The notes beneath the pieces are model-generated. The model worked only from the letters and a program-made list of their open reading frames with translations. It had not been told where the DNA came from and ran no database searches. Positions 1-64,000 of a stretch of 64,000 nucleotides of DNA are shown piece by piece. The position numbers and the translations under genes are program-made. Source of the DNA: Synechococcus sp. RS9916 (lineage in GTDB: Bacteria; Cyanobacteriota; Cyanobacteriia; PCC-6307; Cyanobiaceae). The DNA lies in the NCBI RefSeq assembly GCF_000153825.1, contig NZ_DS022299.1, forward strand, positions 1,886,869-1,950,868, read 5' to 3'. Position 1 is the stretch's first letter, and each line of letters opens with the position of its first letter.

Positions 1-3000
1 CAGCAAGTCAATTAAATACCCTCGACAGCCACACCTCCGGTGCCGTTAACGCCAATACCGTCACCACGCTCACGGGTGCCGCTGCAGACCTCAACACTGC
101 TTACGCCTCCTCCGGCATCAGCAATCTCGGCAATGAGGCCGTCACCCTCTCCGACACCACCCTCGCGGTCTCTGTTCTCAACACCCTCGACGGCAACACC
201 TCAGGGACCGTCAACGCCAACACCGTCACCACACTCACTGGTGCTGCAGCAGACCTCAACACTGCCTACGCCTCAGCCGGCATCAGCAATCTCGGCGATG
301 AGGCCGTCACCCTCTCTGACTCCACCCTCGCGGCCTCCGTTCTCAACACCCTTGATGGCCACACCTCCGGTGCCATCAACGCCAGCAGCATCAACACGCT
401 CACCGGCAGCGCCTCTGACCTGATCACTGCCTTTGCCTCCTCCGGCATCAGCAACCTCGGCAATGAAGCGGTTTCCGTCAGCAGCGGCACTGCCTCCACC
501 TCTCAAGCCAACACCCTCGCTGCTGCCACCTCCGGTGTCGTCACCGCCACCCTCTCCGATGGCGATCTCTCAACACTTGCCGGACTCACCGAAACCGGCA
601 ACGCCTACACGATCACCATCACGGACACATCTGTTGATGCAGCAGCCCTCAACACCGTCGATGGCAAGACCACCGTTGCCATCGACGCCAGCAACATCAC
701 CACCCTGACTGGTGCAGCCGCTGACCTCAGTACTGCCTACGCCTCATCTGGCATCACGGGGCTCGATGACGAGAACATCACGCTCTCTGACACCACCCTC
801 GCGGTCTCCGTCCTCAACACCCTCGACGGCAATACCTCAGGGACCGTTAACGCCAATACCGTCACCACCCTCACCGGCGCTGCTGCTGAAGCCAACACGG
901 CCTATGCCTCGGCCGGCATCAGCAATCTCGGCAATGAGGCCGTCACCCTCTCCGACACCACCCTCGCGGTCTCCGTCCTCAACACCCTCGACGGCAATAC
1001 CTCAGGGACCGTTAACGCCAATACCGTCACCACCCTCACCGGCGCTGCTGCTGATCTCAACACGGCCTATGCCTCGGCCGGCATCAGCAATCTCGGCAAT
1101 GAGGCCGTCACCCTCTCCGACACCACCCTCGCGGTCTCCGTCCTCAACACCCTCGACGGCAATACCTCAGGGACCGTTAACGCCAATACCGTCACCACCC
1201 TCACTGGTGCTGCCGCAGACCTGATCACTGCTTACGCATCAGGCGGCATTAGCAACCTCGGCAATGAAGCGGTTTCCGTCAGCAGTGGCACCGCTTCCAC
1301 CTCTCAGGCCAACACCCTCGCTGCTGCCACCTCCGGCGTCGTCACCGCCACCCTCTCCGATGGCGACCTCTCAACACTCGCCGGACTCACCGAAACCGGC
1401 AACGCCTACACGATCACCATCACGGACACCTCCGTTGATGCCGCTGCTCTCAACACGCTCGATGGCAAGACCACCGTTGCCATCAATGCCAACAACATCA
1501 CCACCCTCACTGGCGCTGCCGCAGATCTCAACACCGCCTATGCCGCCAACGGCTCCAGCATCACCGGCCTCGGTAATGAAGCAGCCACCCTCTCCGACAC
1601 CACCCTCGCGGTTTCCGTCCTCAACACCCTCGACGGCAACACCTCCGGCACCGTTAACGCCAATACCGTCACCACCCTCACTGGCACAGCCGCAGACCTC
1701 AACACTGCTTACGACTCCGCCGGCATCAGCAACCTCGGCAATGAGGCCATCACCCTCTCCGACACCACCCTCGCGGTCTCCGTCCTCAACACCCTCGACG
1801 GCAACACCTCCGGCACCGTTAACGCCAATACCGTCACCACCCTCACTGGCACAGCCGCAGACCTCAACACTGCTTACGACTCCGCCGGCATCAGCAATCT
1901 CGGCAATGAGGCCATCACCCTCTCCGACACCACCCTCGCGGTTTCCGTCCTCAACACCCTTGATGGCAACACCTCAGGGACCGTCAACGCCAGCAGCATC
2001 AACACGCTCACCGGCAGTGCTTCCGACCTAATTACTGCCTTTGCCTCCTCGGGCATCACCAATCTTGGCGATGAGGCCGTTTCCGTCAGTAGCGGCACCG
2101 CGTCCAGCACACAAGCCAACACCCTCGCTGCTGCCACCTCCGGCGTCGTCACCGCCACCCTCTCCGATGGCGACCTCTCAACACTCGCCGGACTGACTGA
2201 AATCGGGAACGCTTACTCCATCACCATCACGGATACCTCCGTTGATGCAGCTGCTCTCAACACCCTTGATGGCAAAACCACCGTTGCCATCGATGCCAGC
2301 GACATCACCACCCTCACTGGCAGTGCCTCTGACCTGATCACTGCTTACGCATCAGGCGGCATTAGCAACCTCGGCAATGAAGCTGTTTCCGTCAGCAGTG
2401 GCACCGCTTCCACCTCTCAGGCCAACACCCTCGCTGCTGCCACCTCCGGCGTCGTCACCGCCACCCTCTCCGATGGCGACCTCTCAACACTCGCCGGACT
2501 CACCGAAACCGGCAACGCCTACACGATCACCATCACGGACACCTCCGTTGATGCCGCTGCTCTCAACACGCTCGATGGCAAGACCACCGTTGCCATCAAC
2601 GCCAGCAACATCACCACCCTCACTGGCGCTGCAGCAGATCTCAACACCGCCTATGCCGCCAACGGCTCCAGCATCACCGGCCTCGGTAATGAAGCAGCCA
2701 CCCTCTCCGACACCACCCTCGCGGTTTCCGTCCTCAACACCCTTGATGGCAACACCTCAGGGACAGTCAACGCCAGCAACATCACCACCCTCACCGGTGC
2801 TGCAGCAGACCTCAACACCGCTTACGACTCATCTGGCATCTCTGGCCTCGCCAATGAGGCCGTCACCCTTTCCGACACCACCCTCGCGGTCTCCGTCCTC
2901 AACACCCTCGACGGCAACACCTCCGGCACCGTTAACGCCAATACCGTCACCACCCTCACTGGCACAGCCGCAGACCTCAACACTGCTTACGACTCCGCCG

Positions 3001-6000
3001 GCATCAGCAACCTCGGCAATGAGGCCATCACCCTCTCCGACACCACCCTCGCGGTTTCCGTCCTCAACACCCTTGATGGCAACACCTCAGGGACCGTCAA
3101 CGCCAGCAGCATCAACACGCTCACCGGCGCTGCAGCTGATCTCAACACTGCCTACGCCTCAGCCGGCATCTCTGGCCTCGCCAATGAGGCCGTCACCCTC
3201 TCCGACACCACCCTCGCGGTCTCCGTCCTCAACACCCTCGATGGCAATACCTCAGGCACCGTCAACGCCAGCAACATCACCACGCTCACGGGCGCTGCTG
3301 CTGAAGCCAACACGGCCTATGCCTCGGCCGGCATCAGCAATCTCGGCAATGAGGCCGTCACCCTCTCCGACACCACCCTCGCGGTCTCCGTCCTCAACAC
3401 CCTCGACGGCAATACCTCAGGGACCGTTAACGCCAATACCGTCACCACCCTCACTGGCACAGCCGCAGACCTCAACACTGCTTACGACTCCGCCGGCATC
3501 AGCAACCTCGGCAATGAGGCCGTCACCCTCTCCGACACCACCCTCGCGGTCTCTGTTCTCAACACCCTCGACGGCAATACCTCAGGGACCGTTAACGCCA
3601 ATACCGTCACCACCCTCACTGGTGCTGCCGCAGACCTGATCACTGCTTACGCATCAGGCGGCATTAGCAACCTCGGGGATGAGGCCGTCACTCTCTCTGA
3701 CACCTCCCTCGCGGTTTCCGTCCTCAACAGCCTCGACGGCAATACATCCGGCACCGTTAACGCCAACACCGTCACCACCCTCACCGGCGCTGCTGCTGAT
3801 CTCAACACCGCTTACGCCTCTGGCGGCATCAACGGCCTCGGTAATGAAGCAGCCACCCTCTCCGACACCACCCTCGCGGTTTCCGTCCTCAACACCCTTG
3901 ATGGCCACACCTCAGGGACAGTCAACGCCAGCAGCATCACCACCCTCACCGGTGCTGCAGCAGACCTCAACACCGCTTACGACTCATCTGGCATCTCTGG
4001 CCTCGCCAATGAGGCCGTCACTCTCTCCGACACCACCCTCGCGGTCTCCGTCCTCATCACCCTTGACGGCAACACCTCCGGCACCGTTAACGCCAATACC
4101 GTCACCACCCTCACTGGCAGCGCTTCTGACCTGATCACTGCGTATGCATCAGGCGGCATCAGCAACCTCGGCAATGAAGCGGTTTCCGTCAGCAGTGGCA
4201 CTGCTTCCACCTCACAAGCCAACACCCTCGCTGCTGCCACCTCCGGCGTCGTCACCGCCACCCTCTCCGATGGCGATCTCTCAACACTCGCCGGACTCAC
4301 CGAAACCGGCAACGCCTACACGATCACCATCACGGACACGTCCGTTGATGCCGCTGCTCTCAACACCCTCGATGGCAAAACCACCGTTGCCATCAACGCC
4401 TCCAACATCACCACCCTCACGGGTGCTGCAGCTGATCTCAACACTGCTTACGCCTCCTCCGGCATCAGCAATCTCGGCAACGAGGCCGTCACCCTCTCCG
4501 ACACCACCCTCGCTGCCTCCGTCCTCAACACCCTCGATGGCAATACCTCAGGGACCGTTAACGCCAATACCGTCACCACACTCACTGGTGCTGCCGCAGA
4601 CCTGATCACTGCCTTTGCCTCCTCCGGCATCAGCAACCTCGGTGATGAGGCCGTTTCCGTTAGCAGCGGCAACGCATCAACCTCTCAAGCCAACACCCTC
4701 GCTGCTGCCACCTCCGGCGTCGTCACCGCCACCCTCTCCGATGGTGATCTCTCAACACTCGCCGGACTGACTGAAACCGGCAACGCCTACACGATCACCA
4801 TCACGGACACGTCCGTTGATGCAGCTGCTCTCAACACCCTTGATAGCAAGACCACCGTCGCCATCAATGCCAGCAACATCACCACCCTCACTGGCGCTGC
4901 TGAAGACCTCAACACCGCCTACGCCGCCAACGGCTCCAGCATCACCGGCCTCGGTAATGAAGCGGCCACCCTCTCTGACACCACTCTCGCGGTCTCCGTC
5001 CTCAACACCCTCGATGGAAATACCTCAGGGACCGTTAACGCCAATACCGTCACCACCCTCACTGGCAGCGCTTCTGACCTGATCACTGCGTATGCATCAG
5101 GCGGCATCAGCAACCTCGGCAATGAAGCGGTTTCCGTCAGCAGCGGCACTGCTTCCACCTCACAAGCCAACACCCTCGCTGCTGCCACCTCCGGCGTCGT
5201 CACCGCCACCCTCTCCGATGGCGATCTCTCAACACTCGCCGGACTCACCGAAACCGGCAACGCCTACACGATCACCATCACGGACACCTCCGTTGATGCC
5301 GCTGCTCTCAACACGCTCGATGGCAAGACCACCGTTGCCATCAATGCCAACAACATCACCACCCTCACTGGCGCTGCCGCAGATCTCAACACCGCCTATG
5401 CCGCCAACGGCTCCAGCATCACCGGCCTCGGTAATGAAGCAGCCACCCTCTCCGACACCACCCTCGCGGTTTCCGTCCTCAACACCCTTGATGGCCACAC
5501 CTCAGGGACAGTCAACGCCAGCAACATCACCACCCTCACCGGTGCTGCAGCAGACCTCAACACCGCTTACGACTCATCTGGCATCTCTGGCCTCGCCAAT
5601 GAGGCCGTCACCCTTTCCGACACCACCCTCGCGGTCTCCGTCCTCAACACCCTCGACGGCAACACCTCCGGCACCGTTAACGCCAATACCGTCACCACCC
5701 TCACTGGCACAGCCGCAGACCTCAACACTGCTTACGACTCCGCCGGCATCAGCAACCTCGGCAATGAGGCCATCACCCTCTCCGACACCACCCTCGCGGT
5801 TTCCGTCCTCAACACCCTTGATGGCAACACCTCAGGGACCGTCAACGCCAGCAGCATCAACACACTCACCGGCGCTGCAGCTGATCTCAACACTGCCTAC
5901 GCCTCAGCCGGCATCTCTGGCCTCGCCAATGAGGCCGTCACCCTTTCCGACACCACCCTCGCGGTCTCCGTCCTCAACACCCTCGACGGCAACACCTCCG

Positions 6001-9000
6001 GCACTGTTAACGCCAATACCGTCACCACCCTCACTGGCACAGCCGCAGACCTCAACACTGCTTACGACTCCGCCGGCATCAGCAACCTCGGCAATGAGGC
6101 CATCACCCTCTCCGACACCACCCTCGCGGTCTCCGTCCTCAACACCCTTGATGGCAACACCTCAGGGACCGTTAACGCCAATACCGTCACCACCCTCACC
6201 GGCGCTGCTGCTGATCTCAACACGGCCTATGCCTCGGCCGGCATCAGCAATCTCGGCAATGAGGCCGTCACCCTCTCCGACACCACCCTCGCGGTCTCCG
6301 TCCTCAACACCCTCGACGGCAATACCTCAGGGACCGTTAACGCCAATACCGTCACCACCCTCACTGGTGCTGCCGCAGACCTGATCACTGCTTACGCATC
6401 AGGCGGCATTAGCAACCTCGGCAATGAAGCGGTTTCCGTCAGCAGCGGCACTGCTTCCACCTCACAAGCCAACACCCTCGCTGCTGCCACCTCCGGCGTC
6501 GTCACCGCCACCCTCTCCGATGGCGATCTCTCAACACTCGCCGGACTCACCGAAACCGGCAACGCCTACACGATCACCATCACGGACACCTCCGTTGATG
6601 CCGCTGCTCTCAACACGCTCGATGGCAAGACCACCGTTGCCATCAATGCCAACAACATCACCACCCTCACTGGCGCTGCCGCAGATCTCAACACCGCCTA
6701 TGCCGCCAACGGCTCCAGCATCACCGGCCTCGGTAATGAAGCAGCCACCCTCTCCGACACCACCCTCGCGGTTTCCGTCCTCAACACCCTTGATGGCAAC
6801 ACCTCCGGCATCGTTAACGCCAGCAACATCACCACGCTGACCAGTGATGACTACGACTCACTAAATACTGCTTATACATCCGCCAATGGTGGAGCAATCA
6901 CAGGACTAGGCGACGAAGCAATCAGCGTTAGCGGCAGGATTCGCGTTTCAGAAGCAAACACACTTAACGGCCATACCACTGGAGTCATCACTGCAACAAT
7001 TACGAATAGCGATGGAACAGGCAACCTCGACATTTCCTCTGCTCTGAACTTAAACGGAACAGAAAATGCTTATTCAATCCGCATTAAAGAACAAACCGTC
7101 AGCACTTCTGATCTACTGGCCGTTGATGCAATCACAACGACGACAGTCAATGCACAAAACATAAGAACACTTGAAGGAACCTACACCGAAGTCATTGATT
7201 CCTATGCCGCCGAAACAGCAGGAAGAATTTCAGGATTAGGAAGCAATTGCAATTTCAATATCAGCGGCGCAATCACTGTTGCAGAAGCCAACACACTTTC
7301 CGCATTAATTACCAACAACAACCGAAGACTGACCGCGACAATCTCTGATGGCGACATGGCCACATTGGCCGGGATCAGTGAAAGCGATCACAACTTAACG
7401 ATCACCATCACGGACACATCTGTTGATGCGGCAGCGCTCAACACCCTGGACGGGAAAACAGACACAGCGATTGATGCGGGCAACATCACCACGCTCACGG
7501 GTGCCGCTGCAGACCTCAACACTGCTTACGCCTCCTCCGGCATCAGCAATCTCGGCAATGAGGCCGTCACCCTCTCCGACACCACCCTCGCGGTCTCTGT
7601 TCTCAACACCCTCGACGGCAACACCTCAGGGACCGTCAACGCCAACACCGTCACCACACTCACTGGTGCTGCAGCAGACCTCAACACTGCCTACGCCTCA
7701 GCCGGCATCAGCAATCTCGGCGATGAGGCCGTCACCCTCTCTGACTCCACCCTCGCGGCCTCCGTTCTCAACACCCTTGATGGCCACACCTCCGGTGCCA
7801 TCAACGCCAGCAGCATCAACACGCTCACCGGCAGCGCCTCTGACCTGATCACTGCCTTTGCCTCCTCCGGCATCAGCAACCTCGGCAATGAAGCGGTTTC
7901 CGTCAGCAGCGGCACTGCCTCCACCTCTCAAGCCAACACCCTCGCTGCTGCCACCTCCGGTGTCGTCACCGCCACCCTCTCCGATGGCGATCTCTCAACA
8001 CTTGCCGGACTCACCGAAACCGGCAACGCCTACACGATCACCATCACGGACACATCTGTTGATGCAGCAGCCCTCAACACCGTCGATGGCAAGACCACCG
8101 TTGCCATCGACGCCAGCAACATCACCACCCTGACTGGTGCAGCCGCTGACCTCAGTACTGCCTACGCCTCATCTGGCATCACGGGGCTCGATGACGAGAA
8201 CATCACGCTCTCTGACACCACCCTCGCGGTCTCCGTCCTCAACACCCTCGACGGCAATACCTCAGGGACCGTTAACGCCAATACCGTCACCACCCTCACC
8301 GGCGCTGCTGCTGAAGCCAACACGGCCTATGCCTCGGCCGGCATCAGCAATCTCGGCAATGAGGCCGTCACCCTCTCCGACACCACCCTCGCGGTCTCCG
8401 TCCTCAACACCCTCGACGGCAATACCTCAGGGACCGTTAACGCCAATACCGTCACCACCCTCACCGGCGCTGCTGCTGATCTCAACACGGCCTATGCCTC
8501 GGCCGGCATCAGCAATCTCGGCAATGAGGCCGTCACCCTCTCCGACACCACCCTCGCGGTCTCCGTCCTCAACACCCTCGACGGCAATACCTCAGGGACC
8601 GTTAACGCCAATACCGTCACCACCCTCACTGGTGCTGCCGCAGACCTGATCACTGCTTACGCATCAGGCGGCATTAGCAACCTCGGCAATGAAGCGGTTT
8701 CCGTCAGCAGTGGCACCGCTTCCACCTCTCAGGCCAACACCCTCGCTGCTGCCACCTCCGGCGTCGTCACCGCCACCCTCTCCGATGGCGACCTCTCAAC
8801 ACTCGCCGGACTCACCGAAACCGGCAACGCCTACACGATCACCATCACGGACACCTCCGTTGATGCCGCTGCTCTCAACACGCTCGATGGCAAGACCACC
8901 GTTGCCATCAATGCCAACAACATCACCACCCTCACTGGCGCTGCCGCAGATCTCAACACCGCCTATGCCGCCAACGGCTCCAGCATCACCGGCCTCGGTA

Positions 9001-12000
9001 ATGAAGCAGCCACCCTCTCCGACACCACCCTCGCGGTTTCCGTCCTCAACACCCTCGACGGCAACACCTCCGGCACCGTTAACGCCAATACCGTCACCAC
9101 CCTCACTGGCACAGCCGCAGACCTCAACACTGCTTACGACTCCGCCGGCATCAGCAACCTCGGCAATGAGGCCATCACCCTCTCCGACACCACCCTCGCG
9201 GTCTCCGTCCTCAACACCCTCGACGGCAACACCTCCGGCACCGTTAACGCCAATACCGTCACCACCCTCACTGGCACAGCCGCAGACCTCAACACTGCTT
9301 ACGACTCCGCCGGCATCAGCAATCTCGGCAATGAGGCCATCACCCTCTCCGACACCACCCTCGCGGTTTCCGTCCTCAACACCCTTGATGGCAACACCTC
9401 AGGGACCGTCAACGCCAGCAGCATCAACACGCTCACCGGCGCTGCAGCTGATCTCAACACTGCCTACGCCTCATCTGGCATCACGGGGCTCGATGACGAG
9501 AACATCACGCTCTCTGACACCACCCTCGCGGTCTCCGTCCTCAACACCCTCGATGGCAATACCTCAGGCACCGTCAACGCCAGCAACATCACCACCCTCA
9601 CCGGCGCTGCTGCTGAAGCCAACACGGCCTATGCCTCGGCCGGCATCAGCAATCTCGGCAATGAGGCCGTCACCCTCTCCGACACCACCCTCGCGGTCTC
9701 CGTCCTCAACACCCTCGACGGCAATACCTCAGGGACCGTTAACGCCAATACCGTCACCACCCTCACCGGCGCTGCTGCTGATCTCAACACTGCTTACGAC
9801 TCATCTGGCATCTCTGGCCTCGCCAATGAGGCCGTCACCCTCTCCGACACCACCCTCGCGGTCTCCGTCCTCAACACCCTCGACGGCAATACCTCAGGGA
9901 CCGTTAACGCCAATACCGTCACCACCCTCACTGGTGCTGCCGCAGACCTGATCACTGCTTACGCATCAGGCGGCATTAGCAACCTCGGCAATGAAGCGGT
10001 TTCCGTCAGCAGTGGCACCGCTTCCACCTCTCAGGCCAACACCCTCGCTGCTGCCACCTCCGGCGTCGTCACCGCCACCCTCTCCGATGGCGACCTCTCA
10101 ACACTCGCCGGACTCACCGAAACCGGCAACGCCTACACGATCACCATCACGGACACCTCCGTTGATGCCGCTGCTCTCAACACGCTCGATGGCAAGACCA
10201 CCGTTGCCATCAATGCCAACAACATCACCACCCTCACTGGCGCTGCCGCAGATCTCAACACCGCCTATGCCGCCAACGGCTCCAGCATCACCGGCCTCGG
10301 TAATGAAGCAGCCACCCTCTCCGACACCACCCTCGCGGTTTCCGTCCTCAACACCCTTGATGGCCACACCTCAGGGACAGTCAACGCCAGCAACATCACC
10401 ACCCTCACCGGTGCTGCAGCAGACCTCAACACCGCTTACGACTCATCTGGCATCTCTGGCCTCGCCAATGAGGCCGTCACCCTTTCCGACACCACCCTCG
10501 CGGTCTCCGTCCTCAACACCCTCGACGGCAACACCTCCGGCACCGTTAACGCCAATACCGTCACCACCCTCACTGGCACAGCCGCAGACCTCAACACTGC
10601 TTACGACTCCGCCGGCATCAGCAACCTCGGCAATGAGGCCATCACCCTCTCCGACACCACCCTCGCGGTTTCCGTCCTCAACACCCTTGATGGCAACACC
10701 TCAGGGACCGTCAACGCCAGCAGCATCAACACACTCACCGGCGCTGCAGCTGATCTCAACACTGCCTACGCCTCAGCCGGCATCTCTGGCCTCGCCAATG
10801 AGGCCGTCACCCTCTCTGACACCACCCTCGCGGTTTCCGTCCTCAACACCCTCGACGGCAATACCTCAGGCACCGTCAACGCCAGCAACATCACCACCCT
10901 CACTGGCAGCGCTTCTGACCTGATCACTGCGTATGCATCAGGCGGCATCAGCAACCTCGGCAATGAAGCTGTTTCCGTCAGCAGTGGCACTGCCTCCACC
11001 TCTCAAGCCAACACCCTCGCTGCTGCCACCTCCGGCGTCGTCACCGCCACCCTCTCCGATGGCGACCTCTCAACACTCGCCGGACTCACCGAAACCGGCA
11101 ACGCCTACACGATCACCATCACGGACACGTCCGTTGATGCCGCTGCTCTCAACACGCTCGATGGCAAGACCACCGTTGCCATCAACGCCAGCAACATCAC
11201 CACCCTCACTGGCGCTGCCGCAGATCTCAACACCGCCTATGCCGCCAACGGCTCCAGCATCACCGGCCTCGGTAATGAAGCAGCCACCCTCTCCGACACC
11301 ACCCTCGCGGTTTCCGTCCTCAACACCCTTGATGGCAACACCTCCGGCACCGTTAACGCCAGCAACATCACCACCCTCACCGGTGCTGCAGCAGACCTCA
11401 ACACCGCTTACGACTCATCTGGCATCTCTGGCCTCGCCAATGAGGCCGTCACTCTCTCCGACACCACCCTCGCGGTTTCCGTCCTCATCACCCTCGACGG
11501 CAACACCAAAGGGACAGTCAACGCCAGCAACATCACCACCCTCACCGGTGCTGCAGCAGACCTCAACACCGCTTACGCCTCAGGCGGCATCAGCAATCTC
11601 GGTAACGAGGCCGTCACTCTCTCCGACACCACCCTCGCGGTCTCTGTTCTCAACACCCTCGACGGCAACACATCCGGCACCGTTAACGCCAATACCGTCA
11701 CCACCCTCACCGGCGCTGCAGCGGATCTCAACACTGCTTACGACTCCGCCGGCATCAGCAATCTCGGCGATGAGGCCGCCACCCTCTCCGACACCACCCT
11801 CGCGGTCTCCGTCCTCAACACCCTTGATGGCCACACCTCCGGTGCCATCAACGCCAGCAACATCACCACCCTCACTGGTGCTGCAGCTGATCTCAACACT
11901 GCTTACGACTCCTCAGGCATCTCAGGCCTCGCCAATGAGGCCGTCACCCTCTCCGACACCACCCTCGCGGCCTCTGTCCTCAACACCCTTGATGGCCACA

Positions 12001-15000
12001 CCTCAGGCACCGTCAATGCCTCCTCCATCTACACCCTCACAGGCAGCGCTGCCGACCTAATCACCGCTTACTCATCAGGGGGAATCACAGGTCTTGGCAA
12101 TGAAGCCGTCAACGTCAGCAGCGGCACCGCCTCCACCTCCCAAGCCACAACCCTTGCTGCTGCTACATCCGGCATCGTCACCGTCACCATCACTGATGGT
12201 GATCTCACCACCCTCGACGGACTGACCGAAACCAACAACGCTTACTCCATCACCATCACGGACGCGTCCGTTGATGCAGCTGCGCTCAACGCCCTCGATG
12301 GCAAAACCACCGTCACCGTCGACGCAAGCTCCGTCACCACCCTCACAGGTACAGCCGCTGAAGCCAACACTGCCTACGCCTCCTCCGGCATCTCAGGTCT
12401 CGCGAATGAGGCCGTCACCCTTTCCGACACCACCCTCGCGGTCGCTGTTCTCAACACTCTCGACGGCAACACCTCAGGAACCATAGATGCCAGCAACATC
12501 GCCACTCTCACAGGCAGCGCTTCTGACCTGATCACTGCATACACATCAGGCGGAATCACAGGCCTGGCCAATGAGGCCGTCACTCTCACCGACACCACCC
12601 TCGCGGTCTCCGTTCTCAACACCCTCGATGGCCACACCTCAGGAACCATCGATGCCGGCACCGTCACCACCCTCACCGGCGCCGCCGCAGACCTCAACAC
12701 TGCCTACGACTCAGCCGGCATCAGCAATCTCGGCAATGAAGCCGTCACTCTCAGCGACAGCACCCTCGCGGTTTCCGTCCTCAACACCCTTGATGGCAAC
12801 ACCTCCGGCACCGTCAACGCCAGCAACATCACCACCCTCACCGGAGCTGCAGCAGACCTCAACACCGCTTACGACTCATCTGGCATCTCTGGCCTCGCCA
12901 ATGAGGCCGTCACCCTCTCCGACACCACCCTCGCGGTCTCCGTCCTCAACACCCTTGATGGCAACACCTCCGGCACCGTTAACGCCAATACCGTCACCAC
13001 CCTCACTGGCACAGCCGCAGACCTCAACACTGCTTACGACTCATCTGGCATCTCTGGCCTCGCCAATGAGGCCGTCACCCTCTCCGACACCACCCTCGCG
13101 GTCTCTGTTCTCAACACCCTCGACGGCAACACATCCGGCACCGTTAACGCCAATACCGTCACCACCCTCACCGGCGCTGCTGCTGATCTCAACACCACTT
13201 ACGCCTCAGGCGGCATCAGCAATCTCGGTAACGAGGCCGTCACTCTCTCCGACACCACCCTCGCGGTCTCCGTCCTCAACACCCTCGACGGCAACACCTC
13301 CGGCACCGTTAACGCCAATACCGTCACCACCCTCACTGGCACAGCCGCAGACCTCAACACTGCTTACGACTCAGGCGGCATCAGCAACCTCGGCAATGAG
13401 GCCGTCACCCTCTCCGACACCACCCTCGCGGTTTCCGTCCTCAACACCCTTGATGGCAACACCTCCGGCACCGTTAACGCCAATACCGTCACCACCCTCA
13501 CTGGCACAGCCGCAGACCTCAACACTGCCTACGCCTCAGCCGGCATCAGCAATCTCGGCAATGAGGCCGTCACCCTCTCCGACACCACCCTCGCGGTCTC
13601 CGTCCTCAACACCCTCGACGGCAATACCTCAGGGACCGTTAACGCCAATACCGTCACCACCCTCACCGGCGCTGCTGCTGAAGCCAACACGGCCTATGCC
13701 TCGGCCGGCATCAGCAATCTCGGCAATGAGGCCGTCACCCTCTCCGACACCACCCTCGCGGTCTCCGTCCTCAACACCCTCGACGGCAATACCTCAGGGA
13801 CCGTTAACGCCAATACCGTCACCACCCTCACCGGCGCTGCTGCTGATCTCAACACGGCCTATGCCTCGGCCGGCATCAGCAATCTCGGCAATGAGGCCGT
13901 CACCCTCTCTGACTCCACCCTCGCGGCCTCCGTTCTCAACACCCTTGATGGCCACACCTCCGGTGCCATCAACGCCAGCAGCATCAACACGCTCACCGGC
14001 AGCGCCTCTGACCTGATCACTGCCTTTGCCTCCTCCGGCATCAGCAACCTCGGCAATGAAGCGGTTTCCGTCAGCAGCGGCACTGCCTCCACCTCTCAAG
14101 CCAACACCCTCGCTGCTGCCACCTCCGGTGTCGTCACCGCCACCCTCTCCGATGGCGACCTCTCAACACTCGCCGGACTCACTGAAACCGGCAACGCCTA
14201 CACGATCACCATCACGGACGCATCCGTTGATGCCGCTGCTCTCAACACCCTCGATGGCAAGACCACCGTCGCCATCAATGCCAACAACATCACCACCCTC
14301 ACTGGCGCTGCCGCAGATCTCAACACCGCCTACGCCTCAGCCGGCATCAGCAATCTCGGCAATGAAGCCGTCACCCTTTCCGACACCACCCTCGCGGTCT
14401 CCGTCCTCAACACCCTCGACGGCAATACCTCAGGGACCGTTAACGCCAATACCGTCACCACCCTCACCGGCGCTGCTGCTGAAGCCAACACGGCCTATGC
14501 CTCGGCCGGCATCAGCAATCTCGGCAATGAGGCCGTCACCCTTTCCGACACCACCCTCGCGGTCTCCGTCCTCAACACCCTCGACGGCAACACCTCCGGC
14601 ACTGTTAACGCCAATACCGTCACCACCCTCACTGGCACAGCCGCAGACCTCAACACTGCTTACGACTCCGCCGGCATCAGCAACCTCGGCAATGAGGCCA
14701 TCACCCTCTCCGACACCACCCTCGCGGTCTCCGTCCTCAACACCCTTGATGGCAACACCTCAGGGACCGTTAACGCCAATACCGTCACCACCCTCACCGG
14801 CGCTGCTGCTGATCTCAACACGGCCTATGCCTCGGCCGGCATCAGCAATCTCGGCAATGAGGCCGTCACCCTCTCCGACACCACCCTCGCGGTCTCCGTC
14901 CTCAACACCCTCGACGGCAATACCTCAGGGACCGTTAACGCCAATACCGTCACCACCCTCACTGGTGCTGCCGCAGACCTGATCACTGCTTACGCATCAG

Positions 15001-18000
15001 GCGGCATTAGCAACCTCGGCAATGAAGCGGTTTCCGTCAGCAGCGGCACTGCTTCCACCTCACAAGCCAACACCCTCGCTGCTGCCACCTCCGGCGTCGT
15101 CACCGCCACCCTCTCCGATGGCGATCTCTCAACACTCGCCGGACTCACCGAAACCGGCAACGCCTACACGATCACCATCACGGACACCTCCGTTGATGCC
15201 GCTGCTCTCAACACGCTCGATGGCAAGACCACCGTTGCCATCAATGCCAACAACATCACCACCCTCACTGGCGCTGCCGCAGATCTCAACACCGCCTATG
15301 CCGCCAACGGCTCCAGCATCACCGGCCTCGGTAATGAAGCAGCCACCCTCTCCGACACCACCCTCGCGGTTTCCGTCCTCAACACCCTTGATGGCAACAC
15401 CTCCGGCATCGTTAACGCCAATACCGTCACCACACTCACCGGCGCTGCAGCAGACCTCAACACTGCTTTCGACTCAGCCGGCATCAGCAATCTCGGCAAT
15501 GAGGCCGCCACCCTCAGTGACACCACCCTTGCGGTCTCGGTCCTCAACACCCTTGATGGCAACACATCCGGCACCGTTAACGCCAACACCGTCACCACCC
15601 TCACTGGCAGCGCTTCCGACCTGATCACGGCGTATGCGTCAGGCGGCATCAGCAACCTCGGTGACGAAGCCGTTTCCGTCAGCAGCGGCACTGCCTCCAC
15701 CTCGCAAGCCAACACCCTCGCTGCTGCCACCTCCGGCGTCGTCACCGCGACGATCTCCGATGGTGATCTCGCCACCCTCGCTGGACTCACCGAAACCGGC
15801 AACGCCTACACGATCACCATCACGGACACCTCCGTTGATGCCGCTGCTCTCAACACCCTCGATGGCAAAACCACCGTCGCCATCAATGCCGCCAACATCA
15901 CCACCCTCACTGGTGCTGCCGCTGATCTCAACACCGCCTATTCCGCCAATGGATCCAGCCTCACCGGCCTCGGCAATGAAGCAGCCACCCTCTCCGACAC
16001 CACCCTCGCGGTCTCCGTCCTCAACACCCTTGACGGCAATACATCAGGCACCGTTAACGCCAGCAACATCACCACCCTCACTGGTGAAGCAGCGGATCTC
16101 AACACGGCCTACGACTCAGCCAGCATCTCAGGCCTAGCCAATGAGGCCGTCACCCTCTCCGACACCACCCTCGCTGCTTCGGTCCTTAACACCCTGGATG
16201 GCCATACCTCAGGAACCATCGATGCCAGCAACATCACCACACTCACGGGCAGCACTGCTGACCTCATCACTGCTTATGCCTCATTAACCATTACAGGGCT
16301 CGGCAATGAGGCCATCACTGTCAACAGCGGCAACCCATCAACGTCTCAGGCCAATACCCTCGCTGCAGCAACGTCCGGCGTCGTCACCGCCACCCTCTCC
16401 GATGGCGATCTCTCAACACTCGCCGGACTCACCGAAACCGGCAACGCCTACACGATCACCATCACGGACACACGAGTCAATGCCGACGAATTAAACGCAT
16501 TAAACGACAAAACAACAACAAGCATCAACGGTTCAAATATCACGCAAATTGCCGGGGCAGTTGATGACATTGCCACGACATATACAGCAGGCGGGATCAC
16601 TGGTCTTGGCGACGAAGAAGTTATTTTCACCTTCGCAAATATCAATGCAGACAGCCTCAACGCCATTGATGCGGCCAACAGTCGGATCATTAATGCATCA
16701 GGCGTTGCTGCTCTAACTGGTGCTGCAGCAGACCTCAATACGGCTTACGCCTCTTCAGGCATCTCCGGGCTCGGTGATGAGCCTGTCACCCTTACCGACA
16801 CCTCACTCTCCGCTTCAGTCCTCAACACTCTCGACGGCAACACATCCGGCACCGTCGACGCGGGCACCGTCACCACCCTGACTGGCGCAGCCGCCGATCT
16901 CAACACCGCCTACGGCTCCTCTGGCATCAGCAATCTCGGCGATGAGGCCGTCACCCTCTCCGACACCACCCTTGCGGTCTCCGTCCTCAACACCCTGGAT
17001 GGCAACACATCCGGCACCGTTAACGCTGGCACCGTCTCCACACTCACAGGCGCAGCCGCAGACATCAACACCGCCTACGGCTCCTCCGGCATCAGCAACC
17101 TCGACAATGAGGCCGTCACCCTCTCTGACACCACCCTCACCGCAGCAGTCCTCAACACCCTCGACGGCAACACCTCAGGCACCGTTAACGCTGGCTCCGT
17201 CTCCACACTCTCCGGCGCTGCCGCCGACATCAACACCGCCTACGCCTCCTCCGGCATCAGCAACCTCGGCAATGAGGCCGTCACCCTCACCGACACCTCA
17301 CTCTCCGCATCGGTCCTCAACACCCTCGACGGCAACACATCCGGCAGCGTCAATGCCAACTCCGTCACCACACTCTCGGGCACGGCCGCCGACCTCAACA
17401 CTGCCTACGACTCCTCCGGCATCAGCAACCTCGGCGATGAGGCCGTCACCCTCACCGATACCTCACTCGCGGTCTCGGTTCTCAACACCCTCGACGGCAA
17501 CACATCCGGCAGCGTGAACGCCAACTCCATCAACACACTCTCCGGCACGGCCGCTGACCTCAACACCGCCTACGACTCCTCGGGCATCTCAGGTCTTGGC
17601 AACGAGGCCGTCACCATCGCCGACACCTCACTCGCCGGATCGGTGTCGTTCACCCAACTCGGCCCCGACATCGATGGAGAAGCTGCCAGCGATTACAGCG
17701 GCCGCCACGTTTCTCTCTCCAGCGATGGCAGCGTCGTCGCCATTGGTGCCCACGGAAACGATGGCAATGGCTCATCTTCGGGCCATACGCGCATCTACAA
17801 ATGGGACGGCTCCAGCTGGAATCAACGCGGTAGCGATATCGATGGAGAAGCTACCAGCGATCTCAGCGGCTTCAGCGTTTCTCTCTCCAGCGATGGCAGC
17901 ATCGTTGCCATTGGTGCCTACGCAAACGATGGCAATGGCTACCAATCGGGCCATACGCGCATCTACAAATGGGACGGCTCCAGCTGGAATCAACGCGGTA

Positions 18001-21000
18001 GCGATATCGATGGAGAAGCTACCAGCGATAACAGCGGCATCAGCGTTTCTCTCTCCAGCGATGGCAGCACCGTTGCCATTGGTGCCTACTTAAACGATGG
18101 CAATGGCTCAAATTCGGGCCATACGCGCATCTACAATTGGGACGGCTCCAGCTGGAATCAACGCGGTAGCGATATCAATGGAGAAGCTAGCAGCGATTAC
18201 AGCGGCCGCAGAGTTTCTCTCTCCAGCGATGGCAGCATCATCGCCATTGGTGCCTACGGAAACGATGGCAATGGCTCAAATTCGGGCCATACGCGCATCT
18301 ACAAATGGGACGGCTCCAGCTGGAATCAACGCGGTAGCGATATCGATGGAGAAGCTAGCAGCGATAACAGCGGCTACAGCGTTTCTCTCTCCAGCGATGG
18401 CAGCATCGTCGCCATTGGTGCCCCCGGAAACGATGGCAATGGCTCATCTTCGGGCCATACGCGCATCTACAAATGGGACGGCTCCAGCTGGAATCAACGC
18501 GGTAGCGATATCGATGGAGAAGCTACCAGCGATTACAGCGGCCGCAGAGTTTCTCTCTCCAGCGATGGCAGCATCGTCGCCATTGGTGCCTACGCAAACG
18601 ATGGCAATGGCTCAAATTCGGGCCATACGCGCATCTACCAGTGGAATTCAGCCTCCTCCTCTTGGAATCAGCGCGGTAGCGATATCGATGGAGAAGCTGC
18701 CAGCGATCTCAGCGGGCTCGGCGTTTCTCTCTCCAGCGACGGCAGCACCGTCGCCATTGGTGCCCTGTATAACGATGGAAGTGCAGGAAACGCTGGGCAC
18801 GTAAGAGTCTTTGATCTCGGCAATCAGATCACCCTCGCCGCATCGGTCCTCAACACCCTCGACGGCAACACCTCAGGCACCATCGATGCCAGCAACATCG
18901 CCACACTCACCGGTGCTGCCGCTGAACTCAACACCGCCTACGCCTCCTCCGGCATCAGCAATCTCGGTGATGAGGCCGTCACCCTCACCGACACCTCACT
19001 CGCCGCTTCCGTCCTCAACACCCTCGACGGCAACACATCCGGCACCATCGATGCCAGCAACATCACCACACTCACCGGTGCTGCCGCCGACCTCAACACC
19101 GCCTACGGCTCCTCCGGCATCAGCAACCTCGGTGATGAGGCCGTCACCCTCACCGACACCTCACTCGCCGCTTCCGTCCTCAACACCCTCGACGGCAACT
19201 CCTCAGGCACCGTTAACGCTGGCACCGTCACAACACTCTCTGGGGCTGCCGCCGATCTCAACACCGCCTACGGCTCCTCCGGCATCAGCAACCTCGGTGA
19301 TGAGGCCGTCACCCTCACCGACACCTCGCTCTCCGCATCGGTCCTCAACACCCTCGACGGCAACACCTCAGGCACCGTTAACGCTGGCACCGTCAACACA
19401 CTTACCGGCGCCGCTGCAGACCTCAATACGGCCTACGCCTCTTCCGGCATCTCAGGACTTGGCAATGAAAATCTTTTTCTCACGAGCACCACTGTAGAAG
19501 CCAGTGTTCTCAACAACCTGGATAGCAACACGACCGGGGCTGTTTATGCATTCCCTGTCAACACGCTGACTGGCACGGCAGCAGGTCTCAACACTGCCTA
19601 CAACTCTTCAGGGATCGCTGGGCTTGGAAACGAGGCTGTCACGATCGACAGCGGTTCAGCAACCACTGCCCAAGCCAACGCACTCGCTGCTGCCACAACA
19701 GGAGTCGTCACCGCCACGATTTCCGAAGGAGATCTAGCCACACTCTCCGGTATCAACGAAACCAATAACGCCTACAGCATCACCGTCACCGATACATCAA
19801 TAGGTGCTTCAGCATTAAACACACTCGATGCCACAACAACTGTGGCCATTAATGGGGCCAACATCACAGCCCTCACAGGAACAGCAGCTGAGCTCAACAC
19901 CGCCTACGCCTCCTCCGGCATCAGCAATCTGGGCAATGAGGCTGTCACCCTCAGCGACACCTCCCTCGCGGCCTCCGTCCTCAACACACTCGACGGACAC
20001 ACTTCAGGCACCGTCAATGCCAACACCGTCAACTCGCTTTCGGGCACCGCTGCAGACCTCAATACGGCCTACGCCTCCTCAGGCATCAGCAATCTCGGCA
20101 ATGAGGCCATCACCCTCAGCGACACCTCGCTCACCGCATCGATCCTCAACACCCTCGACGGCAACACCTCCGGCACCATCAACGCCGGCACCGTCAACAC
20201 ACTTACCGGCGCAGCCGCTGAGCTCAACACTGCCTACGCCTCCTCAGGCATCAGCAATCTCGGCAACGAGGCCGTCACCCTCACCGACACCACCCTCGCG
20301 GCCTCCGTCCTCAACACACTCGACGGCAACACCTCCGGCACTATCAACGCCGGCACCGTCAACACACTTACCGGCGCCGCTGCAGACCTCAATACGGCCT
20401 ACGCCTCCTCAGGCATCAGCAATCTCGGCAACGAGGCCGTCACCCTCACCGACACCACCCTCGCGGCCTCCGTCCTCAACACACTCGAGGGCAATACATC
20501 CGGCACCGTTAACGCAAGCTCCGTCAACACCCTCACAGGCAGCGCAGCTGACCTCAACACCAGCTACACCTCCTCCGGCATCAGCAACCTCGGCAATGAG
20601 GCCATCACCCTCACCGACACCTCACTCACTGCCTCCGTCCTCAACACACTCGACGGACACACTTCAGGCACCGTCAATGCCAACACCGTCAACACGCTTT
20701 CGGGCACCGCTGCAGACCTCAATACGGCCTACGCCTCCTCAGGCATCAGCAACGTCGGCAATGAGGCCATCACCCTCACCGACACCTCGCTCACCGCATC
20801 GATCCTCAACACCCTCGACGGCAACACCTCCGGCACCATCAACGCCGACACCGTCAACACACTTACCGGCGCAGCCGCTGAGCTCAACACTGCCTACGCC
20901 TCCTCCGGCATCAGCAATCTCGGCAACGAGGCCGTCACCCTCACCGACACCACCCTCGCGGCCTCCGTGCTCAACACACTCGACGGCAATACATCAGGCA

Positions 21001-23072
21001 CTATCAACGCCGGCACCGTCAACACGCTCACTGGTAATGAGGTTGAAATCAATTCGTGCTATGCATCAGCGGGCATCACTAATCTCTCCGATGCTGCACG
21101 CAGAATCACGCCAAGCGTAGCCATCAAGGCGGACACTTCGTTCCTTAATTCCGGAGAAACAGCAACAATTACTTTCATACTCTCTGAAGCATCAAACGAT
21201 TTCAGAGAGTCTTGCGCAACGATAGAAGGGGGCTCACTGTCAAATTTTTCAGGATCGGGCACCACTTACACTGCAACATTCACACCAACATCAAACAGCA
21301 AGAACGATGGAATCATTGCAGTCGCGTCGGGAACGTTTACTAATGCATTAGGCAATTTCAATTGTGACGGCGCAGACAGTGACAACACACTGAAGCTATC
21401 AATCAATACCATCCCAACAGAATCTGGGGCTAAAAAAGACCCAATTGCCAGCATAGATTCTGACAAAGATGGAGTCGCCGATGCAATTGAGGGCGAAATC
21501 GACCCTATTCGCAAATCACCCTGGGACCATAACGGCGATGGGATTGCGGACGCCGAGCAAAACGATGTTGCCACTTTCAACTCGTCCACAGGAAGAAAAG
21601 CAAGCCTCAGCCTGCACGACAACACACTGCTGGAAGGATTAACGAAACTAGGCGGATCCCTATTCTCACGCATTGCCCTCCGCTTTCAGGGAATCAAAAA
21701 CAAAGCTGAACGCGGTCTTGGAAAGAGCATCAAAGCCCTCAATGCACTGAACGCTAGCAACCACGAAGGAAAGCCTCAAACCTATAAACACTCCGTCCTC
21801 AACACGAGCGACCAAGTCAGTTTCCGACTCGTTCCAGAACTGATTGCTGAAGGAGAAGTTCCCAAACCCGATATCGCCAGGTACCAAGATCAGATCAATC
21901 AGCGCTTCAGCAACACTATTCACCGTATTGACCACCGATTCGATGACGCTAATACAAACTGGAATGCATTAGTCAAGCCGGACATCTCAGGCCAACTTCG
22001 TTTTTTTGGCTATGACCCCCTGACAGGGATTGGGGGCATTCTCAGGGACCACGATGGTGACGGAAAACCAGATGGCATCACCTTGTTCCTTAAAGACAAC
22101 GAGTACGGCGACCTCAACCCGGATCCCTTCATCATCGAAGATCCAATCGGAGCCGCGGAACTCAAGGATCCACCTAAGCTGGTGGCCTTATCAGATGGGC
22201 GAGGTCTAACCGTGGAAGGTCCAGCAGGCCTCGGCCTCTGGGTAAGACTCAAAGCCACTCATGCAAATGCGAGCTGGCAAAACAGTTTGCAACTGATCAG
22301 CAATCAACGCAACCACATTGGCTCAATTGGAGCCACTTCCCATAGCAGCAACCTAGGTCAGCAGGAGATTTATCTCCAAGTCGGCGAAGAACTACGATTC
22401 CAGCAATCCAGCAATAATCACGCACTCCATACCTCACCCTTGATCAAACTTGAACAGAACAGCGAGGAAACCTGGTCACTGCAGCTCGATGACGGAGCAG
22501 GATTGAACAACCAGGATCAAGACCACGACGATCTAGGTATCACAATCAGTGGTCATTTAACACCCGAAAATCTCAAAAACTACTTGCTGGCACGCTCACA
22601 GAACCATCTTCATGCCGGCGTTCTTAATGTCCAATCTTTGATCCAAGACACGGTCACCCTGAAAGTCGAGGCTAAAAGCGATTGCGCCAAAACGAATCGA
22701 CTTGCTTTTGTTCGATTCGATGACAACGTGGGCGTTTTGAGCATGAACGGCATCCGGGCCGATGGCAGCCAAGCCTTCCAAGCGATGGTGCGCCAATCGC
22801 TAATCGAGCCGAGTCAGGAGCAGATCGAACTCTCCGGAACCAGCTCAAGAACGGTTGAATGGACACTTCAGTCAGCTGACTACGGACTTTATGCGCCAGT
22901 GCTGATCACAAGTGATGGAACGGTACACACCGCCAGCAATCTTTCAGGCGCCCCATCAACTAGACATCTCAAGCTGCTAGGCATGAACTATTTTGGCTTT
23001 GAAGACACCCTGAATCGTGCCGGCAGTGACTGGGATTACAACGACCTGACCGTTCAAGTCTCCGTGCTCTGA
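1..23072 (+). CDS. Giant repetitive cell-surface-type protein, 5'-truncated by the window edge
   Basis: I read the frame starting at base 3 and find it open to the TGA at 23070-23072, giving 7,689 visible residues; the gene runs off the left edge. The first in-frame ATG is at 7356, in the middle of repeats, and is not a credible start. Order of parts: 55-residue repeats (to about 17635), seven FG-GAP_2-like units (17638-18831), more repeats (to about 21045), then a unique C-terminus with an Ig-like domain, calcium-binding DxDxDG-type loops, a choice-of-anchor-like segment and a DUF4114-like end (YFGFEDTLNRAGSDWDYNDL). I do not recognise the repeat family. Giant secreted surface proteins are known in marine Synechococcus (SwmB of WH8102, needed for swimming), but I cannot show homology to SwmB. 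Export to the cell surface is inferred. There are no RTX nonapeptides and no secretion genes nearby. Confidence 0.9.
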   Translation, partial: ASQLNTLDSHTSGAVNANTVTTLTGAAADLNTAYASSGISNLGNEAVTLSDTTLAVSVLNTLDGNTSGTVNANTVTTLTGAAADLNTAYASAGISNLGDEAVTLSDSTLAASVLNTLDGHTSGAINASSINTLTGSASDLITAFASSGISNLGNEAVSVSSGTASTSQANTLAAATSGVVTATLSDGDLSTLAGLTETGNAYTITITDTSVDAAALNTVDGKTTVAIDASNITTLTGAAADLSTAYASSGITGLDDENITLSDTTLAVSVLNTLDGNTSGTVNANTVTTLTGAAAEANTAYASAGISNLGNEAVTLSDTTLAVSVLNTLDGNTSGTVNANTVTTLTGAAADLNTAYASAGISNLGNEAVTLSDTTLAVSVLNTLDGNTSGTVNANTVTTLTGAAADLITAYASGGISNLGNEAVSVSSGTASTSQANTLAAATSGVVTATLSDGDLSTLAGLTETGNAYTITITDTSVDAAALNTLDGKTTVAINANNITTLTGAAADLNTAYAANGSSITGLGNEAATLSDTTLAVSVLNTLDGNTSGTVNANTVTTLTGTAADLNTAYDSAGISNLGNEAITLSDTTLAVSVLNTLDGNTSGTVNANTVTTLTGTAADLNTAYDSAGISNLGNEAITLSDTTLAVSVLNTLDGNTSGTVNASSINTLTGSASDLITAFASSGITNLGDEAVSVSSGTASSTQANTLAAATSGVVTATLSDGDLSTLAGLTEIGNAYSITITDTSVDAAALNTLDGKTTVAIDASDITTLTGSASDLITAYASGGISNLGNEAVSVSSGTASTSQANTLAAATSGVVTATLSDGDLSTLAGLTETGNAYTITITDTSVDAAALNTLDGKTTVAINASNITTLTGAAADLNTAYAANGSSITGLGNEAATLSDTTLAVSVLNTLDGNTSGTVNASNITTLTGAAADLNTAYDSSGISGLANEAVTLSDTTLAVSVLNTLDGNTSGTVNANTVTTLTGTAADLNTAYDSAGISNLGNEAITLSDTTLAVSVLNTLDGNTSGTVNASSINTLTGAAADLNTAYASAGISGLANEAVTLSDTTLAVSVLNTLDGNTSGTVNASNITTLTGAAAEANTAYASAGISNLGNEAVTLSDTTLAVSVLNTLDGNTSGTVNANTVTTLTGTAADLNTAYDSAGISNLGNEAVTLSDTTLAVSVLNTLDGNTSGTVNANTVTTLTGAAADLITAYASGGISNLGDEAVTLSDTSLAVSVLNSLDGNTSGTVNANTVTTLTGAAADLNTAYASGGINGLGNEAATLSDTTLAVSVLNTLDGHTSGTVNASSITTLTGAAADLNTAYDSSGISGLANEAVTLSDTTLAVSVLITLDGNTSGTVNANTVTTLTGSASDLITAYASGGISNLGNEAVSVSSGTASTSQANTLAAATSGVVTATLSDGDLSTLAGLTETGNAYTITITDTSVDAAALNTLDGKTTVAINASNITTLTGAAADLNTAYASSGISNLGNEAVTLSDTTLAASVLNTLDGNTSGTVNANTVTTLTGAAADLITAFASSGISNLGDEAVSVSSGNASTSQANTLAAATSGVVTATLSDGDLSTLAGLTETGNAYTITITDTSVDAAALNTLDSKTTVAINASNITTLTGAAEDLNTAYAANGSSITGLGNEAATLSDTTLAVSVLNTLDGNTSGTVNANTVTTLTGSASDLITAYASGGISNLGNEAVSVSSGTASTSQANTLAAATSGVVTATLSDGDLSTLAGLTETGNAYTITITDTSVDAAALNTLDGKTTVAINANNITTLTGAAADLNTAYAANGSSITGLGNEAATLSDTTLAVSVLNTLDGHTSGTVNASNITTLTGAAADLNTAYDSSGISGLANEAVTLSDTTLAVSVLNTLDGNTSGTVNANTVTTLTGTAADLNTAYDSAGISNLGNEAITLSDTTLAVSVLNTLDGNTSGTVNASSINTLTGAAADLNTAYASAGISGLANEAVTLSDTTLAVSVLNTLDGNTSGTVNANTVTTLTGTAADLNTAYDSAGISNLGNEAITLSDTTLAVSVLNTLDGNTSGTVNANTVTTLTGAAADLNTAYASAGISNLGNEAVTLSDTTLAVSVLNTLDGNTSGTVNANTVTTLTGAAADLITAYASGGISNLGNEAVSVSSGTASTSQANTLAAATSGVVTATLSDGDLSTLAGLTETGNAYTITITDTSVDAAALNTLDGKTTVAINANNITTLTGAAADLNTAYAANGSSITGLGNEAATLSDTTLAVSVLNTLDGNTSGIVNASNITTLTSDDYDSLNTAYTSANGGAITGLGDEAISVSGRIRVSEANTLNGHTTGVITATITNSDGTGNLDISSALNLNGTENAYSIRIKEQTVSTSDLLAVDAITTTTVNAQNIRTLEGTYTEVIDSYAAETAGRISGLGSNCNFNISGAITVAEANTLSALITNNNRRLTATISDGDMATLAGISESDHNLTITITDTSVDAAALNTLDGKTDTAIDAGNITTLTGAAADLNTAYASSGISNLGNEAVTLSDTTLAVSVLNTLDGNTSGTVNANTVTTLTGAAADLNTAYASAGISNLGDEAVTLSDSTLAASVLNTLDGHTSGAINASSINTLTGSASDLITAFASSGISNLGNEAVSVSSGTASTSQANTLAAATSGVVTATLSDGDLSTLAGLTETGNAYTITITDTSVDAAALNTVDGKTTVAIDASNITTLTGAAADLSTAYASSGITGLDDENITLSDTTLAVSVLNTLDGNTSGTVNANTVTTLTGAAAEANTAYASAGISNLGNEAVTLSDTTLAVSVLNTLDGNTSGTVNANTVTTLTGAAADLNTAYASAGISNLGNEAVTLSDTTLAVSVLNTLDGNTSGTVNANTVTTLTGAAADLITAYASGGISNLGNEAVSVSSGTASTSQANTLAAATSGVVTATLSDGDLSTLAGLTETGNAYTITITDTSVDAAALNTLDGKTTVAINANNITTLTGAAADLNTAYAANGSSITGLGNEAATLSDTTLAVSVLNTLDGNTSGTVNANTVTTLTGTAADLNTAYDSAGISNLGNEAITLSDTTLAVSVLNTLDGNTSGTVNANTVTTLTGTAADLNTAYDSAGISNLGNEAITLSDTTLAVSVLNTLDGNTSGTVNASSINTLTGAAADLNTAYASSGITGLDDENITLSDTTLAVSVLNTLDGNTSGTVNASNITTLTGAAAEANTAYASAGISNLGNEAVTLSDTTLAVSVLNTLDGNTSGTVNANTVTTLTGAAADLNTAYDSSGISGLANEAVTLSDTTLAVSVLNTLDGNTSGTVNANTVTTLTGAAADLITAYASGGISNLGNEAVSVSSGTASTSQANTLAAATSGVVTATLSDGDLSTLAGLTETGNAYTITITDTSVDAAALNTLDGKTTVAINANNITTLTGAAADLNTAYAANGSSITGLGNEAATLSDTTLAVSVLNTLDGHTSGTVNASNITTLTGAAADLNTAYDSSGISGLANEAVTLSDTTLAVSVLNTLDGNTSGTVNANTVTTLTGTAADLNTAYDSAGISNLGNEAITLSDTTLAVSVLNTLDGNTSGTVNASSINTLTGAAADLNTAYASAGISGLANEAVTLSDTTLAVSVLNTLDGNTSGTVNASNITTLTGSASDLITAYASGGISNLGNEAVSVSSGTASTSQANTLAAATSGVVTATLSDGDLSTLAGLTETGNAYTITITDTSVDAAALNTLDGKTTVAINASNITTLTGAAADLNTAYAANGSSITGLGNEAATLSDTTLAVSVLNTLDGNTSGTVNASNITTLTGAAADLNTAYDSSGISGLANEAVTLSDTTLAVSVLITLDGNTKGTVNASNITTLTGAAADLNTAYASGGISNLGNEAVTLSDTTLAVSVLNTLDGNTSGTVNANTVTTLTGAAADLNTAYDSAGISNLGDEAATLSDTTLAVSVLNTLDGHTSGAINASNITTLTGAAADLNTAYDSSGISGLANEAVTLSDTTLAASVLNTLDGHTSGTVNASSIYTLTGSAADLITAYSSGGITGLGNEAVNVSSGTASTSQATTLAAATSGIVTVTITDGDLTTLDGLTETNNAYSITITDASVDAAALNALDGKTTVTVDASSVTTLTGTAAEANTAYASSGISGLANEAVTLSDTTLAVAVLNTLDGNTSGTIDASNIATLTGSASDLITAYTSGGITGLANEAVTLTDTTLAVSVLNTLDGHTSGTIDAGTVTTLTGAAADLNTAYDSAGISNLGNEAVTLSDSTLAVSVLNTLDGNTSGTVNASNITTLTGAAADLNTAYDSSGISGLANEAVTLSDTTLAVSVLNTLDGNTSGTVNANTVTTLTGTAADLNTAYDSSGISGLANEAVTLSDTTLAVSVLNTLDGNTSGTVNANTVTTLTGAAADLNTTYASGGISNLGNEAVTLSDTTLAVSVLNTLDGNTSGTVNANTVTTLTGTAADLNTAYDSGGISNLGNEAVTLSDTTLAVSVLNTLDGNTSGTVNANTVTTLTGTAADLNTAYASAGISNLGNEAVTLSDTTLAVSVLNTLDGNTSGTVNANTVTTLTGAAAEANTAYASAGISNLGNEAVTLSDTTLAVSVLNTLDGNTSGTVNANTVTTLTGAAADLNTAYASAGISNLGNEAVTLSDSTLAASVLNTLDGHTSGAINASSINTLTGSASDLITAFASSGISNLGNEAVSVSSGTASTSQANTLAAATSGVVTATLSDGDLSTLAGLTETGNAYTITITDASVDAAALNTLDGKTTVAINANNITTLTGAAADLNTAYASAGISNLGNEAVTLSDTTLAVSVLNTLDGNTSGTVNANTVTTLTGAAAEANTAYASAGISNLGNEAVTLSDTTLAVSVLNTLDGNTSGTVNANTVTTLTGTAADLNTAYDSAGISNLGNEAITLSDTTLAVSVLNTLDGNTSGTVNANTVTTLTGAAADLNTAYASAGISNLGNEAVTLSDTTLAVSVLNTLDGNTSGTVNANTVTTLTGAAADLITAYASGGISNLGNEAVSVSSGTASTSQANTLAAATSGVVTATLSDGDLSTLAGLTETGNAYTITITDTSVDAAALNTLDGKTTVAINANNITTLTGAAADLNTAYAANGSSITGLGNEAATLSDTTLAVSVLNTLDGNTSGIVNANTVTTLTGAAADLNTAFDSAGISNLGNEAATLSDTTLAVSVLNTLDGNTSGTVNANTVTTLTGSASDLITAYASGGISNLGDEAVSVSSGTASTSQANTLAAATSGVVTATISDGDLATLAGLTETGNAYTITITDTSVDAAALNTLDGKTTVAINAANITTLTGAAADLNTAYSANGSSLTGLGNEAATLSDTTLAVSVLNTLDGNTSGTVNASNITTLTGEAADLNTAYDSASISGLANEAVTLSDTTLAASVLNTLDGHTSGTIDASNITTLTGSTADLITAYASLTITGLGNEAITVNSGNPSTSQANTLAAATSGVVTATLSDGDLSTLAGLTETGNAYTITITDTRVNADELNALNDKTTTSINGSNITQIAGAVDDIATTYTAGGITGLGDEEVIFTFANINADSLNAIDAANSRIINASGVAALTGAAADLNTAYASSGISGLGDEPVTLTDTSLSASVLNTLDGNTSGTVDAGTVTTLTGAAADLNTAYGSSGISNLGDEAVTLSDTTLAVSVLNTLDGNTSGTVNAGTVSTLTGAAADINTAYGSSGISNLDNEAVTLSDTTLTAAVLNTLDGNTSGTVNAGSVSTLSGAAADINTAYASSGISNLGNEAVTLTDTSLSASVLNTLDGNTSGSVNANSVTTLSGTAADLNTAYDSSGISNLGDEAVTLTDTSLAVSVLNTLDGNTSGSVNANSINTLSGTAADLNTAYDSSGISGLGNEAVTIADTSLAGSVSFTQLGPDIDGEAASDYSGRHVSLSSDGSVVAIGAHGNDGNGSSSGHTRIYKWDGSSWNQRGSDIDGEATSDLSGFSVSLSSDGSIVAIGAYANDGNGYQSGHTRIYKWDGSSWNQRGSDIDGEATSDNSGISVSLSSDGSTVAIGAYLNDGNGSNSGHTRIYNWDGSSWNQRGSDINGEASSDYSGRRVSLSSDGSIIAIGAYGNDGNGSNSGHTRIYKWDGSSWNQRGSDIDGEASSDNSGYSVSLSSDGSIVAIGAPGNDGNGSSSGHTRIYKWDGSSWNQRGSDIDGEATSDYSGRRVSLSSDGSIVAIGAYANDGNGSNSGHTRIYQWNSASSSWNQRGSDIDGEAASDLSGLGVSLSSDGSTVAIGALYNDGSAGNAGHVRVFDLGNQITLAASVLNTLDGNTSGTIDASNIATLTGAAAELNTAYASSGISNLGDEAVTLTDTSLAASVLNTLDGNTSGTIDASNITTLTGAAADLNTAYGSSGISNLGDEAVTLTDTSLAASVLNTLDGNSSGTVNAGTVTTLSGAAADLNTAYGSSGISNLGDEAVTLTDTSLSASVLNTLDGNTSGTVNAGTVNTLTGAAADLNTAYASSGISGLGNENLFLTSTTVEASVLNNLDSNTTGAVYAFPVNTLTGTAAGLNTAYNSSGIAGLGNEAVTIDSGSATTAQANALAAATTGVVTATISEGDLATLSGINETNNAYSITVTDTSIGASALNTLDATTTVAINGANITALTGTAAELNTAYASSGISNLGNEAVTLSDTSLAASVLNTLDGHTSGTVNANTVNSLSGTAADLNTAYASSGISNLGNEAITLSDTSLTASILNTLDGNTSGTINAGTVNTLTGAAAELNTAYASSGISNLGNEAVTLTDTTLAASVLNTLDGNTSGTINAGTVNTLTGAAADLNTAYASSGISNLGNEAVTLTDTTLAASVLNTLEGNTSGTVNASSVNTLTGSAADLNTSYTSSGISNLGNEAITLTDTSLTASVLNTLDGHTSGTVNANTVNTLSGTAADLNTAYASSGISNVGNEAITLTDTSLTASILNTLDGNTSGTINADTVNTLTGAAAELNTAYASSGISNLGNEAVTLTDTTLAASVLNTLDGNTSGTINAGTVNTLTGNEVEINSCYASAGITNLSDAARRITPSVAIKADTSFLNSGETATITFILSEASNDFRESCATIEGGSLSNFSGSGTTYTATFTPTSNSKNDGIIAVASGTFTNALGNFNCDGADSDNTLKLSINTIPTESGAKKDPIASIDSDKDGVADAIEGEIDPIRKSPWDHNGDGIADAEQNDVATFNSSTGRKASLSLHDNTLLEGLTKLGGSLFSRIALRFQGIKNKAERGLGKSIKALNALNASNHEGKPQTYKHSVLNTSDQVSFRLVPELIAEGEVPKPDIARYQDQINQRFSNTIHRIDHRFDDANTNWNALVKPDISGQLRFFGYDPLTGIGGILRDHDGDGKPDGITLFLKDNEYGDLNPDPFIIEDPIGAAELKDPPKLVALSDGRGLTVEGPAGLGLWVRLKATHANASWQNSLQLISNQRNHIGSIGATSHSSNLGQQEIYLQVGEELRFQQSSNNHALHTSPLIKLEQNSEETWSLQLDDGAGLNNQDQDHDDLGITISGHLTPENLKNYLLARSQNHLHAGVLNVQSLIQDTVTLKVEAKSDCAKTNRLAFVRFDDNVGVLSMNGIRADGSQAFQAMVRQSLIEPSQEQIELSGTSSRTVEWTLQSADYGLYAPVLITSDGTVHTASNLSGAPSTRHLKLLGMNYFGFEDTLNRAGSDWDYNDLTVQVSVL
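3..6835 (+). repeat. 165-bp tandem repeat array, first block
   Basis: In-frame repeats of 55 residues with a consensus running TLTGAAADLNTAYASSGISN, then LGNEAVTLSD, TTLAVSVLNTLDGNTSG, TVNANTVT. About 40 units fit here, estimated from length over period. A variant pair of 51-residue units (SVSSGTASTSQANTL... and TLSDGDLSTLAGLTETGN...) and a 57-residue variant (AANGSSITGLGNEAATL) recur every few units, giving a higher-order pattern. Units are almost identical at DNA level, including synonymous positions, which implies recent amplification or gene conversion. Confidence 0.95.
61..2015 (+). repeat. Long exact direct duplication, copy 1
   Basis: This stretch of about 1,955 bp matches 7486-9440 at every position I compared, at a constant offset of 7,425 bp. 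The match breaks at base 60/7485 (g versus a) and at 2016/9441 (a versus g). The offset is a multiple of three, so the frame is kept. Confidence 0.85.
6836..7485 (+). repeat. Diverged, AT-richer island inside the repeat array
   Basis: The frame stays open, but the repeat is strongly degenerate (LTSDDYDSLNTAYTSANGGA, VSGRIRVSEANTLNGHTTG, SDLLAVDAITTTTVNAQNI). It carries residues the consensus lacks, such as Arg, Lys and Cys, and uses A/T-ending codons. Homogenised repeats resume at 7486. It looks like an old unit set that escaped homogenisation. Confidence 0.8.
7486..9440 (+). repeat. Long exact direct duplication, copy 2
   Basis: Second copy of the block at 61-2015, at an offset of 7,425 bp (2,475 codons). 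The left boundary falls exactly where the diverged island ends. This suggests a block duplication or conversion tract laid down against the island. Confidence 0.85.
7486..16455 (+). repeat. 165-bp tandem repeat array, main block
   Basis: About 54 units by length. Same 55-residue consensus and same 51- and 57-residue variants as the first block. It contains a further long match: 14525-15420 equals 5927-6822 (offset 8,598 bp). From about 12,000 onward the units vary more (TVDASSVTTLTGTAAEANTA, TIDASNIATLTGSASDL), so homogenisation weakens towards the 3' side. Confidence 0.93.
16456..16730 (+). repeat. Second diverged island in the array
   Basis: Degenerate units with an AT-richer codon pattern: TDTRVNADELNALNDKTTT, ITQIAGAVDDIATTYTAGGI, VIFTFANINADSLNAIDAAN. 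The frame is intact. Regular units start again with the TGAAADLNTAYASSGISGLG unit near 16718. Confidence 0.75.
16731..17637 (+). repeat. Repeat units just before the propeller
   Basis: Five to six units of the 55-residue repeat with their own sub-consensus (DAGTVTTLTG, LTDTSLSASVLNTLDG, NANSVTTLSG). The last unit ends VTIADTSLAGSV and runs directly into the first propeller unit without a linker. Confidence 0.85.
17638..18831 (+). repeat. Seven FG-GAP_2-like units, predicted seven-bladed beta-propeller
   Basis: Exactly seven units with the pattern VSLSSDGSxVAIGA, NDGNGxxSGHTRIY, WDGSSWNQRGSDIDGEA. The period is 168 bp: the GATATC-centred motif sits at about 17832, 18000, 18168, 18336 and 18504, then 18678 after a two-codon insertion (NSASSS). 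The middle units are nearly identical at DNA level; the seventh is shorter and ends HVRVFDLGNQ. The pattern fits the FG-GAP_2 family, which builds integrin-alpha-like propellers. The fold is inferred. Confidence 0.85.
18832..21045 (+). repeat. Tandem repeats after the propeller
   Basis: About 13 units of the 55-residue repeat, closest to the sub-consensus found just before the propeller (DASNITTLTGAAADLNTAYG, NAGTVNTLTG). A third diverged stretch lies at about 19456-19880 (NENLFLTSTTVEASVLNNLD, AVYAFPVNTLTGTAAGLNTA). The array ends with TLTGNEVEINSCYASAGITN, where the pattern fades into the C-terminal domains. Confidence 0.85.
21046..23072 (+). other. Unique C-terminal module of the first giant protein
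   Basis: About 670 residues without the tandem repeat. In order: a bacterial Ig-like domain at about 21100-21420 (SGSGTTYTATFTPTSNS, VASGTFTNALGN); calcium-binding loops at about 21455-21575 (DSDKDGVADAIEGE, DHNGDGIADAEQ); a basic, possibly helical stretch (FQGIKNKAERGLGKSIKALN); a choice-of-anchor-U-like segment at about 21990-22140 (DHDGDGKPDGITLFLKDNEY); and a DUF4114-like end at about 22660-23069 (FVRFDDNVGVL, YAPVLITSDGTV, GFEDTLNRAGSDWDYNDL). Such C-termini are typical of bacterial extracellular proteins. Domain names rest on motif recognition only. Confidence 0.7.
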
Positions 23073-23126
23073 ATCCGTGGGTCTGACAACCCGCAACAGG
23101 AGAGAATAAAGCCATAAGCACCCCTT

Positions 23127-23480
23127 GGAGTGAGCGTTATCCCGACTAGAACAACCAATAAAATGGGCAATCTGATCAGCAGAAAATCAGGCAGCTTATC
23201 CACATTCACCGTGTTTCTCAATGCACAAACCAGAACAGCAGTGGCCGCTTTCATCACTGGCAACGATCCAACCGAAGGGGCTCTCTAAGCAACGACCCCC
23301 TCACTTTCAATCCAAATAACTAAAATATTCCTCAAACCGTAACGGTGCCTGGCTTAATCGATGATCTCGTCGATGGTGACATCCGAACCACATTGACTGC
23401 CAGCACTTCCAACACCGGCGGCTGGCTACACAGGCAATGAAACTGCAACAGTCAATATCCTCAACCAAGATGTCACCCCA
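23127..23480 (+). pseudogene. Decayed copy of a 117-residue giant-protein repeat
   Basis: Reading three frames in turn recovers one almost complete repeat unit of the type found in the downstream giant gene. VSVIPTRTTNKMGNLISRKS and STFTVFLNAQTRTAV match TIAQTGTTDGSGNLLTTEAG and STFTVVLNAKPTADV. LTF..NN*NIPQTVTVPG matches LTFTTSNWNTAQTITVTG, with TAA where the intact units have TGG. DDLVDGDIRTTLTASTSNTG matches DDSLDDGDITTTLTATASNTG, and YTGNETATVNI matches YAGNETATTTV. At least two frameshifts and several stops make it non-coding. It lies 54 bp after the first giant gene and about 65 bp before the dnaB fragment. Confidence 0.8.
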
Positions 23481-23545
23481 ACGCTCCTTAAATACAGCAG
23501 AGAAAATAATCACTTTACGGTCTCGGGAACTGACGGCAGTAGGAC

Positions 23546-24520
23546 GTGAGCTCGGGCAATGAAGTGATCCAGCTGGGCTTTGACCAGAGCCTGCCGATGG
23601 AACAGGTGCTGGACAAGGCCGAGCAAACGATCTTCGCCATCAGCCAGGAGAAACCCACCAAAGGGCTCACCCCCACAGCGGAGATCCTCACCAGCACCTT
23701 CAACGAGATCGAAAGCCGCTCTCTGGGCACATCGGTCGCGGGCATTCCGGTGAACTTCTACGACCTGGATGCGATGACCCAGGGCCTGCAACGCAGCGAC
23801 CTGATCATCGTGGCCGGACGCCCGGCCATGGGGAAAACCTCGATCGTGCTCAACCTGGCCAAGAACGTGGCCCAACTCCACGACCTGCCGGTGTGCGTGT
23901 TCTCGCTGGAGATGAGCAAAGAGCAGCTCACCTACAGGCTGCTGTCGATGGAAGTGGGCATTGAAGCCGGCCGTCTGCGTACCGGCCGCTTGCAACAGGA
24001 GGAATGGCCGCTGCTCGGCCAGGGCATCAACACCCTGGGGCAACTACCGATCTACATCGACGACAAACCCAACTCCGGCGTGCTGGAGATGCGTTCCCTC
24101 TGCCGGCGCCTGATGGCGGAACAGGGCAAAGAACTAGGCCTGGTGGTGATCGACTACCTACAGCTGATGGAGGGGTCGAGCCCTGACAACCGTGTGCAGG
24201 AAATTTCGCGAATCACCCGCGCCCTCAAACAGATGGCCCGCGAACTGAACGTGCCGGTGATCGCCCTCTCCCAGCTCAGCCGTGGCGTGGAGTCACGCAC
24301 CAACAAACGCCCGATGTTGAGCGACCTGCGGGAATCGGGCTCAATCGAGCAGGACGCCGACCTGGTGCTGATGATCTACCGCGACGAGTACTACAACCCG
24401 GAAACACCCGATCGGGGCATCACCGAAGTGATCGTGACCAAGCACCGCAACGGCCCGGTCGGCACTGTGAAACTGCTGTTTGAGCCGCAGTTCACCCGCT
24501 TCCGGAACCTGGCGGCCTAA
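23546..24520 (+). CDS. dnaB: Replicative DNA helicase DnaB, N-terminally truncated
   Basis: 324 residues that match the C-terminal RecA-like ATPase domain and the linker of DnaB, the ring helicase of the replication fork. Walker A is GRPAMGKT (residues 91-98), Walker B is LVVIDYLQL (199-207), and later motifs include SQLSRGVESR and SDLRESGSIEQDADLVLMIY. Full-length DnaB is about 450-470 residues; the N-terminal domain of about 145 residues is missing. The frame opens at a GTG (VSSGNEVIQLGFDQ), which in full-length homologues is an internal position, and an in-frame TAG lies two codons upstream. No convincing ribosome site precedes it. The region upstream is repeat pseudogene, so this is a breakpoint product. 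The rest of the frame is undamaged. Either it is a recent partial duplicate and a full dnaB lies elsewhere, or the shortened protein still functions; the first is far more likely. Confidence 0.85.
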   Translation: MSSGNEVIQLGFDQSLPMEQVLDKAEQTIFAISQEKPTKGLTPTAEILTSTFNEIESRSLGTSVAGIPVNFYDLDAMTQGLQRSDLIIVAGRPAMGKTSIVLNLAKNVAQLHDLPVCVFSLEMSKEQLTYRLLSMEVGIEAGRLRTGRLQQEEWPLLGQGINTLGQLPIYIDDKPNSGVLEMRSLCRRLMAEQGKELGLVVIDYLQLMEGSSPDNRVQEISRITRALKQMARELNVPVIALSQLSRGVESRTNKRPMLSDLRESGSIEQDADLVLMIYRDEYYNPETPDRGITEVIVTKHRNGPVGTVKLLFEPQFTRFRNLAA

Positions 24521-24742
24521 AAGGCATTCAGGAGATCGGAAAGCACCTCGGAGTTCAAAGCCATTCACAAACCGCTAAGCAAGGCCTTCTGCGAGGAGCC
24601 TCAACACACCCTCCAAGGCAACGACCCTCCAAATCCCGAACAAGCCAAACCTCAGCCAAATAGCCATTGCCCACAATCAGGGGGTACAAATGTGCGAGAA
24701 GGGTTAAAAGCCGACAAAATAATGCTGAGAATCTGCTGAGAG

Positions 24743-27700
24743 TTGCCCCCTAACAGCACCAAAGCAACTCCATCCATCAGAGCCGCCGAGGTCATATCCT
24801 CATCGGCGAAATCAACGTGCGAGCCGGAGCAACCGTACAACCCGTCAACAATTATTGTCGCTCCTGGCCTTGAGCTTCCAGCCCTTCGGCCTGAAGCAGC
24901 AACGGTCACGATTCAGCTTGAGGCAACGGCCAACCCTCTAAGCGCGATCACAGAGGCGCTCGAAGAACGACGCCAGCAAGGCACACCAGCCAAAGAACTC
25001 CATCTTCTGGCGCATGGCAACAGCCATGGGATTCAGCTGGCTGACCAATGGATCGATCAGGCCGCCTTGTTGCGCCATGCCACGGAACTAGCCCAATGGC
25101 AGATCAGCACTGCAGTGCTGTGGTGCTGCCAAATCGGCCGAAATCAAGAGTTCATTAACCTCTTGAAAGAGTTCACCGGAGCCGAGGTCTTCGCAAGCCA
25201 CAACAGCATCAACAAAGAAGCAATTCAGACCTCCAATCAAGATAGAGATACTCGCCAGCTTTCTGAACTAATTGAAAACAGTCAACTCCAATCCTGGGAA
25301 GATGCCTTGGCATGGATTCAAATTGACGACGAAATCGAAGGCAGGAAAAAAGGCGCAAGAAGCGGAGAAGCTGTCAGCCTATCGAGCGATGGAAGCACAT
25401 TAGCGATTGGAAGCTGGAATGATCGAACTTACAATTCGCAGCAAGGAAGTGTTGCTACTTACAGATTAAACAGCGACAACGAATGGGAACAAATTGCGAT
25501 CATCGATGGCGATAACAAAGGTGACTTTTTCGGCGCTTCAGTAAGCCTCTCGAATGATGGCACAAGGCTGGCCATTGGCGCACCAAGAGATGATAACGGA
25601 GGAGACAAATCCGGCGCAATCTCTATTTACGAACTCTCAGGAAGCACATGGAACCAACTTGGTAGCACGATCGCAGGCCTTTCAAGAGGACGAGCAGGCG
25701 CATCTCTAGAACTCTCTGGCGATGGGAGCACGGTTATTTTTGGTTCCGTTAAAAAATTTAGCGGAAAGGGATTTGCGGGCATTTATACATGGAATGGAAC
25801 AAAGTGGAAACGGATTGGCAGCAATGTTGAAGGCACACAAAAAAAAGAATATGCAGGAACTTCAGTCTCAATATCGGAAGATGGCAACAGAATCGCAATC
25901 GGCTCGAATGGATTTAACAGCGGCGGAAAAGCCGACAAAGGCCGGGTCAGAGTTTACGACAAAAGTGGCAGCACATGGTCGTTAAAGTTCACCTTCATTG
26001 GCACAGCAGCACATGACAAATTTGGAGGTTCCGTTTCACTATCAGACGACGGAAATATCATTGCAATTGGAGCTCCTTTGCATGGTGGAGGCAATAAAGG
26101 ACATGTTCGTATCTATGACATTAGTGGTTCTAGCAAAGTACAGCTTGGAGCAGATATTGACGGCAATGCCAATGGCCAACAGTTTGGTGGAACCGTCAGT
26201 CTCTCTGCAAACGGGCAACGAGTAGCGATAGGCGCCCAATGGGCCGATGGTGTAGCGAACAACGCCGGCCGCGTCAGAATTTATGAGTATCAGAGCAGCA
26301 GTGACACCTGGACAAAAGTTGGTTCAAACATTCATGGAGTAGCAGAAGACGATCGTGCGAGTGCTTCTGTTGGCAACAGTGGGGTAAGCCTCAGCGGCGA
26401 CGGACAAAGTGTTGCCGTTGGAGCCATGTTTCACAGGGGAGCTGCAGGCGTAAATTCCGGACACGTAAGGGTTTTTGCTGCCAGTGGTCTCACCATTGCC
26501 CAGACCGGCACCACCGACGGCTCCGGCAATCTCCTCACCACAGAAGCAGGCTCCACTTCCACATTCACCGTTGTTCTCGATGCCAAACCCACAGCCAATG
26601 TCACCGTCACCCTCACCGGTGCCGACAGCACTGAACATTCCCTCAGCGCCTCGTCGCTGACCTTCACCGCAGACAACTGGAATACACCCCAAACCATCAC
26701 CGTCACCGGCGTCGACGACAGCCTCGACGATGGCGACATCACCACCACACTCACCGCCACCGCAGAAAACACAGGCGGCTATGCCGGCACTGAAACAGCC
26801 ACCACCACCGTCAAAAACACTGATAACGACAGTGCTGGACTCACCATTGCCCAGACCGGAACCACCGATGGCTCCGGCAATCTCCTCACCACAGAAGCTG
26901 GCGGCACCTCCACATTCACCGTTGTTCTGAACGCCAAACCAACGGCTGATGTCACCGTCACCCTTACAGGCACTGACAGCACTGAACACTCCCTCAGCGC
27001 CTCGTCGCTGACATTCACAACCAGCAACTGGAATACAGCTCAAACCATCACCGTCACCGGTGCCAATGACACCATCGTTGATGGCGACATCACCACCACA
27101 CTGACCGCGACTGCTTCCAACACAGGCGGCTACGCCGGCAGCGAAACAGCCACCACTACTGTCAAAAACACCGATAACGACACCGCCGGCATCACCATTG
27201 CCAAAACAGGCACCACCGATGGCTCCGGCAATCTCCTCACAACAGAGGCCGGCTCCACCTCCACATTCACCGTTGTTCTCGATGCCCAGCCCACGGCCGA
27301 TGTCACCGTCAACCTCACCGGTACCGACAGCACAGAACATTCACTCAGCGCCTCGTCGCTGACATTCACAACCAGCAACTGGGATACAGCCCAAACCATC
27401 ACCGTCACCGGCGTCGACGACAGCCTCGACGATGGCGACATCACCACAACGCTCACCGCCACCGCCTCCAATACAGGTGGTTATGCCGGCAATGAAACGG
27501 CCACCACCACCGTCAAAAACACCGATAACGACAGCGCCGGCATCACCATTGCCAAAACAGGCACCACCGATGGCTCCGGCAATCTGCTCACCACAGAAGC
27601 TGGCGGCACCTCCACATTCACCGTTGTTCTGAACGCCAAACCAACGGCTGATGTCACCGTCACCCTCACCGGTGCCGACAGCACTGAACACTCCCTCAGC

Positions 27701-30700
27701 GCCTCGTCGCTGACATTCACAACCAGCAACTGGAATACAGCTCAAACCATCACCGTCACCGGTGCCAATGACACCATCGTTGATGGCGACATCACCACCA
27801 CACTGACCGCGACTGCTTCCAACACAGGCGGCTACGCCGGCAGCGAAACAGCCACCACTACTGTCAAAAACACCGATAACGACACCGCCGGCATCACCAT
27901 TGCCAAAACAGGCACCACCGATGGCTCCGGCAATCTCCTCACCACAGAAGCTGGCGGCACCTCCACATTCACCGTTGTTCTCGATGCCCAGCCCACGGCC
28001 GATGTCACCGTCAACCTCACCGGTACCGACAGCACAGAACATTCACTCAGCGCCTCGTCGCTGACATTCACAACCAGCAACTGGGATACAGCCCAAACCA
28101 TCACCGTCACCGGCGTCGACGACAGCCTCGACGATGGCGACATCACCACAACGCTCACCGCCACCGCCTCCAATACAGGTGGATACGCAGGCGAAACAGC
28201 CACCACCACCGTCATCACACTCGACGACGACAGCTCCGGCCTCAGCATTGCCCAAACCGGAACCACTGATGGCTCCGGCAATCTGCTCACCACAGAAGCT
28301 GGTGGGTCCTCCACATTCACCATTGTTCTTGATAATGAGCCAACAGCCAATGTCACCGTCTCCCTTACCGGTGCCGACAGCACCGAGCATTCACTCAGCA
28401 CCTCAACGCTGACGTTCACAACCGCCAACTGGAATACAGCTCAAACCATCACCGTCACCGGGGTCGACGACAGCCTCGACGATGGCGACATCATCACCAC
28501 ACTGACCGCGACTGCTTCCAACACAGGTGGGTTTTCGGGATCAAAGGCTGTCTCGACAACCGTTAAAAACACGGACAACGACAGTGCTGGCATCACCATT
28601 GCCAAAACAGGCACCACCGATGGCTCCGGCAATCTCCTCACCACAGAAGCTGGCGGCACCTCCACATTCACCGTTGTTCTCGATGCCCAGCCCACGGCCG
28701 ATGTCACCGTCAACCTCACCGGTACCGACAGCACAGAACATTCACTCAGCGCCTCGTCGCTGACATTCACAACCAGCAACTGGGATACAGCCCAAACCAT
28801 CACCGTCACCGGCGTCGACGACAGCCTCGACGATGGCGACATCACCACCACCCTCACCGCCACCGCAGAAAACACAGGCGGCTATGCCGGCACTGAAACA
28901 GCCACCACCACCGTCAAAAACACTGATAACGACAGTGCTGGACTCACCATTGCCCAGACCGGAACCACCGATGGCTCCGGCAATCTCCTCACCACAGAAG
29001 CTGGCGGCACCTCCACATTCACCGTTGTTCTGAACGCCAAACCAACGGCTGATGTCACCGTCACCCTTACAGGCACTGACAGCACTGAACACTCCCTCAG
29101 CGCCTCGTCGCTGACATTCACAACCAGCAACTGGAATACAGCTCAAACCATCACCGTCACCGGTGCCAATGACACCATCGTTGATGGCGACATCACCACC
29201 ACACTGACCGCGACTGCTTCCAACACAGGCGGCTACGCCGGCAGCGAAACAGCCACCACTACTGTCAAAAACACCGATAACGACACCGCCGGCATCACCA
29301 TTGCCAAAACAGGCACCACCGATGGCTCCGGCAATCTGCTCACCACAGAAGCTGGCGGCACCTCCACATTCACCGTTGTTCTTGATGCCAAACCAACGGC
29401 TGATGTCACCGTCAGCCTCTCTGGTGCTGATAGCACCGAGCAGTCTCTTAGCGCCTCGTCGCTGACATTCACCAGCTCGAACTGGAATACGCCCCAAACC
29501 ATCACTGTCACCGGAGTTGATGACAGCCTCATTGATGGCGACATCACCACCACCCTCACGGCCACCGCCTCCAACACAGGCGGCTACGCCGGCACTGAAA
29601 CAGCCACCACCACCGTCAAAACAACGAACAACGACAGCGGCGGCATCACCATTGCCAAAACAGGCACCACTGATGGCTCCGGCAATCTCCTCACCACAGA
29701 AGCGGGCGGCACCTCCACATTCACCGTCGTCCTTGATGCCCAGCCTACGGCCAATGTCACCATCACCCTCACCGGTGCCGACAGCACCGAGCACTCCCTA
29801 AGCGCCTCTTCGCTGACATTCACCAATTCCAACTGGAATACTCCCCAAACCATCACCATCACCGGTGTCGATGACAGCCTTGAGGATGGCGACATCACCA
29901 CCACACTCACCGCGACTGCATCCAATACAGGTGGATTCACCGGCAGCGAAACAGCCACCACCACCATCAAAACCACAGACAATGACAATCCACCATCGAT
30001 TAGCGATCAAAGTGAAGATGTTTTGGAAAGCGCCAGTAGTGGCACAGAATTACTTGATCTTGCCGACGCCAATTCGGGAAACGACACAGACAAAGACGGT
30101 GATCAAATTACCTATACAATTAGCGATGGAAATGATATGGGACTATTTACGATTGAAGCAGCAACGGGAAAGATTTCACTTGCCTCAGGCAAGTCACTGG
30201 ATCACGAAACAAGCGATCTACACGTTCTCGAGATCTCTGCAACAGACGGCACAAGATCAACAACAGCCAAAATAAGCATCAACGTCATCGACGTCAATAA
30301 TGCACCAGTTGCAGAAGCAGATAGCGGCTCAGTCAACGAGAATGAAACACTCAGCATCACCGCAGCATCAGGACTCATCCTTAACAATGACACCGATGAA
30401 GATGGTGACAGCTTGACCATCAGCAACTTCCATGCTGGTGTTCTCAGTGCAAGCTCGCCACGGATCGGTCAATTCAACACAGCCCTTGATGGTGACTTCG
30501 GACAATTAACGCTGCAAGCCGACGGATCATTCAGCTATACCGCCAACAAGACAGCCGCAGATGCACTTGCCAGTGGAGAAACAGAAAGCGACATATTTTC
30601 ATACAGACTCAGCGATGGAAAGCTAACGGACTCCACAGAGCTCACCATCACAATTACAGGTGTCAATGACAATCCCTTCCTTGTCGACGCGATCAAAACG

Positions 30701-33361
30701 AAAAAATATATTGAAGGACAAGGAAACATTATTGTAATCGACGGCAGCCTCGACATTCGAGATATTGATGATGAAAATATTGAAAGCGCAACGGTCTCGA
30801 TATCGAACAGCACCTATGTCAGCACAGAAGATCAACTTGCATTCACAAATAACTTTGGAGTATCTGGCAGCTGGAATTCATCCACAGGCGTACTAACACT
30901 CAGCGGCTCAACCACAAAAGCGAATTACATCAGTGCCCTACAAACAGTCACTTACACCAATACCAATGATGCCGATCCTGTAATCGGCGCAAGAACCATT
31001 CAATGGGTTGTCAATGATGGGGATGGCAGCTCAACCGCCATCGAATCGAAAATCATTGTGGGTGGTCGAAATGATGCCCCCTCATCAGTCAATGACATTG
31101 CCAGCGTTAACGCCGGCTCCACAGTGTCAACAAACACCAACTTGCTAGCCAATGACACCGACCCAGAGAGTCACTCTCTTTCCATCACATCATTTCGAAG
31201 CGGTAGCGAGCAGGAATCAAATGTTGCATTTTCACCAGGCGCCACCTTAACAGGAACCTATGGTCAGATGACTATCGAATCGAATGGCACATACAGCTAT
31301 ACTGCTCAAGAAACAGCAGCTCAAAAATTACTCGAAGGCGAAACAGCAACCGAAACTTTTACATACAAAATAACAGACAGTCAAAGCACTGATGAAGGCA
31401 TCGACACCGGCGAAATTACAATCACGATTACCGGAGTGAATGATGCACCAACAGCCATTAATGACACAGCGAATGTCAACGAAGACTCTTCAAAGTTATT
31501 TGAAGACTTCCAGGGAATCCTGAAGAATGACACCGATGTTGATGGCGACAAGCTTTATATCAAAAGCGTACGAACAGGAACGGAAATCAGTAGTAGTGAT
31601 TTCCAGCTCAACAGCGTGGGAACAGAACTCACAGGCACCTATGGCACATTATTAGTCAATCTCGATGGATCCTATCGTTTCACAGCCAACAATGCCGACA
31701 AGTTAGACGCTGGCGATAGAGAAACCGACAATTTCACATACACCCTGACCGACCTCACGAATGACGATACTGCCGAAGTGGTCATTCAGGTCACTGGGGT
31801 CAATGATGCGCCGACACTGAATACGATCGACAAAGGCGCAGTACTTGATCAAGCAAATTCTAATGCAATCACCAGCACGAAGCTTTCAGGTCAATTAACA
31901 GCATCCGATCCTGATGAGTCAGCTGTACTTGAATATGGAATCAGCTCAAGCAACACCGCAAGTATTAGAAGCAACAATTGGAAGAGCTATGCAAGCAATT
32001 CACTTACAGGATCTTATGGCCAGCTCAGCGTTAATTCCTCAACAGGCGAATACACCTACACACCCAACAAAACAGCTGTCAATAATCTTGACGCCGGTCA
32101 GACAGCAACGGAGTCTTTTACACTTTTTGTAAGCGACGGCAGCCTGACATCATCTCAGAATTTTGAGATTGACATCACTGGTGCAGCTGATACTCCAAGC
32201 TCTTCCAACAGTGGCTCCTCAGACAGTGGCTCCTCAGACAGTGGCTCCTCAGGCAGTGGCTCCTCAGGTAGTGCTTCTTCCGATACTATCGAATCAGACC
32301 AGGGAAAATCAGAAACCACCAGCAGTGGCAGTGAGAGTGATCGATTTGATGGCTTAATTGGTTCCTTAATAACTGATGCCGTCACCGGCTCAGATCACTT
32401 CTCAAGCCTTGCAACACCTTCTAAATCGTTCCTCATAGCTTCGAATGATCTCGGCAGCATTAACACCCTTCAATCCATCAGCTCAACGAAATCAGATCAA
32501 AAATTTTTAAATTCATTCAACAATGGACAAGGAGGCTTCACGCAACGCATCCTCTCCAATGGATTTGCCTCAATTGAACGCAGCAATGGCATTCGCTTAA
32601 TAGCGCCAAAACACACAGACAAAAGCTGGCAACAAAACATTCCTCCGGGAAGAACAAATCAAATTCCACTTTTAGTCACTCTCACAGAAAACCCAAAACA
32701 GAAAGCCATCGTGAAACTGAATTTTGGCGATTCATCCATCAATCTTTCAGAAAGCATTCTTCATTTCACGCAAGATAACTGGGACACACCTCAAGTGGTC
32801 TGGATTGATCTCACAAACGGACCCCATACAGAAGAAGATGTAAAGCTTGAACTAACAACAAGCCTGCAAATAGGCGGCAAGGGATCTGAAGCGCAAGTCG
32901 ATACCTTCACGCTTACAGTTCCAAACCCAAAGGCAAGCCAGCAGGAAAGCTACGCATTGCCCACCAGCCAGAACGATGAGGCTGCAGGCAATGACCCAAA
33001 TCTAGACCTTGAACTCGAAACCGTCAGAGAAGAAAGTTCCCCAATTTTTCTACTATTAAAAACCGCACTATCCCCTCTCATCGTCCTCGCCAATATGGCA
33101 ATACACGGCATCAATCAAGCAAAAAATCATCACCAATCAATTGTTGATTTGACATCCCAAACTGAAGAAAAGACACAACCCGAGCAATTCGTGAGTTCGA
33201 ATGAAAGCTTCGAATCAAGCGAGACGTACGAAGCTATCGATCTAACCAGTCAACACAACAGCAGCAAGACGTTTCCTAATACCTCAATCAGCCCCTTACT
33301 CACACCAAACCCAGTTTCCGACGGCAGCGCTGACCACCAAGGCGTTATTGAACTGTGGTGA
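24743..33361 (+). CDS. Second giant surface protein: DUF4347, propeller, 117-residue repeats, cadherin/VCBS
   Basis: About 2,870 residues. Residues 36-165 look like DUF4347 (ELHLLAHGNSHGIQLADQW, TAVLWCCQIGR, TGAEVFASHN), a domain found at the N-terminus of giant cyanobacterial adhesins. Then come seven FG-GAP_2-like units (about 205-575), ten 117-residue repeats (about 583-1749), a cadherin-like domain (LDHETSDLHVLEISATDG), four or five VCBS-like units (NNDTDEDGD, YGTLLVNLDGSYRFTA), a Ser/Gly linker and a roughly 350-residue tail. The tail contains one degenerate repeat (LHFTQDNWDTPQVVW) and a hydrophobic stretch (LLLKTALSPLIVLANMAIHG). The start is uncertain: the only upstream initiator in frame is TTG at 24743, just after a TGA, with no clear ribosome site, so the 5' end may be damaged. 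The 222 bp between dnaB and this gene show nothing else I can name. Adhesion or surface coating is inferred. Confidence 0.85.
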   Translation: MPPNSTKATPSIRAAEVISSSAKSTCEPEQPYNPSTIIVAPGLELPALRPEAATVTIQLEATANPLSAITEALEERRQQGTPAKELHLLAHGNSHGIQLADQWIDQAALLRHATELAQWQISTAVLWCCQIGRNQEFINLLKEFTGAEVFASHNSINKEAIQTSNQDRDTRQLSELIENSQLQSWEDALAWIQIDDEIEGRKKGARSGEAVSLSSDGSTLAIGSWNDRTYNSQQGSVATYRLNSDNEWEQIAIIDGDNKGDFFGASVSLSNDGTRLAIGAPRDDNGGDKSGAISIYELSGSTWNQLGSTIAGLSRGRAGASLELSGDGSTVIFGSVKKFSGKGFAGIYTWNGTKWKRIGSNVEGTQKKEYAGTSVSISEDGNRIAIGSNGFNSGGKADKGRVRVYDKSGSTWSLKFTFIGTAAHDKFGGSVSLSDDGNIIAIGAPLHGGGNKGHVRIYDISGSSKVQLGADIDGNANGQQFGGTVSLSANGQRVAIGAQWADGVANNAGRVRIYEYQSSSDTWTKVGSNIHGVAEDDRASASVGNSGVSLSGDGQSVAVGAMFHRGAAGVNSGHVRVFAASGLTIAQTGTTDGSGNLLTTEAGSTSTFTVVLDAKPTANVTVTLTGADSTEHSLSASSLTFTADNWNTPQTITVTGVDDSLDDGDITTTLTATAENTGGYAGTETATTTVKNTDNDSAGLTIAQTGTTDGSGNLLTTEAGGTSTFTVVLNAKPTADVTVTLTGTDSTEHSLSASSLTFTTSNWNTAQTITVTGANDTIVDGDITTTLTATASNTGGYAGSETATTTVKNTDNDTAGITIAKTGTTDGSGNLLTTEAGSTSTFTVVLDAQPTADVTVNLTGTDSTEHSLSASSLTFTTSNWDTAQTITVTGVDDSLDDGDITTTLTATASNTGGYAGNETATTTVKNTDNDSAGITIAKTGTTDGSGNLLTTEAGGTSTFTVVLNAKPTADVTVTLTGADSTEHSLSASSLTFTTSNWNTAQTITVTGANDTIVDGDITTTLTATASNTGGYAGSETATTTVKNTDNDTAGITIAKTGTTDGSGNLLTTEAGGTSTFTVVLDAQPTADVTVNLTGTDSTEHSLSASSLTFTTSNWDTAQTITVTGVDDSLDDGDITTTLTATASNTGGYAGETATTTVITLDDDSSGLSIAQTGTTDGSGNLLTTEAGGSSTFTIVLDNEPTANVTVSLTGADSTEHSLSTSTLTFTTANWNTAQTITVTGVDDSLDDGDIITTLTATASNTGGFSGSKAVSTTVKNTDNDSAGITIAKTGTTDGSGNLLTTEAGGTSTFTVVLDAQPTADVTVNLTGTDSTEHSLSASSLTFTTSNWDTAQTITVTGVDDSLDDGDITTTLTATAENTGGYAGTETATTTVKNTDNDSAGLTIAQTGTTDGSGNLLTTEAGGTSTFTVVLNAKPTADVTVTLTGTDSTEHSLSASSLTFTTSNWNTAQTITVTGANDTIVDGDITTTLTATASNTGGYAGSETATTTVKNTDNDTAGITIAKTGTTDGSGNLLTTEAGGTSTFTVVLDAKPTADVTVSLSGADSTEQSLSASSLTFTSSNWNTPQTITVTGVDDSLIDGDITTTLTATASNTGGYAGTETATTTVKTTNNDSGGITIAKTGTTDGSGNLLTTEAGGTSTFTVVLDAQPTANVTITLTGADSTEHSLSASSLTFTNSNWNTPQTITITGVDDSLEDGDITTTLTATASNTGGFTGSETATTTIKTTDNDNPPSISDQSEDVLESASSGTELLDLADANSGNDTDKDGDQITYTISDGNDMGLFTIEAATGKISLASGKSLDHETSDLHVLEISATDGTRSTTAKISINVIDVNNAPVAEADSGSVNENETLSITAASGLILNNDTDEDGDSLTISNFHAGVLSASSPRIGQFNTALDGDFGQLTLQADGSFSYTANKTAADALASGETESDIFSYRLSDGKLTDSTELTITITGVNDNPFLVDAIKTKKYIEGQGNIIVIDGSLDIRDIDDENIESATVSISNSTYVSTEDQLAFTNNFGVSGSWNSSTGVLTLSGSTTKANYISALQTVTYTNTNDADPVIGARTIQWVVNDGDGSSTAIESKIIVGGRNDAPSSVNDIASVNAGSTVSTNTNLLANDTDPESHSLSITSFRSGSEQESNVAFSPGATLTGTYGQMTIESNGTYSYTAQETAAQKLLEGETATETFTYKITDSQSTDEGIDTGEITITITGVNDAPTAINDTANVNEDSSKLFEDFQGILKNDTDVDGDKLYIKSVRTGTEISSSDFQLNSVGTELTGTYGTLLVNLDGSYRFTANNADKLDAGDRETDNFTYTLTDLTNDDTAEVVIQVTGVNDAPTLNTIDKGAVLDQANSNAITSTKLSGQLTASDPDESAVLEYGISSSNTASIRSNNWKSYASNSLTGSYGQLSVNSSTGEYTYTPNKTAVNNLDAGQTATESFTLFVSDGSLTSSQNFEIDITGAADTPSSSNSGSSDSGSSDSGSSGSGSSGSASSDTIESDQGKSETTSSGSESDRFDGLIGSLITDAVTGSDHFSSLATPSKSFLIASNDLGSINTLQSISSTKSDQKFLNSFNNGQGGFTQRILSNGFASIERSNGIRLIAPKHTDKSWQQNIPPGRTNQIPLLVTLTENPKQKAIVKLNFGDSSINLSESILHFTQDNWDTPQVVWIDLTNGPHTEEDVKLELTTSLQIGGKGSEAQVDTFTLTVPNPKASQQESYALPTSQNDEAAGNDPNLDLELETVREESSPIFLLLKTALSPLIVLANMAIHGINQAKNHHQSIVDLTSQTEEKTQPEQFVSSNESFESSETYEAIDLTSQHNSSKTFPNTSISPLLTPNPVSDGSADHQGVIELW
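25360..26478 (+). repeat. Seven diverged FG-GAP_2-like units
   Basis: The seven cores are EAVSLSSDGSTLAIGS, ASVSLSNDGTRLAIGA, ASLELSGDGSTVIFGS, TSVSISEDGNRIAIGS, GSVSLSDDGNIIAIGA, GTVSLSANGQRVAIGA and SGVSLSGDGQSVAVGA. Spacing is irregular (about 50-60 residues). The count matches a closed seven-bladed propeller, as in the upstream giant protein, but these units have diverged and look older. Confidence 0.8.
26491..29990 (+). repeat. Ten tandem 351-bp repeats
   Basis: Ten copies of a 117-residue beta-rich unit: TIAKTGTTDGSGNLLTTEAG, GTSTFTVVLDAQPTADVTV, DSTEHSLSASSLTFTTSNW, TAQTITVTGVDDSLDDGDI, TTTLTATASNTGGYAG, ETATTTVKNTDND. It resembles Calx-beta-type repeats of bacterial surface proteins, without certainty. 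Near-identical copies alternate (2 with 8; 3, 5 and 7), which suggests block duplication. Copy 6 is the most divergent (GFSGSKAVSTTVKNTDND). Confidence 0.9.
30000..32190 (+). other. Cadherin-like domain and VCBS-like units of the second giant protein
   Basis: A cadherin-type domain at about 30000-30300 (FTIEAATGKISLASGKSLDH, ending INVIDVNNAPVA) is followed by units that end in a TGVNDxP-like boundary and carry NDTDxDGD calcium-type motifs with YGQ/YGT...GSYSYT strands, as in VCBS repeats. The unit at about 30665-31060 differs (YIEGQGNIIVIDGSLDIRDI). These are calcium-stiffened adhesive folds in known families. Confidence 0.7.
32208..32282 (+). repeat. 15-bp microsatellite coding a Ser/Gly linker
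   Basis: Five in-frame copies of a 15-bp unit (ACAGTGGCTCCTCAG and variants) encode NSGSS DSGSS DSGSS GSGSS GSASS. It joins the VCBS-like units to the C-terminal tail and is prone to slippage without loss of frame. Confidence 0.9.
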
Positions 33362-33470
33362 GCACTGTCAAAAGCATCGAGCCACGTTGCCCACAACATC
33401 ATTCAAGGCCTTCCCTCCTTAAGACAGCCGAACAAGAGCACAGCATCAGCCCATTTCCGATACTGGAGGA

Positions 33471-35450
33471 ATGACCACCAGTACTGCCCCCACCGAAGTC
33501 TTCGACGTGATCGTCGTGGGGGGCGGTCATGCCGGCTGTGAAGCGGCCATCACCGCCGCCAGACTGGGCCTAAACACGGCACTGTTCACGCTCAATCTCG
33601 ACCGGATCGCCTGGCAGCCCTGCAACCCCGCCGTCGGCGGACCAGCCAAAAGCCAGCTGGTGCATGAAGTGGATGCCTTAGGCGGAGTGATTGGCCGCCT
33701 GGCCGATGCCACCGCCATCCAGAAACGGATCCTCAACGCCAGCCGCGGCCCAGCCGTGTGGGCGTTGCGCGCTCAGACCGACAAACGGCAGTACTCCCGC
33801 CAGATGCTGCAGCTGCTGCAGCACACCCCCAACCTGGCTCTGCGGGAAGCGATGGTGACGGGGCTGGAGATCGACGGCGATCCCAGCGGTGGCGGTGAAC
33901 AGTGGGATCCCAGCCAAGGGCCCGCCGCCCGCATCACCGGCGTGCGCACCTACTTCGGCAGCGTCTACGGCGCTAAAGCGGTTGTGCTCACCGCTGGCAC
34001 CTTTCTTGGGGGCCGCATCTGGGTCGGCCACCAGTCCATGGCAGCGGGCCGCGCGGGCGAACAGGCTGCCGAAGGCCTCACCGAAGCACTCCAGCAGCTG
34101 GGCTTCCAGACCGATCGGCTCAAAACCGGCACCCCGGCGCGGGTGGACCGGCGCAGCATTGCTCTCGATCTGCTGGAGGAGCAACCCAGCGACGCCGCCG
34201 ATCGCTTCTTCTCCTTCGATCCAGCCGCCTGGGCCAGCGGGGAGCAGATGAGCTGCCACATCACCCGCACCACGGCCGCCACCCACCAACTGATTCGCGA
34301 CAACCTCCACCTCACCGCGATTTATGGCGGGGTGATCGACAGCAAAGGGCCGCGCTACTGCCCCTCGATCGAAGACAAGATCGTGCGCTTTGCCGACAAG
34401 GACAGCCACCAGATCTTCCTGGAACCGGAAGGTCGGGACACCCCTGAGATCTACGTGCAGGGGTTCTCGACAGGACTACCCGAACCGATCCAACTGCAGC
34501 TGTTGCGCAGCCTGCCGGGTCTTGAAAAAGCAGTGATGCTGCGGCCCGCCTACTCGGTCGATTACGACTACTTGCCCGCCACCCAGCTGCTGCCCTCGCT
34601 GGAGACCAAGCGGGTGGAAGGGCTGTTCAGCGCCGGCCAACTCAACGGCACCACGGGCTACGAAGAAGCTGCAGCCCAGGGCCTCGTGGCCGGACTGAAT
34701 GCAGCACGCCGCATCCGGGGCCAGGACGCGGTGCACTTCCCACGCCAGGGCAGCTACATCGGCACGATGATCGACGATCTGGTGAGCAAGGATCTGCGCG
34801 AGCCCTACCGGGTGCTCACCAGCCGCAGCGAATACCGCCTGGTGTTGCGGGGCGATAACGCCGACCGACGACTGACGCCCCTGGGGCGAGAGCTGGGGCT
34901 GATCGACGACCGCCGCTGGCAGTTGTTTGAGGAGAAGCTCAGCGCCATGGAGGCCGAGAAAAAGCGCCTGGAAACGCAACGACTGAAGGTGAGCGATCCC
35001 GTCGCACCAGCGGTGGAAGCGGAAACAGGCGCACCGATCAAGGGCTCCATCACCCTGGCCGACCTGCTGCGCCGGCCGGGCATGCATGCTGCCGATCTGG
35101 TGCGCCACGGCCTGGCCGATGCCGATCTGCCGCTTCAAGTGCGCGAAGGAGCGGAAATCGACATCAAATACAGCGGCTACCTGCAACGCCAACAACAGCA
35201 AATTGATCAGGTGAAACGCCAGGGCCAGCGCAAATTGCCGGAGACCATCGACTACAGCGGAATCGGAACGCTCTCGCGCGAAGCACGAGAGAAGCTCTCT
35301 GCCGTGCGACCGCTGACCCTGGGTCAGGCCAGCCAGATCCCCGGGGTCAGCCAAGCGGATCTCACAGCCCTCTTGATGTGGCTTGAACTGCAGCAACGCC
35401 GCAGCACCACCACCAGCGCAGACCTCGCCCCCACCGCCAACTCTCGATAG
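33471..35450 (+). CDS. mnmG: tRNA uridine-5-carboxymethylaminomethyl modification protein MnmG (GidA)
   Basis: 659 residues, the usual length for the family. With MnmE, MnmG builds the cmnm5 group on the wobble uridine of several tRNAs, using FAD, NADH and methylene-tetrahydrofolate. Visible marks are the N-terminal FAD-binding loop [12 protein letters not shown] (residues 15-26), the [10 protein letters not shown] motif (51-60), and the signature [20 protein letters not shown]. The C-terminus is helical and contains [14 protein letters not shown], as in the family's MnmE-binding region. The ATG at 33471 directly follows GGAGGA. To my knowledge dnaB and mnmG are normally close neighbours in marine picocyanobacteria; here the second giant gene separates them. 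Confidence 0.97.
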
Positions 35451-35475
35451 CGTTGAGGCCTCGGCTGACGCTGCG

Positions 35476-36189
35476 ATGCCCTCCCGTCTCTCTCGATCCA
35501 GGGCCTTCTGGAATCTGCGCGCCGAACAGGTGATGGATCAGGTGTTCAGCCAAGGGGACACCACCCTGCAGGCGCTGCCATCGGTGCTGGGTCGCAGTGC
35601 AGCGCACAACGCCAAGGACCAGCGCGAGCATCGCCCTCAGCGGCCCTGGATGATCGCCAGCTCAGTGGTGGCTGTGCTGGGGATCGGCACCAGCCTCTGG
35701 CTCGCTCACAACTGGCGCCGTTCCGTGCAAGCCCTCAATCGCGAACGCGACCTGCAAATGGTCGAACGGCTGCGGCGCATGCCCGTCGCGGCCACCACAG
35801 ACCCCACTGCCGCAGCAACCGAGCCCAGGCCAACCAACGACACAGCCACCGACGCCGCGGCCACCAACGCGGGCGTCGCCGTTGATGCCAATCCAGCGCT
35901 GGAACCCCTCACCCTGCCGCTCGCGGGGCCGCTGCCCCTGGCCGACACCAGCCTCAGCGACGAAGCGATCGCAGCATCCCTTCCCGCTGAACCGCTGCTG
36001 GTGGGGGTGGTCCACGCCGGCGGGGGCCAAGGCTCCGCCATCTTTCAGCTGGATCAGCTCTCTCTTTCTGCCGCCCCCGGGGAAGCGATCGGCAACAGCG
36101 GCTGGCGCTTGAAAACCGTGCAAGCCAACGGTGCCGTGATCGAACGTGAGGGCGTGGAACGCAGCCTCAGCGTGGGAGGAGCGTTCTGA
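35476..36189 (+). CDS. Conserved hypothetical protein with one membrane segment
   Basis: 237 residues from the ATG at 35476 (MPSRLSRSRAFWNL); an earlier in-frame start inside mnmG is unlikely because it reads through low-complexity Pro/Ala sequence. There is a single predicted transmembrane helix at about residues 58-76 (MIASSVVAVLGIGTSLWL), followed by a short coiled-coil-like stretch, an Ala/Thr/Pro-rich linker, and a small C-terminal domain (LLVGVVHAGGGQGSAIFQLD) ending in VEGVERSLSVGGAF-like strands. The layout suggests an inner-membrane-anchored protein with a periplasmic domain. It follows mnmG by 25 bp, so co-transcription is likely. I do not recognise the family. Confidence 0.75.
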   Translation: MPSRLSRSRAFWNLRAEQVMDQVFSQGDTTLQALPSVLGRSAAHNAKDQREHRPQRPWMIASSVVAVLGIGTSLWLAHNWRRSVQALNRERDLQMVERLRRMPVAATTDPTAAATEPRPTNDTATDAAATNAGVAVDANPALEPLTLPLAGPLPLADTSLSDEAIAASLPAEPLLVGVVHAGGGQGSAIFQLDQLSLSAAPGEAIGNSGWRLKTVQANGAVIEREGVERSLSVGGAF

Positions 36190-36248
36190 GCCCATCGACT
36201 GCCCTATTCCCATCGCCCACGCCCCTCTGGCAAGCCGCCACCACCGCG

Positions 36249-36797
36249 GTGCTGCGGGGTGAAGGGCCGAGCCCACTGCCCGGGCCATGGCGCCTGATGC
36301 TGCTGGGGGACGGAAGTCCCACCCGCCACCTACGCCTGCTTACCGGCCATCCCGTTGCGGTGCGTCTGGTGGCGATGGAAGCAGAACCCGAACCGCCAGG
36401 CCAAACCCCCTCCCAACTGCCCCGCGAAGTGCGCGAGCTGGAACCACCCCTGCTGCGGCGCCAGGTGTGGCTCGACTGTGGCGGCGAGACCCTGGCCTGG
36501 GCGGAAAGCTGGTGGAACCAAACCGAAGCCGAACAGCACCTGCGCGATCGCAACCTGCCCATCTGGCTCAGCCTCACCCAAGGACGGTCTGAACTGTTCC
36601 GCGAGGTGGATGGCCTGGCCTTGGTGAACAGCACCTGGTTGGAAGAGGGATTTGGGACGCAGGGGCCGTTCTGGAGTCGCCACTACCGCTTTTTCCGCCA
36701 GGGACGGGAACTCACGGTGATCCGCGAAGTGTTCAGCCCAAGCCTGGAGCAATGGCTGGGACCCGCACCACGCCAGCCGCTTCACTCCCCTTCATGA
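36249..36797 (+). CDS. Chorismate lyase-like protein
   Basis: 182 residues from GTG at 36249. It resembles the cyanobacterial chorismate lyase family (UbiC/DUF98), which converts chorismate to 4-hydroxybenzoate and pyruvate, the ring precursor for plastoquinone. Recognisable parts are WRLMLLGDGSPTRHLRLL near the N-terminus, VRELEPPLLRRQVWL, and SRHYRFFRQGRELTVIREVF near the end. The frame is open upstream to about 36186 (SPSTALFPSPTPLWQAATTA), and this reads like part of the protein, so the real start may be a weak initiator overlapping the end of the preceding gene. Symbol withheld because the assignment is by resemblance. Confidence 0.75.
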   Translation: MLRGEGPSPLPGPWRLMLLGDGSPTRHLRLLTGHPVAVRLVAMEAEPEPPGQTPSQLPREVRELEPPLLRRQVWLDCGGETLAWAESWWNQTEAEQHLRDRNLPIWLSLTQGRSELFREVDGLALVNSTWLEEGFGTQGPFWSRHYRFFRQGRELTVIREVFSPSLEQWLGPAPRQPLHSPS

Positions 36798-36887
36798 ACC
36801 AAGGCAGCGCTTTATCGCGATTTGCTCTTGACAAGTTGACGCCTTATGTGCTGGGTGGATCATTGGTGCAATCCATCGGCACCCCCC

Positions 36888-37313
36888 ATGGCAACCCCCA
36901 CCTGGCTGAGCCTCACCGATCTGGGGCAGTTGTTTGGCATCTCCTCCACCCACTGCGGACGTGCCCTCGACCGCATCGGATGGCGTGACCGCCATGGACG
37001 CCCTACCGCGATCGCGGTGGACGCCGGAGCCGCCAACAGCAGCGGGTCGAGCGTTCAGCCCCGCACCGCTGTGTGGAACAGCAAGGTGTGCTCAAACTTG
37101 CTCCAAAGCCAGGGCTACAAACGCATCACCCGGGCGCAGCATGTGAAGCAATGGGTGGCCTTGCTCGAGGCCCTGAGCGAGGGGTCGGCCGCGATCACCA
37201 CCACCCCGGAACAGATGGCGGAAGAGCTGCCCGCGGAACTGGTGGCCGATGTGAATGCCCAACTCAGCAGCCGTGGCTGCCGCTTTCAGGCCACCTCGAA
37301 GCCCGCAGCCTGA
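36888..37313 (+). CDS. Conserved hypothetical protein
   Basis: 141 residues from ATG 36888 (MATPTWLSLTDLGQLFGISS). The N-terminal part looks like a helix-turn-helix-type module (LTDLGQLFGISSTHCGRALD, then GWRDRHGRPTAIAVDAG), as in small cyanobacterial proteins that read a sequence and set an identity, but I cannot place it in a family. The C-terminal half is helical and acidic (VKQWVALLEALSEG, PEQMAEELPAELVADVNAQL). A longer start at 36846 is open but adds a Cys/Trp-rich stretch that looks non-coding. It ends 18 bp before the convergent gene on the minus strand. Confidence 0.6.
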   Translation: MATPTWLSLTDLGQLFGISSTHCGRALDRIGWRDRHGRPTAIAVDAGAANSSGSSVQPRTAVWNSKVCSNLLQSQGYKRITRAQHVKQWVALLEALSEGSAAITTTPEQMAEELPAELVADVNAQLSSRGCRFQATSKPAA

Positions 37314-37331
37314 ACAACCCCAGGTTTGCGG

Positions 37332-37988
37332 TCAGACGCGGCGTCGACTGGAACGTGGCAGAGGACGTCGCCCGCCGGTCGGCTGCGGGTTGGAGGCAGG
37401 CGCAGCCGATCCACGCGCACTCTTGGGCTGAGGCTTGGCTGACTCCGGCGAGCGCTGCCAACGATCCAGACGGAAGCTGTCGTCGTCGGGCCAACCCTCA
37501 TCATCCACGGGCCCATCAACTGGCGGCGGCGATGCCTGCACCGGCGGCACCCAAGGGCGCTGCTGCGGCTCTGCCGGACGGATCAAGGGCGGCTGGCGAC
37601 GGGAGATGGCCTCCAAAGGCCGCTTGGCTGATTGTGCTACCGGACGACCGACAGATACCTCCTGCGGAGACGAGAACTGCGTTCGCATCGACTCGCGCGG
37701 CCGCATCGCCTGGGGTGACCGTGGCGAGTCCCAGGACCCGCCCCAGTCGTCGTCCTCATCCAGCAACCAATCAATCTTGTCGCCCACCCAGCGACCGACG
37801 GCATCGAGGCTGGCGGCAGTTGAACGGCTGCCGCCACGACCGGCTGAGCTCCGGCTGCCAGGACGCGTCCCCGCCACACCATCCACAAGCTGACGGCCGG
37901 TTTCCAGCCACTGATCCAAGCGCCGATCGAGCGGATCATCAGACCGCTGCCGCGAACGGCGCGGGTAGGGCTCACGACGGGACTCCAT
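37332..37988 (-). CDS. Conserved hypothetical, Arg/Pro-rich
   Basis: 218 residues from the ATG at 37988 (MESRREPYPRRSRQRSDDPL). The ordered core appears to be residues 15-85 (LDRRLDQWLETGRQLVDGVA and GRWVGDKIDWLLDEDDDW). The rest is low-complexity, rich in Pro, Arg and Ser, probably disordered and basic at the end. No enzyme motif is visible. I associate this arrangement with small uncharacterised proteins of marine Synechococcus. It is transcribed away from the SprT-like gene, with about 107 bp between. Confidence 0.6.
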   Translation of the reverse strand: MESRREPYPRRSRQRSDDPLDRRLDQWLETGRQLVDGVAGTRPGSRSSAGRGGSRSTAASLDAVGRWVGDKIDWLLDEDDDWGGSWDSPRSPQAMRPRESMRTQFSSPQEVSVGRPVAQSAKRPLEAISRRQPPLIRPAEPQQRPWVPPVQASPPPVDGPVDDEGWPDDDSFRLDRWQRSPESAKPQPKSARGSAAPASNPQPTGGRRPLPRSSRRRV

Positions 37989-38095
37989 ACCCAAGACGTT
38001 ACCGACGACGGCGTGCCAGCCAACGCTCCCGGCGGCAGCCAATCAACGCAATCGAGAGGCCACACACCTCAAGCACCAGCAGGAATTGATCGATC

Positions 38096-38683
38096 TCAAG
38101 CATCACTGTCGCGGGAGCGCCCGGAAGACGCCGCTGGAACGGCAAGGGCAATGGGCTCAAAGCGCAGCAAACAGCTGGCATGCCACTGCCCGCCATGGTG
38201 CCGGTCACAGCAGGGCCGGCAAGCGGCATGACGCACTCTGCGGCGATAAGGCGCCTGACGGCCGCAAAGCGGACACACCGCCATCCAGCGCGCCGGTGTT
38301 GCCGGCACTGGAAAACGGTGGCGAATGCTCACTTCAAACCCACTCTGGGAGCGGTTGATCAAGGCCATGCGAGCCCGGAACTGAGGTCCATGGCTTTCCT
38401 GCACCCTCAGCACCAGATCCACCCAGGCATGAATCATCTCGTGGCAGAGGGTGCTCTCCATCGCCGAGCGAGGCAAGGGATCCAGCAGCGGACGCGACAG
38501 CACGATCTCCCGACCCAGAGGCGGTGCCACCCCTGGCCCCCGCCGGTACATCCCCGCTGTGCGACGCATGCGGCCATCACTCCAACGCACAGCCACCAGC
38601 GGCTGCGTTCCCTTCACCAAAGCACCATCAAAGTGCTCCCGATTGAGCCGATGAAACAGGGGCAGCAACGGCTCCAGGGGCAT
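38096..38683 (-). CDS. SprT-like zinc metalloprotease domain protein
   Basis: 195 residues from ATG 38683 (MPLEPLLPLFHRLNREHFDG); a start at 38740 is also open. It carries the zincin motif STLCHEMIHAW (HExxH), then ESHGPQFRARM, and a C-terminal four-cysteine zinc ribbon (CPLCG ... CRPCC). This is the layout of the SprT family, related to the eukaryotic DNA-protein crosslink protease Spartan. The bacterial role is not settled. The C-terminal tail (ALAVPAASSGRSRDSDA) is poorly ordered. Confidence 0.85.
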   Translation of the reverse strand: MPLEPLLPLFHRLNREHFDGALVKGTQPLVAVRWSDGRMRRTAGMYRRGPGVAPPLGREIVLSRPLLDPLPRSAMESTLCHEMIHAWVDLVLRVQESHGPQFRARMALINRSQSGFEVSIRHRFPVPATPARWMAVCPLCGRQAPYRRRVRHAACRPCCDRHHGGQWHASCLLRFEPIALAVPAASSGRSRDSDA

Positions 38684-38767
38684 GGATGTGAATGAAACGG
38701 TGCGGAGATCCAACCCGCGCAGTCTGACCGTCACGGGCAACCGTCAGTCAGACTCGACCCCATTCAG

Positions 38768-41300
<2,533 letters not shown>

Positions 41301-41315
41301 ACGACCTGAGGACCA

Positions 41316-42431
41316 ATGCACAGCCTATTGCGGCGTGCCTTCGACAACCTCTCCGGTGAGTGGCAGGTGAACCTGGAGAACCGGGTTCCACGCAACGAGC
41401 TCTACAAAGCGCGAATCGCCTCGTCCAAACCCTCTCTGGGGTTCTTCTTGCTGCTGATCTGTTCAGCAGTGATCGCCACCCTGGGCCTGATCTCCAACAG
41501 CACTGCCGTCGTGATCGGCGCCATGATCGTGGCGCCGTTGATGGATCCGATCCTCAGCCTTGCCTTCGGGCTCAGCATTGCGGACAACCGACTGGTGAAA
41601 CGGTCGGCGATCACCGTGCTGATCGGCATCGCCACGGTGGTGGGCACCGCCTGGATTCTGGCCTCATTGTTCGGAGCCAGTGAGGTGAACCGGGAGATGA
41701 CGGCCCGCACAGCCCCGAACCTGATCGACCTGGTGATCGCCGTGGCAGCGGCCGTGGCCGGAGCCTTCACCATCACCCGCGATCGCCTGTCCAACTCGAT
41801 CGCTGGGGTGGCCATCGCCGTGGCCTTGGTGCCTCCTCTTTGCGTGTCAGGCATTGGACTCAGCCTCGGCACCGACCTGGTGGCCGTGTTCGGTCGCGGC
41901 ACGGTGACCGGCCTCACCAATCAGGTAGCGGAAGGATCCTTTCTGCTGTTTCTCGCCAACCTGATCGGCATCACCGTGGCCAGCCTGGTGGTGTTCATGG
42001 TGCAGGGCTACGGGAGTTTGCGCAAAGCCTGGAGGCATCTCCTGGTCTGGCTGGGGCTGTTAGGGCTGCTCTGCATTCCGTTGTCGTCTGCGCTGCACGA
42101 TTTCTCCGCACGGCAACAGATCAACAGCCAATTTGCCCGCTTCCGTGCCGGCCTCGTCCAACAAGGTCAACGGTCAGGCACGAACCCTGAGTACTTGCAG
42201 CGGATCAAATTGCTCTACAGCAATGTGCGGGTCGCCAACAACTCCGCCAACATCGACATCGTGCTGAATGTGCCGCAAAAACTGGTCGGCAAAATCGGTC
42301 TTGCCGACGTGCAGCGCAACATGCGCGAACGCGCCAAGAACGATTACGGCATTAAAGAGGTGGAGATCAACATCAGTGTCATCCCCACCCAGATCCTGCG
42401 CTACAACCCCAAAACCATCCCCGCCTCCTGA
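41316..42431 (+). CDS. DUF389 family integral membrane protein
   Basis: 371 residues, fitting the DUF389/TIGR00341-type cyanobacterial family. Six or so hydrophobic segments fill residues 30-240 (GFFLLLICSAVIATLGLISN, VIGAMIVAPLMDPILSLAFG, VAAAVAGAFT, GVAIAVALVPPLCVSGIGLS). The motif SAVVIGAMIVAPLMxPI is characteristic. The soluble C-terminal part (NVRVANNSANIDIVLNVPQK) is periplasmic or cytoplasmic and has no known function. TGAGGA precedes the ATG by a short gap, and it follows ligA by 15 bp. The role is unknown; the family is probably a transporter-like or stress-related protein. Confidence 0.85.
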   Translation: MHSLLRRAFDNLSGEWQVNLENRVPRNELYKARIASSKPSLGFFLLLICSAVIATLGLISNSTAVVIGAMIVAPLMDPILSLAFGLSIADNRLVKRSAITVLIGIATVVGTAWILASLFGASEVNREMTARTAPNLIDLVIAVAAAVAGAFTITRDRLSNSIAGVAIAVALVPPLCVSGIGLSLGTDLVAVFGRGTVTGLTNQVAEGSFLLFLANLIGITVASLVVFMVQGYGSLRKAWRHLLVWLGLLGLLCIPLSSALHDFSARQQINSQFARFRAGLVQQGQRSGTNPEYLQRIKLLYSNVRVANNSANIDIVLNVPQKLVGKIGLADVQRNMRERAKNDYGIKEVEINISVIPTQILRYNPKTIPAS

Positions 42432-42441
42432 ACACAGCGCC

Positions 42442-42606
42442 ATGGGTCAGCCCTCCGTGCATCGCTGGATCAAAACCGACTGCGGTCGGGCCAAATACGC
42501 CGAACTCGCCAACCGTCCAGGGCCGTTGGCCAAGCTGCGCCTGGGTTGGTTCGTGTTGATCGCCGCCCTTCGCGACGCCCAACTCCCCAACCCGGATCAA
42601 TCCTGA
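42442..42606 (+). CDS. Small hypothetical protein, 54 residues
   Basis: MGQPSVHRWIKTDCGRAKYA continues to a TGA at 42604. It starts 10 bp after the DUF389 gene and overlaps the 3' end of the convergent TVP38 gene by 10 bp. Basic N-terminal half, one hydrophobic stretch (LGWFVLIAAL). Plausible because of operon-like spacing and composition, but unproven. Confidence 0.5.
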   Translation: MGQPSVHRWIKTDCGRAKYAELANRPGPLAKLRLGWFVLIAALRDAQLPNPDQS

Positions 42607-43226
42607 AGGGCCGAGGAGTCCTCTTCAAGGGCCTTGCGAGCGGCCCGACCGACAAGCCACACCACGGCCACGGTGGCCACAACGCCCACAACCCGCAGGG
42701 TCCACGCGCCGGGTGACGCCTCTCCAGCCAGCACGTCGCCAAACCGCGCCACATCTCCAGCCAGGGCACCGAGGGCACAGAACAGCACCGTGCCAGGCAG
42801 GATTCCAATCAAACCAATGGTGTAGTCCCGCAGGCTCACATCACTGAGGCCATAGGCCAAGTTGAGCAGCGAAAACGGGAACGCCGGCGACAACCGCGTG
42901 AGCAGCACAAGCTTCAGCCCCTCACGGGTCACACCCCGCTCCACCGCCATCAACTTGGGGAAGCGCTCCAAGCGCTGCCGGGCCCAAGTGCGCAGCCAAT
43001 GGCGGCCGAGCAGAAACACCACCTCAGCGCCGAGACATGCGCCGATGAACACCACAACACTTCCCCACCATGTGCCATACAGCGCTCCAGCCAGCATCGA
43101 AGCCCAAACCCCGGGCAGCAGCAGGGTGACCCAGAGGCCATAGAGCGGGATGAACAGCAGCGCACCCACTGGAGAGCGCAACGCCTCCAGCCAAGGAGTG
43201 ATGGAAGCCAACACGTCAGTCAACAC
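42597..43226 (-). CDS. TVP38/TMEM64 (DedA-like) membrane protein
   Basis: 209 residues from GTG 43226 (VLTDVLASITPWLEALRSPV). The frame is open further upstream, but that sequence is Arg/Gly-rich and unlike the family. Five or six hydrophobic segments are visible, with the SNARE-associated/VTT family core GALYGTWWGSVVVFIGACLG, EVVFLLGRHWLRTWARQRLE, LLTRLSPAFPFSLLNLAYGL and GILPGTVLFCALGALAGD. The family is implicated in membrane lipid or ion homeostasis. The C-terminal end is a last helix (VVGVVATVAVVWLVGRAARK). It is divergent from the solute-binding gene, with about 140 bp between the two starts. Confidence 0.85.
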   Translation of the reverse strand: MLTDVLASITPWLEALRSPVGALLFIPLYGLWVTLLLPGVWASMLAGALYGTWWGSVVVFIGACLGAEVVFLLGRHWLRTWARQRLERFPKLMAVERGVTREGLKLVLLTRLSPAFPFSLLNLAYGLSDVSLRDYTIGLIGILPGTVLFCALGALAGDVARFGDVLAGEASPGAWTLRVVGVVATVAVVWLVGRAARKALEEDSSALQD

Positions 43227-43366
43227 CGCGCAACGAATGCCAAAGCCATGCTGACCGATCCCTGCAGACGAACGGCGTTGACCCGAAAAGGGCACGCTTT
43301 CTAACCAGCTCCTGCCAGATCCGCAAGACCTGGCAACACTGCAATCAACCCCTGTCGCTGGCCCCA

Positions 43367-44641
43367 ATGGCCACCGCCTATCGCCCCCGGCAGCGTTTGG
43401 CCCTAATCGGCCTGATCTGCGCACTCCTGGCAGGCTGCAGCCAGGGCAGTTCTTCGCTGCCCAGAGTGCTGCGCATTGCCAAATCCTCCACCGATCCGGG
43501 CGGGCTGGACGTGGAAGCCTCCGTGCGAGATCGGCGTGTGGTCAAAGATGTGCAGGAGCTGCTGCAGGACTTTGACCCCGGACTGCGGCTTCACCCCACC
43601 AGCTATTCGGAGCTCAATCTGGTGAGGGAAATCGATCGCCAAACCTCCAGCGGTCTCGGTCCCGATCTGATCATCACCAACGGCAACACCGCCTTAGCGC
43701 TGCAAGAGCAAGAGCTCACCCAGCCGGTGCCGCTGACGCCAGAGGAACGCTCCCGCATTTCCCCCATGGCTCTTCAACGGGTCACCGGAGCCAACGGGGC
43801 GATCGCCGGAGTACCGATCGGCCAGTACGTGCAGCTGGCTTGCTACGACAAACGGAGGCTGCCCAAACCGCCGGAAACCCTCAGGGCCTTAGCCCAGGCC
43901 AGCGGCAAAGGGAAGATCTTCGGCTTTGCCCTGCATCTGGAAGATCTCTACTGGACCCTGGGGGGATTCCAAGCCACACCAGCTCTACAGGCGGCCCTCA
44001 ACGATGAGGCCGCCAGTACCCAGGACAACAGCCGACTCGTCGCCTGGCTGAACTGGCTGCAAAACGCCAGCTTTCAGCAGAACGTGTTGTTTCTGAGCAA
44101 TCAGGTCGTCCTGGGCGAGCAGCTGATCCAGGGACAACTCGACTGGATTACCTGCTGGAGTTCCCAACTGCCCAAACTGCGCGGCGCCCTCAACGAGCAT
44201 CTTGGCGTCACCATCCTGCCCAAAGGACCGATGGGCCAAGCCAGTCCGATCACACGTCTGCAGGTGTGGGCGCTGGGGCGTAATTCCAGCCGCAGGCAGC
44301 GGAGCGACAGTCTGAAATTGCTCGGCTTCATGGTGGAGCCCTGGACGCAAAAGACCCTCGCCCTCAACTACCGCACCTCCTTTCCTGTGAATCCCCAGGT
44401 GGCTCCCATCGTGCAACGGCAACTGGCTTTTGAACGGAACGTGACCGACGAACACCTGGAACTGGGGCTCAGCGACAAACCAAGCACCCGCTACGCCAAC
44501 GCAGTGCTGGCAGCCGTGAGCACCAATCCGCAGCGCATGGCCGATGTCAACGGCGTGCTCAGCAGCGTGGTGTTCGGCACCCGCACCCCGAAGGAAGCGA
44601 CGAGCGCCTTGCAAAACACCCTCCGCGGAGAGCAACCGTGA
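43367..44641 (+). CDS. Extracellular solute-binding lipoprotein
   Basis: 424 residues. The signal peptide ends in a lipobox (LALIGLICALLAGCSQ), so the mature protein should be lipid-anchored at Cys24. The body resembles family 1 solute-binding proteins of ABC importers, which bind sugars or similar solutes (DLIITNGNTALALQEQELTQ, VPIGQYVQLACYDKRRLPKP, GKGKIFGFALHLEDLYWTLG). No ABC permease or ATPase lies beside it. Instead its stop overlaps the GTG start of an MscS channel by four bases. The ligand cannot be read from sequence. Confidence 0.85.
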   Translation: MATAYRPRQRLALIGLICALLAGCSQGSSSLPRVLRIAKSSTDPGGLDVEASVRDRRVVKDVQELLQDFDPGLRLHPTSYSELNLVREIDRQTSSGLGPDLIITNGNTALALQEQELTQPVPLTPEERSRISPMALQRVTGANGAIAGVPIGQYVQLACYDKRRLPKPPETLRALAQASGKGKIFGFALHLEDLYWTLGGFQATPALQAALNDEAASTQDNSRLVAWLNWLQNASFQQNVLFLSNQVVLGEQLIQGQLDWITCWSSQLPKLRGALNEHLGVTILPKGPMGQASPITRLQVWALGRNSSRRQRSDSLKLLGFMVEPWTQKTLALNYRTSFPVNPQVAPIVQRQLAFERNVTDEHLELGLSDKPSTRYANAVLAAVSTNPQRMADVNGVLSSVVFGTRTPKEATSALQNTLRGEQP

Positions 44642-46032
44642 GCTGGACCATCCCCCTGGCGACGACCCACTTGGCGACCATCGCGCCGGAGGCGATCGGC
44701 GAAGAGCTGCTCAGCTGGCTGGCCTATCTGCAACGAGGCTCCGTGCTGCTGCAGTTGGCGGTCGTGATCGGGATACCCGTGCTGATTCGCCGCATGCGTC
44801 GGCTGTACCCGGCACCCCTGCGGCACCACCCCAACCTGCAAACCCTGGTGGGTCCGCTGATCCTGCTGCTGATCGGCAGTGGCCTGATCCTGCTGCAAGT
44901 CCCCGGCGGGCTGATCCGCTATTTCGGCTTGCTGTGGCTGGGGTGGAATCTGTTCACCCCCCTCAAAGCACTGCTGCTCCACTTCGACAACACATTCCCA
45001 GTGGAGGAGCTGGAGAGCACATTCCTCAAACCCGTCTACGTGATCCTGGCCACGCTGTCGCTGATTCGGCTGCTGGGAAGTCTGGAGAACCTCTCACGCA
45101 TCCCCGTCGCCAATCTGTTCGGGGTTGAACTCAGCCTGGGCAAGATCTACACCGCGATCATCGCCGTGTACATCATCCTGACGGTGGCCTCCAGACCAGC
45201 CGCATTCATGGCCTGGGTGAGCGGCACGGTGTTTGGCGTGAAAGAACAAAACCGCAAGGGCCTGGAACTGTTGTTTCGCTACAGCGTGATCGGTGTCGGC
45301 CTGCTGGCGGTCGCCTACTACGTCGGCATCGATGGCAACGCCTTCATCGCGATTGCCGGTGGCCTATCGGTGGGCATCGGCTTCGGCATCAAGGAAATCA
45401 TCTCCAACTTCATCAGCAGCATCTGGCTGCTGTTCGAAGGGTCAGTGCGACCTGGCGAAATCCTGATGATCAACGGTGACCCCTGCACCGTGCGCAAACT
45501 CGGTCTACGGGCCACCCAGCTGCGACGAGGACGCGATGGCGCCGAACTGCTGATCCCCAATCAAACCTTCTTCACCGAAGAGGCCACCTCGTTTACCGCC
45601 ACCGAAACCTCCCGCCGTGACAGCGTCGAAGTCGGTGCGGCCTACCACCACAACCCTGAACAGGTGGTGAGTGTTCTGGAAGCGATCGCCTCCGAACACC
45701 ACCAGGTGCTCGATTACCCACCGCCCCAGGCGTTTGTCACCGACTTCGCTGATTCATCCGTGAACTACAAGCTGCTGTTCTGGGTGCGCAACCCCTTGCT
45801 GGCCTTCAGCGTGGGCAGCGACCTGCGGCGCGCCATCTGGACCCGGTTTGAGCACGAGGGCATCACGATCCCCTTCCCGCAGCGGCAGGTGTATCCGATG
45901 CAATGGCCACCGGACCAGGAGACAAGCCTGCAGCTAACTGGACGCGGAGGTGTAATGCCGCAGAGCGAACTGCCAGAAGCCCCGGGCCACAGCGAAGAAA
46001 CCAGCGGCGAGACCAAGACCGAGACCGAGTAG
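44638..46032 (+). CDS. MscS family mechanosensitive channel
   Basis: 464 residues, starting with GTG in a GTGA overlap with the upstream lipoprotein gene, which implies translational coupling. The N-terminal half holds several transmembrane helices (LLQLAVVIGIPVLIRRMRRL, LVGPLILLLIGSGLILLQV). The pore helix and beta domain carry the MscS signature (GGLSVGIGFGIKEIISNF, LLFEGSVRPGEILMINGD, RDGAELLIPNQTFFTEEATS). The C-terminal end is an acidic Glu/Thr tail (SEETSGETKTETE). The last 99 bp overlap the convergent ABC permease gene. Function: release of osmolytes under hypo-osmotic shock, or a related gated conduit. Confidence 0.9.
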   Translation: MSWTIPLATTHLATIAPEAIGEELLSWLAYLQRGSVLLQLAVVIGIPVLIRRMRRLYPAPLRHHPNLQTLVGPLILLLIGSGLILLQVPGGLIRYFGLLWLGWNLFTPLKALLLHFDNTFPVEELESTFLKPVYVILATLSLIRLLGSLENLSRIPVANLFGVELSLGKIYTAIIAVYIILTVASRPAAFMAWVSGTVFGVKEQNRKGLELLFRYSVIGVGLLAVAYYVGIDGNAFIAIAGGLSVGIGFGIKEIISNFISSIWLLFEGSVRPGEILMINGDPCTVRKLGLRATQLRRGRDGAELLIPNQTFFTEEATSFTATETSRRDSVEVGAAYHHNPEQVVSVLEAIASEHHQVLDYPPPQAFVTDFADSSVNYKLLFWVRNPLLAFSVGSDLRRAIWTRFEHEGITIPFPQRQVYPMQWPPDQETSLQLTGRGGVMPQSELPEAPGHSEETSGETKTETE

Positions 46033-46722
46033 CGGCGCACTGGCTCGGCCCAGCAGCACATCCGCCGGCACCGTGGTGAGAAACGCCACAGGCAAGACCA
46101 AGGTGAACAACAAGCGCAACGGTGCCGGATAGGCCTGCAGCGGATAACGGCCAGAGGCCAACAGGGCCCGCAGCACTTCCGTGGCATTCCACGTTTTCAC
46201 AAACCAGATGCTGGTGGCAGCGATCAGAAACCAGAGCGAATAGAGAATCGTTCCCGCCGCCACGAGCATCACGCCCACCACCACCAACACCAGGGGGGTG
46301 AGCACGGCGCCGGACTGGTGAGCTCCCCAGCCCGCCAACAGCAGACCCAACAGAATCTCCGGCAGCCCGGCTGGCGAGAAGGTGCGTAACGACACCCAGA
46401 ACTGACTGTCGATCGGTTTGAGCAGCACAAAGTCCAAGGTGCCTTCGCGCACATGGGTGACGATCGAGCCGAGATTGGGGCGCAGCCAGGTGCTGGCCAT
46501 GCCGTCAAACACCGTGTAAAACCCCTGCACCACCAAGGCCTGATGCCAGGTCCACCCCCCCAGCTCCTCGCCCGGCCCGAAAAACAGCGACAACAGCAAC
46601 AAACTGCCGCTCAAGCTGAGGGCCACGGCGAGCAGCTCGATCAGCACATTCGCCTGATACTCCAGTTGCGTGGCCAGGGCAGTGCCCCAGAAGCGACGCA
46701 ACGTATGCCAATACCGCGTCAT
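45934..46722 (-). CDS. ABC-2 type exporter permease (second subunit)
   Basis: 262 residues from ATG 46722 (MTRYWHTLRRFWGTALATQL). Six transmembrane helices are likely (LIELLAVALSLSGSLLLLSL, VLVVVGVMLVAAGTILYSLW, TLVLPVAFLTTVPADVLLGR). It matches the DUF990/ABC-2 permease family with the core GTLDFVLLKPIDSQFWVSLR. It is last in a three-gene minus-strand operon, starting one base after the stop of the other permease. Its 3' end overlaps the mechanosensitive channel gene by 99 bp on the opposite strand. Substrate unknown. Confidence 0.88.
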   Translation of the reverse strand: MTRYWHTLRRFWGTALATQLEYQANVLIELLAVALSLSGSLLLLSLFFGPGEELGGWTWHQALVVQGFYTVFDGMASTWLRPNLGSIVTHVREGTLDFVLLKPIDSQFWVSLRTFSPAGLPEILLGLLLAGWGAHQSGAVLTPLVLVVVGVMLVAAGTILYSLWFLIAATSIWFVKTWNATEVLRALLASGRYPLQAYPAPLRLLFTLVLPVAFLTTVPADVLLGRASAPLLGLGLGLAAGFFAVARGFWQFALRHYTSASS

Positions 46723-46723
46723 C

Positions 46724-47521
46724 TCAGGCCCCCATGGCGCTGTAACGCCGCACCCCAGCTCTCCAGAGCAACAGCACCAGGGGCAACAACACAGCCATCC
46801 ACGCCAGTTGGGCTCCGAAACCAGCGGCAAGATTCACCGGATCCCCGGCCAGCACCCGGGCTGGGAAATCAATCAGATAAGGAAACGGTGTCCACTGCAC
46901 GATGGCCCGCACCGCCGGGGGGAAAGCCGTGAGCGGTGCCAACAGACCAGACAGAAACAGGAAAGGAATGAACAGCAACCGCTCCAGGGCGCTGGCCTTT
47001 TCACTCCAGAAACACAACGAGGCGATCAAGCTCTGAAGCAAAAATGCAATCGCAAACGCCATCCAGGTGGCCAGCCAGGCGAGCAACAAGCCAACCGGAG
47101 AGGGAATCCAAAACGCCTGAGGCTGAATCAGAAAAAACACAGCTGCAATGCCGGCGGCAAACGGCAAACGGGTGAGCTGTTCCCCCAGATGGGCTGCCAC
47201 ATAACGCCAGAGGGGATGCAGAGGTTGCAACAGATAGGGCGACAGCCGGCCCAAGAGCGCGTCTTCCTCGAAGGCATACACCACCCAAACCACCGAGAAC
47301 TGGCGCACCAGAAATGCACTGAGGAAATAACGATCCAGAGCGACACCATCGAGCCCCAGATCCGCCCGAGCCGGACTGCCACTCCAGAGGCTGAGCATGA
47401 TGAACGGCAGCACACCGGAGAGGGCCCAAAGGGCAATCTCAGCCCGGTACTCGAGCATGTGGGCGTATTGGCTGCCGAGCAAAGCCGCCACAACGCGGCG
47501 ATTAAGACCGAAGATCCGCAT
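46724..47521 (-). CDS. ABC-2 type exporter permease (first subunit)
   Basis: 265 residues from ATG 47521 (MRIFGLNRRVVAALLGSQYA); this ATG shares a base with the stop of the ATPase gene (TGATG), so translation is coupled. Six hydrophobic segments and the ABC-2 family core (MLEYRAEIALWALSGVLPFI, GRLSPYLLQPLHPLWRYVAA, LLFIPFLFLSGLLAPLTAFP). It is partner of the next permease; together they would form a heterodimeric membrane channel. Confidence 0.88.
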   Translation of the reverse strand: MRIFGLNRRVVAALLGSQYAHMLEYRAEIALWALSGVLPFIMLSLWSGSPARADLGLDGVALDRYFLSAFLVRQFSVVWVVYAFEEDALLGRLSPYLLQPLHPLWRYVAAHLGEQLTRLPFAAGIAAVFFLIQPQAFWIPSPVGLLLAWLATWMAFAIAFLLQSLIASLCFWSEKASALERLLFIPFLFLSGLLAPLTAFPPAVRAIVQWTPFPYLIDFPARVLAGDPVNLAAGFGAQLAWMAVLLPLVLLLWRAGVRRYSAMGA

Positions 47522-48513
47522 CAAAGACTGCCCTGGCGAAACAGATCACCGATCAACTGATCGATGGGGGGATCGTTGACCTCCAGATCGCGCACCGCAA
47601 ACCGTTCCAGCAGCTGAGCCACCACAGCCGTGAGCTGGTCTGGCGCCACCCGCAGATGCACCTCGCAGCGCTCCAGTCGCTCCAGATGCCCCAGCCCCGC
47701 GAAAGCCTCGGCGGCCGCGGGCTGTTCAAGCTCCAGGCGGACATGCCGCTCCGGTGCCAACCGTGTCGCCAACTGATCCAAAGGTCCGTCATGGAACAGC
47801 TGACCCTGGTGAATCAGCAGCACCCGCGAACAGAGTGCCGTGATGTCAGCCATGTAATGACTGGTGAGTAGCACCGTTGCACCCGTCCGCCGGTTGTAGT
47901 CAGCTAGGAACTGACGCACCCGCGCCTGAGCATTCACATCCAGACCCAGGGTCGGCTCATCGAGAAACAGCACCTCCGGTTCATGCAGCAGCGCAGCCAG
48001 CAATTCCGCCTTCATCCGCTGCCCCAACGACAACTTGCGCACCGGCCGGGTGAGCTCCTCCCCCAGCTCCAACAGATCGGCCAAGGCATTGATGCGCCGA
48101 CGGGCCACCCCATCGGGAATGCCATACACCGCAGCATTCACGCGCAAGGAATCCATCGGCGGCAGATCCCAAATCAGCTGCTGCTTCTGACCCATCACCA
48201 GGGTGATCCGGCGCAGGAAGTCGGGCTGGCGCCTCTGGGGTTGATGGCCGGCCACCAGCACCTGACCGCCACTGGGGTGGATCAAGCCACACAACATCTT
48301 CAGCGTGGTGGTCTTACCAGCGCCATTGGCACCAAGGAATCCGACCATCTCGCCGGGAGAGATGCTGAATGACACATCCCGCACGGCAGCCACATCACGA
48401 TGGCGACGGCGCAGGAAATGCTGAACGGTGCCACCGAGCCCTGGCTGCTTGTCGGCCACTCGATAGATCTTGCTCAGCCGTTCAACCGTGATCAGGGAAG
48501 GATTCAGCACCAT
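47521..48513 (-). CDS. ABC-2 type exporter ATP-binding subunit
   Basis: 330 residues from ATG 48513 (MVLNPSLITVERLSKIYRVA). It has Walker A GANGAGKTTTLK, the Q-loop region LVMGQKQQLIW, the ABC signature KLSLGQRMKAE, Walker B VLFLDEPTLGLD and the switch histidine in LLTSHY. The C-terminal 90 residues (RLAPERHVRLELEQPAAAEA) are the regulatory domain common in ABC-2 exporters of the drug/polysaccharide/lipid type. First gene of the three-gene operon. Substrate unknown. It is divergent from the second MscS gene. Confidence 0.92.
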   Translation of the reverse strand: MVLNPSLITVERLSKIYRVADKQPGLGGTVQHFLRRRHRDVAAVRDVSFSISPGEMVGFLGANGAGKTTTLKMLCGLIHPSGGQVLVAGHQPQRRQPDFLRRITLVMGQKQQLIWDLPPMDSLRVNAAVYGIPDGVARRRINALADLLELGEELTRPVRKLSLGQRMKAELLAALLHEPEVLFLDEPTLGLDVNAQARVRQFLADYNRRTGATVLLTSHYMADITALCSRVLLIHQGQLFHDGPLDQLATRLAPERHVRLELEQPAAAEAFAGLGHLERLERCEVHLRVAPDQLTAVVAQLLERFAVRDLEVNDPPIDQLIGDLFRQGSL

Positions 48514-48615
48514 CACCCAGACGTAAGGCAAGGCTAGGAGGCGCGGGTTAACTCATTCCAGACTCATGCGTCAATCGATAAGATTGCCTGCCGTGCTGCT
48601 GTTTGAGCCGTCGTT

Positions 48616-49707
48616 TTGCCTGTAGCCCTACCCGTACCTGACTTTGCTGATGCCAACACGCTCTTCAGCCATCAAGGACTTCTCATTGGCACTGGAGGGC
48701 TAGCCGCTCTCTGGCTGGTCTTGACCCTGCTGGAACGAGGGCGGCACCGCCTTGGCGCGATGGTGTCGCGCACCATCAAAACCCCTTTGCTGGTCGGGCT
48801 CTCAGCCGCCTTGTATCTGGGCTGGTTAACGCATCAAGCGGAACAGCTGTTCAACTTCCATTCGCTCACCAGCGAACGGGTCTCCACCACACTGATCACG
48901 CTCTCGAGCGGCTGGGCAGCGATCCGTCTCGGCCATGCCTTCTTACGCTCCCGCGCCTTTCAAGAGTGGCTGAAGATCGAAGACCCGAAGGACGAGGCCA
49001 TGCTGATCAGCCTGCTCGACAGGTTGTTCACCATCGCGGTGATCGTGGCCATGGTGGCCGGCGAAATGGTCACCCTCGGCATCTCCACCACGGCCGTGGC
49101 CACTCTGCTCGGCGGCGGCGCGGTGGGCATCGGCCTGAGCCTGCAGCAGATCGCCCAGAACTTCCTCACGGGCTTCATGTTGTATTTCAATCGCCCCTTC
49201 AAAGAAGGCGACTGGATCAGCACCGACGGTCTGGAAGGAACGGTGGAGCAGATCGGTTGGTATCACACCAAAATTCGCACGTTTGACCGCCGCCCCCTCT
49301 ACATCCCCAACTCCGTCTTCGCAGCGAAGCCGATTGAAAATCCAGGGCAGATGTACAACCGGCGGATCAAAGCCAACATCGGCCTCCGCTATCAGGACAT
49401 TCCCCTCATTGATGACATCAGCACATCGATCCGCACGATGCTGCAGAACCACACCGCGATCGACCAGGAGCAAATCATTCTGGTGAACTTCAACCAGTGG
49501 GACTCCTCGTCAGTGAATGTGATGGTCTATTGCTTCACCAAATCCACGGATTGGCAGGAATGGCTCAACATTCAACAGCAGGTGTTTCTGCAGATCGCTG
49601 AGATCGTGCGCAATGCTGGGGCCGATTTCGCCTTCCCCAGCACCACGCTTTACGCGGGATCCGGCAACGACGCACAGGATCCGATTCGAATGCTCAACGC
49701 CGCCTAA
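48616..49707 (+). CDS. MscS family mechanosensitive channel, second copy
   Basis: 363 residues. The only available start is TTG at 48616, since an in-frame TGA lies at 48604 and no ATG or GTG precedes the conserved part. Transmembrane helices precede a clear MscS pore and beta domain (GGGAVGIGLSLQQIAQNF, LYFNRPFKEGDWISTDGLEG, TFDRRPLYIPNSVFAAKPIE). It differs from the channel at 44638-46032 in length and in its tail, so this is not a recent duplication. Confidence 0.9.
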   Translation: MPVALPVPDFADANTLFSHQGLLIGTGGLAALWLVLTLLERGRHRLGAMVSRTIKTPLLVGLSAALYLGWLTHQAEQLFNFHSLTSERVSTTLITLSSGWAAIRLGHAFLRSRAFQEWLKIEDPKDEAMLISLLDRLFTIAVIVAMVAGEMVTLGISTTAVATLLGGGAVGIGLSLQQIAQNFLTGFMLYFNRPFKEGDWISTDGLEGTVEQIGWYHTKIRTFDRRPLYIPNSVFAAKPIENPGQMYNRRIKANIGLRYQDIPLIDDISTSIRTMLQNHTAIDQEQIILVNFNQWDSSSVNVMVYCFTKSTDWQEWLNIQQQVFLQIAEIVRNAGADFAFPSTTLYAGSGNDAQDPIRMLNAA

Positions 49708-49733
49708 CTCCGGCTCTCAAGCCCAAAGGCGGA

Positions 49734-52478
49734 TCAGCTCAGATCCGCCAGACGCTTGCGGGCCAGATCGGCCTGGGCCTGCTTCTCATCCAGATTGGCC
49801 TGGCATTCCGCCACCACCTCCGGTGGGGCCTTGTCGGCGAAGTTGGGGTTGCCCAGCCGGCCCGCCAGGCCCTTGATCTCCTTCTCCGCCTTGGCGATGT
49901 CTTTCTCCAGGCGCCCTTTCAGCGCATCGAGATCCACGAGGCCTTCGATCGGCAGCAGCACCTGCAGCTCACCGCTCACCCCCGCCAGGGCCTTGGCCAC
50001 CGGAGCCGCATCGGCCTCTGCCGGCGCCATCACCGCCACCGACTCCGCCCGCGTCAAGGCTGTGATGTCGGCCGTGCCCTGGGTCAGCACAGCCGCCAGC
50101 TCGCCGCGGCCGGTGACGAAGCGCACCGGCACCGATTGGGAGGGCTTGAGACCCGCCACCGCCCGCAGGTTGCGCACCACGCGGATGGCACCGATCAGCT
50201 CAGCGAACGAGGCTTCCAACGCATCATCCAGAGCGCTTTCATCGAGCTCCGGCCAGGGCTGCAACGCCAGGAACGTGGTCTCTGGCTCGCCGGTGACGCT
50301 GTGCCAGAGCTCCTCGGTGAGGTGGGGCATCAGCGGATGCAGCATCAGATGCATCTGGCTGATCACTTTGGCCAGCACCTGCTTCGCCACCCGCTGATCA
50401 GCGAGGGCCTCCGCTGAGGGGTTTTCACCGGGGTTGAGCCGGCGCTTGCTCAGCTCCAGATACCAATCGCAAACGTCGTTCCAGGCGAACTCGTAAAGCC
50501 CCTTGGCCGCTTCACCCAGGCCGTAGCTGCTGTAGCGCTCGGCCGTCTCCCGGTTCACCCGGGCCAGGCGAGAGAGGATCCAGCGATCGGCCAGCTGCAG
50601 GGCGGCGGGATCGGGATCCCCGAGTTGGGCCGGCGTTTCGCCGCCCAGGTTCATCAGGGCGAAGCGGGTGGCGTTCCAGAGCTTGTTGGCGAAGTTGCGC
50701 GAGGCCTCCACCGTGGCGGAGGTGTCCTTCTTGCGGTCGTAATCCAGGCGGATGTCCTGCCCTGCACCGGCCACTTCCCGCACCAGGGCAAACCGCAGAG
50801 CATCAGTGCCGTAGCGGTCGATCAGCAGCAGCGGATCGATGCCGTTGCCAGCGCTCTTACTCATCTTGCGGTTCTGCTCATCCCGCACCAGGCCGTGGAT
50901 GTAAACGTCCTGGAAGGGCATCTCGCCGGTGAAGGCGCCGGCCATCATCGTCATCCGGGCCACCCAGAAAAAGATGATGTCGAAGCCGGTCACGAGGGTG
51001 CTGGTGGGGTACCAGCGCTGCAGGTCAGCGCTATCGGCGTCGGGCCAACCCAGGGTGGAGAAAGGCCAGAGGCCGCTGGAGAACCAGGTGTCGAGCACGT
51101 CTTCGTCCTGCTCGATCTCCGCCCCCGCGCCGTACTCCGCCTTGGCCTTCTCGAGGGCTTCGGCTTCGTTGCGGGCGACCACATAGGGCGTGGTGTCGGT
51201 GTACTTGCCGCCGGTCTCGCTGATCACGAACCAGGCGGGGATGCGATGGCCCCACCAGAGCTGGCGGCTGATGCACCAGTCGCGGATGTCGGTGAGCCAG
51301 TCGCGGTAGACCTTCTCCCAGCGCTCGGGGATGAAGCGGGGATCCTGCTTCTCCAGCGCTTCGCGGCAGCGAGCCGCCAAAGGCTCGGTTTTGACAAACC
51401 ACTGGGTGGAGAGCAGCGGCTCCACCGGCACCTTGCCGCGATCGGAATAGGGAACGCTGTGGCGGTAGTCCTCCACCTTCACCAGCAGCCCCAGGTCCTC
51501 CAGGCCAGCCACCACGGCCTTGCGGGCCTCGAAGCGATCCAGCCCCTCGAACTGGCCGGCCTCTTTGTTCATAGTGCCGTTCTTGCGCATCACCGTGATC
51601 TGGGGCAGACCGTGGCGCTGGCCGATGGCGAAATCGTTGGGGTCGTGGGCCGGCGTCACCTTGACGCAGCCGGTGCCGAACTCCTTCTCCACGTGGTCGT
51701 CGGCCACGATCGGAATCTCCCGACCCACGAACGGCAGGGTGAGGGTCTGGCCCACCAGGTGGGCGTAGCGCTCGTCGGTGGGGTTCACCGCCACCGCCGT
51801 ATCGCCCAACATCGTTTCCGGCCGGGTGGTGGCCACCTCCAGATGGCCATCGCCGCTACTGAGCGGATAACGGAAATGCCAGAGGTGACCATCCACCTCC
51901 TTCATCTCCACCTCCAGATCGCTCACCGCTGAGCCGGAGGCGGGGCACCAGTTCACCAGATATTCGCCGCGATAGATCAGCCCCTGCTCGTGCAGCCGCA
52001 CGAAGGCCTCTTTCACCGCCTCACTCAGGCCCTCATCAAGGGTGAAGCGCTGGCGTTTCCAATCCACGGAATACCCCAGGCGGCGCAGCTGGCCGACGAT
52101 GCGGCCACCGCTTTCGGCTTTCCATTGCCAGGCCCGCTCCAGGAACGCCTCACGGCCAAGGTCATGGCGGGTCTTGCCCTCTTCCTTGAGCTGCTTCTCG
52201 AGAATCGTCTGCACCGCGATCGAGGCGTGATCGGTGCCGGGCAGGCAGAGCACGTTTTTCCCCGCCAGGCGCTGGTAGCGCACGATCGTGTCGATCAGGG
52301 CGGTGTTGAAGGCATGGCCCATGTGCAGGCTGCCGGTGACGTTCGGCGGCGGGATCACCACTGAGAACGGTTCACCGGGGGCCTTCGGGTCGGGATGGAA
52401 CGCTCCCTGGTCCTCCCAGGCCTGCTGCCAACGGGCCTCAGTGCCAACCGGGTCGTAGGTCTTGGCCAGCTCGGACAC
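49734..52478 (-). CDS. valS: Valyl-tRNA synthetase
   Basis: 914 residues, the usual bacterial length. It charges tRNA-Val. The class I motifs are HMGH (residues 52-55) and KMSKS in the catalytic domain. The editing domain contains the [17 protein letters not shown] motif, and the [16 protein letters not shown] segment is typical. The C-terminal arm is the long helical coiled-coil of ValRS ([20 protein letters not shown]). A tRNA-Val(UAC) gene lies 8 kb downstream in the same window, not linked in an operon. Confidence 0.97.
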
Positions 52479-52551
52479 AGAACGCGCACATACTCAGCCG
52501 CCCATGCTCGCAAAGCATGGCCAGCCCCATCAGCACCAAGTCGCTCGCGTT

Positions 52552-53178
52552 TTAGCCCTGCGCCAGACGCTCCAGATACCGGGCCCTGGAACCGGCATTA
52601 ATCCAACCGGTGGCGATGGTTTTGCTGGCGGTGGGATTCACCCGGCCGCGATGAATGTGGGATGGGCCCGCCGGGAAAATCACCAGCTTTCCCCGTTCGG
52701 CCGGTTCGTGATGGTCTTGCCAGTGAAATTCCGTGCCCGCTTCATCGACGGAATCGCAATACAGGATCCAAGCCAACACCCGATGCTCCGGCTCAGTGGC
52801 TTCATCACTGATGGTCCAGTCGCAGTGCCACTGCTTGAACCCCTCACCGGGGGCGTAGCGCTGCAGGTTAAAGATCGGCATCACGAACAGCTCCTGATCC
52901 GGGCACACCGCACGGAATAAGGGGCGCTCCTTGAGGTATTGCTCCAGAGCGGCCGTCACCCCTCGCACGATCACTTCAGAGAGGGCATAGGCATCGGGGT
53001 CACTGCGATCAATCGCCACCAGGCTGATGTCGGTCGACACCTTGGCCGGTTCCTCTCTGCCCGCCGGGCCAAACGCGACCCCCGGCCGCTGCAGATCGGT
53101 GCGGCGTTCAAAGAAGGCCATCACCCCATCGGCCACGGCGGCATAACCGGCGTTGCTGTAGCGCCCGATCAGGTTCAT
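52552..53178 (-). CDS. 2OG-Fe(II) oxygenase family protein
   Basis: 208 residues. The iron-binding triad is visible: His118 and Asp120 in FKQWHCDWTI and a histidine in GPSHIHRGRV (174 or 176). The 2-oxoglutarate-binding basic residue is probably in NPTASKTIATGW. The family hydroxylates proteins or small molecules. The closest pattern is the prolyl-hydroxylase-like clade (FNLQRYAPGEGFKQWHCDW, ILYCDSVDEAGTEFHW). Its ATG overlaps the stop of the next gene upstream by four bases (ATGA), so the two are co-translated. Substrate unknown. Confidence 0.85.
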   Translation of the reverse strand: MNLIGRYSNAGYAAVADGVMAFFERRTDLQRPGVAFGPAGREEPAKVSTDISLVAIDRSDPDAYALSEVIVRGVTAALEQYLKERPLFRAVCPDQELFVMPIFNLQRYAPGEGFKQWHCDWTISDEATEPEHRVLAWILYCDSVDEAGTEFHWQDHHEPAERGKLVIFPAGPSHIHRGRVNPTASKTIATGWINAGSRARYLERLAQG

Positions 53179-53672
53179 GGCTGACCCTCCTGCTGCACAT
53201 CGGAGCCCGCATCGAGCTGCCAGGGAATCGCCAACACACCCTCCAACTGCTGCCAGCGGGCCTGGTCAACAACACGATCCAACAACCCGATCCGCTCCAG
53301 AGCTTTGGCCACCCGATCAGCAGCCAGCAAGCTGGCATCACCAGCCACCTGGGGCAGCACCAGCACCTGCTGGTCGGCGGGATCAGCCAGCACCTGCAGC
53401 TCCAGATCGCCGAGATCCCGCTCAAAAAACACGCGGCGCAGGCGGCTGGTGAGGGGTGCACCGAGGGCCTCGGCAAAGTGCTCCAAACTCTCCCGCTCTC
53501 CAGAAAGGCCGCAATTCAGCGCCAGCCAGATCAGCAGCTTGGCCCAGCTATCGACGCTCCACAGCGGCTGGAAGCTCTCCCGGTTCTGACGAATCAGCTC
53601 CAGGATCGCGAAATCAAACAAGGTGGCCTGCAGGCGCACCGGTTCTGGCGGCGTTGAGGGAGACGTGGTCAT
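53175..53672 (-). CDS. Conserved hypothetical protein, coupled to the 2OG oxygenase gene
   Basis: 165 residues from ATG 53672 (MTTSPSTPPEPVRLQATLFD). The protein is alpha-helical in its first half (LIRQNRESFQPLWSVDSWAK, LLIWLALNCGLSGERESLEH) and beta-rich in its second (DLELQVLADPADQQVLVLPQ). I do not recognise the family. The ATGA overlap with the oxygenase gene suggests that the two act together or need equal amounts. Only 35 bp separate its start from the divergent GST gene, so the promoters overlap. Confidence 0.7.
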   Translation of the reverse strand: MTTSPSTPPEPVRLQATLFDFAILELIRQNRESFQPLWSVDSWAKLLIWLALNCGLSGERESLEHFAEALGAPLTSRLRRVFFERDLGDLELQVLADPADQQVLVLPQVAGDASLLAADRVAKALERIGLLDRVVDQARWQQLEGVLAIPWQLDAGSDVQQEGQP

Positions 53673-53707
53673 GGCGCCATCCTGACGGAACGGGATCGAC
53701 CTCTTCG

Positions 53708-54391
53708 ATGGCATCACTGCAGCTCTACGGATGCTGGCGCTCCAGCGCTTCTCACCGGCTGCAAATCGGCCTACGACTCAAGCAGCTGCCGTTTGAGTAC
53801 AGGCCTGTTTCCCTGGATGAGAAAGAACAACACTGCGATTGGTACCGAGCTCTCAATCCCCGCGGTGAAGTGCCAACGCTTGTGGTCGATGGCAGCCCCT
53901 GGGTGCAGACCCTGGCCATCCTTGAAACCCTCGACGAGCGCTTTGCCGACCAAGGTGTGCCATTGCTGCCCCGCGATGCCGAGCAACGTCAGTTATGCCG
54001 GGCCGTCGCCGAACAGGTGAACAGCTCACTGCAGCCGCTGCTGCTGCCGGCCCGACTCCGCCAACCAATTCTCAAAGCCGCGGCCCCTGACGGCGCACCA
54101 GCGCTGGCGAAAGCTCTGCAGGCCGGTGTACGAGCCCACCAGGCCGATGCGCTCAACGCCCTCAACAGCTGGCTGGATGCCTTGCCCGGCCCCTTCTGCC
54201 TGGGCAGCGAACCCACCCTGGCCGATGCCTGCGTAGTGGCACAGCTGGGGGCAGCCATGCGACTAGGGCTCGACCTCAATCCTTTCCAACGGCTCAGTGA
54301 ATTGCACACCCACTGCCTTGGGCACGAGGCCTTTGCCGCCTCTGCACCCGAGCAACAGCCGGATGCACCAAGCCAGGCGCCGATGCGTTAA
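53708..54391 (+). CDS. Glutathione S-transferase family protein (zeta/maleylacetoacetate isomerase-like)
   Basis: 227 residues from ATG 53708 (MASLQLYGCWRSSASHRLQI). The catalytic Ser/Cys motif of zeta-class GSTs is visible (YGCWRSSASHRLQIGLRLK). The thioredoxin-fold half also holds GEVPTLVVDGSPWVQTLAIL, and the helical half holds LGSEPTLADACVVAQLGAAM. Zeta GSTs isomerise maleylacetoacetate in tyrosine breakdown; whether this one does is not shown, and cyanobacterial homologues may do other glutathione chemistry. The ATG lies 35 bp from the divergent hypothetical. Confidence 0.85.
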   Translation: MASLQLYGCWRSSASHRLQIGLRLKQLPFEYRPVSLDEKEQHCDWYRALNPRGEVPTLVVDGSPWVQTLAILETLDERFADQGVPLLPRDAEQRQLCRAVAEQVNSSLQPLLLPARLRQPILKAAAPDGAPALAKALQAGVRAHQADALNALNSWLDALPGPFCLGSEPTLADACVVAQLGAAMRLGLDLNPFQRLSELHTHCLGHEAFAASAPEQQPDAPSQAPMR

Positions 54392-54481
54392 TCCCCAGAC
54401 TCTGCCGGCATGATCTGATCGACATCGACGGCGACAACGGTGATGACCTTCACCATCTCGATCTGGCCCTGGTGGAATCCC

Positions 54482-56038
54482 TCAAAGATCCGGCATCGCC
54501 TTGAGGTAATCCCTCAGTAAGGGGTGTTCCTCCAGGCCGGCCCACTGCTCCCGTGCGGCAGCAGCCACCAGCGCCTCCGCCCGGGATGAAAGGTGCTGAC
54601 GCCAGTTGTCGGTAGTGCCGGCCCGGAAATAAAGCTTGGGGTTGAGATGAAAACTGCCGGGATTGGCCGTAATGCCTTGCTTCATGGCCTGAAACTCCGT
54701 CGCAGCAGCGATCGCTTCGGTCCGCTCGGACGGGAGGTCCGCAGAAGGGAAGAGAAAGCGCTGCAGCTGCCCCACGGTTTCATGCTTGCGCTCCACCATG
54801 TCCTCATAACGAAGCGCACAGATCTGGGCGGACTGCAGGCGCGGGCCTGGTTTCAACCAGCCACGCACGTGGCTGAAGTAGTTGCCGAAATAGAGGTCAC
54901 CCTGAACAAACAGTTCGGCAAAACGATCCAAATCCAGCTCGGGATCCACCTGGAGCAGCGGGTGGCGAAGCCAAAAGAAATACTGCGACACCAAAGCCGC
55001 CCGCGGATCACGGATGGCCACCACAAACCGGGTTTGAGGATGAATCCGGCGGCAAGGGATGTCGTCAACGGCGCAATGGAGGTACCAAAGCCGCAGCCGA
55101 TCCGAGGTGGCGGCCAAAAACTGCTCCCAGTCTCCAGGGGTCTCCTGAGAGAGCAGCACCTCAGGCCAGGGCATGGCACCATGACCGATATCGCCATCGG
55201 CCATCGGATGGCGGGCAGGAAGCTCGACGTTGGCCCGTACCAGCTCCACCAGGAATTTCTTGGCCAGGTGAGTTCCCACCTTCTGATGGGTGGCAAGAAA
55301 CACGTCATGGGCCTGGGTGTCCCAGGTTTGCGTGAGATGCGCCGTAGCCCGCTGATCGATGAACGGGGGGTAGCAGCGACCGTTCCAGCGGTGGTGCAAG
55401 AAACCCTCGGCATGGGCCAGGGCCGCGGGCTCGAAAGTGCGAAAGCTGTGGCCCGGCCGCATCGCCTCCAGGCGATCCCGCAGCACAGCAATGGTGCGAT
55501 CCAGACGTTGGGAGCGCTGCTGGAGGCGACGACTGGCAAACATCGCCTGCACTGATGGCGCAATGGCATGGGCGACCGCCTCAAGCTGCGCCTGATCGGC
55601 TGCCGTGAAGGCCTGCCCATCGCGGCGGTTCAACACCTGCAAAGCCCCCACTACCTCACCGTCCTCCGCCTGGATGGGCACGGTGAGCGCAGTGGATACC
55701 ACGTAATCCAAAGCAGCCCCAGCCTGTTGATGGGCTCCGTCGTCATGCTCGAGGCCGCTGCGATTGATGCAACTGCCGGTTCGCACGCAGGCACCCACCA
55801 TCGAATCCTCAAGATCGACACAGATCTGCCGCTGCATCACATCCGTGCCGGCTTCCAGCCAAAGCTCCTGGGCATCGGGGTCAAGCACGAACAGCCCACA
55901 ACGCTCTGCCCACATCAGACCAGGCAGGGTCACCACCAATAAAGCCAGCAAATCGTTATTGCGCAGGGCATCCCAGCGCCGCGCCAACTCCTGGCGCCGT
56001 GCCACAACCCGCTGCATGCCCTGGTCCAGGGAGGTCAT
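54482..56038 (-). CDS. GAF domain fused to a PAPS-dependent sulfotransferase-like domain
   Basis: 518 residues. Residues 30-165 look like a GAF sensor domain (MWAERCGLFVLDPDAQELWL, DYVVSTALTVPIQAEDGEVV, GALQVLNRRDGQAFTAADQA), followed by a coiled linker. Residues 245-515 look like a cytosolic-type sulfotransferase: a 5'-phosphosulfate loop (LATHQKVGTHLAKKF, 249-262), a WYLHCAVDDIP segment like the catalytic His region, the 3'-phosphate site IRDPRAALVSQYFF, ALRYEDMVERKHE, and the end motif YFRAGTTDNWRQHLSS (compare RKGxxGDWKxHF). The proposed reaction is transfer of sulfate from PAPS to an unknown acceptor, with the GAF domain sensing a ligand. The fusion is unusual in my knowledge. Start ATG 56038. 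Confidence 0.8.
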   Translation of the reverse strand: MTSLDQGMQRVVARRQELARRWDALRNNDLLALLVVTLPGLMWAERCGLFVLDPDAQELWLEAGTDVMQRQICVDLEDSMVGACVRTGSCINRSGLEHDDGAHQQAGAALDYVVSTALTVPIQAEDGEVVGALQVLNRRDGQAFTAADQAQLEAVAHAIAPSVQAMFASRRLQQRSQRLDRTIAVLRDRLEAMRPGHSFRTFEPAALAHAEGFLHHRWNGRCYPPFIDQRATAHLTQTWDTQAHDVFLATHQKVGTHLAKKFLVELVRANVELPARHPMADGDIGHGAMPWPEVLLSQETPGDWEQFLAATSDRLRLWYLHCAVDDIPCRRIHPQTRFVVAIRDPRAALVSQYFFWLRHPLLQVDPELDLDRFAELFVQGDLYFGNYFSHVRGWLKPGPRLQSAQICALRYEDMVERKHETVGQLQRFLFPSADLPSERTEAIAAATEFQAMKQGITANPGSFHLNPKLYFRAGTTDNWRQHLSSRAEALVAAAAREQWAGLEEHPLLRDYLKAMPDL

Positions 56039-56125
56039 GGATCACTCGCGAAGCAATTGCAGTGTCGGAGTCCTGCTGCCTGCTGACAATCCGCAAGGCA
56101 AACTGTGAGCAGTTGAACCCGTCCG

Positions 56126-56383
56126 ATGACCCTGGATCTGAACGATCCCGAACTCGAGTTTTCGGATCTCGTTTACGCCTACCAGAGTTGGGTGATGGCG
56201 GTGATCAACGATGAGAAGCTCGACAGCGACGACCAGCTGCTGACGGACGAGATCACCGAAGACGCCCTGAACTCGATGCGCTTCCTCCCGGGTGAGGTCA
56301 CCAGCGCGATCGAAACCAGCCTGGCTCGCGTCTATGACGTTGACGCCGATGAACTGGCGGCCCTTCTCTTCCCAGAAGACTGA
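56126..56383 (+). CDS. Small conserved acidic hypothetical protein
   Basis: 85 residues, very acidic (MTLDLNDPELEFSDLVYAYQ, then SWVMAVINDEKLDSDDQLLT, ending DVDADELAALLFPED). No Cys, no metal site. The helical composition and acidity suggest a small interaction or regulatory protein. It is transcribed divergently from the GAF-sulfotransferase gene (87 bp apart) and lies 20 bp upstream of the methyltransferase, so it may share an operon with it. Role unknown. Confidence 0.75.
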   Translation: MTLDLNDPELEFSDLVYAYQSWVMAVINDEKLDSDDQLLTDEITEDALNSMRFLPGEVTSAIETSLARVYDVDADELAALLFPED

Positions 56384-56403
56384 ATCCCAGCGGCCCCAGC
56401 AGG

Positions 56404-57216
56404 ATGGAGAACGGCAGCTATCTGCTGGGAACCCACGCCGAAGAGCTGGAGCGTCTGCAGTTTCAGAACCAGTTCTGGCGACCCACAGCCCAGGACGCCT
56501 GGCAGCGCGCTGATCTTCAGATCGGTGAGAGCGTGCTCGATGTGGGCTGCGGCCCAGGCTTTGCCGCCATGGATCTGGCCCGGGTGGTCGGCCCCTCAGG
56601 CCGGGTGGTGGGGCTGGAGCGCAGTCCCACCTATGTGAACGCTGGCAATGCCTTCGCCCGCCAAGCCGGCATCGATCAGCTGGAGCTGCGCCAACAGGAT
56701 GTGCTCCAGGATCCCTGGCCGCAGGAACGCTTCGATCTGATCTGGAGCCGCTGGGTGGCCATGTTTCTGCCCCAATTGGAGCCGTTGCTCCACGGCGTCG
56801 AGCAATGCATGCAGCCTGGAGGCCGCTGGGTGATTCATGAATACGTCCACTGGGACACCTTTGCTCTCCATCCCCATGGCAGGGCCGTTGAGCGCTTCGG
56901 CCAGGCCTGCCAACGCAGCTTCCGCGACGGTGGCGGGGACCCAGACGTGAATCGACGCCTGCCCCAGATGCTCACGCAACGCGGATGGACCCTCGATGCA
57001 TTCCATCCCCTGCCGGTGTTGGGCGGCCCGGGCTCCATGGCAGCCCAATGGATGGAACGCTTTGTGGCCGTGTATGGCCAACGGCTCCAGCAACTGGGCT
57101 TGTGGAGCGAGAGCGACGCTGCCGAAGCCACTGCTGAGATCGCTGAAAGCCACACCACCGCTGGCTGCTTCTGGGTCGGGCCCACCCTCCTGGAGGTCCG
57201 CGCCAGGCGCAATTGA
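56404..57216 (+). CDS. Class I SAM-dependent methyltransferase
   Basis: 270 residues. The SAM-binding fold is clear: motif I VLDVGCGPGFAA (residues 45-56), acidic loop end VVGLERSPTYV, motif around DVLQDPWPQERFDLIWSRWV, and post-core strands (CMQPGGRWVIHEYVHW). The substrate is not readable; the closest general pattern is the small-molecule methyltransferases of the UbiE/cyclopropane type. The gene is 20 bp after the small acidic hypothetical and 42 bp before the SDR, so an operon of three is plausible. Confidence 0.88.
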   Translation: MENGSYLLGTHAEELERLQFQNQFWRPTAQDAWQRADLQIGESVLDVGCGPGFAAMDLARVVGPSGRVVGLERSPTYVNAGNAFARQAGIDQLELRQQDVLQDPWPQERFDLIWSRWVAMFLPQLEPLLHGVEQCMQPGGRWVIHEYVHWDTFALHPHGRAVERFGQACQRSFRDGGGDPDVNRRLPQMLTQRGWTLDAFHPLPVLGGPGSMAAQWMERFVAVYGQRLQQLGLWSESDAAEATAEIAESHTTAGCFWVGPTLLEVRARRN

Positions 57217-57258
57217 CCACAACCGCTCGTCAGACTGCGCTCCGTTTGTCGTTCCTCC

Positions 57259-58215
57259 ATGGGCTGGTCCACCGCTGACATCCCAGACCAGCAAGGCCGG
57301 ATCGCCCTGATCACAGGAGCCAGCAGCGGGCTGGGCCTGGAAACAGCACGCGCACTGCATCAAAAGGGGGCCACGGTGGTGATGGCCTGCCGCAGCCCGC
57401 GCAAGGCAGAAGCGGCGCGTCAAGAACTCTTGGAGATGCAGGGCGAAGGCGCCCTCGACCTGGTGGCTCTCGATCTGGCTGATCTGGCGAGCGTGGGCCG
57501 CTGCAGCGATGCCATCCATCAGCGCTATGGCCGCCTCGATCTGCTGATCAACAATGCTGGCGTGATGGCGCCACCGCGCCTGGTCAGCCGCCAAGGCTAT
57601 GAACTGCAGTGGGCCACCAATCACCTGGGGCACATGGCCCTCACCACCGCGCTGCTCCCCCTGATGGAAGGGCAAGCCGACGCCCGCGTGGTGACCGTGA
57701 CATCAGGCGCCCAGTATTTCGGACGCATTGCCTGGGGTGACCCCAACGGGGAACAGCGCTACGACCGCTGGCAGGCCTACGGCCAGAGCAAGCTTGCCAA
57801 CGTGATGTTTGCTTTGGAACTGGACCAAAAGCTTCGCAAGCAAGGCAGCACGGTTCGCTCCCTCGCCGCCCATCCCGGCCTGGCACGCACCAATCTGCAA
57901 CCGGCCTCCATCACTGCCAACGGCTCCCGGATCGAGGCTTTCGCCTACCGGCTGATGGACCCGTTGTTCCAGAGCGCAGCAATGGGCGCCCTTCCCCAAC
58001 TCCATGCCGCCACAGCCCCCAGCGCCCAAGGGGGCGAGCACTACGGCCCGGATGGCTTCGGAGGCTTGCGCGGCTGGCCCAAACAGCAACCCGTGGCACC
58101 CGCGGCCCGCGATGCAGCCCAACGGCAACGACTCTGGGCCCTCAGCGAAGCTTTGCTCCAGGAAGCAACAGCCCCAGACAAGCCACGCCGATCAACGGAC
58201 CGGGCGGCAGGTTGA
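57259..58215 (+). CDS. Short-chain dehydrogenase/reductase
   Basis: 318 residues. NAD(P)-binding TGASSGLG (residues 20-27), the NNAG motif in LLINNAGVMAPPR, a serine in TSGAQYFG and the YxxxK catalytic pair in YGQSKLANVMF. The extended form resembles the retinol dehydrogenase/protochlorophyllide-reductase-like branch of the SDR family, but the substrate is unassigned. The last 74 bp overlap the 3' end of the convergent ABC permease gene. Adjacent to the methyltransferase. Confidence 0.88.
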   Translation: MGWSTADIPDQQGRIALITGASSGLGLETARALHQKGATVVMACRSPRKAEAARQELLEMQGEGALDLVALDLADLASVGRCSDAIHQRYGRLDLLINNAGVMAPPRLVSRQGYELQWATNHLGHMALTTALLPLMEGQADARVVTVTSGAQYFGRIAWGDPNGEQRYDRWQAYGQSKLANVMFALELDQKLRKQGSTVRSLAAHPGLARTNLQPASITANGSRIEAFAYRLMDPLFQSAAMGALPQLHAATAPSAQGGEHYGPDGFGGLRGWPKQQPVAPAARDAAQRQRLWALSEALLQEATAPDKPRRSTDRAAG

Positions 58216-58912
58216 GCAGCAGGGCCAGCCCAAAACCTGCCGCACTGAGAGCAACTCCCACCAACGACGCCCGCACCATGGCAGCCCGCAGGCTGGCCAC
58301 CTGCTGCAAACCAGGCAGCACCGGCGCACACAGCAACGCGATCACCAGCACCACCCCCACAGCCGCCATGGCACTCACCACCACCAACGCGGTGACACAC
58401 GCCAAGGCCAAGCGCAGGCTTCGCACCGGCAAGCCGACGGCGGCAGCTCCGTCAGGGTCCACCCCGAGAAACACCAAGCTCCGGTAGGACCACACCACCA
58501 ACAGCAGCAACGATGCTGCGGCGAAAAGAGTGCGTCCGAGATCCGTAGTGCCGACGGCCAGCAGATCACCGAACAACACCGATTCCAGATCAAGGCGCAG
58601 ATTCAACAGGGGAATCAACAGCACTCCCAAGCCGAGAAAACCTGCCAAGACGGTGTTCATCACCGCTTCATGGCTGCGGCCGTCCCGGCGCTGAAGACGC
58701 TCTGCCACCAAAGCGCCGAACACCCCACTCACCACTCCTCCCAGGGCCGGGTCAATCCCAACGGCCAGAGCGATGGCCAGCCCGGGGAGCACCGCATGGG
58801 AAATCAGGTTGGCCTGCAGCAAGCGGCGCTGCGTCACCAGCAATGTGCCCGTCGCAGGACAAACCGCGCCCACCAACAGGGCCATCAGCAGCGGCAGCAG
58901 CCACCAGGGCAT
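58142..58912 (-). CDS. Zn/Mn-type ABC importer permease
   Basis: 256 residues from ATG 58912 (MPWWLLPLLMALLVGAVCPA); a longer frame exists but the extra N-terminus is unlike the family. About eight helices; it matches the ABC-3 permease family (ZnuB/MntB type) with LLQANLISHAVLPGLAIALA, GVVSGVFGALVAERLQRRDG, and VFLGVDPDGAAAVGLPVRSL. It starts four bases after the ATPase stop. The 3' end overlaps the SDR gene by 74 bp. No solute-binding partner is in the window. Metal choice, zinc or manganese, cannot be decided. Confidence 0.85.
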   Translation of the reverse strand: MPWWLLPLLMALLVGAVCPATGTLLVTQRRLLQANLISHAVLPGLAIALAVGIDPALGGVVSGVFGALVAERLQRRDGRSHEAVMNTVLAGFLGLGVLLIPLLNLRLDLESVLFGDLLAVGTTDLGRTLFAAASLLLLVVWSYRSLVFLGVDPDGAAAVGLPVRSLRLALACVTALVVVSAMAAVGVVLVIALLCAPVLPGLQQVASLRAAMVRASLVGVALSAAGFGLALLLNLPPGPLIGVACLGLLLPGAKLR

Positions 58913-58916
58913 GGCA

Positions 58917-59669
58917 TCAACCACAGCAGTGATTCCCCAGATCGGTGAGCGTGGCAAGGGCATGGCGCACAGCCGATGGCGTTCCATCGGCCTTCACCCG
59001 GCCATCAAGCACGATCACCCGGTCATACACATCAAGGGCATCACCCCAGTCGTGGCTGCTCACCAGCAGGCTGTAGCCCGCATCAGCGAGCTGCCGCATC
59101 AGCTGCAGCAACTGCTGACGTGCCGGAGGGTCGATCGCCGCACAGGGTTCATCGAGCAGCAGCACCCGAGCCGGCTGCATGAGGGCTCGAGCCAACAAGG
59201 TGCGTTGCTGCTGACCGCCTGACAAAGCATCCAAACGGCAACCCGCCATAGCCAGCAACCCGACCCGCTGAAGCACCGCATCAAGGTCACAGCAGCTGGT
59301 GCGGGGCTGCCGCACCTGCCCGAGAGCGACCATGTCACGCACCGTGATCGGAAACGACCAATCAATCCGTCCCCGCTGAGGCATCAGCGCCACCCGAGGA
59401 CGACAGCGCTGAATCGGTTGATCCCCAAGCCAAACCTCACCAGCCTGGGGCCTGAGCTGACCCTGCAGGAGATGGAGAAGGGTGGACTTTCCTGCACCGT
59501 TCGCCCCCACCAGCGCCGTCAGAGAGCCCGGCTTCAGCGACAGGCTCACATCCTCGAGAGCCTGCTTGCCGTCATAGGCATAGGCAAGGCCCTGAGCACG
59601 CAGATGGGTAACCTCAGCGAGGGGCGTTCGCATCAAAAACTGCTGGGTCAGCGTGAACCGCTGCGTCAT
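58917..59669 (-). CDS. Zn/Mn-type ABC importer ATP-binding protein
   Basis: 250 residues from ATG 59669; an internal Met at 59633 (MRTPLAEVTHLRAQGLAYAY) is an alternative. Walker A GANGAGKSTLLHLL, Q-loop LMPQRGRIDWSFPITV (the PQR..DW pattern typical of metal ABC importers), signature LSGGQQQRTLLARAL, Walker B VLLLDEPCAAID, His switch VSSHDW. It forms an importer with the following permease. A perfect 8-bp-arm dyad sits just upstream (59687-59707). Confidence 0.9.
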   Translation of the reverse strand: MTQRFTLTQQFLMRTPLAEVTHLRAQGLAYAYDGKQALEDVSLSLKPGSLTALVGANGAGKSTLLHLLQGQLRPQAGEVWLGDQPIQRCRPRVALMPQRGRIDWSFPITVRDMVALGQVRQPRTSCCDLDAVLQRVGLLAMAGCRLDALSGGQQQRTLLARALMQPARVLLLDEPCAAIDPPARQQLLQLMRQLADAGYSLLVSSHDWGDALDVYDRVIVLDGRVKADGTPSAVRHALATLTDLGNHCCG

Positions 59670-59686
59670 GGCCTCTCCATTGTGGC

Positions 59687-59707
59687 CAGTTGCATGCGGT
59701 GCAACTG
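59687..59707 (-). promoter_or_regulatory. Perfect inverted repeat upstream of the metal ABC operon, candidate operator
   Basis: CAGTTGCA-TGCGG-TGCAACTG: 8-bp arms with a 5-bp centre, 18 bp from the ATG at 59669 and 54 bp from the alternative start at 59633. Size and place fit a repressor site of the Fur family (Zur or Mur) for metal uptake, but the sequence does not match the consensus I know for cyanobacterial Zur, so the regulator is open. Confidence 0.5.
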
Positions 59708-59897
59708 CGATTGCTACAGCAACAGACTGATGAGGAGAGGAATAGACAACAACGAGGTTTCAGAATGCATCTCAAGTGGCAAGGACACCAACCAAGCCAC
59801 CAAGGCATGACAGGTGAATCCTTGAATGCATTTGATGAAGCAAGGGAGCAGACACCGGAGGCAAAGTCTTAAATAGCAAAACCTTCCCCTCCAACCA

Positions 59898-60179
59898 ATG
59901 CCACTTCTCTGGGAAAACCTGACCAATCAATTAAATAGCGTCCGCGCATCAACGCCTTACACCTATAGCTTCAATGGGGGCACAGCAGCTGAGCCGGATC
60001 AATCGACGCGCAACGAAAGACTCAAAGCAGCGCTCGAAGCAGCGACCGCATCTGGAAATGAGCAAATGATTGAATCTGTGAAAGCTGCGCTGGAAAATCG
60101 CGAAGCAAAAATGGAGCTCCCTTCCATGGAAAGTGGCCCACAGGCATTCCTCAAAGAGCTGAACAACAAACAGAACTAA
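59898..60179 (+). CDS. Small hypothetical protein, 93 residues
   Basis: MPLLWENLTNQLNSVRASTP, then a helical, charged region (NERLKAALEAATASGNEQMI, ESVKAALENREAKMELPSME). No recognised domain. The reading frame ends 23 bp before a strong hairpin terminator. The 228 bp upstream (59670-59897) hold only the dyad and AT-richer sequence with no gene I can support. The lower GC of this gene and its surroundings suggests later acquisition, but the sample is short. Confidence 0.65.
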   Translation: MPLLWENLTNQLNSVRASTPYTYSFNGGTAAEPDQSTRNERLKAALEAATASGNEQMIESVKAALENREAKMELPSMESGPQAFLKELNNKQN

Positions 60180-60202
60180 ACAAGACGATTAGACAAAACT
60201 TT

Positions 60203-60242
60203 CACCACAGCATTGTTATTCAGAAATAACAATGCTGTGGTG
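60203..60242. terminator. Bidirectional hairpin terminator
   Basis: An 18-bp perfect stem (CACCACAGCATTGTTATT with its complement AATAACAATGCTGTGGTG) and a 4-base loop CAGA, lying between the convergent 93-residue gene and the 79-residue minus-strand gene. It has no long T-run on either side, so termination strength is inferred from the stem alone. Confidence 0.7.
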
Positions 60243-60265
60243 GTCTTGCGCGAGGCGCTCAGGAC

Positions 60266-60505
60266 CTAATTGCGACGCGTTAAGGGTGTAATCACTTGCC
60301 TCTTTGCGCTGATCTCTTTTCTTCGCCTCATCCAGCCAAACCAAGGAGAGGCTTTTGCCTCCTCCATGACCCGACCCACGGCTTTGTCAACCCTGGATCG
60401 CTTGGAGAGACAGACCGAACAAGTCACCGAGTGACCGACATAAGCGGAGGCATGGGAAGGGATATCGACCCTGACCCCACAAATGCTGCAGTTGAGGACT
60501 TTCAT
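60266..60505 (-). CDS. Small four-cysteine protein, putative zinc-binding
   Basis: 79 residues from ATG 60505 (MKVLNCSICGVRVDIPSHAS). Cys6, Cys9, Cys29 and Cys32 form CSIC and CSVC pairs 19 residues apart, consistent with a zinc ribbon. The C-terminal half is basic and helical (RSRVDKAVGRVMEEAKASPW). It reads like a small nucleic-acid or protein-binding factor. The upstream AAGGG is a possible ribosome site. No family name is offered. Confidence 0.5.
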   Translation of the reverse strand: MKVLNCSICGVRVDIPSHASAYVGHSVTCSVCLSKRSRVDKAVGRVMEEAKASPWFGWMRRRKEISAKRQVITPLTRRN

Positions 60506-60609
60506 CCCTTGTGTCTAACCCAGGTCACGACCGAATGTCGTCACCCTGGTCTGCGCAAGCGCTCCAGCCCACCCCACAACAATGGGGCAAAGCAGAGGCA
60601 TCAAAAAAG

Positions 60610-60681
60610 TGGGCGATACTGGGATCGAACCAGTGACAATCTCCTTGTAAGGGAGGTGCTCTACCGCTGAGCTAATCGCCC
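60610..60681 (-). tRNA. tRNA-Val (anticodon UAC)
   Basis: The minus strand folds as a cloverleaf: acceptor GGGCGAT/ATCGCCC, D-arm GCTCAGCGGTAGAGC, anticodon loop CTTACAA (UAC at its centre), T-arm CTGGTTCGATCCCAG, discriminator A. The 3' CCA is not encoded. One C-A mismatch at the base of the anticodon stem. A run of T follows on the minus strand (ACTTTTTT), likely its terminator. Confidence 0.95.
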
Positions 60682-60706
60682 GAAGCCTCCATCTTGCCTG
60701 AGCGCC

Positions 60707-61231
60707 ATGGCCCTTGGCCGCGACCATGACCGGGCCACGTTGGTGGCATGCATTCCCTTCGGCCTGATCCTCACTCCGTGGCTTGGTCTTGAGGCGGGTT
60801 TGATCGGAGCAGGCTCATTTGTTGTGGGAGGGCTCTGGCTCTCTCCCGACCTCGACACCCTGTCCAGGCCCTTGCAGCGCTGGGGACCACTGCGCTGGAT
60901 CTGGTGGCCCTACCGGCAGCTGGTGCCTCACCGTTCCCTGTTCTCCCACGGACCCCTAATCGGCATGGCACTGCGCCTGCTGTGGGTGCTGAGCTGCACG
61001 CTTCTCGGATGGCTATTGCTGAGCCTGTTGCTGCAAACCCTGATCGGACTTCAGACCGCCAGCCCTTTCGAGCTGTCCACCCTGCTGGTGCGCATCGCCC
61101 AGACCCAGCCGCGCAGCCTGCTGGCGATCGCCCTCGGGCTCGAGGCCAGCGTCTGGCTGCATCTGGTGCTGGACGGGGACCCAATGCCCGTGGAATGGCG
61201 GCGACGTAAGCGCAGGCGACCTCGGCGATGA
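60707..61231 (+). CDS. DUF2227 family putative metal-binding membrane protein
   Basis: 174 residues. The family pattern is seen in GRDHDRATLVACIPFGLILT, GGLWLSPDLDTLSRPLQRWG and PHRSLFSHGPLIGMALRLLW: conserved His and Asp residues near the membrane that may bind metal. Two or three hydrophobic stretches and a strongly basic tail (WRRRKRRRPRR). Function unknown. The gene is 25 bp from the tRNA and 31 bp upstream of mazG on the same strand, likely one operon with it. Confidence 0.85.
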   Translation: MALGRDHDRATLVACIPFGLILTPWLGLEAGLIGAGSFVVGGLWLSPDLDTLSRPLQRWGPLRWIWWPYRQLVPHRSLFSHGPLIGMALRLLWVLSCTLLGWLLLSLLLQTLIGLQTASPFELSTLLVRIAQTQPRSLLAIALGLEASVWLHLVLDGDPMPVEWRRRKRRRPRR

Positions 61232-61262
61232 GAAGGTGAGCCCACGCCGATCCGCACCTTCC

Positions 61263-62099
61263 ATGGCCGACCCCAGCTCGACGGCACCCCAAAATCCCGA
61301 CCCACTGCGGCGACTCGAGGAGGTGGTGGCCCGCCTGCGCGATCCGCAAGGGGGGTGCCCCTGGGACCTGGAACAAACCCACCAGTCGTTGGTGCCCTAC
61401 GTGCTGGAAGAAGCCCACGAAGTGGCGGATGCCATTCGCTATGGCGATGACAGCCATCTCAAGGAGGAACTCGGCGATCTACTGCTGCAAGTGGTGCTGC
61501 ATGCCCGCATCGCCGGTGAAGACAACCGTTTTGACCTCAATGCCGTTGCCGAGACGATCAGCGACAAGTTGATTCGCCGCCACCCCCACGTGTTCGCCGG
61601 TGGCGAAGCCAGCGACAGCGAAGCGGTGCGCCGCAGCTGGGAGGCCATCAAAGCGGCGGAACGCGGCGACCAAATCCCAAGCGCCAGCCCCCTCAGCGAT
61701 CAACTGGCGGGGAAGGTGCGTGGTCAGCCCGCCCTCGCCGGAGCGATGACCATCTCCAAGAAAGCGGCCAAAGCCGGCTTTGAGTGGGACGACATGGCTG
61801 GGGTGTGGGACAAGGTGCACGAAGAGCTCGATGAGCTCAAGGAAGCTGTGGCGTCCGGCGACAAGGCCCATGCCCAGGAAGAACTGGGTGACCTGCTGTT
61901 CACCCTGGTGAATGTGGCGCGCTGGTGCGACATCGATCCGGAATCCGGCCTGGCGGGCACCAACCACCGTTTTCTCGATCGCTTCTCAAGGGTGGAAGCG
62001 GCGCTCGAAGGCAATCTCCAAGGCCGCAGCATCAAGGAACTGGAGGGCCTATGGCAGCAAGCCAAGGCTGCGATCCGGGAGGAACAACAACAGCCTTAA
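61263..62099 (+). CDS. mazG: Nucleoside triphosphate pyrophosphohydrolase MazG
   Basis: 278 residues from ATG 61263 (MADPSSTAPQNPDPLRRLEE); a start at 61236 is open but adds only a basic, non-family stretch. Two MazG domains: residues 10-110 with the metal-binding EEAHEVADAI...EELGDLLLQVVLHA motif, and a second copy near residue 200 (EELDELKEAVASGD..EELGDLLFTLVNVAR). It hydrolyses canonical and non-canonical NTPs to NMP and pyrophosphate, and is linked to stress nucleotide control. Confidence 0.95.
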   Translation: MADPSSTAPQNPDPLRRLEEVVARLRDPQGGCPWDLEQTHQSLVPYVLEEAHEVADAIRYGDDSHLKEELGDLLLQVVLHARIAGEDNRFDLNAVAETISDKLIRRHPHVFAGGEASDSEAVRRSWEAIKAAERGDQIPSASPLSDQLAGKVRGQPALAGAMTISKKAAKAGFEWDDMAGVWDKVHEELDELKEAVASGDKAHAQEELGDLLFTLVNVARWCDIDPESGLAGTNHRFLDRFSRVEAALEGNLQGRSIKELEGLWQQAKAAIREEQQQP

Positions 62100-62145
62100 G
62101 CCCAGCAAATGCCTGTGATGCACGCAGAAGCAGAAGGCGCTGTGT

Positions 62146-62319
62146 TCAGAAATGAGAGTCGAGGGCCTGATCGGTCTGCCCCCAAAGCTTCTGCTTGGTG
62201 GCCTCCGCACGACGGATGCAGGCCTGCGCATCCGCACGGGTCTTGCAAAGGCGTGCTCGCTCCTCAAGCGACATCAGGCGCACAAGCCGTCGCACTGTCC
62301 GATGTGGGGTGGAATCCAT
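62146..62319 (-). CDS. Very small hypothetical protein, 57 residues
   Basis: MDSTPHRTVRRLVRLMSLEE, RARLCKTRADAQACIRRAEA, TKQKLWGQTDQALDSHF. A purine-rich site (GGGAGAG) lies about eight bases before the ATG. The composition is basic and helical, and the frame sits alone in an otherwise gene-free stretch between mazG and arfB. I support it as probable coding, not proved. Confidence 0.5.
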   Translation of the reverse strand: MDSTPHRTVRRLVRLMSLEERARLCKTRADAQACIRRAEATKQKLWGQTDQALDSHF

Positions 62320-62373
62320 GCTCTCTCCCTCGAACCTTCACCTCACGTTAACCAAGGGTTAACTAAGCCGCCA

Positions 62374-62808
62374 CTACTCCTCCATGGAGGGGCGCTGCCT
62401 GCGGGATTGCTTGAGTGCACTGCGACGGCCCTTGGCCTCCAGCCGCCGCCGCACCGCCGCGCGACCCGGGCGCGTGGGCTTGCGCTGGGGCGGCGGTGGC
62501 TTCAGACCCTCCCGCAGCAGATCCCCAAGCCGCACCAAGGCTCGCTGGCGGTTCTGCCACTGGGAGCGCTCTTCTGCGGCGACAACGCGCACACACCCAT
62601 CCACTAACCGGCCACCCAACGCCTCCCGCAGCCGCTCACGCCGAAAAGGCCCCAACACCCGAGAACGCTCCAGATCAAACACCAACTCCACCCGCGAATC
62701 CGTGGTGTTCACCCCTTGCCCTCCGGGCCCCGAAGCCCGTGAAAAACGCCACTGCAACTCCGCGGCAGGGATCACCAAGCGCGCATTAACGGGCAGATCC
62801 TGAGCCAT
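62374..62808 (-). CDS. arfB: Ribosome rescue factor ArfB (YaeJ-type peptidyl-tRNA hydrolase)
   Basis: 144 residues from ATG 62808 (MAQDLPVNARLVIPAAELQW). The catalytic GGQ motif is present in SGPGGQGVNTTDSRVELVFD, and the basic C-terminal tail (RRLEAKGRRSALKQSRRQRP) matches the part that enters the empty mRNA channel. ArfB frees ribosomes stalled on mRNA without a stop codon. Length fits E. coli ArfB (140). A longer start at 62871 is open but begins with an unlike Trp/Cys-rich stretch. Confidence 0.93.
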   Translation of the reverse strand: MAQDLPVNARLVIPAAELQWRFSRASGPGGQGVNTTDSRVELVFDLERSRVLGPFRRERLREALGGRLVDGCVRVVAAEERSQWQNRQRALVRLGDLLREGLKPPPPQRKPTRPGRAAVRRRLEAKGRRSALKQSRRQRPSMEE

Positions 62809-62924
62809 GGCTCCACCCTGGCAGCCAGCCCAATGTGTCAGCAAACGACTGTTTGGCAGCCACCAACACAATCACTCGCCTGCACCACGGGTAGTGTCAA
62901 GCGATAAATTCACACCTAGTTCTG

Positions 62925-63053
62925 GTGCTGCGTTTCCTCGTTCTGACGGTGCTCTGCCTCCAGAGCTGGGCCATTTACGAGGCCAGGCAAGCCGCTGCGG
63001 AAATTGAAATGACCCATGAAGGGGTCAAGCAGCAGCTCACCCCCGGTTGGTGA
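62925..63053 (+). CDS. Possible small membrane-associated peptide, 42 residues
   Basis: GTG start; VLRFLVLTVLCLQSWAIYEA, RQAAAEIEMTHEGVKQQL, TPGW, then TGA. The N-terminus is hydrophobic and could be a signal or membrane anchor; the rest is charged. The last 17 bp overlap the convergent gene. Weak support: position in the gap and composition only. Confidence 0.35.
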   Translation: MLRFLVLTVLCLQSWAIYEARQAAAEIEMTHEGVKQQLTPGW

Positions 63054-63747
63054 ACAGATTCCGCGTCAGGGTGTCGGCTTTGGAATCGATGCCCTGCCGC
63101 TGATCAGGAATGCGGTAGTCGATGGCATCCCAGACCGGACGATTGAGATAACGGGCCAACACACCAGCGTCCTCACGGATCAGCCGCAATGAACCGTGGT
63201 CGGTCACGTTCAGGCGACTGCCATCACGACGCACCAGGTTGAGTTCGTAGCTGTAGTAGGAACTCTTGTCACCACGCACGTACTCGCGAATCAGCTGAAT
63301 GGCCTCCACATCCCGAAGGCTGTGCTTTGTGGCCCCTTGAATGAACTGGCCGGTGTACTGCTCGAACCGCGCCTCCTTGCGGCGGAACGACCACAGCGCA
63401 AGCCCTCCGATTGCCAGAAAGACACAGGGCATCAGCGCAAACAGACCGATTCCGGGCGCCCCAGCTGCTGACTCAAACACCGAGACTCCCACAACAGCGG
63501 CCAAAGCGATCACCCCCACCGCCATCAACAGGATGCAAAACGCATAGGCACCCAGGGAGGTCTTGAACACCAACTCTGAGCCACTCAAGCTGTTGCGGAT
63601 CTCGGCTCGGTGCGTGCAGAAATTCGAGCCACCCCGCACAAGGGGTGCCCAGGACACCTGCAGCGCCACGGGATGGTCGAAACGGGTGACATCCAACAGC
63701 TCCCGCTTGTCCTCAAACACCGACAACAGACGTTGCAGCAGTCCCAT
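63037..63747 (-). CDS. Hypothetical membrane protein with two transmembrane helices
   Basis: 236 residues from ATG 63747 (MGLLQRLLSVFEDKRELLDV); the frame stays open to 63951 but those residues look non-coding. Two hydrophobic helices at about residues 69-88 (AYAFCILLMAVGVIALAAVV) and 103-122 (GIGLFALMPCVFLAIGGLAL). The C-terminal part is a soluble domain with beta strands (YYSYELNLVRRDGSRLNVTD, HGSLRLIREDAGVLARYLNR). I cannot name the family. Divergent from speE, 156 bp apart. Confidence 0.7.
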   Translation of the reverse strand: MGLLQRLLSVFEDKRELLDVTRFDHPVALQVSWAPLVRGGSNFCTHRAEIRNSLSGSELVFKTSLGAYAFCILLMAVGVIALAAVVGVSVFESAAGAPGIGLFALMPCVFLAIGGLALWSFRRKEARFEQYTGQFIQGATKHSLRDVEAIQLIREYVRGDKSSYYSYELNLVRRDGSRLNVTDHGSLRLIREDAGVLARYLNRPVWDAIDYRIPDQRQGIDSKADTLTRNLFTNRG

Positions 63748-63903
63748 GGGTTGATCTCTGCGGCTCTTGCCATGCTTACGGGCGAGCCAGGATTCGGCCA
63801 GAGCGACATTGGCCCGACAGGAATTAGCCAGACAGGACTTGATCAACAACCGGCCGGCGCTGGTTTTAGCTGGAAGACGCAATGACCTGAGCACCAGCGG
63901 CCC

Positions 63904-64000
63904 ATGAGCAGCGCAGCCCAGCCCAACGGCGGCTGGATCGATGAGCACCACAACGGCGTGCGCTACGGCCTGGAAGGCCGGGTGCTGGTGGAGGAAACCA
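63904..64000 (+). CDS. speE: Spermidine synthase SpeE, 5' end only (cut by window edge)
   Basis: The first 32 residues are visible: [32 protein letters not shown]. The [13 protein letters not shown] pattern matches the N-terminus of cyanobacterial spermidine synthase as I remember it. The enzyme transfers an aminopropyl group from decarboxylated SAM to putrescine. The rest of the gene lies beyond base 64000, so the call rests on the N-terminal resemblance. Confidence 0.75.

Follow-up and report, generated by a model that had tools for sequence, protein, structure and literature searches.

Cytosolic sulfotransferases of the SULT type, for example human SULT2A1 and SULT1C2, typically have the phosphosulfate loop TYPKSGTTW, and APS kinase is the usual source of PAPS. 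GAF domains that bind cyclic nucleotides have a signature consisting of an NKFDE motif and a GYRT (GYxT) stretch. Glutathione S-transferases (GSTs) of the zeta family have an SSCS motif with the active-site Cys. GAF and sulfotransferase domains are each well known, and we know of no sulfotransferase with a small-molecule sensor domain of its own. Searches by title or abstract start in the open-licence PMC literature found no published GAF-sulfotransferase fusion, and the same kind of search found none in the literature on picocyanobacterial or marine Synechococcus island sulfotransferases. The available part of PMC554113 gives a TPR-sulfotransferase architecture and no GAF one.

The gene described here lies in a 64,000-nucleotide stretch of the Synechococcus sp. 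RS9916 genome (the window) and is a single intact open reading frame, from ATG to stop, that encodes a 518-residue protein (Table 1). The initial annotation had proposed that a GAF sensor domain is fused to a eukaryote-like sulfotransferase. This architecture was borne out by Pfam scans of the whole protein and of its halves separately: residues 1-177 matched GAF (3.1e-11) and residues 178-518 matched Sulfotransfer_1 (1e-27). The GAF match (PF01590) scored 41.5 bits, and 44.4 bits on the N-terminal half alone, against a cut-off of 22.4; the Sulfotransfer_1 match scored 96 bits against a curated cut-off of 22. Four other loci carry the full protein at 82% identity, and whole-gene dN/dS was 0.04-0.16 (0.10-0.16 for three close pairs), with dS saturated for distant pairs. 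The fusion is therefore beyond chance, and purifying selection acts on the gene. No membrane segment was apparent in the 518 residues with 19-residue Kyte-Doolittle windows. The highest mean was 1.5, and thus the protein is probably soluble.

Table 1. Coordinates of the GAF-sulfotransferase gene, its domains, its neighbors, and the dispersed repeat (window positions unless another locus is named)
Feature	Coordinates	Strand	Evidence or remark
GAF-sulfotransferase gene	54482..56038	-	518 aa; ORF listing and domain profiles
GAF domain, residues 29-160	55559..55954	-	Pfam PF01590 E=2.3e-10; CyaB2 GAF 1ykd E=6e-12
Linker, residues 161-243	55310..55558	-	helix 146-193 predicted only in low-confidence model (pLDDT 41)
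Sulfotransfer_1 domain, residues 244-490	54569..55309	-	Pfam E=3.2e-27; alignment; predicted fold, Z 20.5 to SULT1C2
Zeta-class-like glutathione S-transferase, 227 aa	53708..54391	+	Pfam GST_N_2 8.5e-15; convergent with GAF-sulfotransferase
Two-gene stretch between hyp180 and hyp85 start codons	53673..56125	.	2453 bp vs 96 bp in empty sites
hyp180, left neighbor, resident, flanks insertion	53175..53717	-	likely start 53672-53675, inside listed ORF
hyp85, right neighbor	56126..56383	+	conserved; divergent from GAF-sulfotransferase
Dispersed repeat, ~110 bp	L027 2565-2701, 10530-10663, 12790-12869
Dispersed repeat, ~110 bp	L030 7642-7794, 10690-10830, 11938-12042
Dispersed repeat, ~110 bp	L031 15347-15453

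The sulfotransferase half is of the cytosolic SULT type by Pfam, by sequence match to solved structures, and by predicted fold. Its closest PDB relative by sequence was human SULT2A1 (4ifb, 8.5e-15). A structure model of this half had a pLDDT of 67 and a pTM of 0.72; the seven rows of its alignment were all sulfotransferases, including four other ones, which is a caveat on the fold match. The same human enzyme was the top Foldseek match of the model (4e-9), and VIA-align superimposed the model on SULT1C2 with a Z score of 20.5 and an rmsd of 3.1 over 253 aligned residues at about 20% identity. The phosphosulfate loop and the RDPRAALVSQYFF and FRAGTTDNWRQHL motifs named in the initial annotation were all present. 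The RDPRAALVSQYFF motif carries R343 and S351, and the FRAGTTDNWRQHL motif carries R472 and G474. These four residues, together with K253, G255, and H321, were invariant in an alignment of eight sulfotransferases (the window protein, four other cyanobacterial sulfotransferases, one paralogue from the same genome, and two orthologues), and the catalytic residues are therefore retained. Thus neither observation that was to count against the initial annotation, a missing GAF match in the first 170 residues or the loss of catalytic residues, was made. We take K253 to be the loop Lys, H321 the catalytic His, R343 and S351 the 3'-phosphate site, and R472 and G474 the C-terminal RxG.

The catalytic half is thus predicted to adopt the SULT fold with the key PAPS-site positions intact. 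It resembles the cytosolic SULTs in modeled fold and in catalytic-domain size, and it has in common with them the PAPS-site Lys, His, Arg, and Ser and the C-terminal RxG positions. It differs from them in the added N-terminal GAF domain and linker and in the loop. The loop reads ATHQKVGTHL, in which K253 and G255 are kept but the remainder (THQKVGTH, rather than the TYPKSGTT of SULTs) is unusual. The genome encodes an APS kinase (E=1.1e-70). It also has three further Sulfotransfer_1 loci, and therefore sulfonation as such is not special to the GAF-fused gene.

The best solved relatives of the N-terminal half are the GAF domains of CyaB2, PDE10A, and PDE2A, with the tandem GAF of cyanobacterial CyaB2 (1ykd) first. 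Among the matches listed, 10 of the 11 solved relatives were cyclic-nucleotide cyclases or phosphodiesterases; the exception was a metal-dependent phosphohydrolase. The stretch that resembles their NKFDE motif reads N137-R138...F144-x3-D148-Q149 (N-R-F-D-Q) and was invariant in five orthologues. The GYRT-like stretch is DYVV, with a third position that varied among the orthologues. The cyclic-nucleotide signature thus appears to be partly lost. Unlike the CyaB2, PDE10A, and PDE2A proteins, the fusion has a single rather than a tandem GAF domain, a sulfotransferase output, and signature residues that are in part replaced. Cyclic nucleotides are possible ligands, judged from these relatives, and redox sensing by Cys 47, 73, 84, and 90, which were also invariant in the five orthologues, is possible as well. 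An fRMsr-like redox GAF was set aside, as the second Cys of that family was not aligned when inspected by eye.

In four comparisons with the window copy, identity was 73-79% for the GAF domain versus 85-88% for the sulfotransferase. Purifying selection on the GAF domain persists (dN/dS 0.06-0.26) although it evolves faster than the sulfotransferase, and such faster change would also be seen in a domain with loose constraints or a purely structural role. A looser genome-wide search with a GAF profile turned up a single other GAF locus and missed the window locus. A search of this kind overlooks GAF domains as divergent as that of the fusion; we therefore rely on the direct Pfam scan and regard absence in such searches as weak evidence. 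A full-length structure model, made from a three-row alignment, had a pLDDT of 41 and was left out of the fold comparison.

The fusion is rare. How widely it occurs was a question raised with the initial annotation, and full-length copies were found in 5 of 400 sampled genomes of the family, with a truncated remnant in one more. The search with the sulfotransferase half matched eight of those 400 genomes: the five full copies and three weak partial matches. A search with the full protein matched 16 of 300 family genomes, comprising four full-length copies, one copy of residues 1-98 (G289), and 11 weak matches to the GAF part or the sulfotransferase part alone. Within the genus, 31 genomes held two full copies and one remnant. 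Synechococcus sp. UW140 and Synechococcus sp. AG-670-F04 are among the carriers. The G289 remnant (about the first 98 residues, at 8546-8887 of locus L031) lies between unrelated genes, and no GST match was found in L031.

Across the phylum, a full-length model, with at most three candidates scored per genome, matched 239 of 386 genomes; among the matches listed, those outside the family were to the GAF part only. The sulfotransferase half matched 8 of the 386, namely, two known full copies, one weak family match, and five distant matches outside the family, whose frames measure 296-317 aa except for one of 616 aa, which looks like a dehydrogenase-type fusion. No further GAF-sulfotransferase fusion outside the family was among the matches listed for these 386 genomes. 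Beyond the phylum, a single scan of species genomes for close relatives returned two Synechococcus loci. The initial stage of these searches is incomplete, as shown by the miss of the window locus with the GAF profile, and a distant GAF-sulfotransferase may exist elsewhere. In another cyanobacterium a related sulfotransferase is, like the window protein, fused to another domain (L097 232-2064, 610 aa). Its N-terminal half looks by eye like an NAD-binding dehydrogenase, and no GAF domain was seen by eye in the translation.

In all five full-length loci (the window and four others) the fusion and a GST gene are arranged tail to tail. Beyond this pair, the surroundings differ in three of the four other loci. 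At E<=1e-30, a threshold that removes weaker GST matches from the count, 4 of 300 family genomes yielded this GST, and these were the same four that carry the full-length fusion. The partner GST matched the maleylacetoacetate isomerase/zeta GST profile TIGR01262 over nearly its full length but scored 155.3 bits, below the curated cut-off of 171.05. It also differs from zeta GSTs in that SSAS replaces the expected SSCS, so that Ala stands at the position of the zeta active-site Cys. The co-occurrence of GST and fusion can reflect physical linkage on one mobile piece. A different, second GST-family gene (disulfide-bond oxidoreductase type, below cut-off) lies just past the G225 module (L030 10949-11755).

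The pair occupies a site that is empty in most relatives for which the site was recovered. The start codons of the neighbors hyp180 and hyp85, both conserved and both with no Pfam match at E<=0.01, are separated by only 96 bp in the nearest empty sites (L069 and L070), and the stretch inserted between them in the window holds the GST and the fusion only, a module of about 2.4 kb. The site was empty in all 20 sister genomes fetched, which were drawn from the 30 other genomes of the genus. Of 34 genomes of a second genus, hyp85 was recovered from 27; 24 of these sites were empty, one was occupied (AG-670-F04), and two were uninformative. The window-type site was also empty in UW140, G216, and G225, in which the pair is located elsewhere. 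These relocated pairs have a common core of 2395 bp that is 95-96% identical. Between UW140 and G216 or G225, dS was 0.07-0.15 for the pair versus 0.77-1.45 for four resident genes, and between G216 and G225 it was 0.07-0.09 for the pair versus 0.38-0.72 for resident genes. The far lower dS of the pair indicates that the pair moved recently, and plain vertical inheritance of the relocated copies is ruled out by these values. Judged by this sequence divergence, the GST-fusion pair is a mobile module with near-identical copies in two genera. Neither this mobility nor the GST partner had been noted in the initial annotation.

A degenerate hyp85 lies beside the fusion in the UW140 locus L027 (44% identity over 76 residues, 3.4e-16), and upstream of the fusion in the G225 locus L030 the sequence resembles, by eye, the start of hyp85. 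These traces indicate that the relocated copies probably descend from a window-like arrangement. A piece that resembles, by eye, the upstream region of occupied sites is common to the empty sites of UW140 and of the copy-less genome G169; this suggests past loss of the module at both. The two copies at the window's site (the window and AG-670-F04) would be explained either by an ancestral insertion with many losses or by two insertions at one site. In the window a tRNA-Val gene is 4.6 kb from the module; no tRNA was found in the five related loci, L027-L031. A dispersed repeat of about 110 bp, with the core AGTTGCACAAAA...GGGACAACTC, is found near the copies in L027, L030, and L031 and had no match in the window.

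The reading that we prefer, to which we give a probability of about 0.38, is that a soluble, SULT-type GAF-sulfotransferase is regulated by its GAF domain and acts with the GST in a laterally moving conjugation module. The GAF domain would sense a small molecule, probably as a dimer through a helical linker, and would set the activity of the sulfotransferase. With PAPS as donor, the sulfotransferase would sulfonate a hydroxyl group on a small molecule in the cytosol, and that molecule would also be the substrate of the GST; in the simplest case, glutathione would displace the newly added sulfate. Together the two enzymes would form a sensor-controlled conjugation route, for detoxification or tailoring, that is acquired and lost by a few strains. 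What was observed is the domains, the active-site positions, the pairing, and the mobility; ligand gating, which the initial annotation also proposed, is inferred. The initial annotation had suggested a lipid, a glycan, or a surface protein as the acceptor. These now appear less likely than a soluble small molecule, because the protein has no apparent membrane segment, its closest folds are small-molecule SULTs, and the GST is its neighbor in five of five full-length loci.

Use of a sulfonated product by a GST has precedent. In PMC10664145, SULT products that lose sulfate, or reactive sulfate esters, can be conjugated to glutathione, in some cases by rat theta GSTs. 1-Menaphthyl sulfate is listed as a substrate of human GSTT2 (PMC10452860), and PMC3903477 describes how a sulfotransferase of a cyanobacterium sulfonates a hydroxyl and so activates it, after which the sulfate is lost. 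The likeness of the theta GSTs of this literature (PMC10664145 and PMC10452860) to the partner GST is in the proposed chemistry only, for the partner is zeta-like and thus of another class. The narrower proposal, that a sensor-gated SULT switched by its GAF ligand forms with the constant GST a portable sulfonate-then-thiolate module of marine picocyanobacteria, we regard as doubtful. If the gating is true, the fusion would show allosteric control of sulfonation within a single chain that can be assayed. The constant GST pairing makes a specific two-step chemistry testable, and the module's recent transfer from one genus to another suggests that it meets a need of only some strains.

A somewhat doubtful alternative is that the GAF domain serves only dimerization or stability, that the sulfotransferase is always active, and that the GST is simply carried along. 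The lower conservation of the GAF domain and its incomplete cyclic-nucleotide signature are what would be expected of such a protein, and since both genes travel as one piece, linkage alone could explain their pairing. However, the GAF domain remains under the purifying selection noted above, no copy was seen that lacks the GAF domain alone, and the truncated G289 copy lost the sulfotransferase instead. In addition, two lineages with saturated dS (the window and L028) retain both genes. A GAF domain that does respond to a ligand might bind cAMP or cGMP from class III cyclases of the cell itself and so switch sulfonation. Two class III cyclase matches were found in the genome (1.1e-23 and 1.2e-9), the cyclases and phosphodiesterases among the solved relatives, CyaB2 foremost, point the same way, and so does the invariant NKFDE-like motif. 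Yet R and Q stand in place of the K and E of that motif, and in the GYRT-like stretch Val takes the place of Thr and the Arg position differs from orthologue to orthologue. Homology alone does not establish binding, and we consider cyclic-nucleotide switching unlikely.

The surroundings of the relocated copies bear on another function for the same enzyme, namely, that sulfonation of a lipid or cell-surface glycan alters phage adsorption and that the gene pair spread as protective cargo of phage-satellite-like elements. In phage satellites and tycheposons, the cargo is surrounded by an integrase, a tRNA site, and replication or packaging genes. The L030 copy adjoins a terminase-small-subunit-like gene (phrog_6299, 4.9e-8) and a weakly primase-like gene; a 45-residue remnant of the latter adjoins the L027 and L030 copies. 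Distant sulfotransferases also occur in viral contigs (five loci at 21-28% identity in a wider sulfotransferase alignment). The window insertion consists of two genes only, and no phage-like Pfam match was found in the six profiled window genes (the GST and five flanking genes). The primase match (Pfam 7.7e-5) is below the cut-off, the fusion protein has no apparent membrane segment, and the module contains no gene for glycan or lipid. A phage or plasmid origin of the fusion was rejected, as the whole protein had no match in 50,697 phage records, the sulfotransferase half had none in 72,556 plasmid records, and viral contigs held no close relative. The absence of phage-record and close viral matches further counts against phage protection, which is quite unlikely. 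It is least probable, and in our estimate very unlikely, that the pair tailors a natural product or hydrocarbon, with a hydroxyl activated by sulfonation as it is in the olefin synthase of cyanobacteria. PMC3903477 provides a precedent, and a P450-like gene lies 3 kb from the L027 module, but such a gene is near just one of the five copies, and the module is without a carrier protein, ligase, or synthase. The gene in question, which resembles cytochrome P450, is at L027 3879-5138, in UW140.

Apart from the GAF-sulfotransferase and its partner GST, the window contains two very long open frames. The first (3-23072, plus strand) encodes 7689 residues, runs off the left edge, and begins with NTLDSHTSGAVNANTVTTLTGAAADLNTAY-type repeats; it looks like a giant repetitive protein. 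The first 16 kb of the window has a strong GC skew (-0.30 to -0.38). The second frame (24740-33361, plus strand) encodes 2873 residues.
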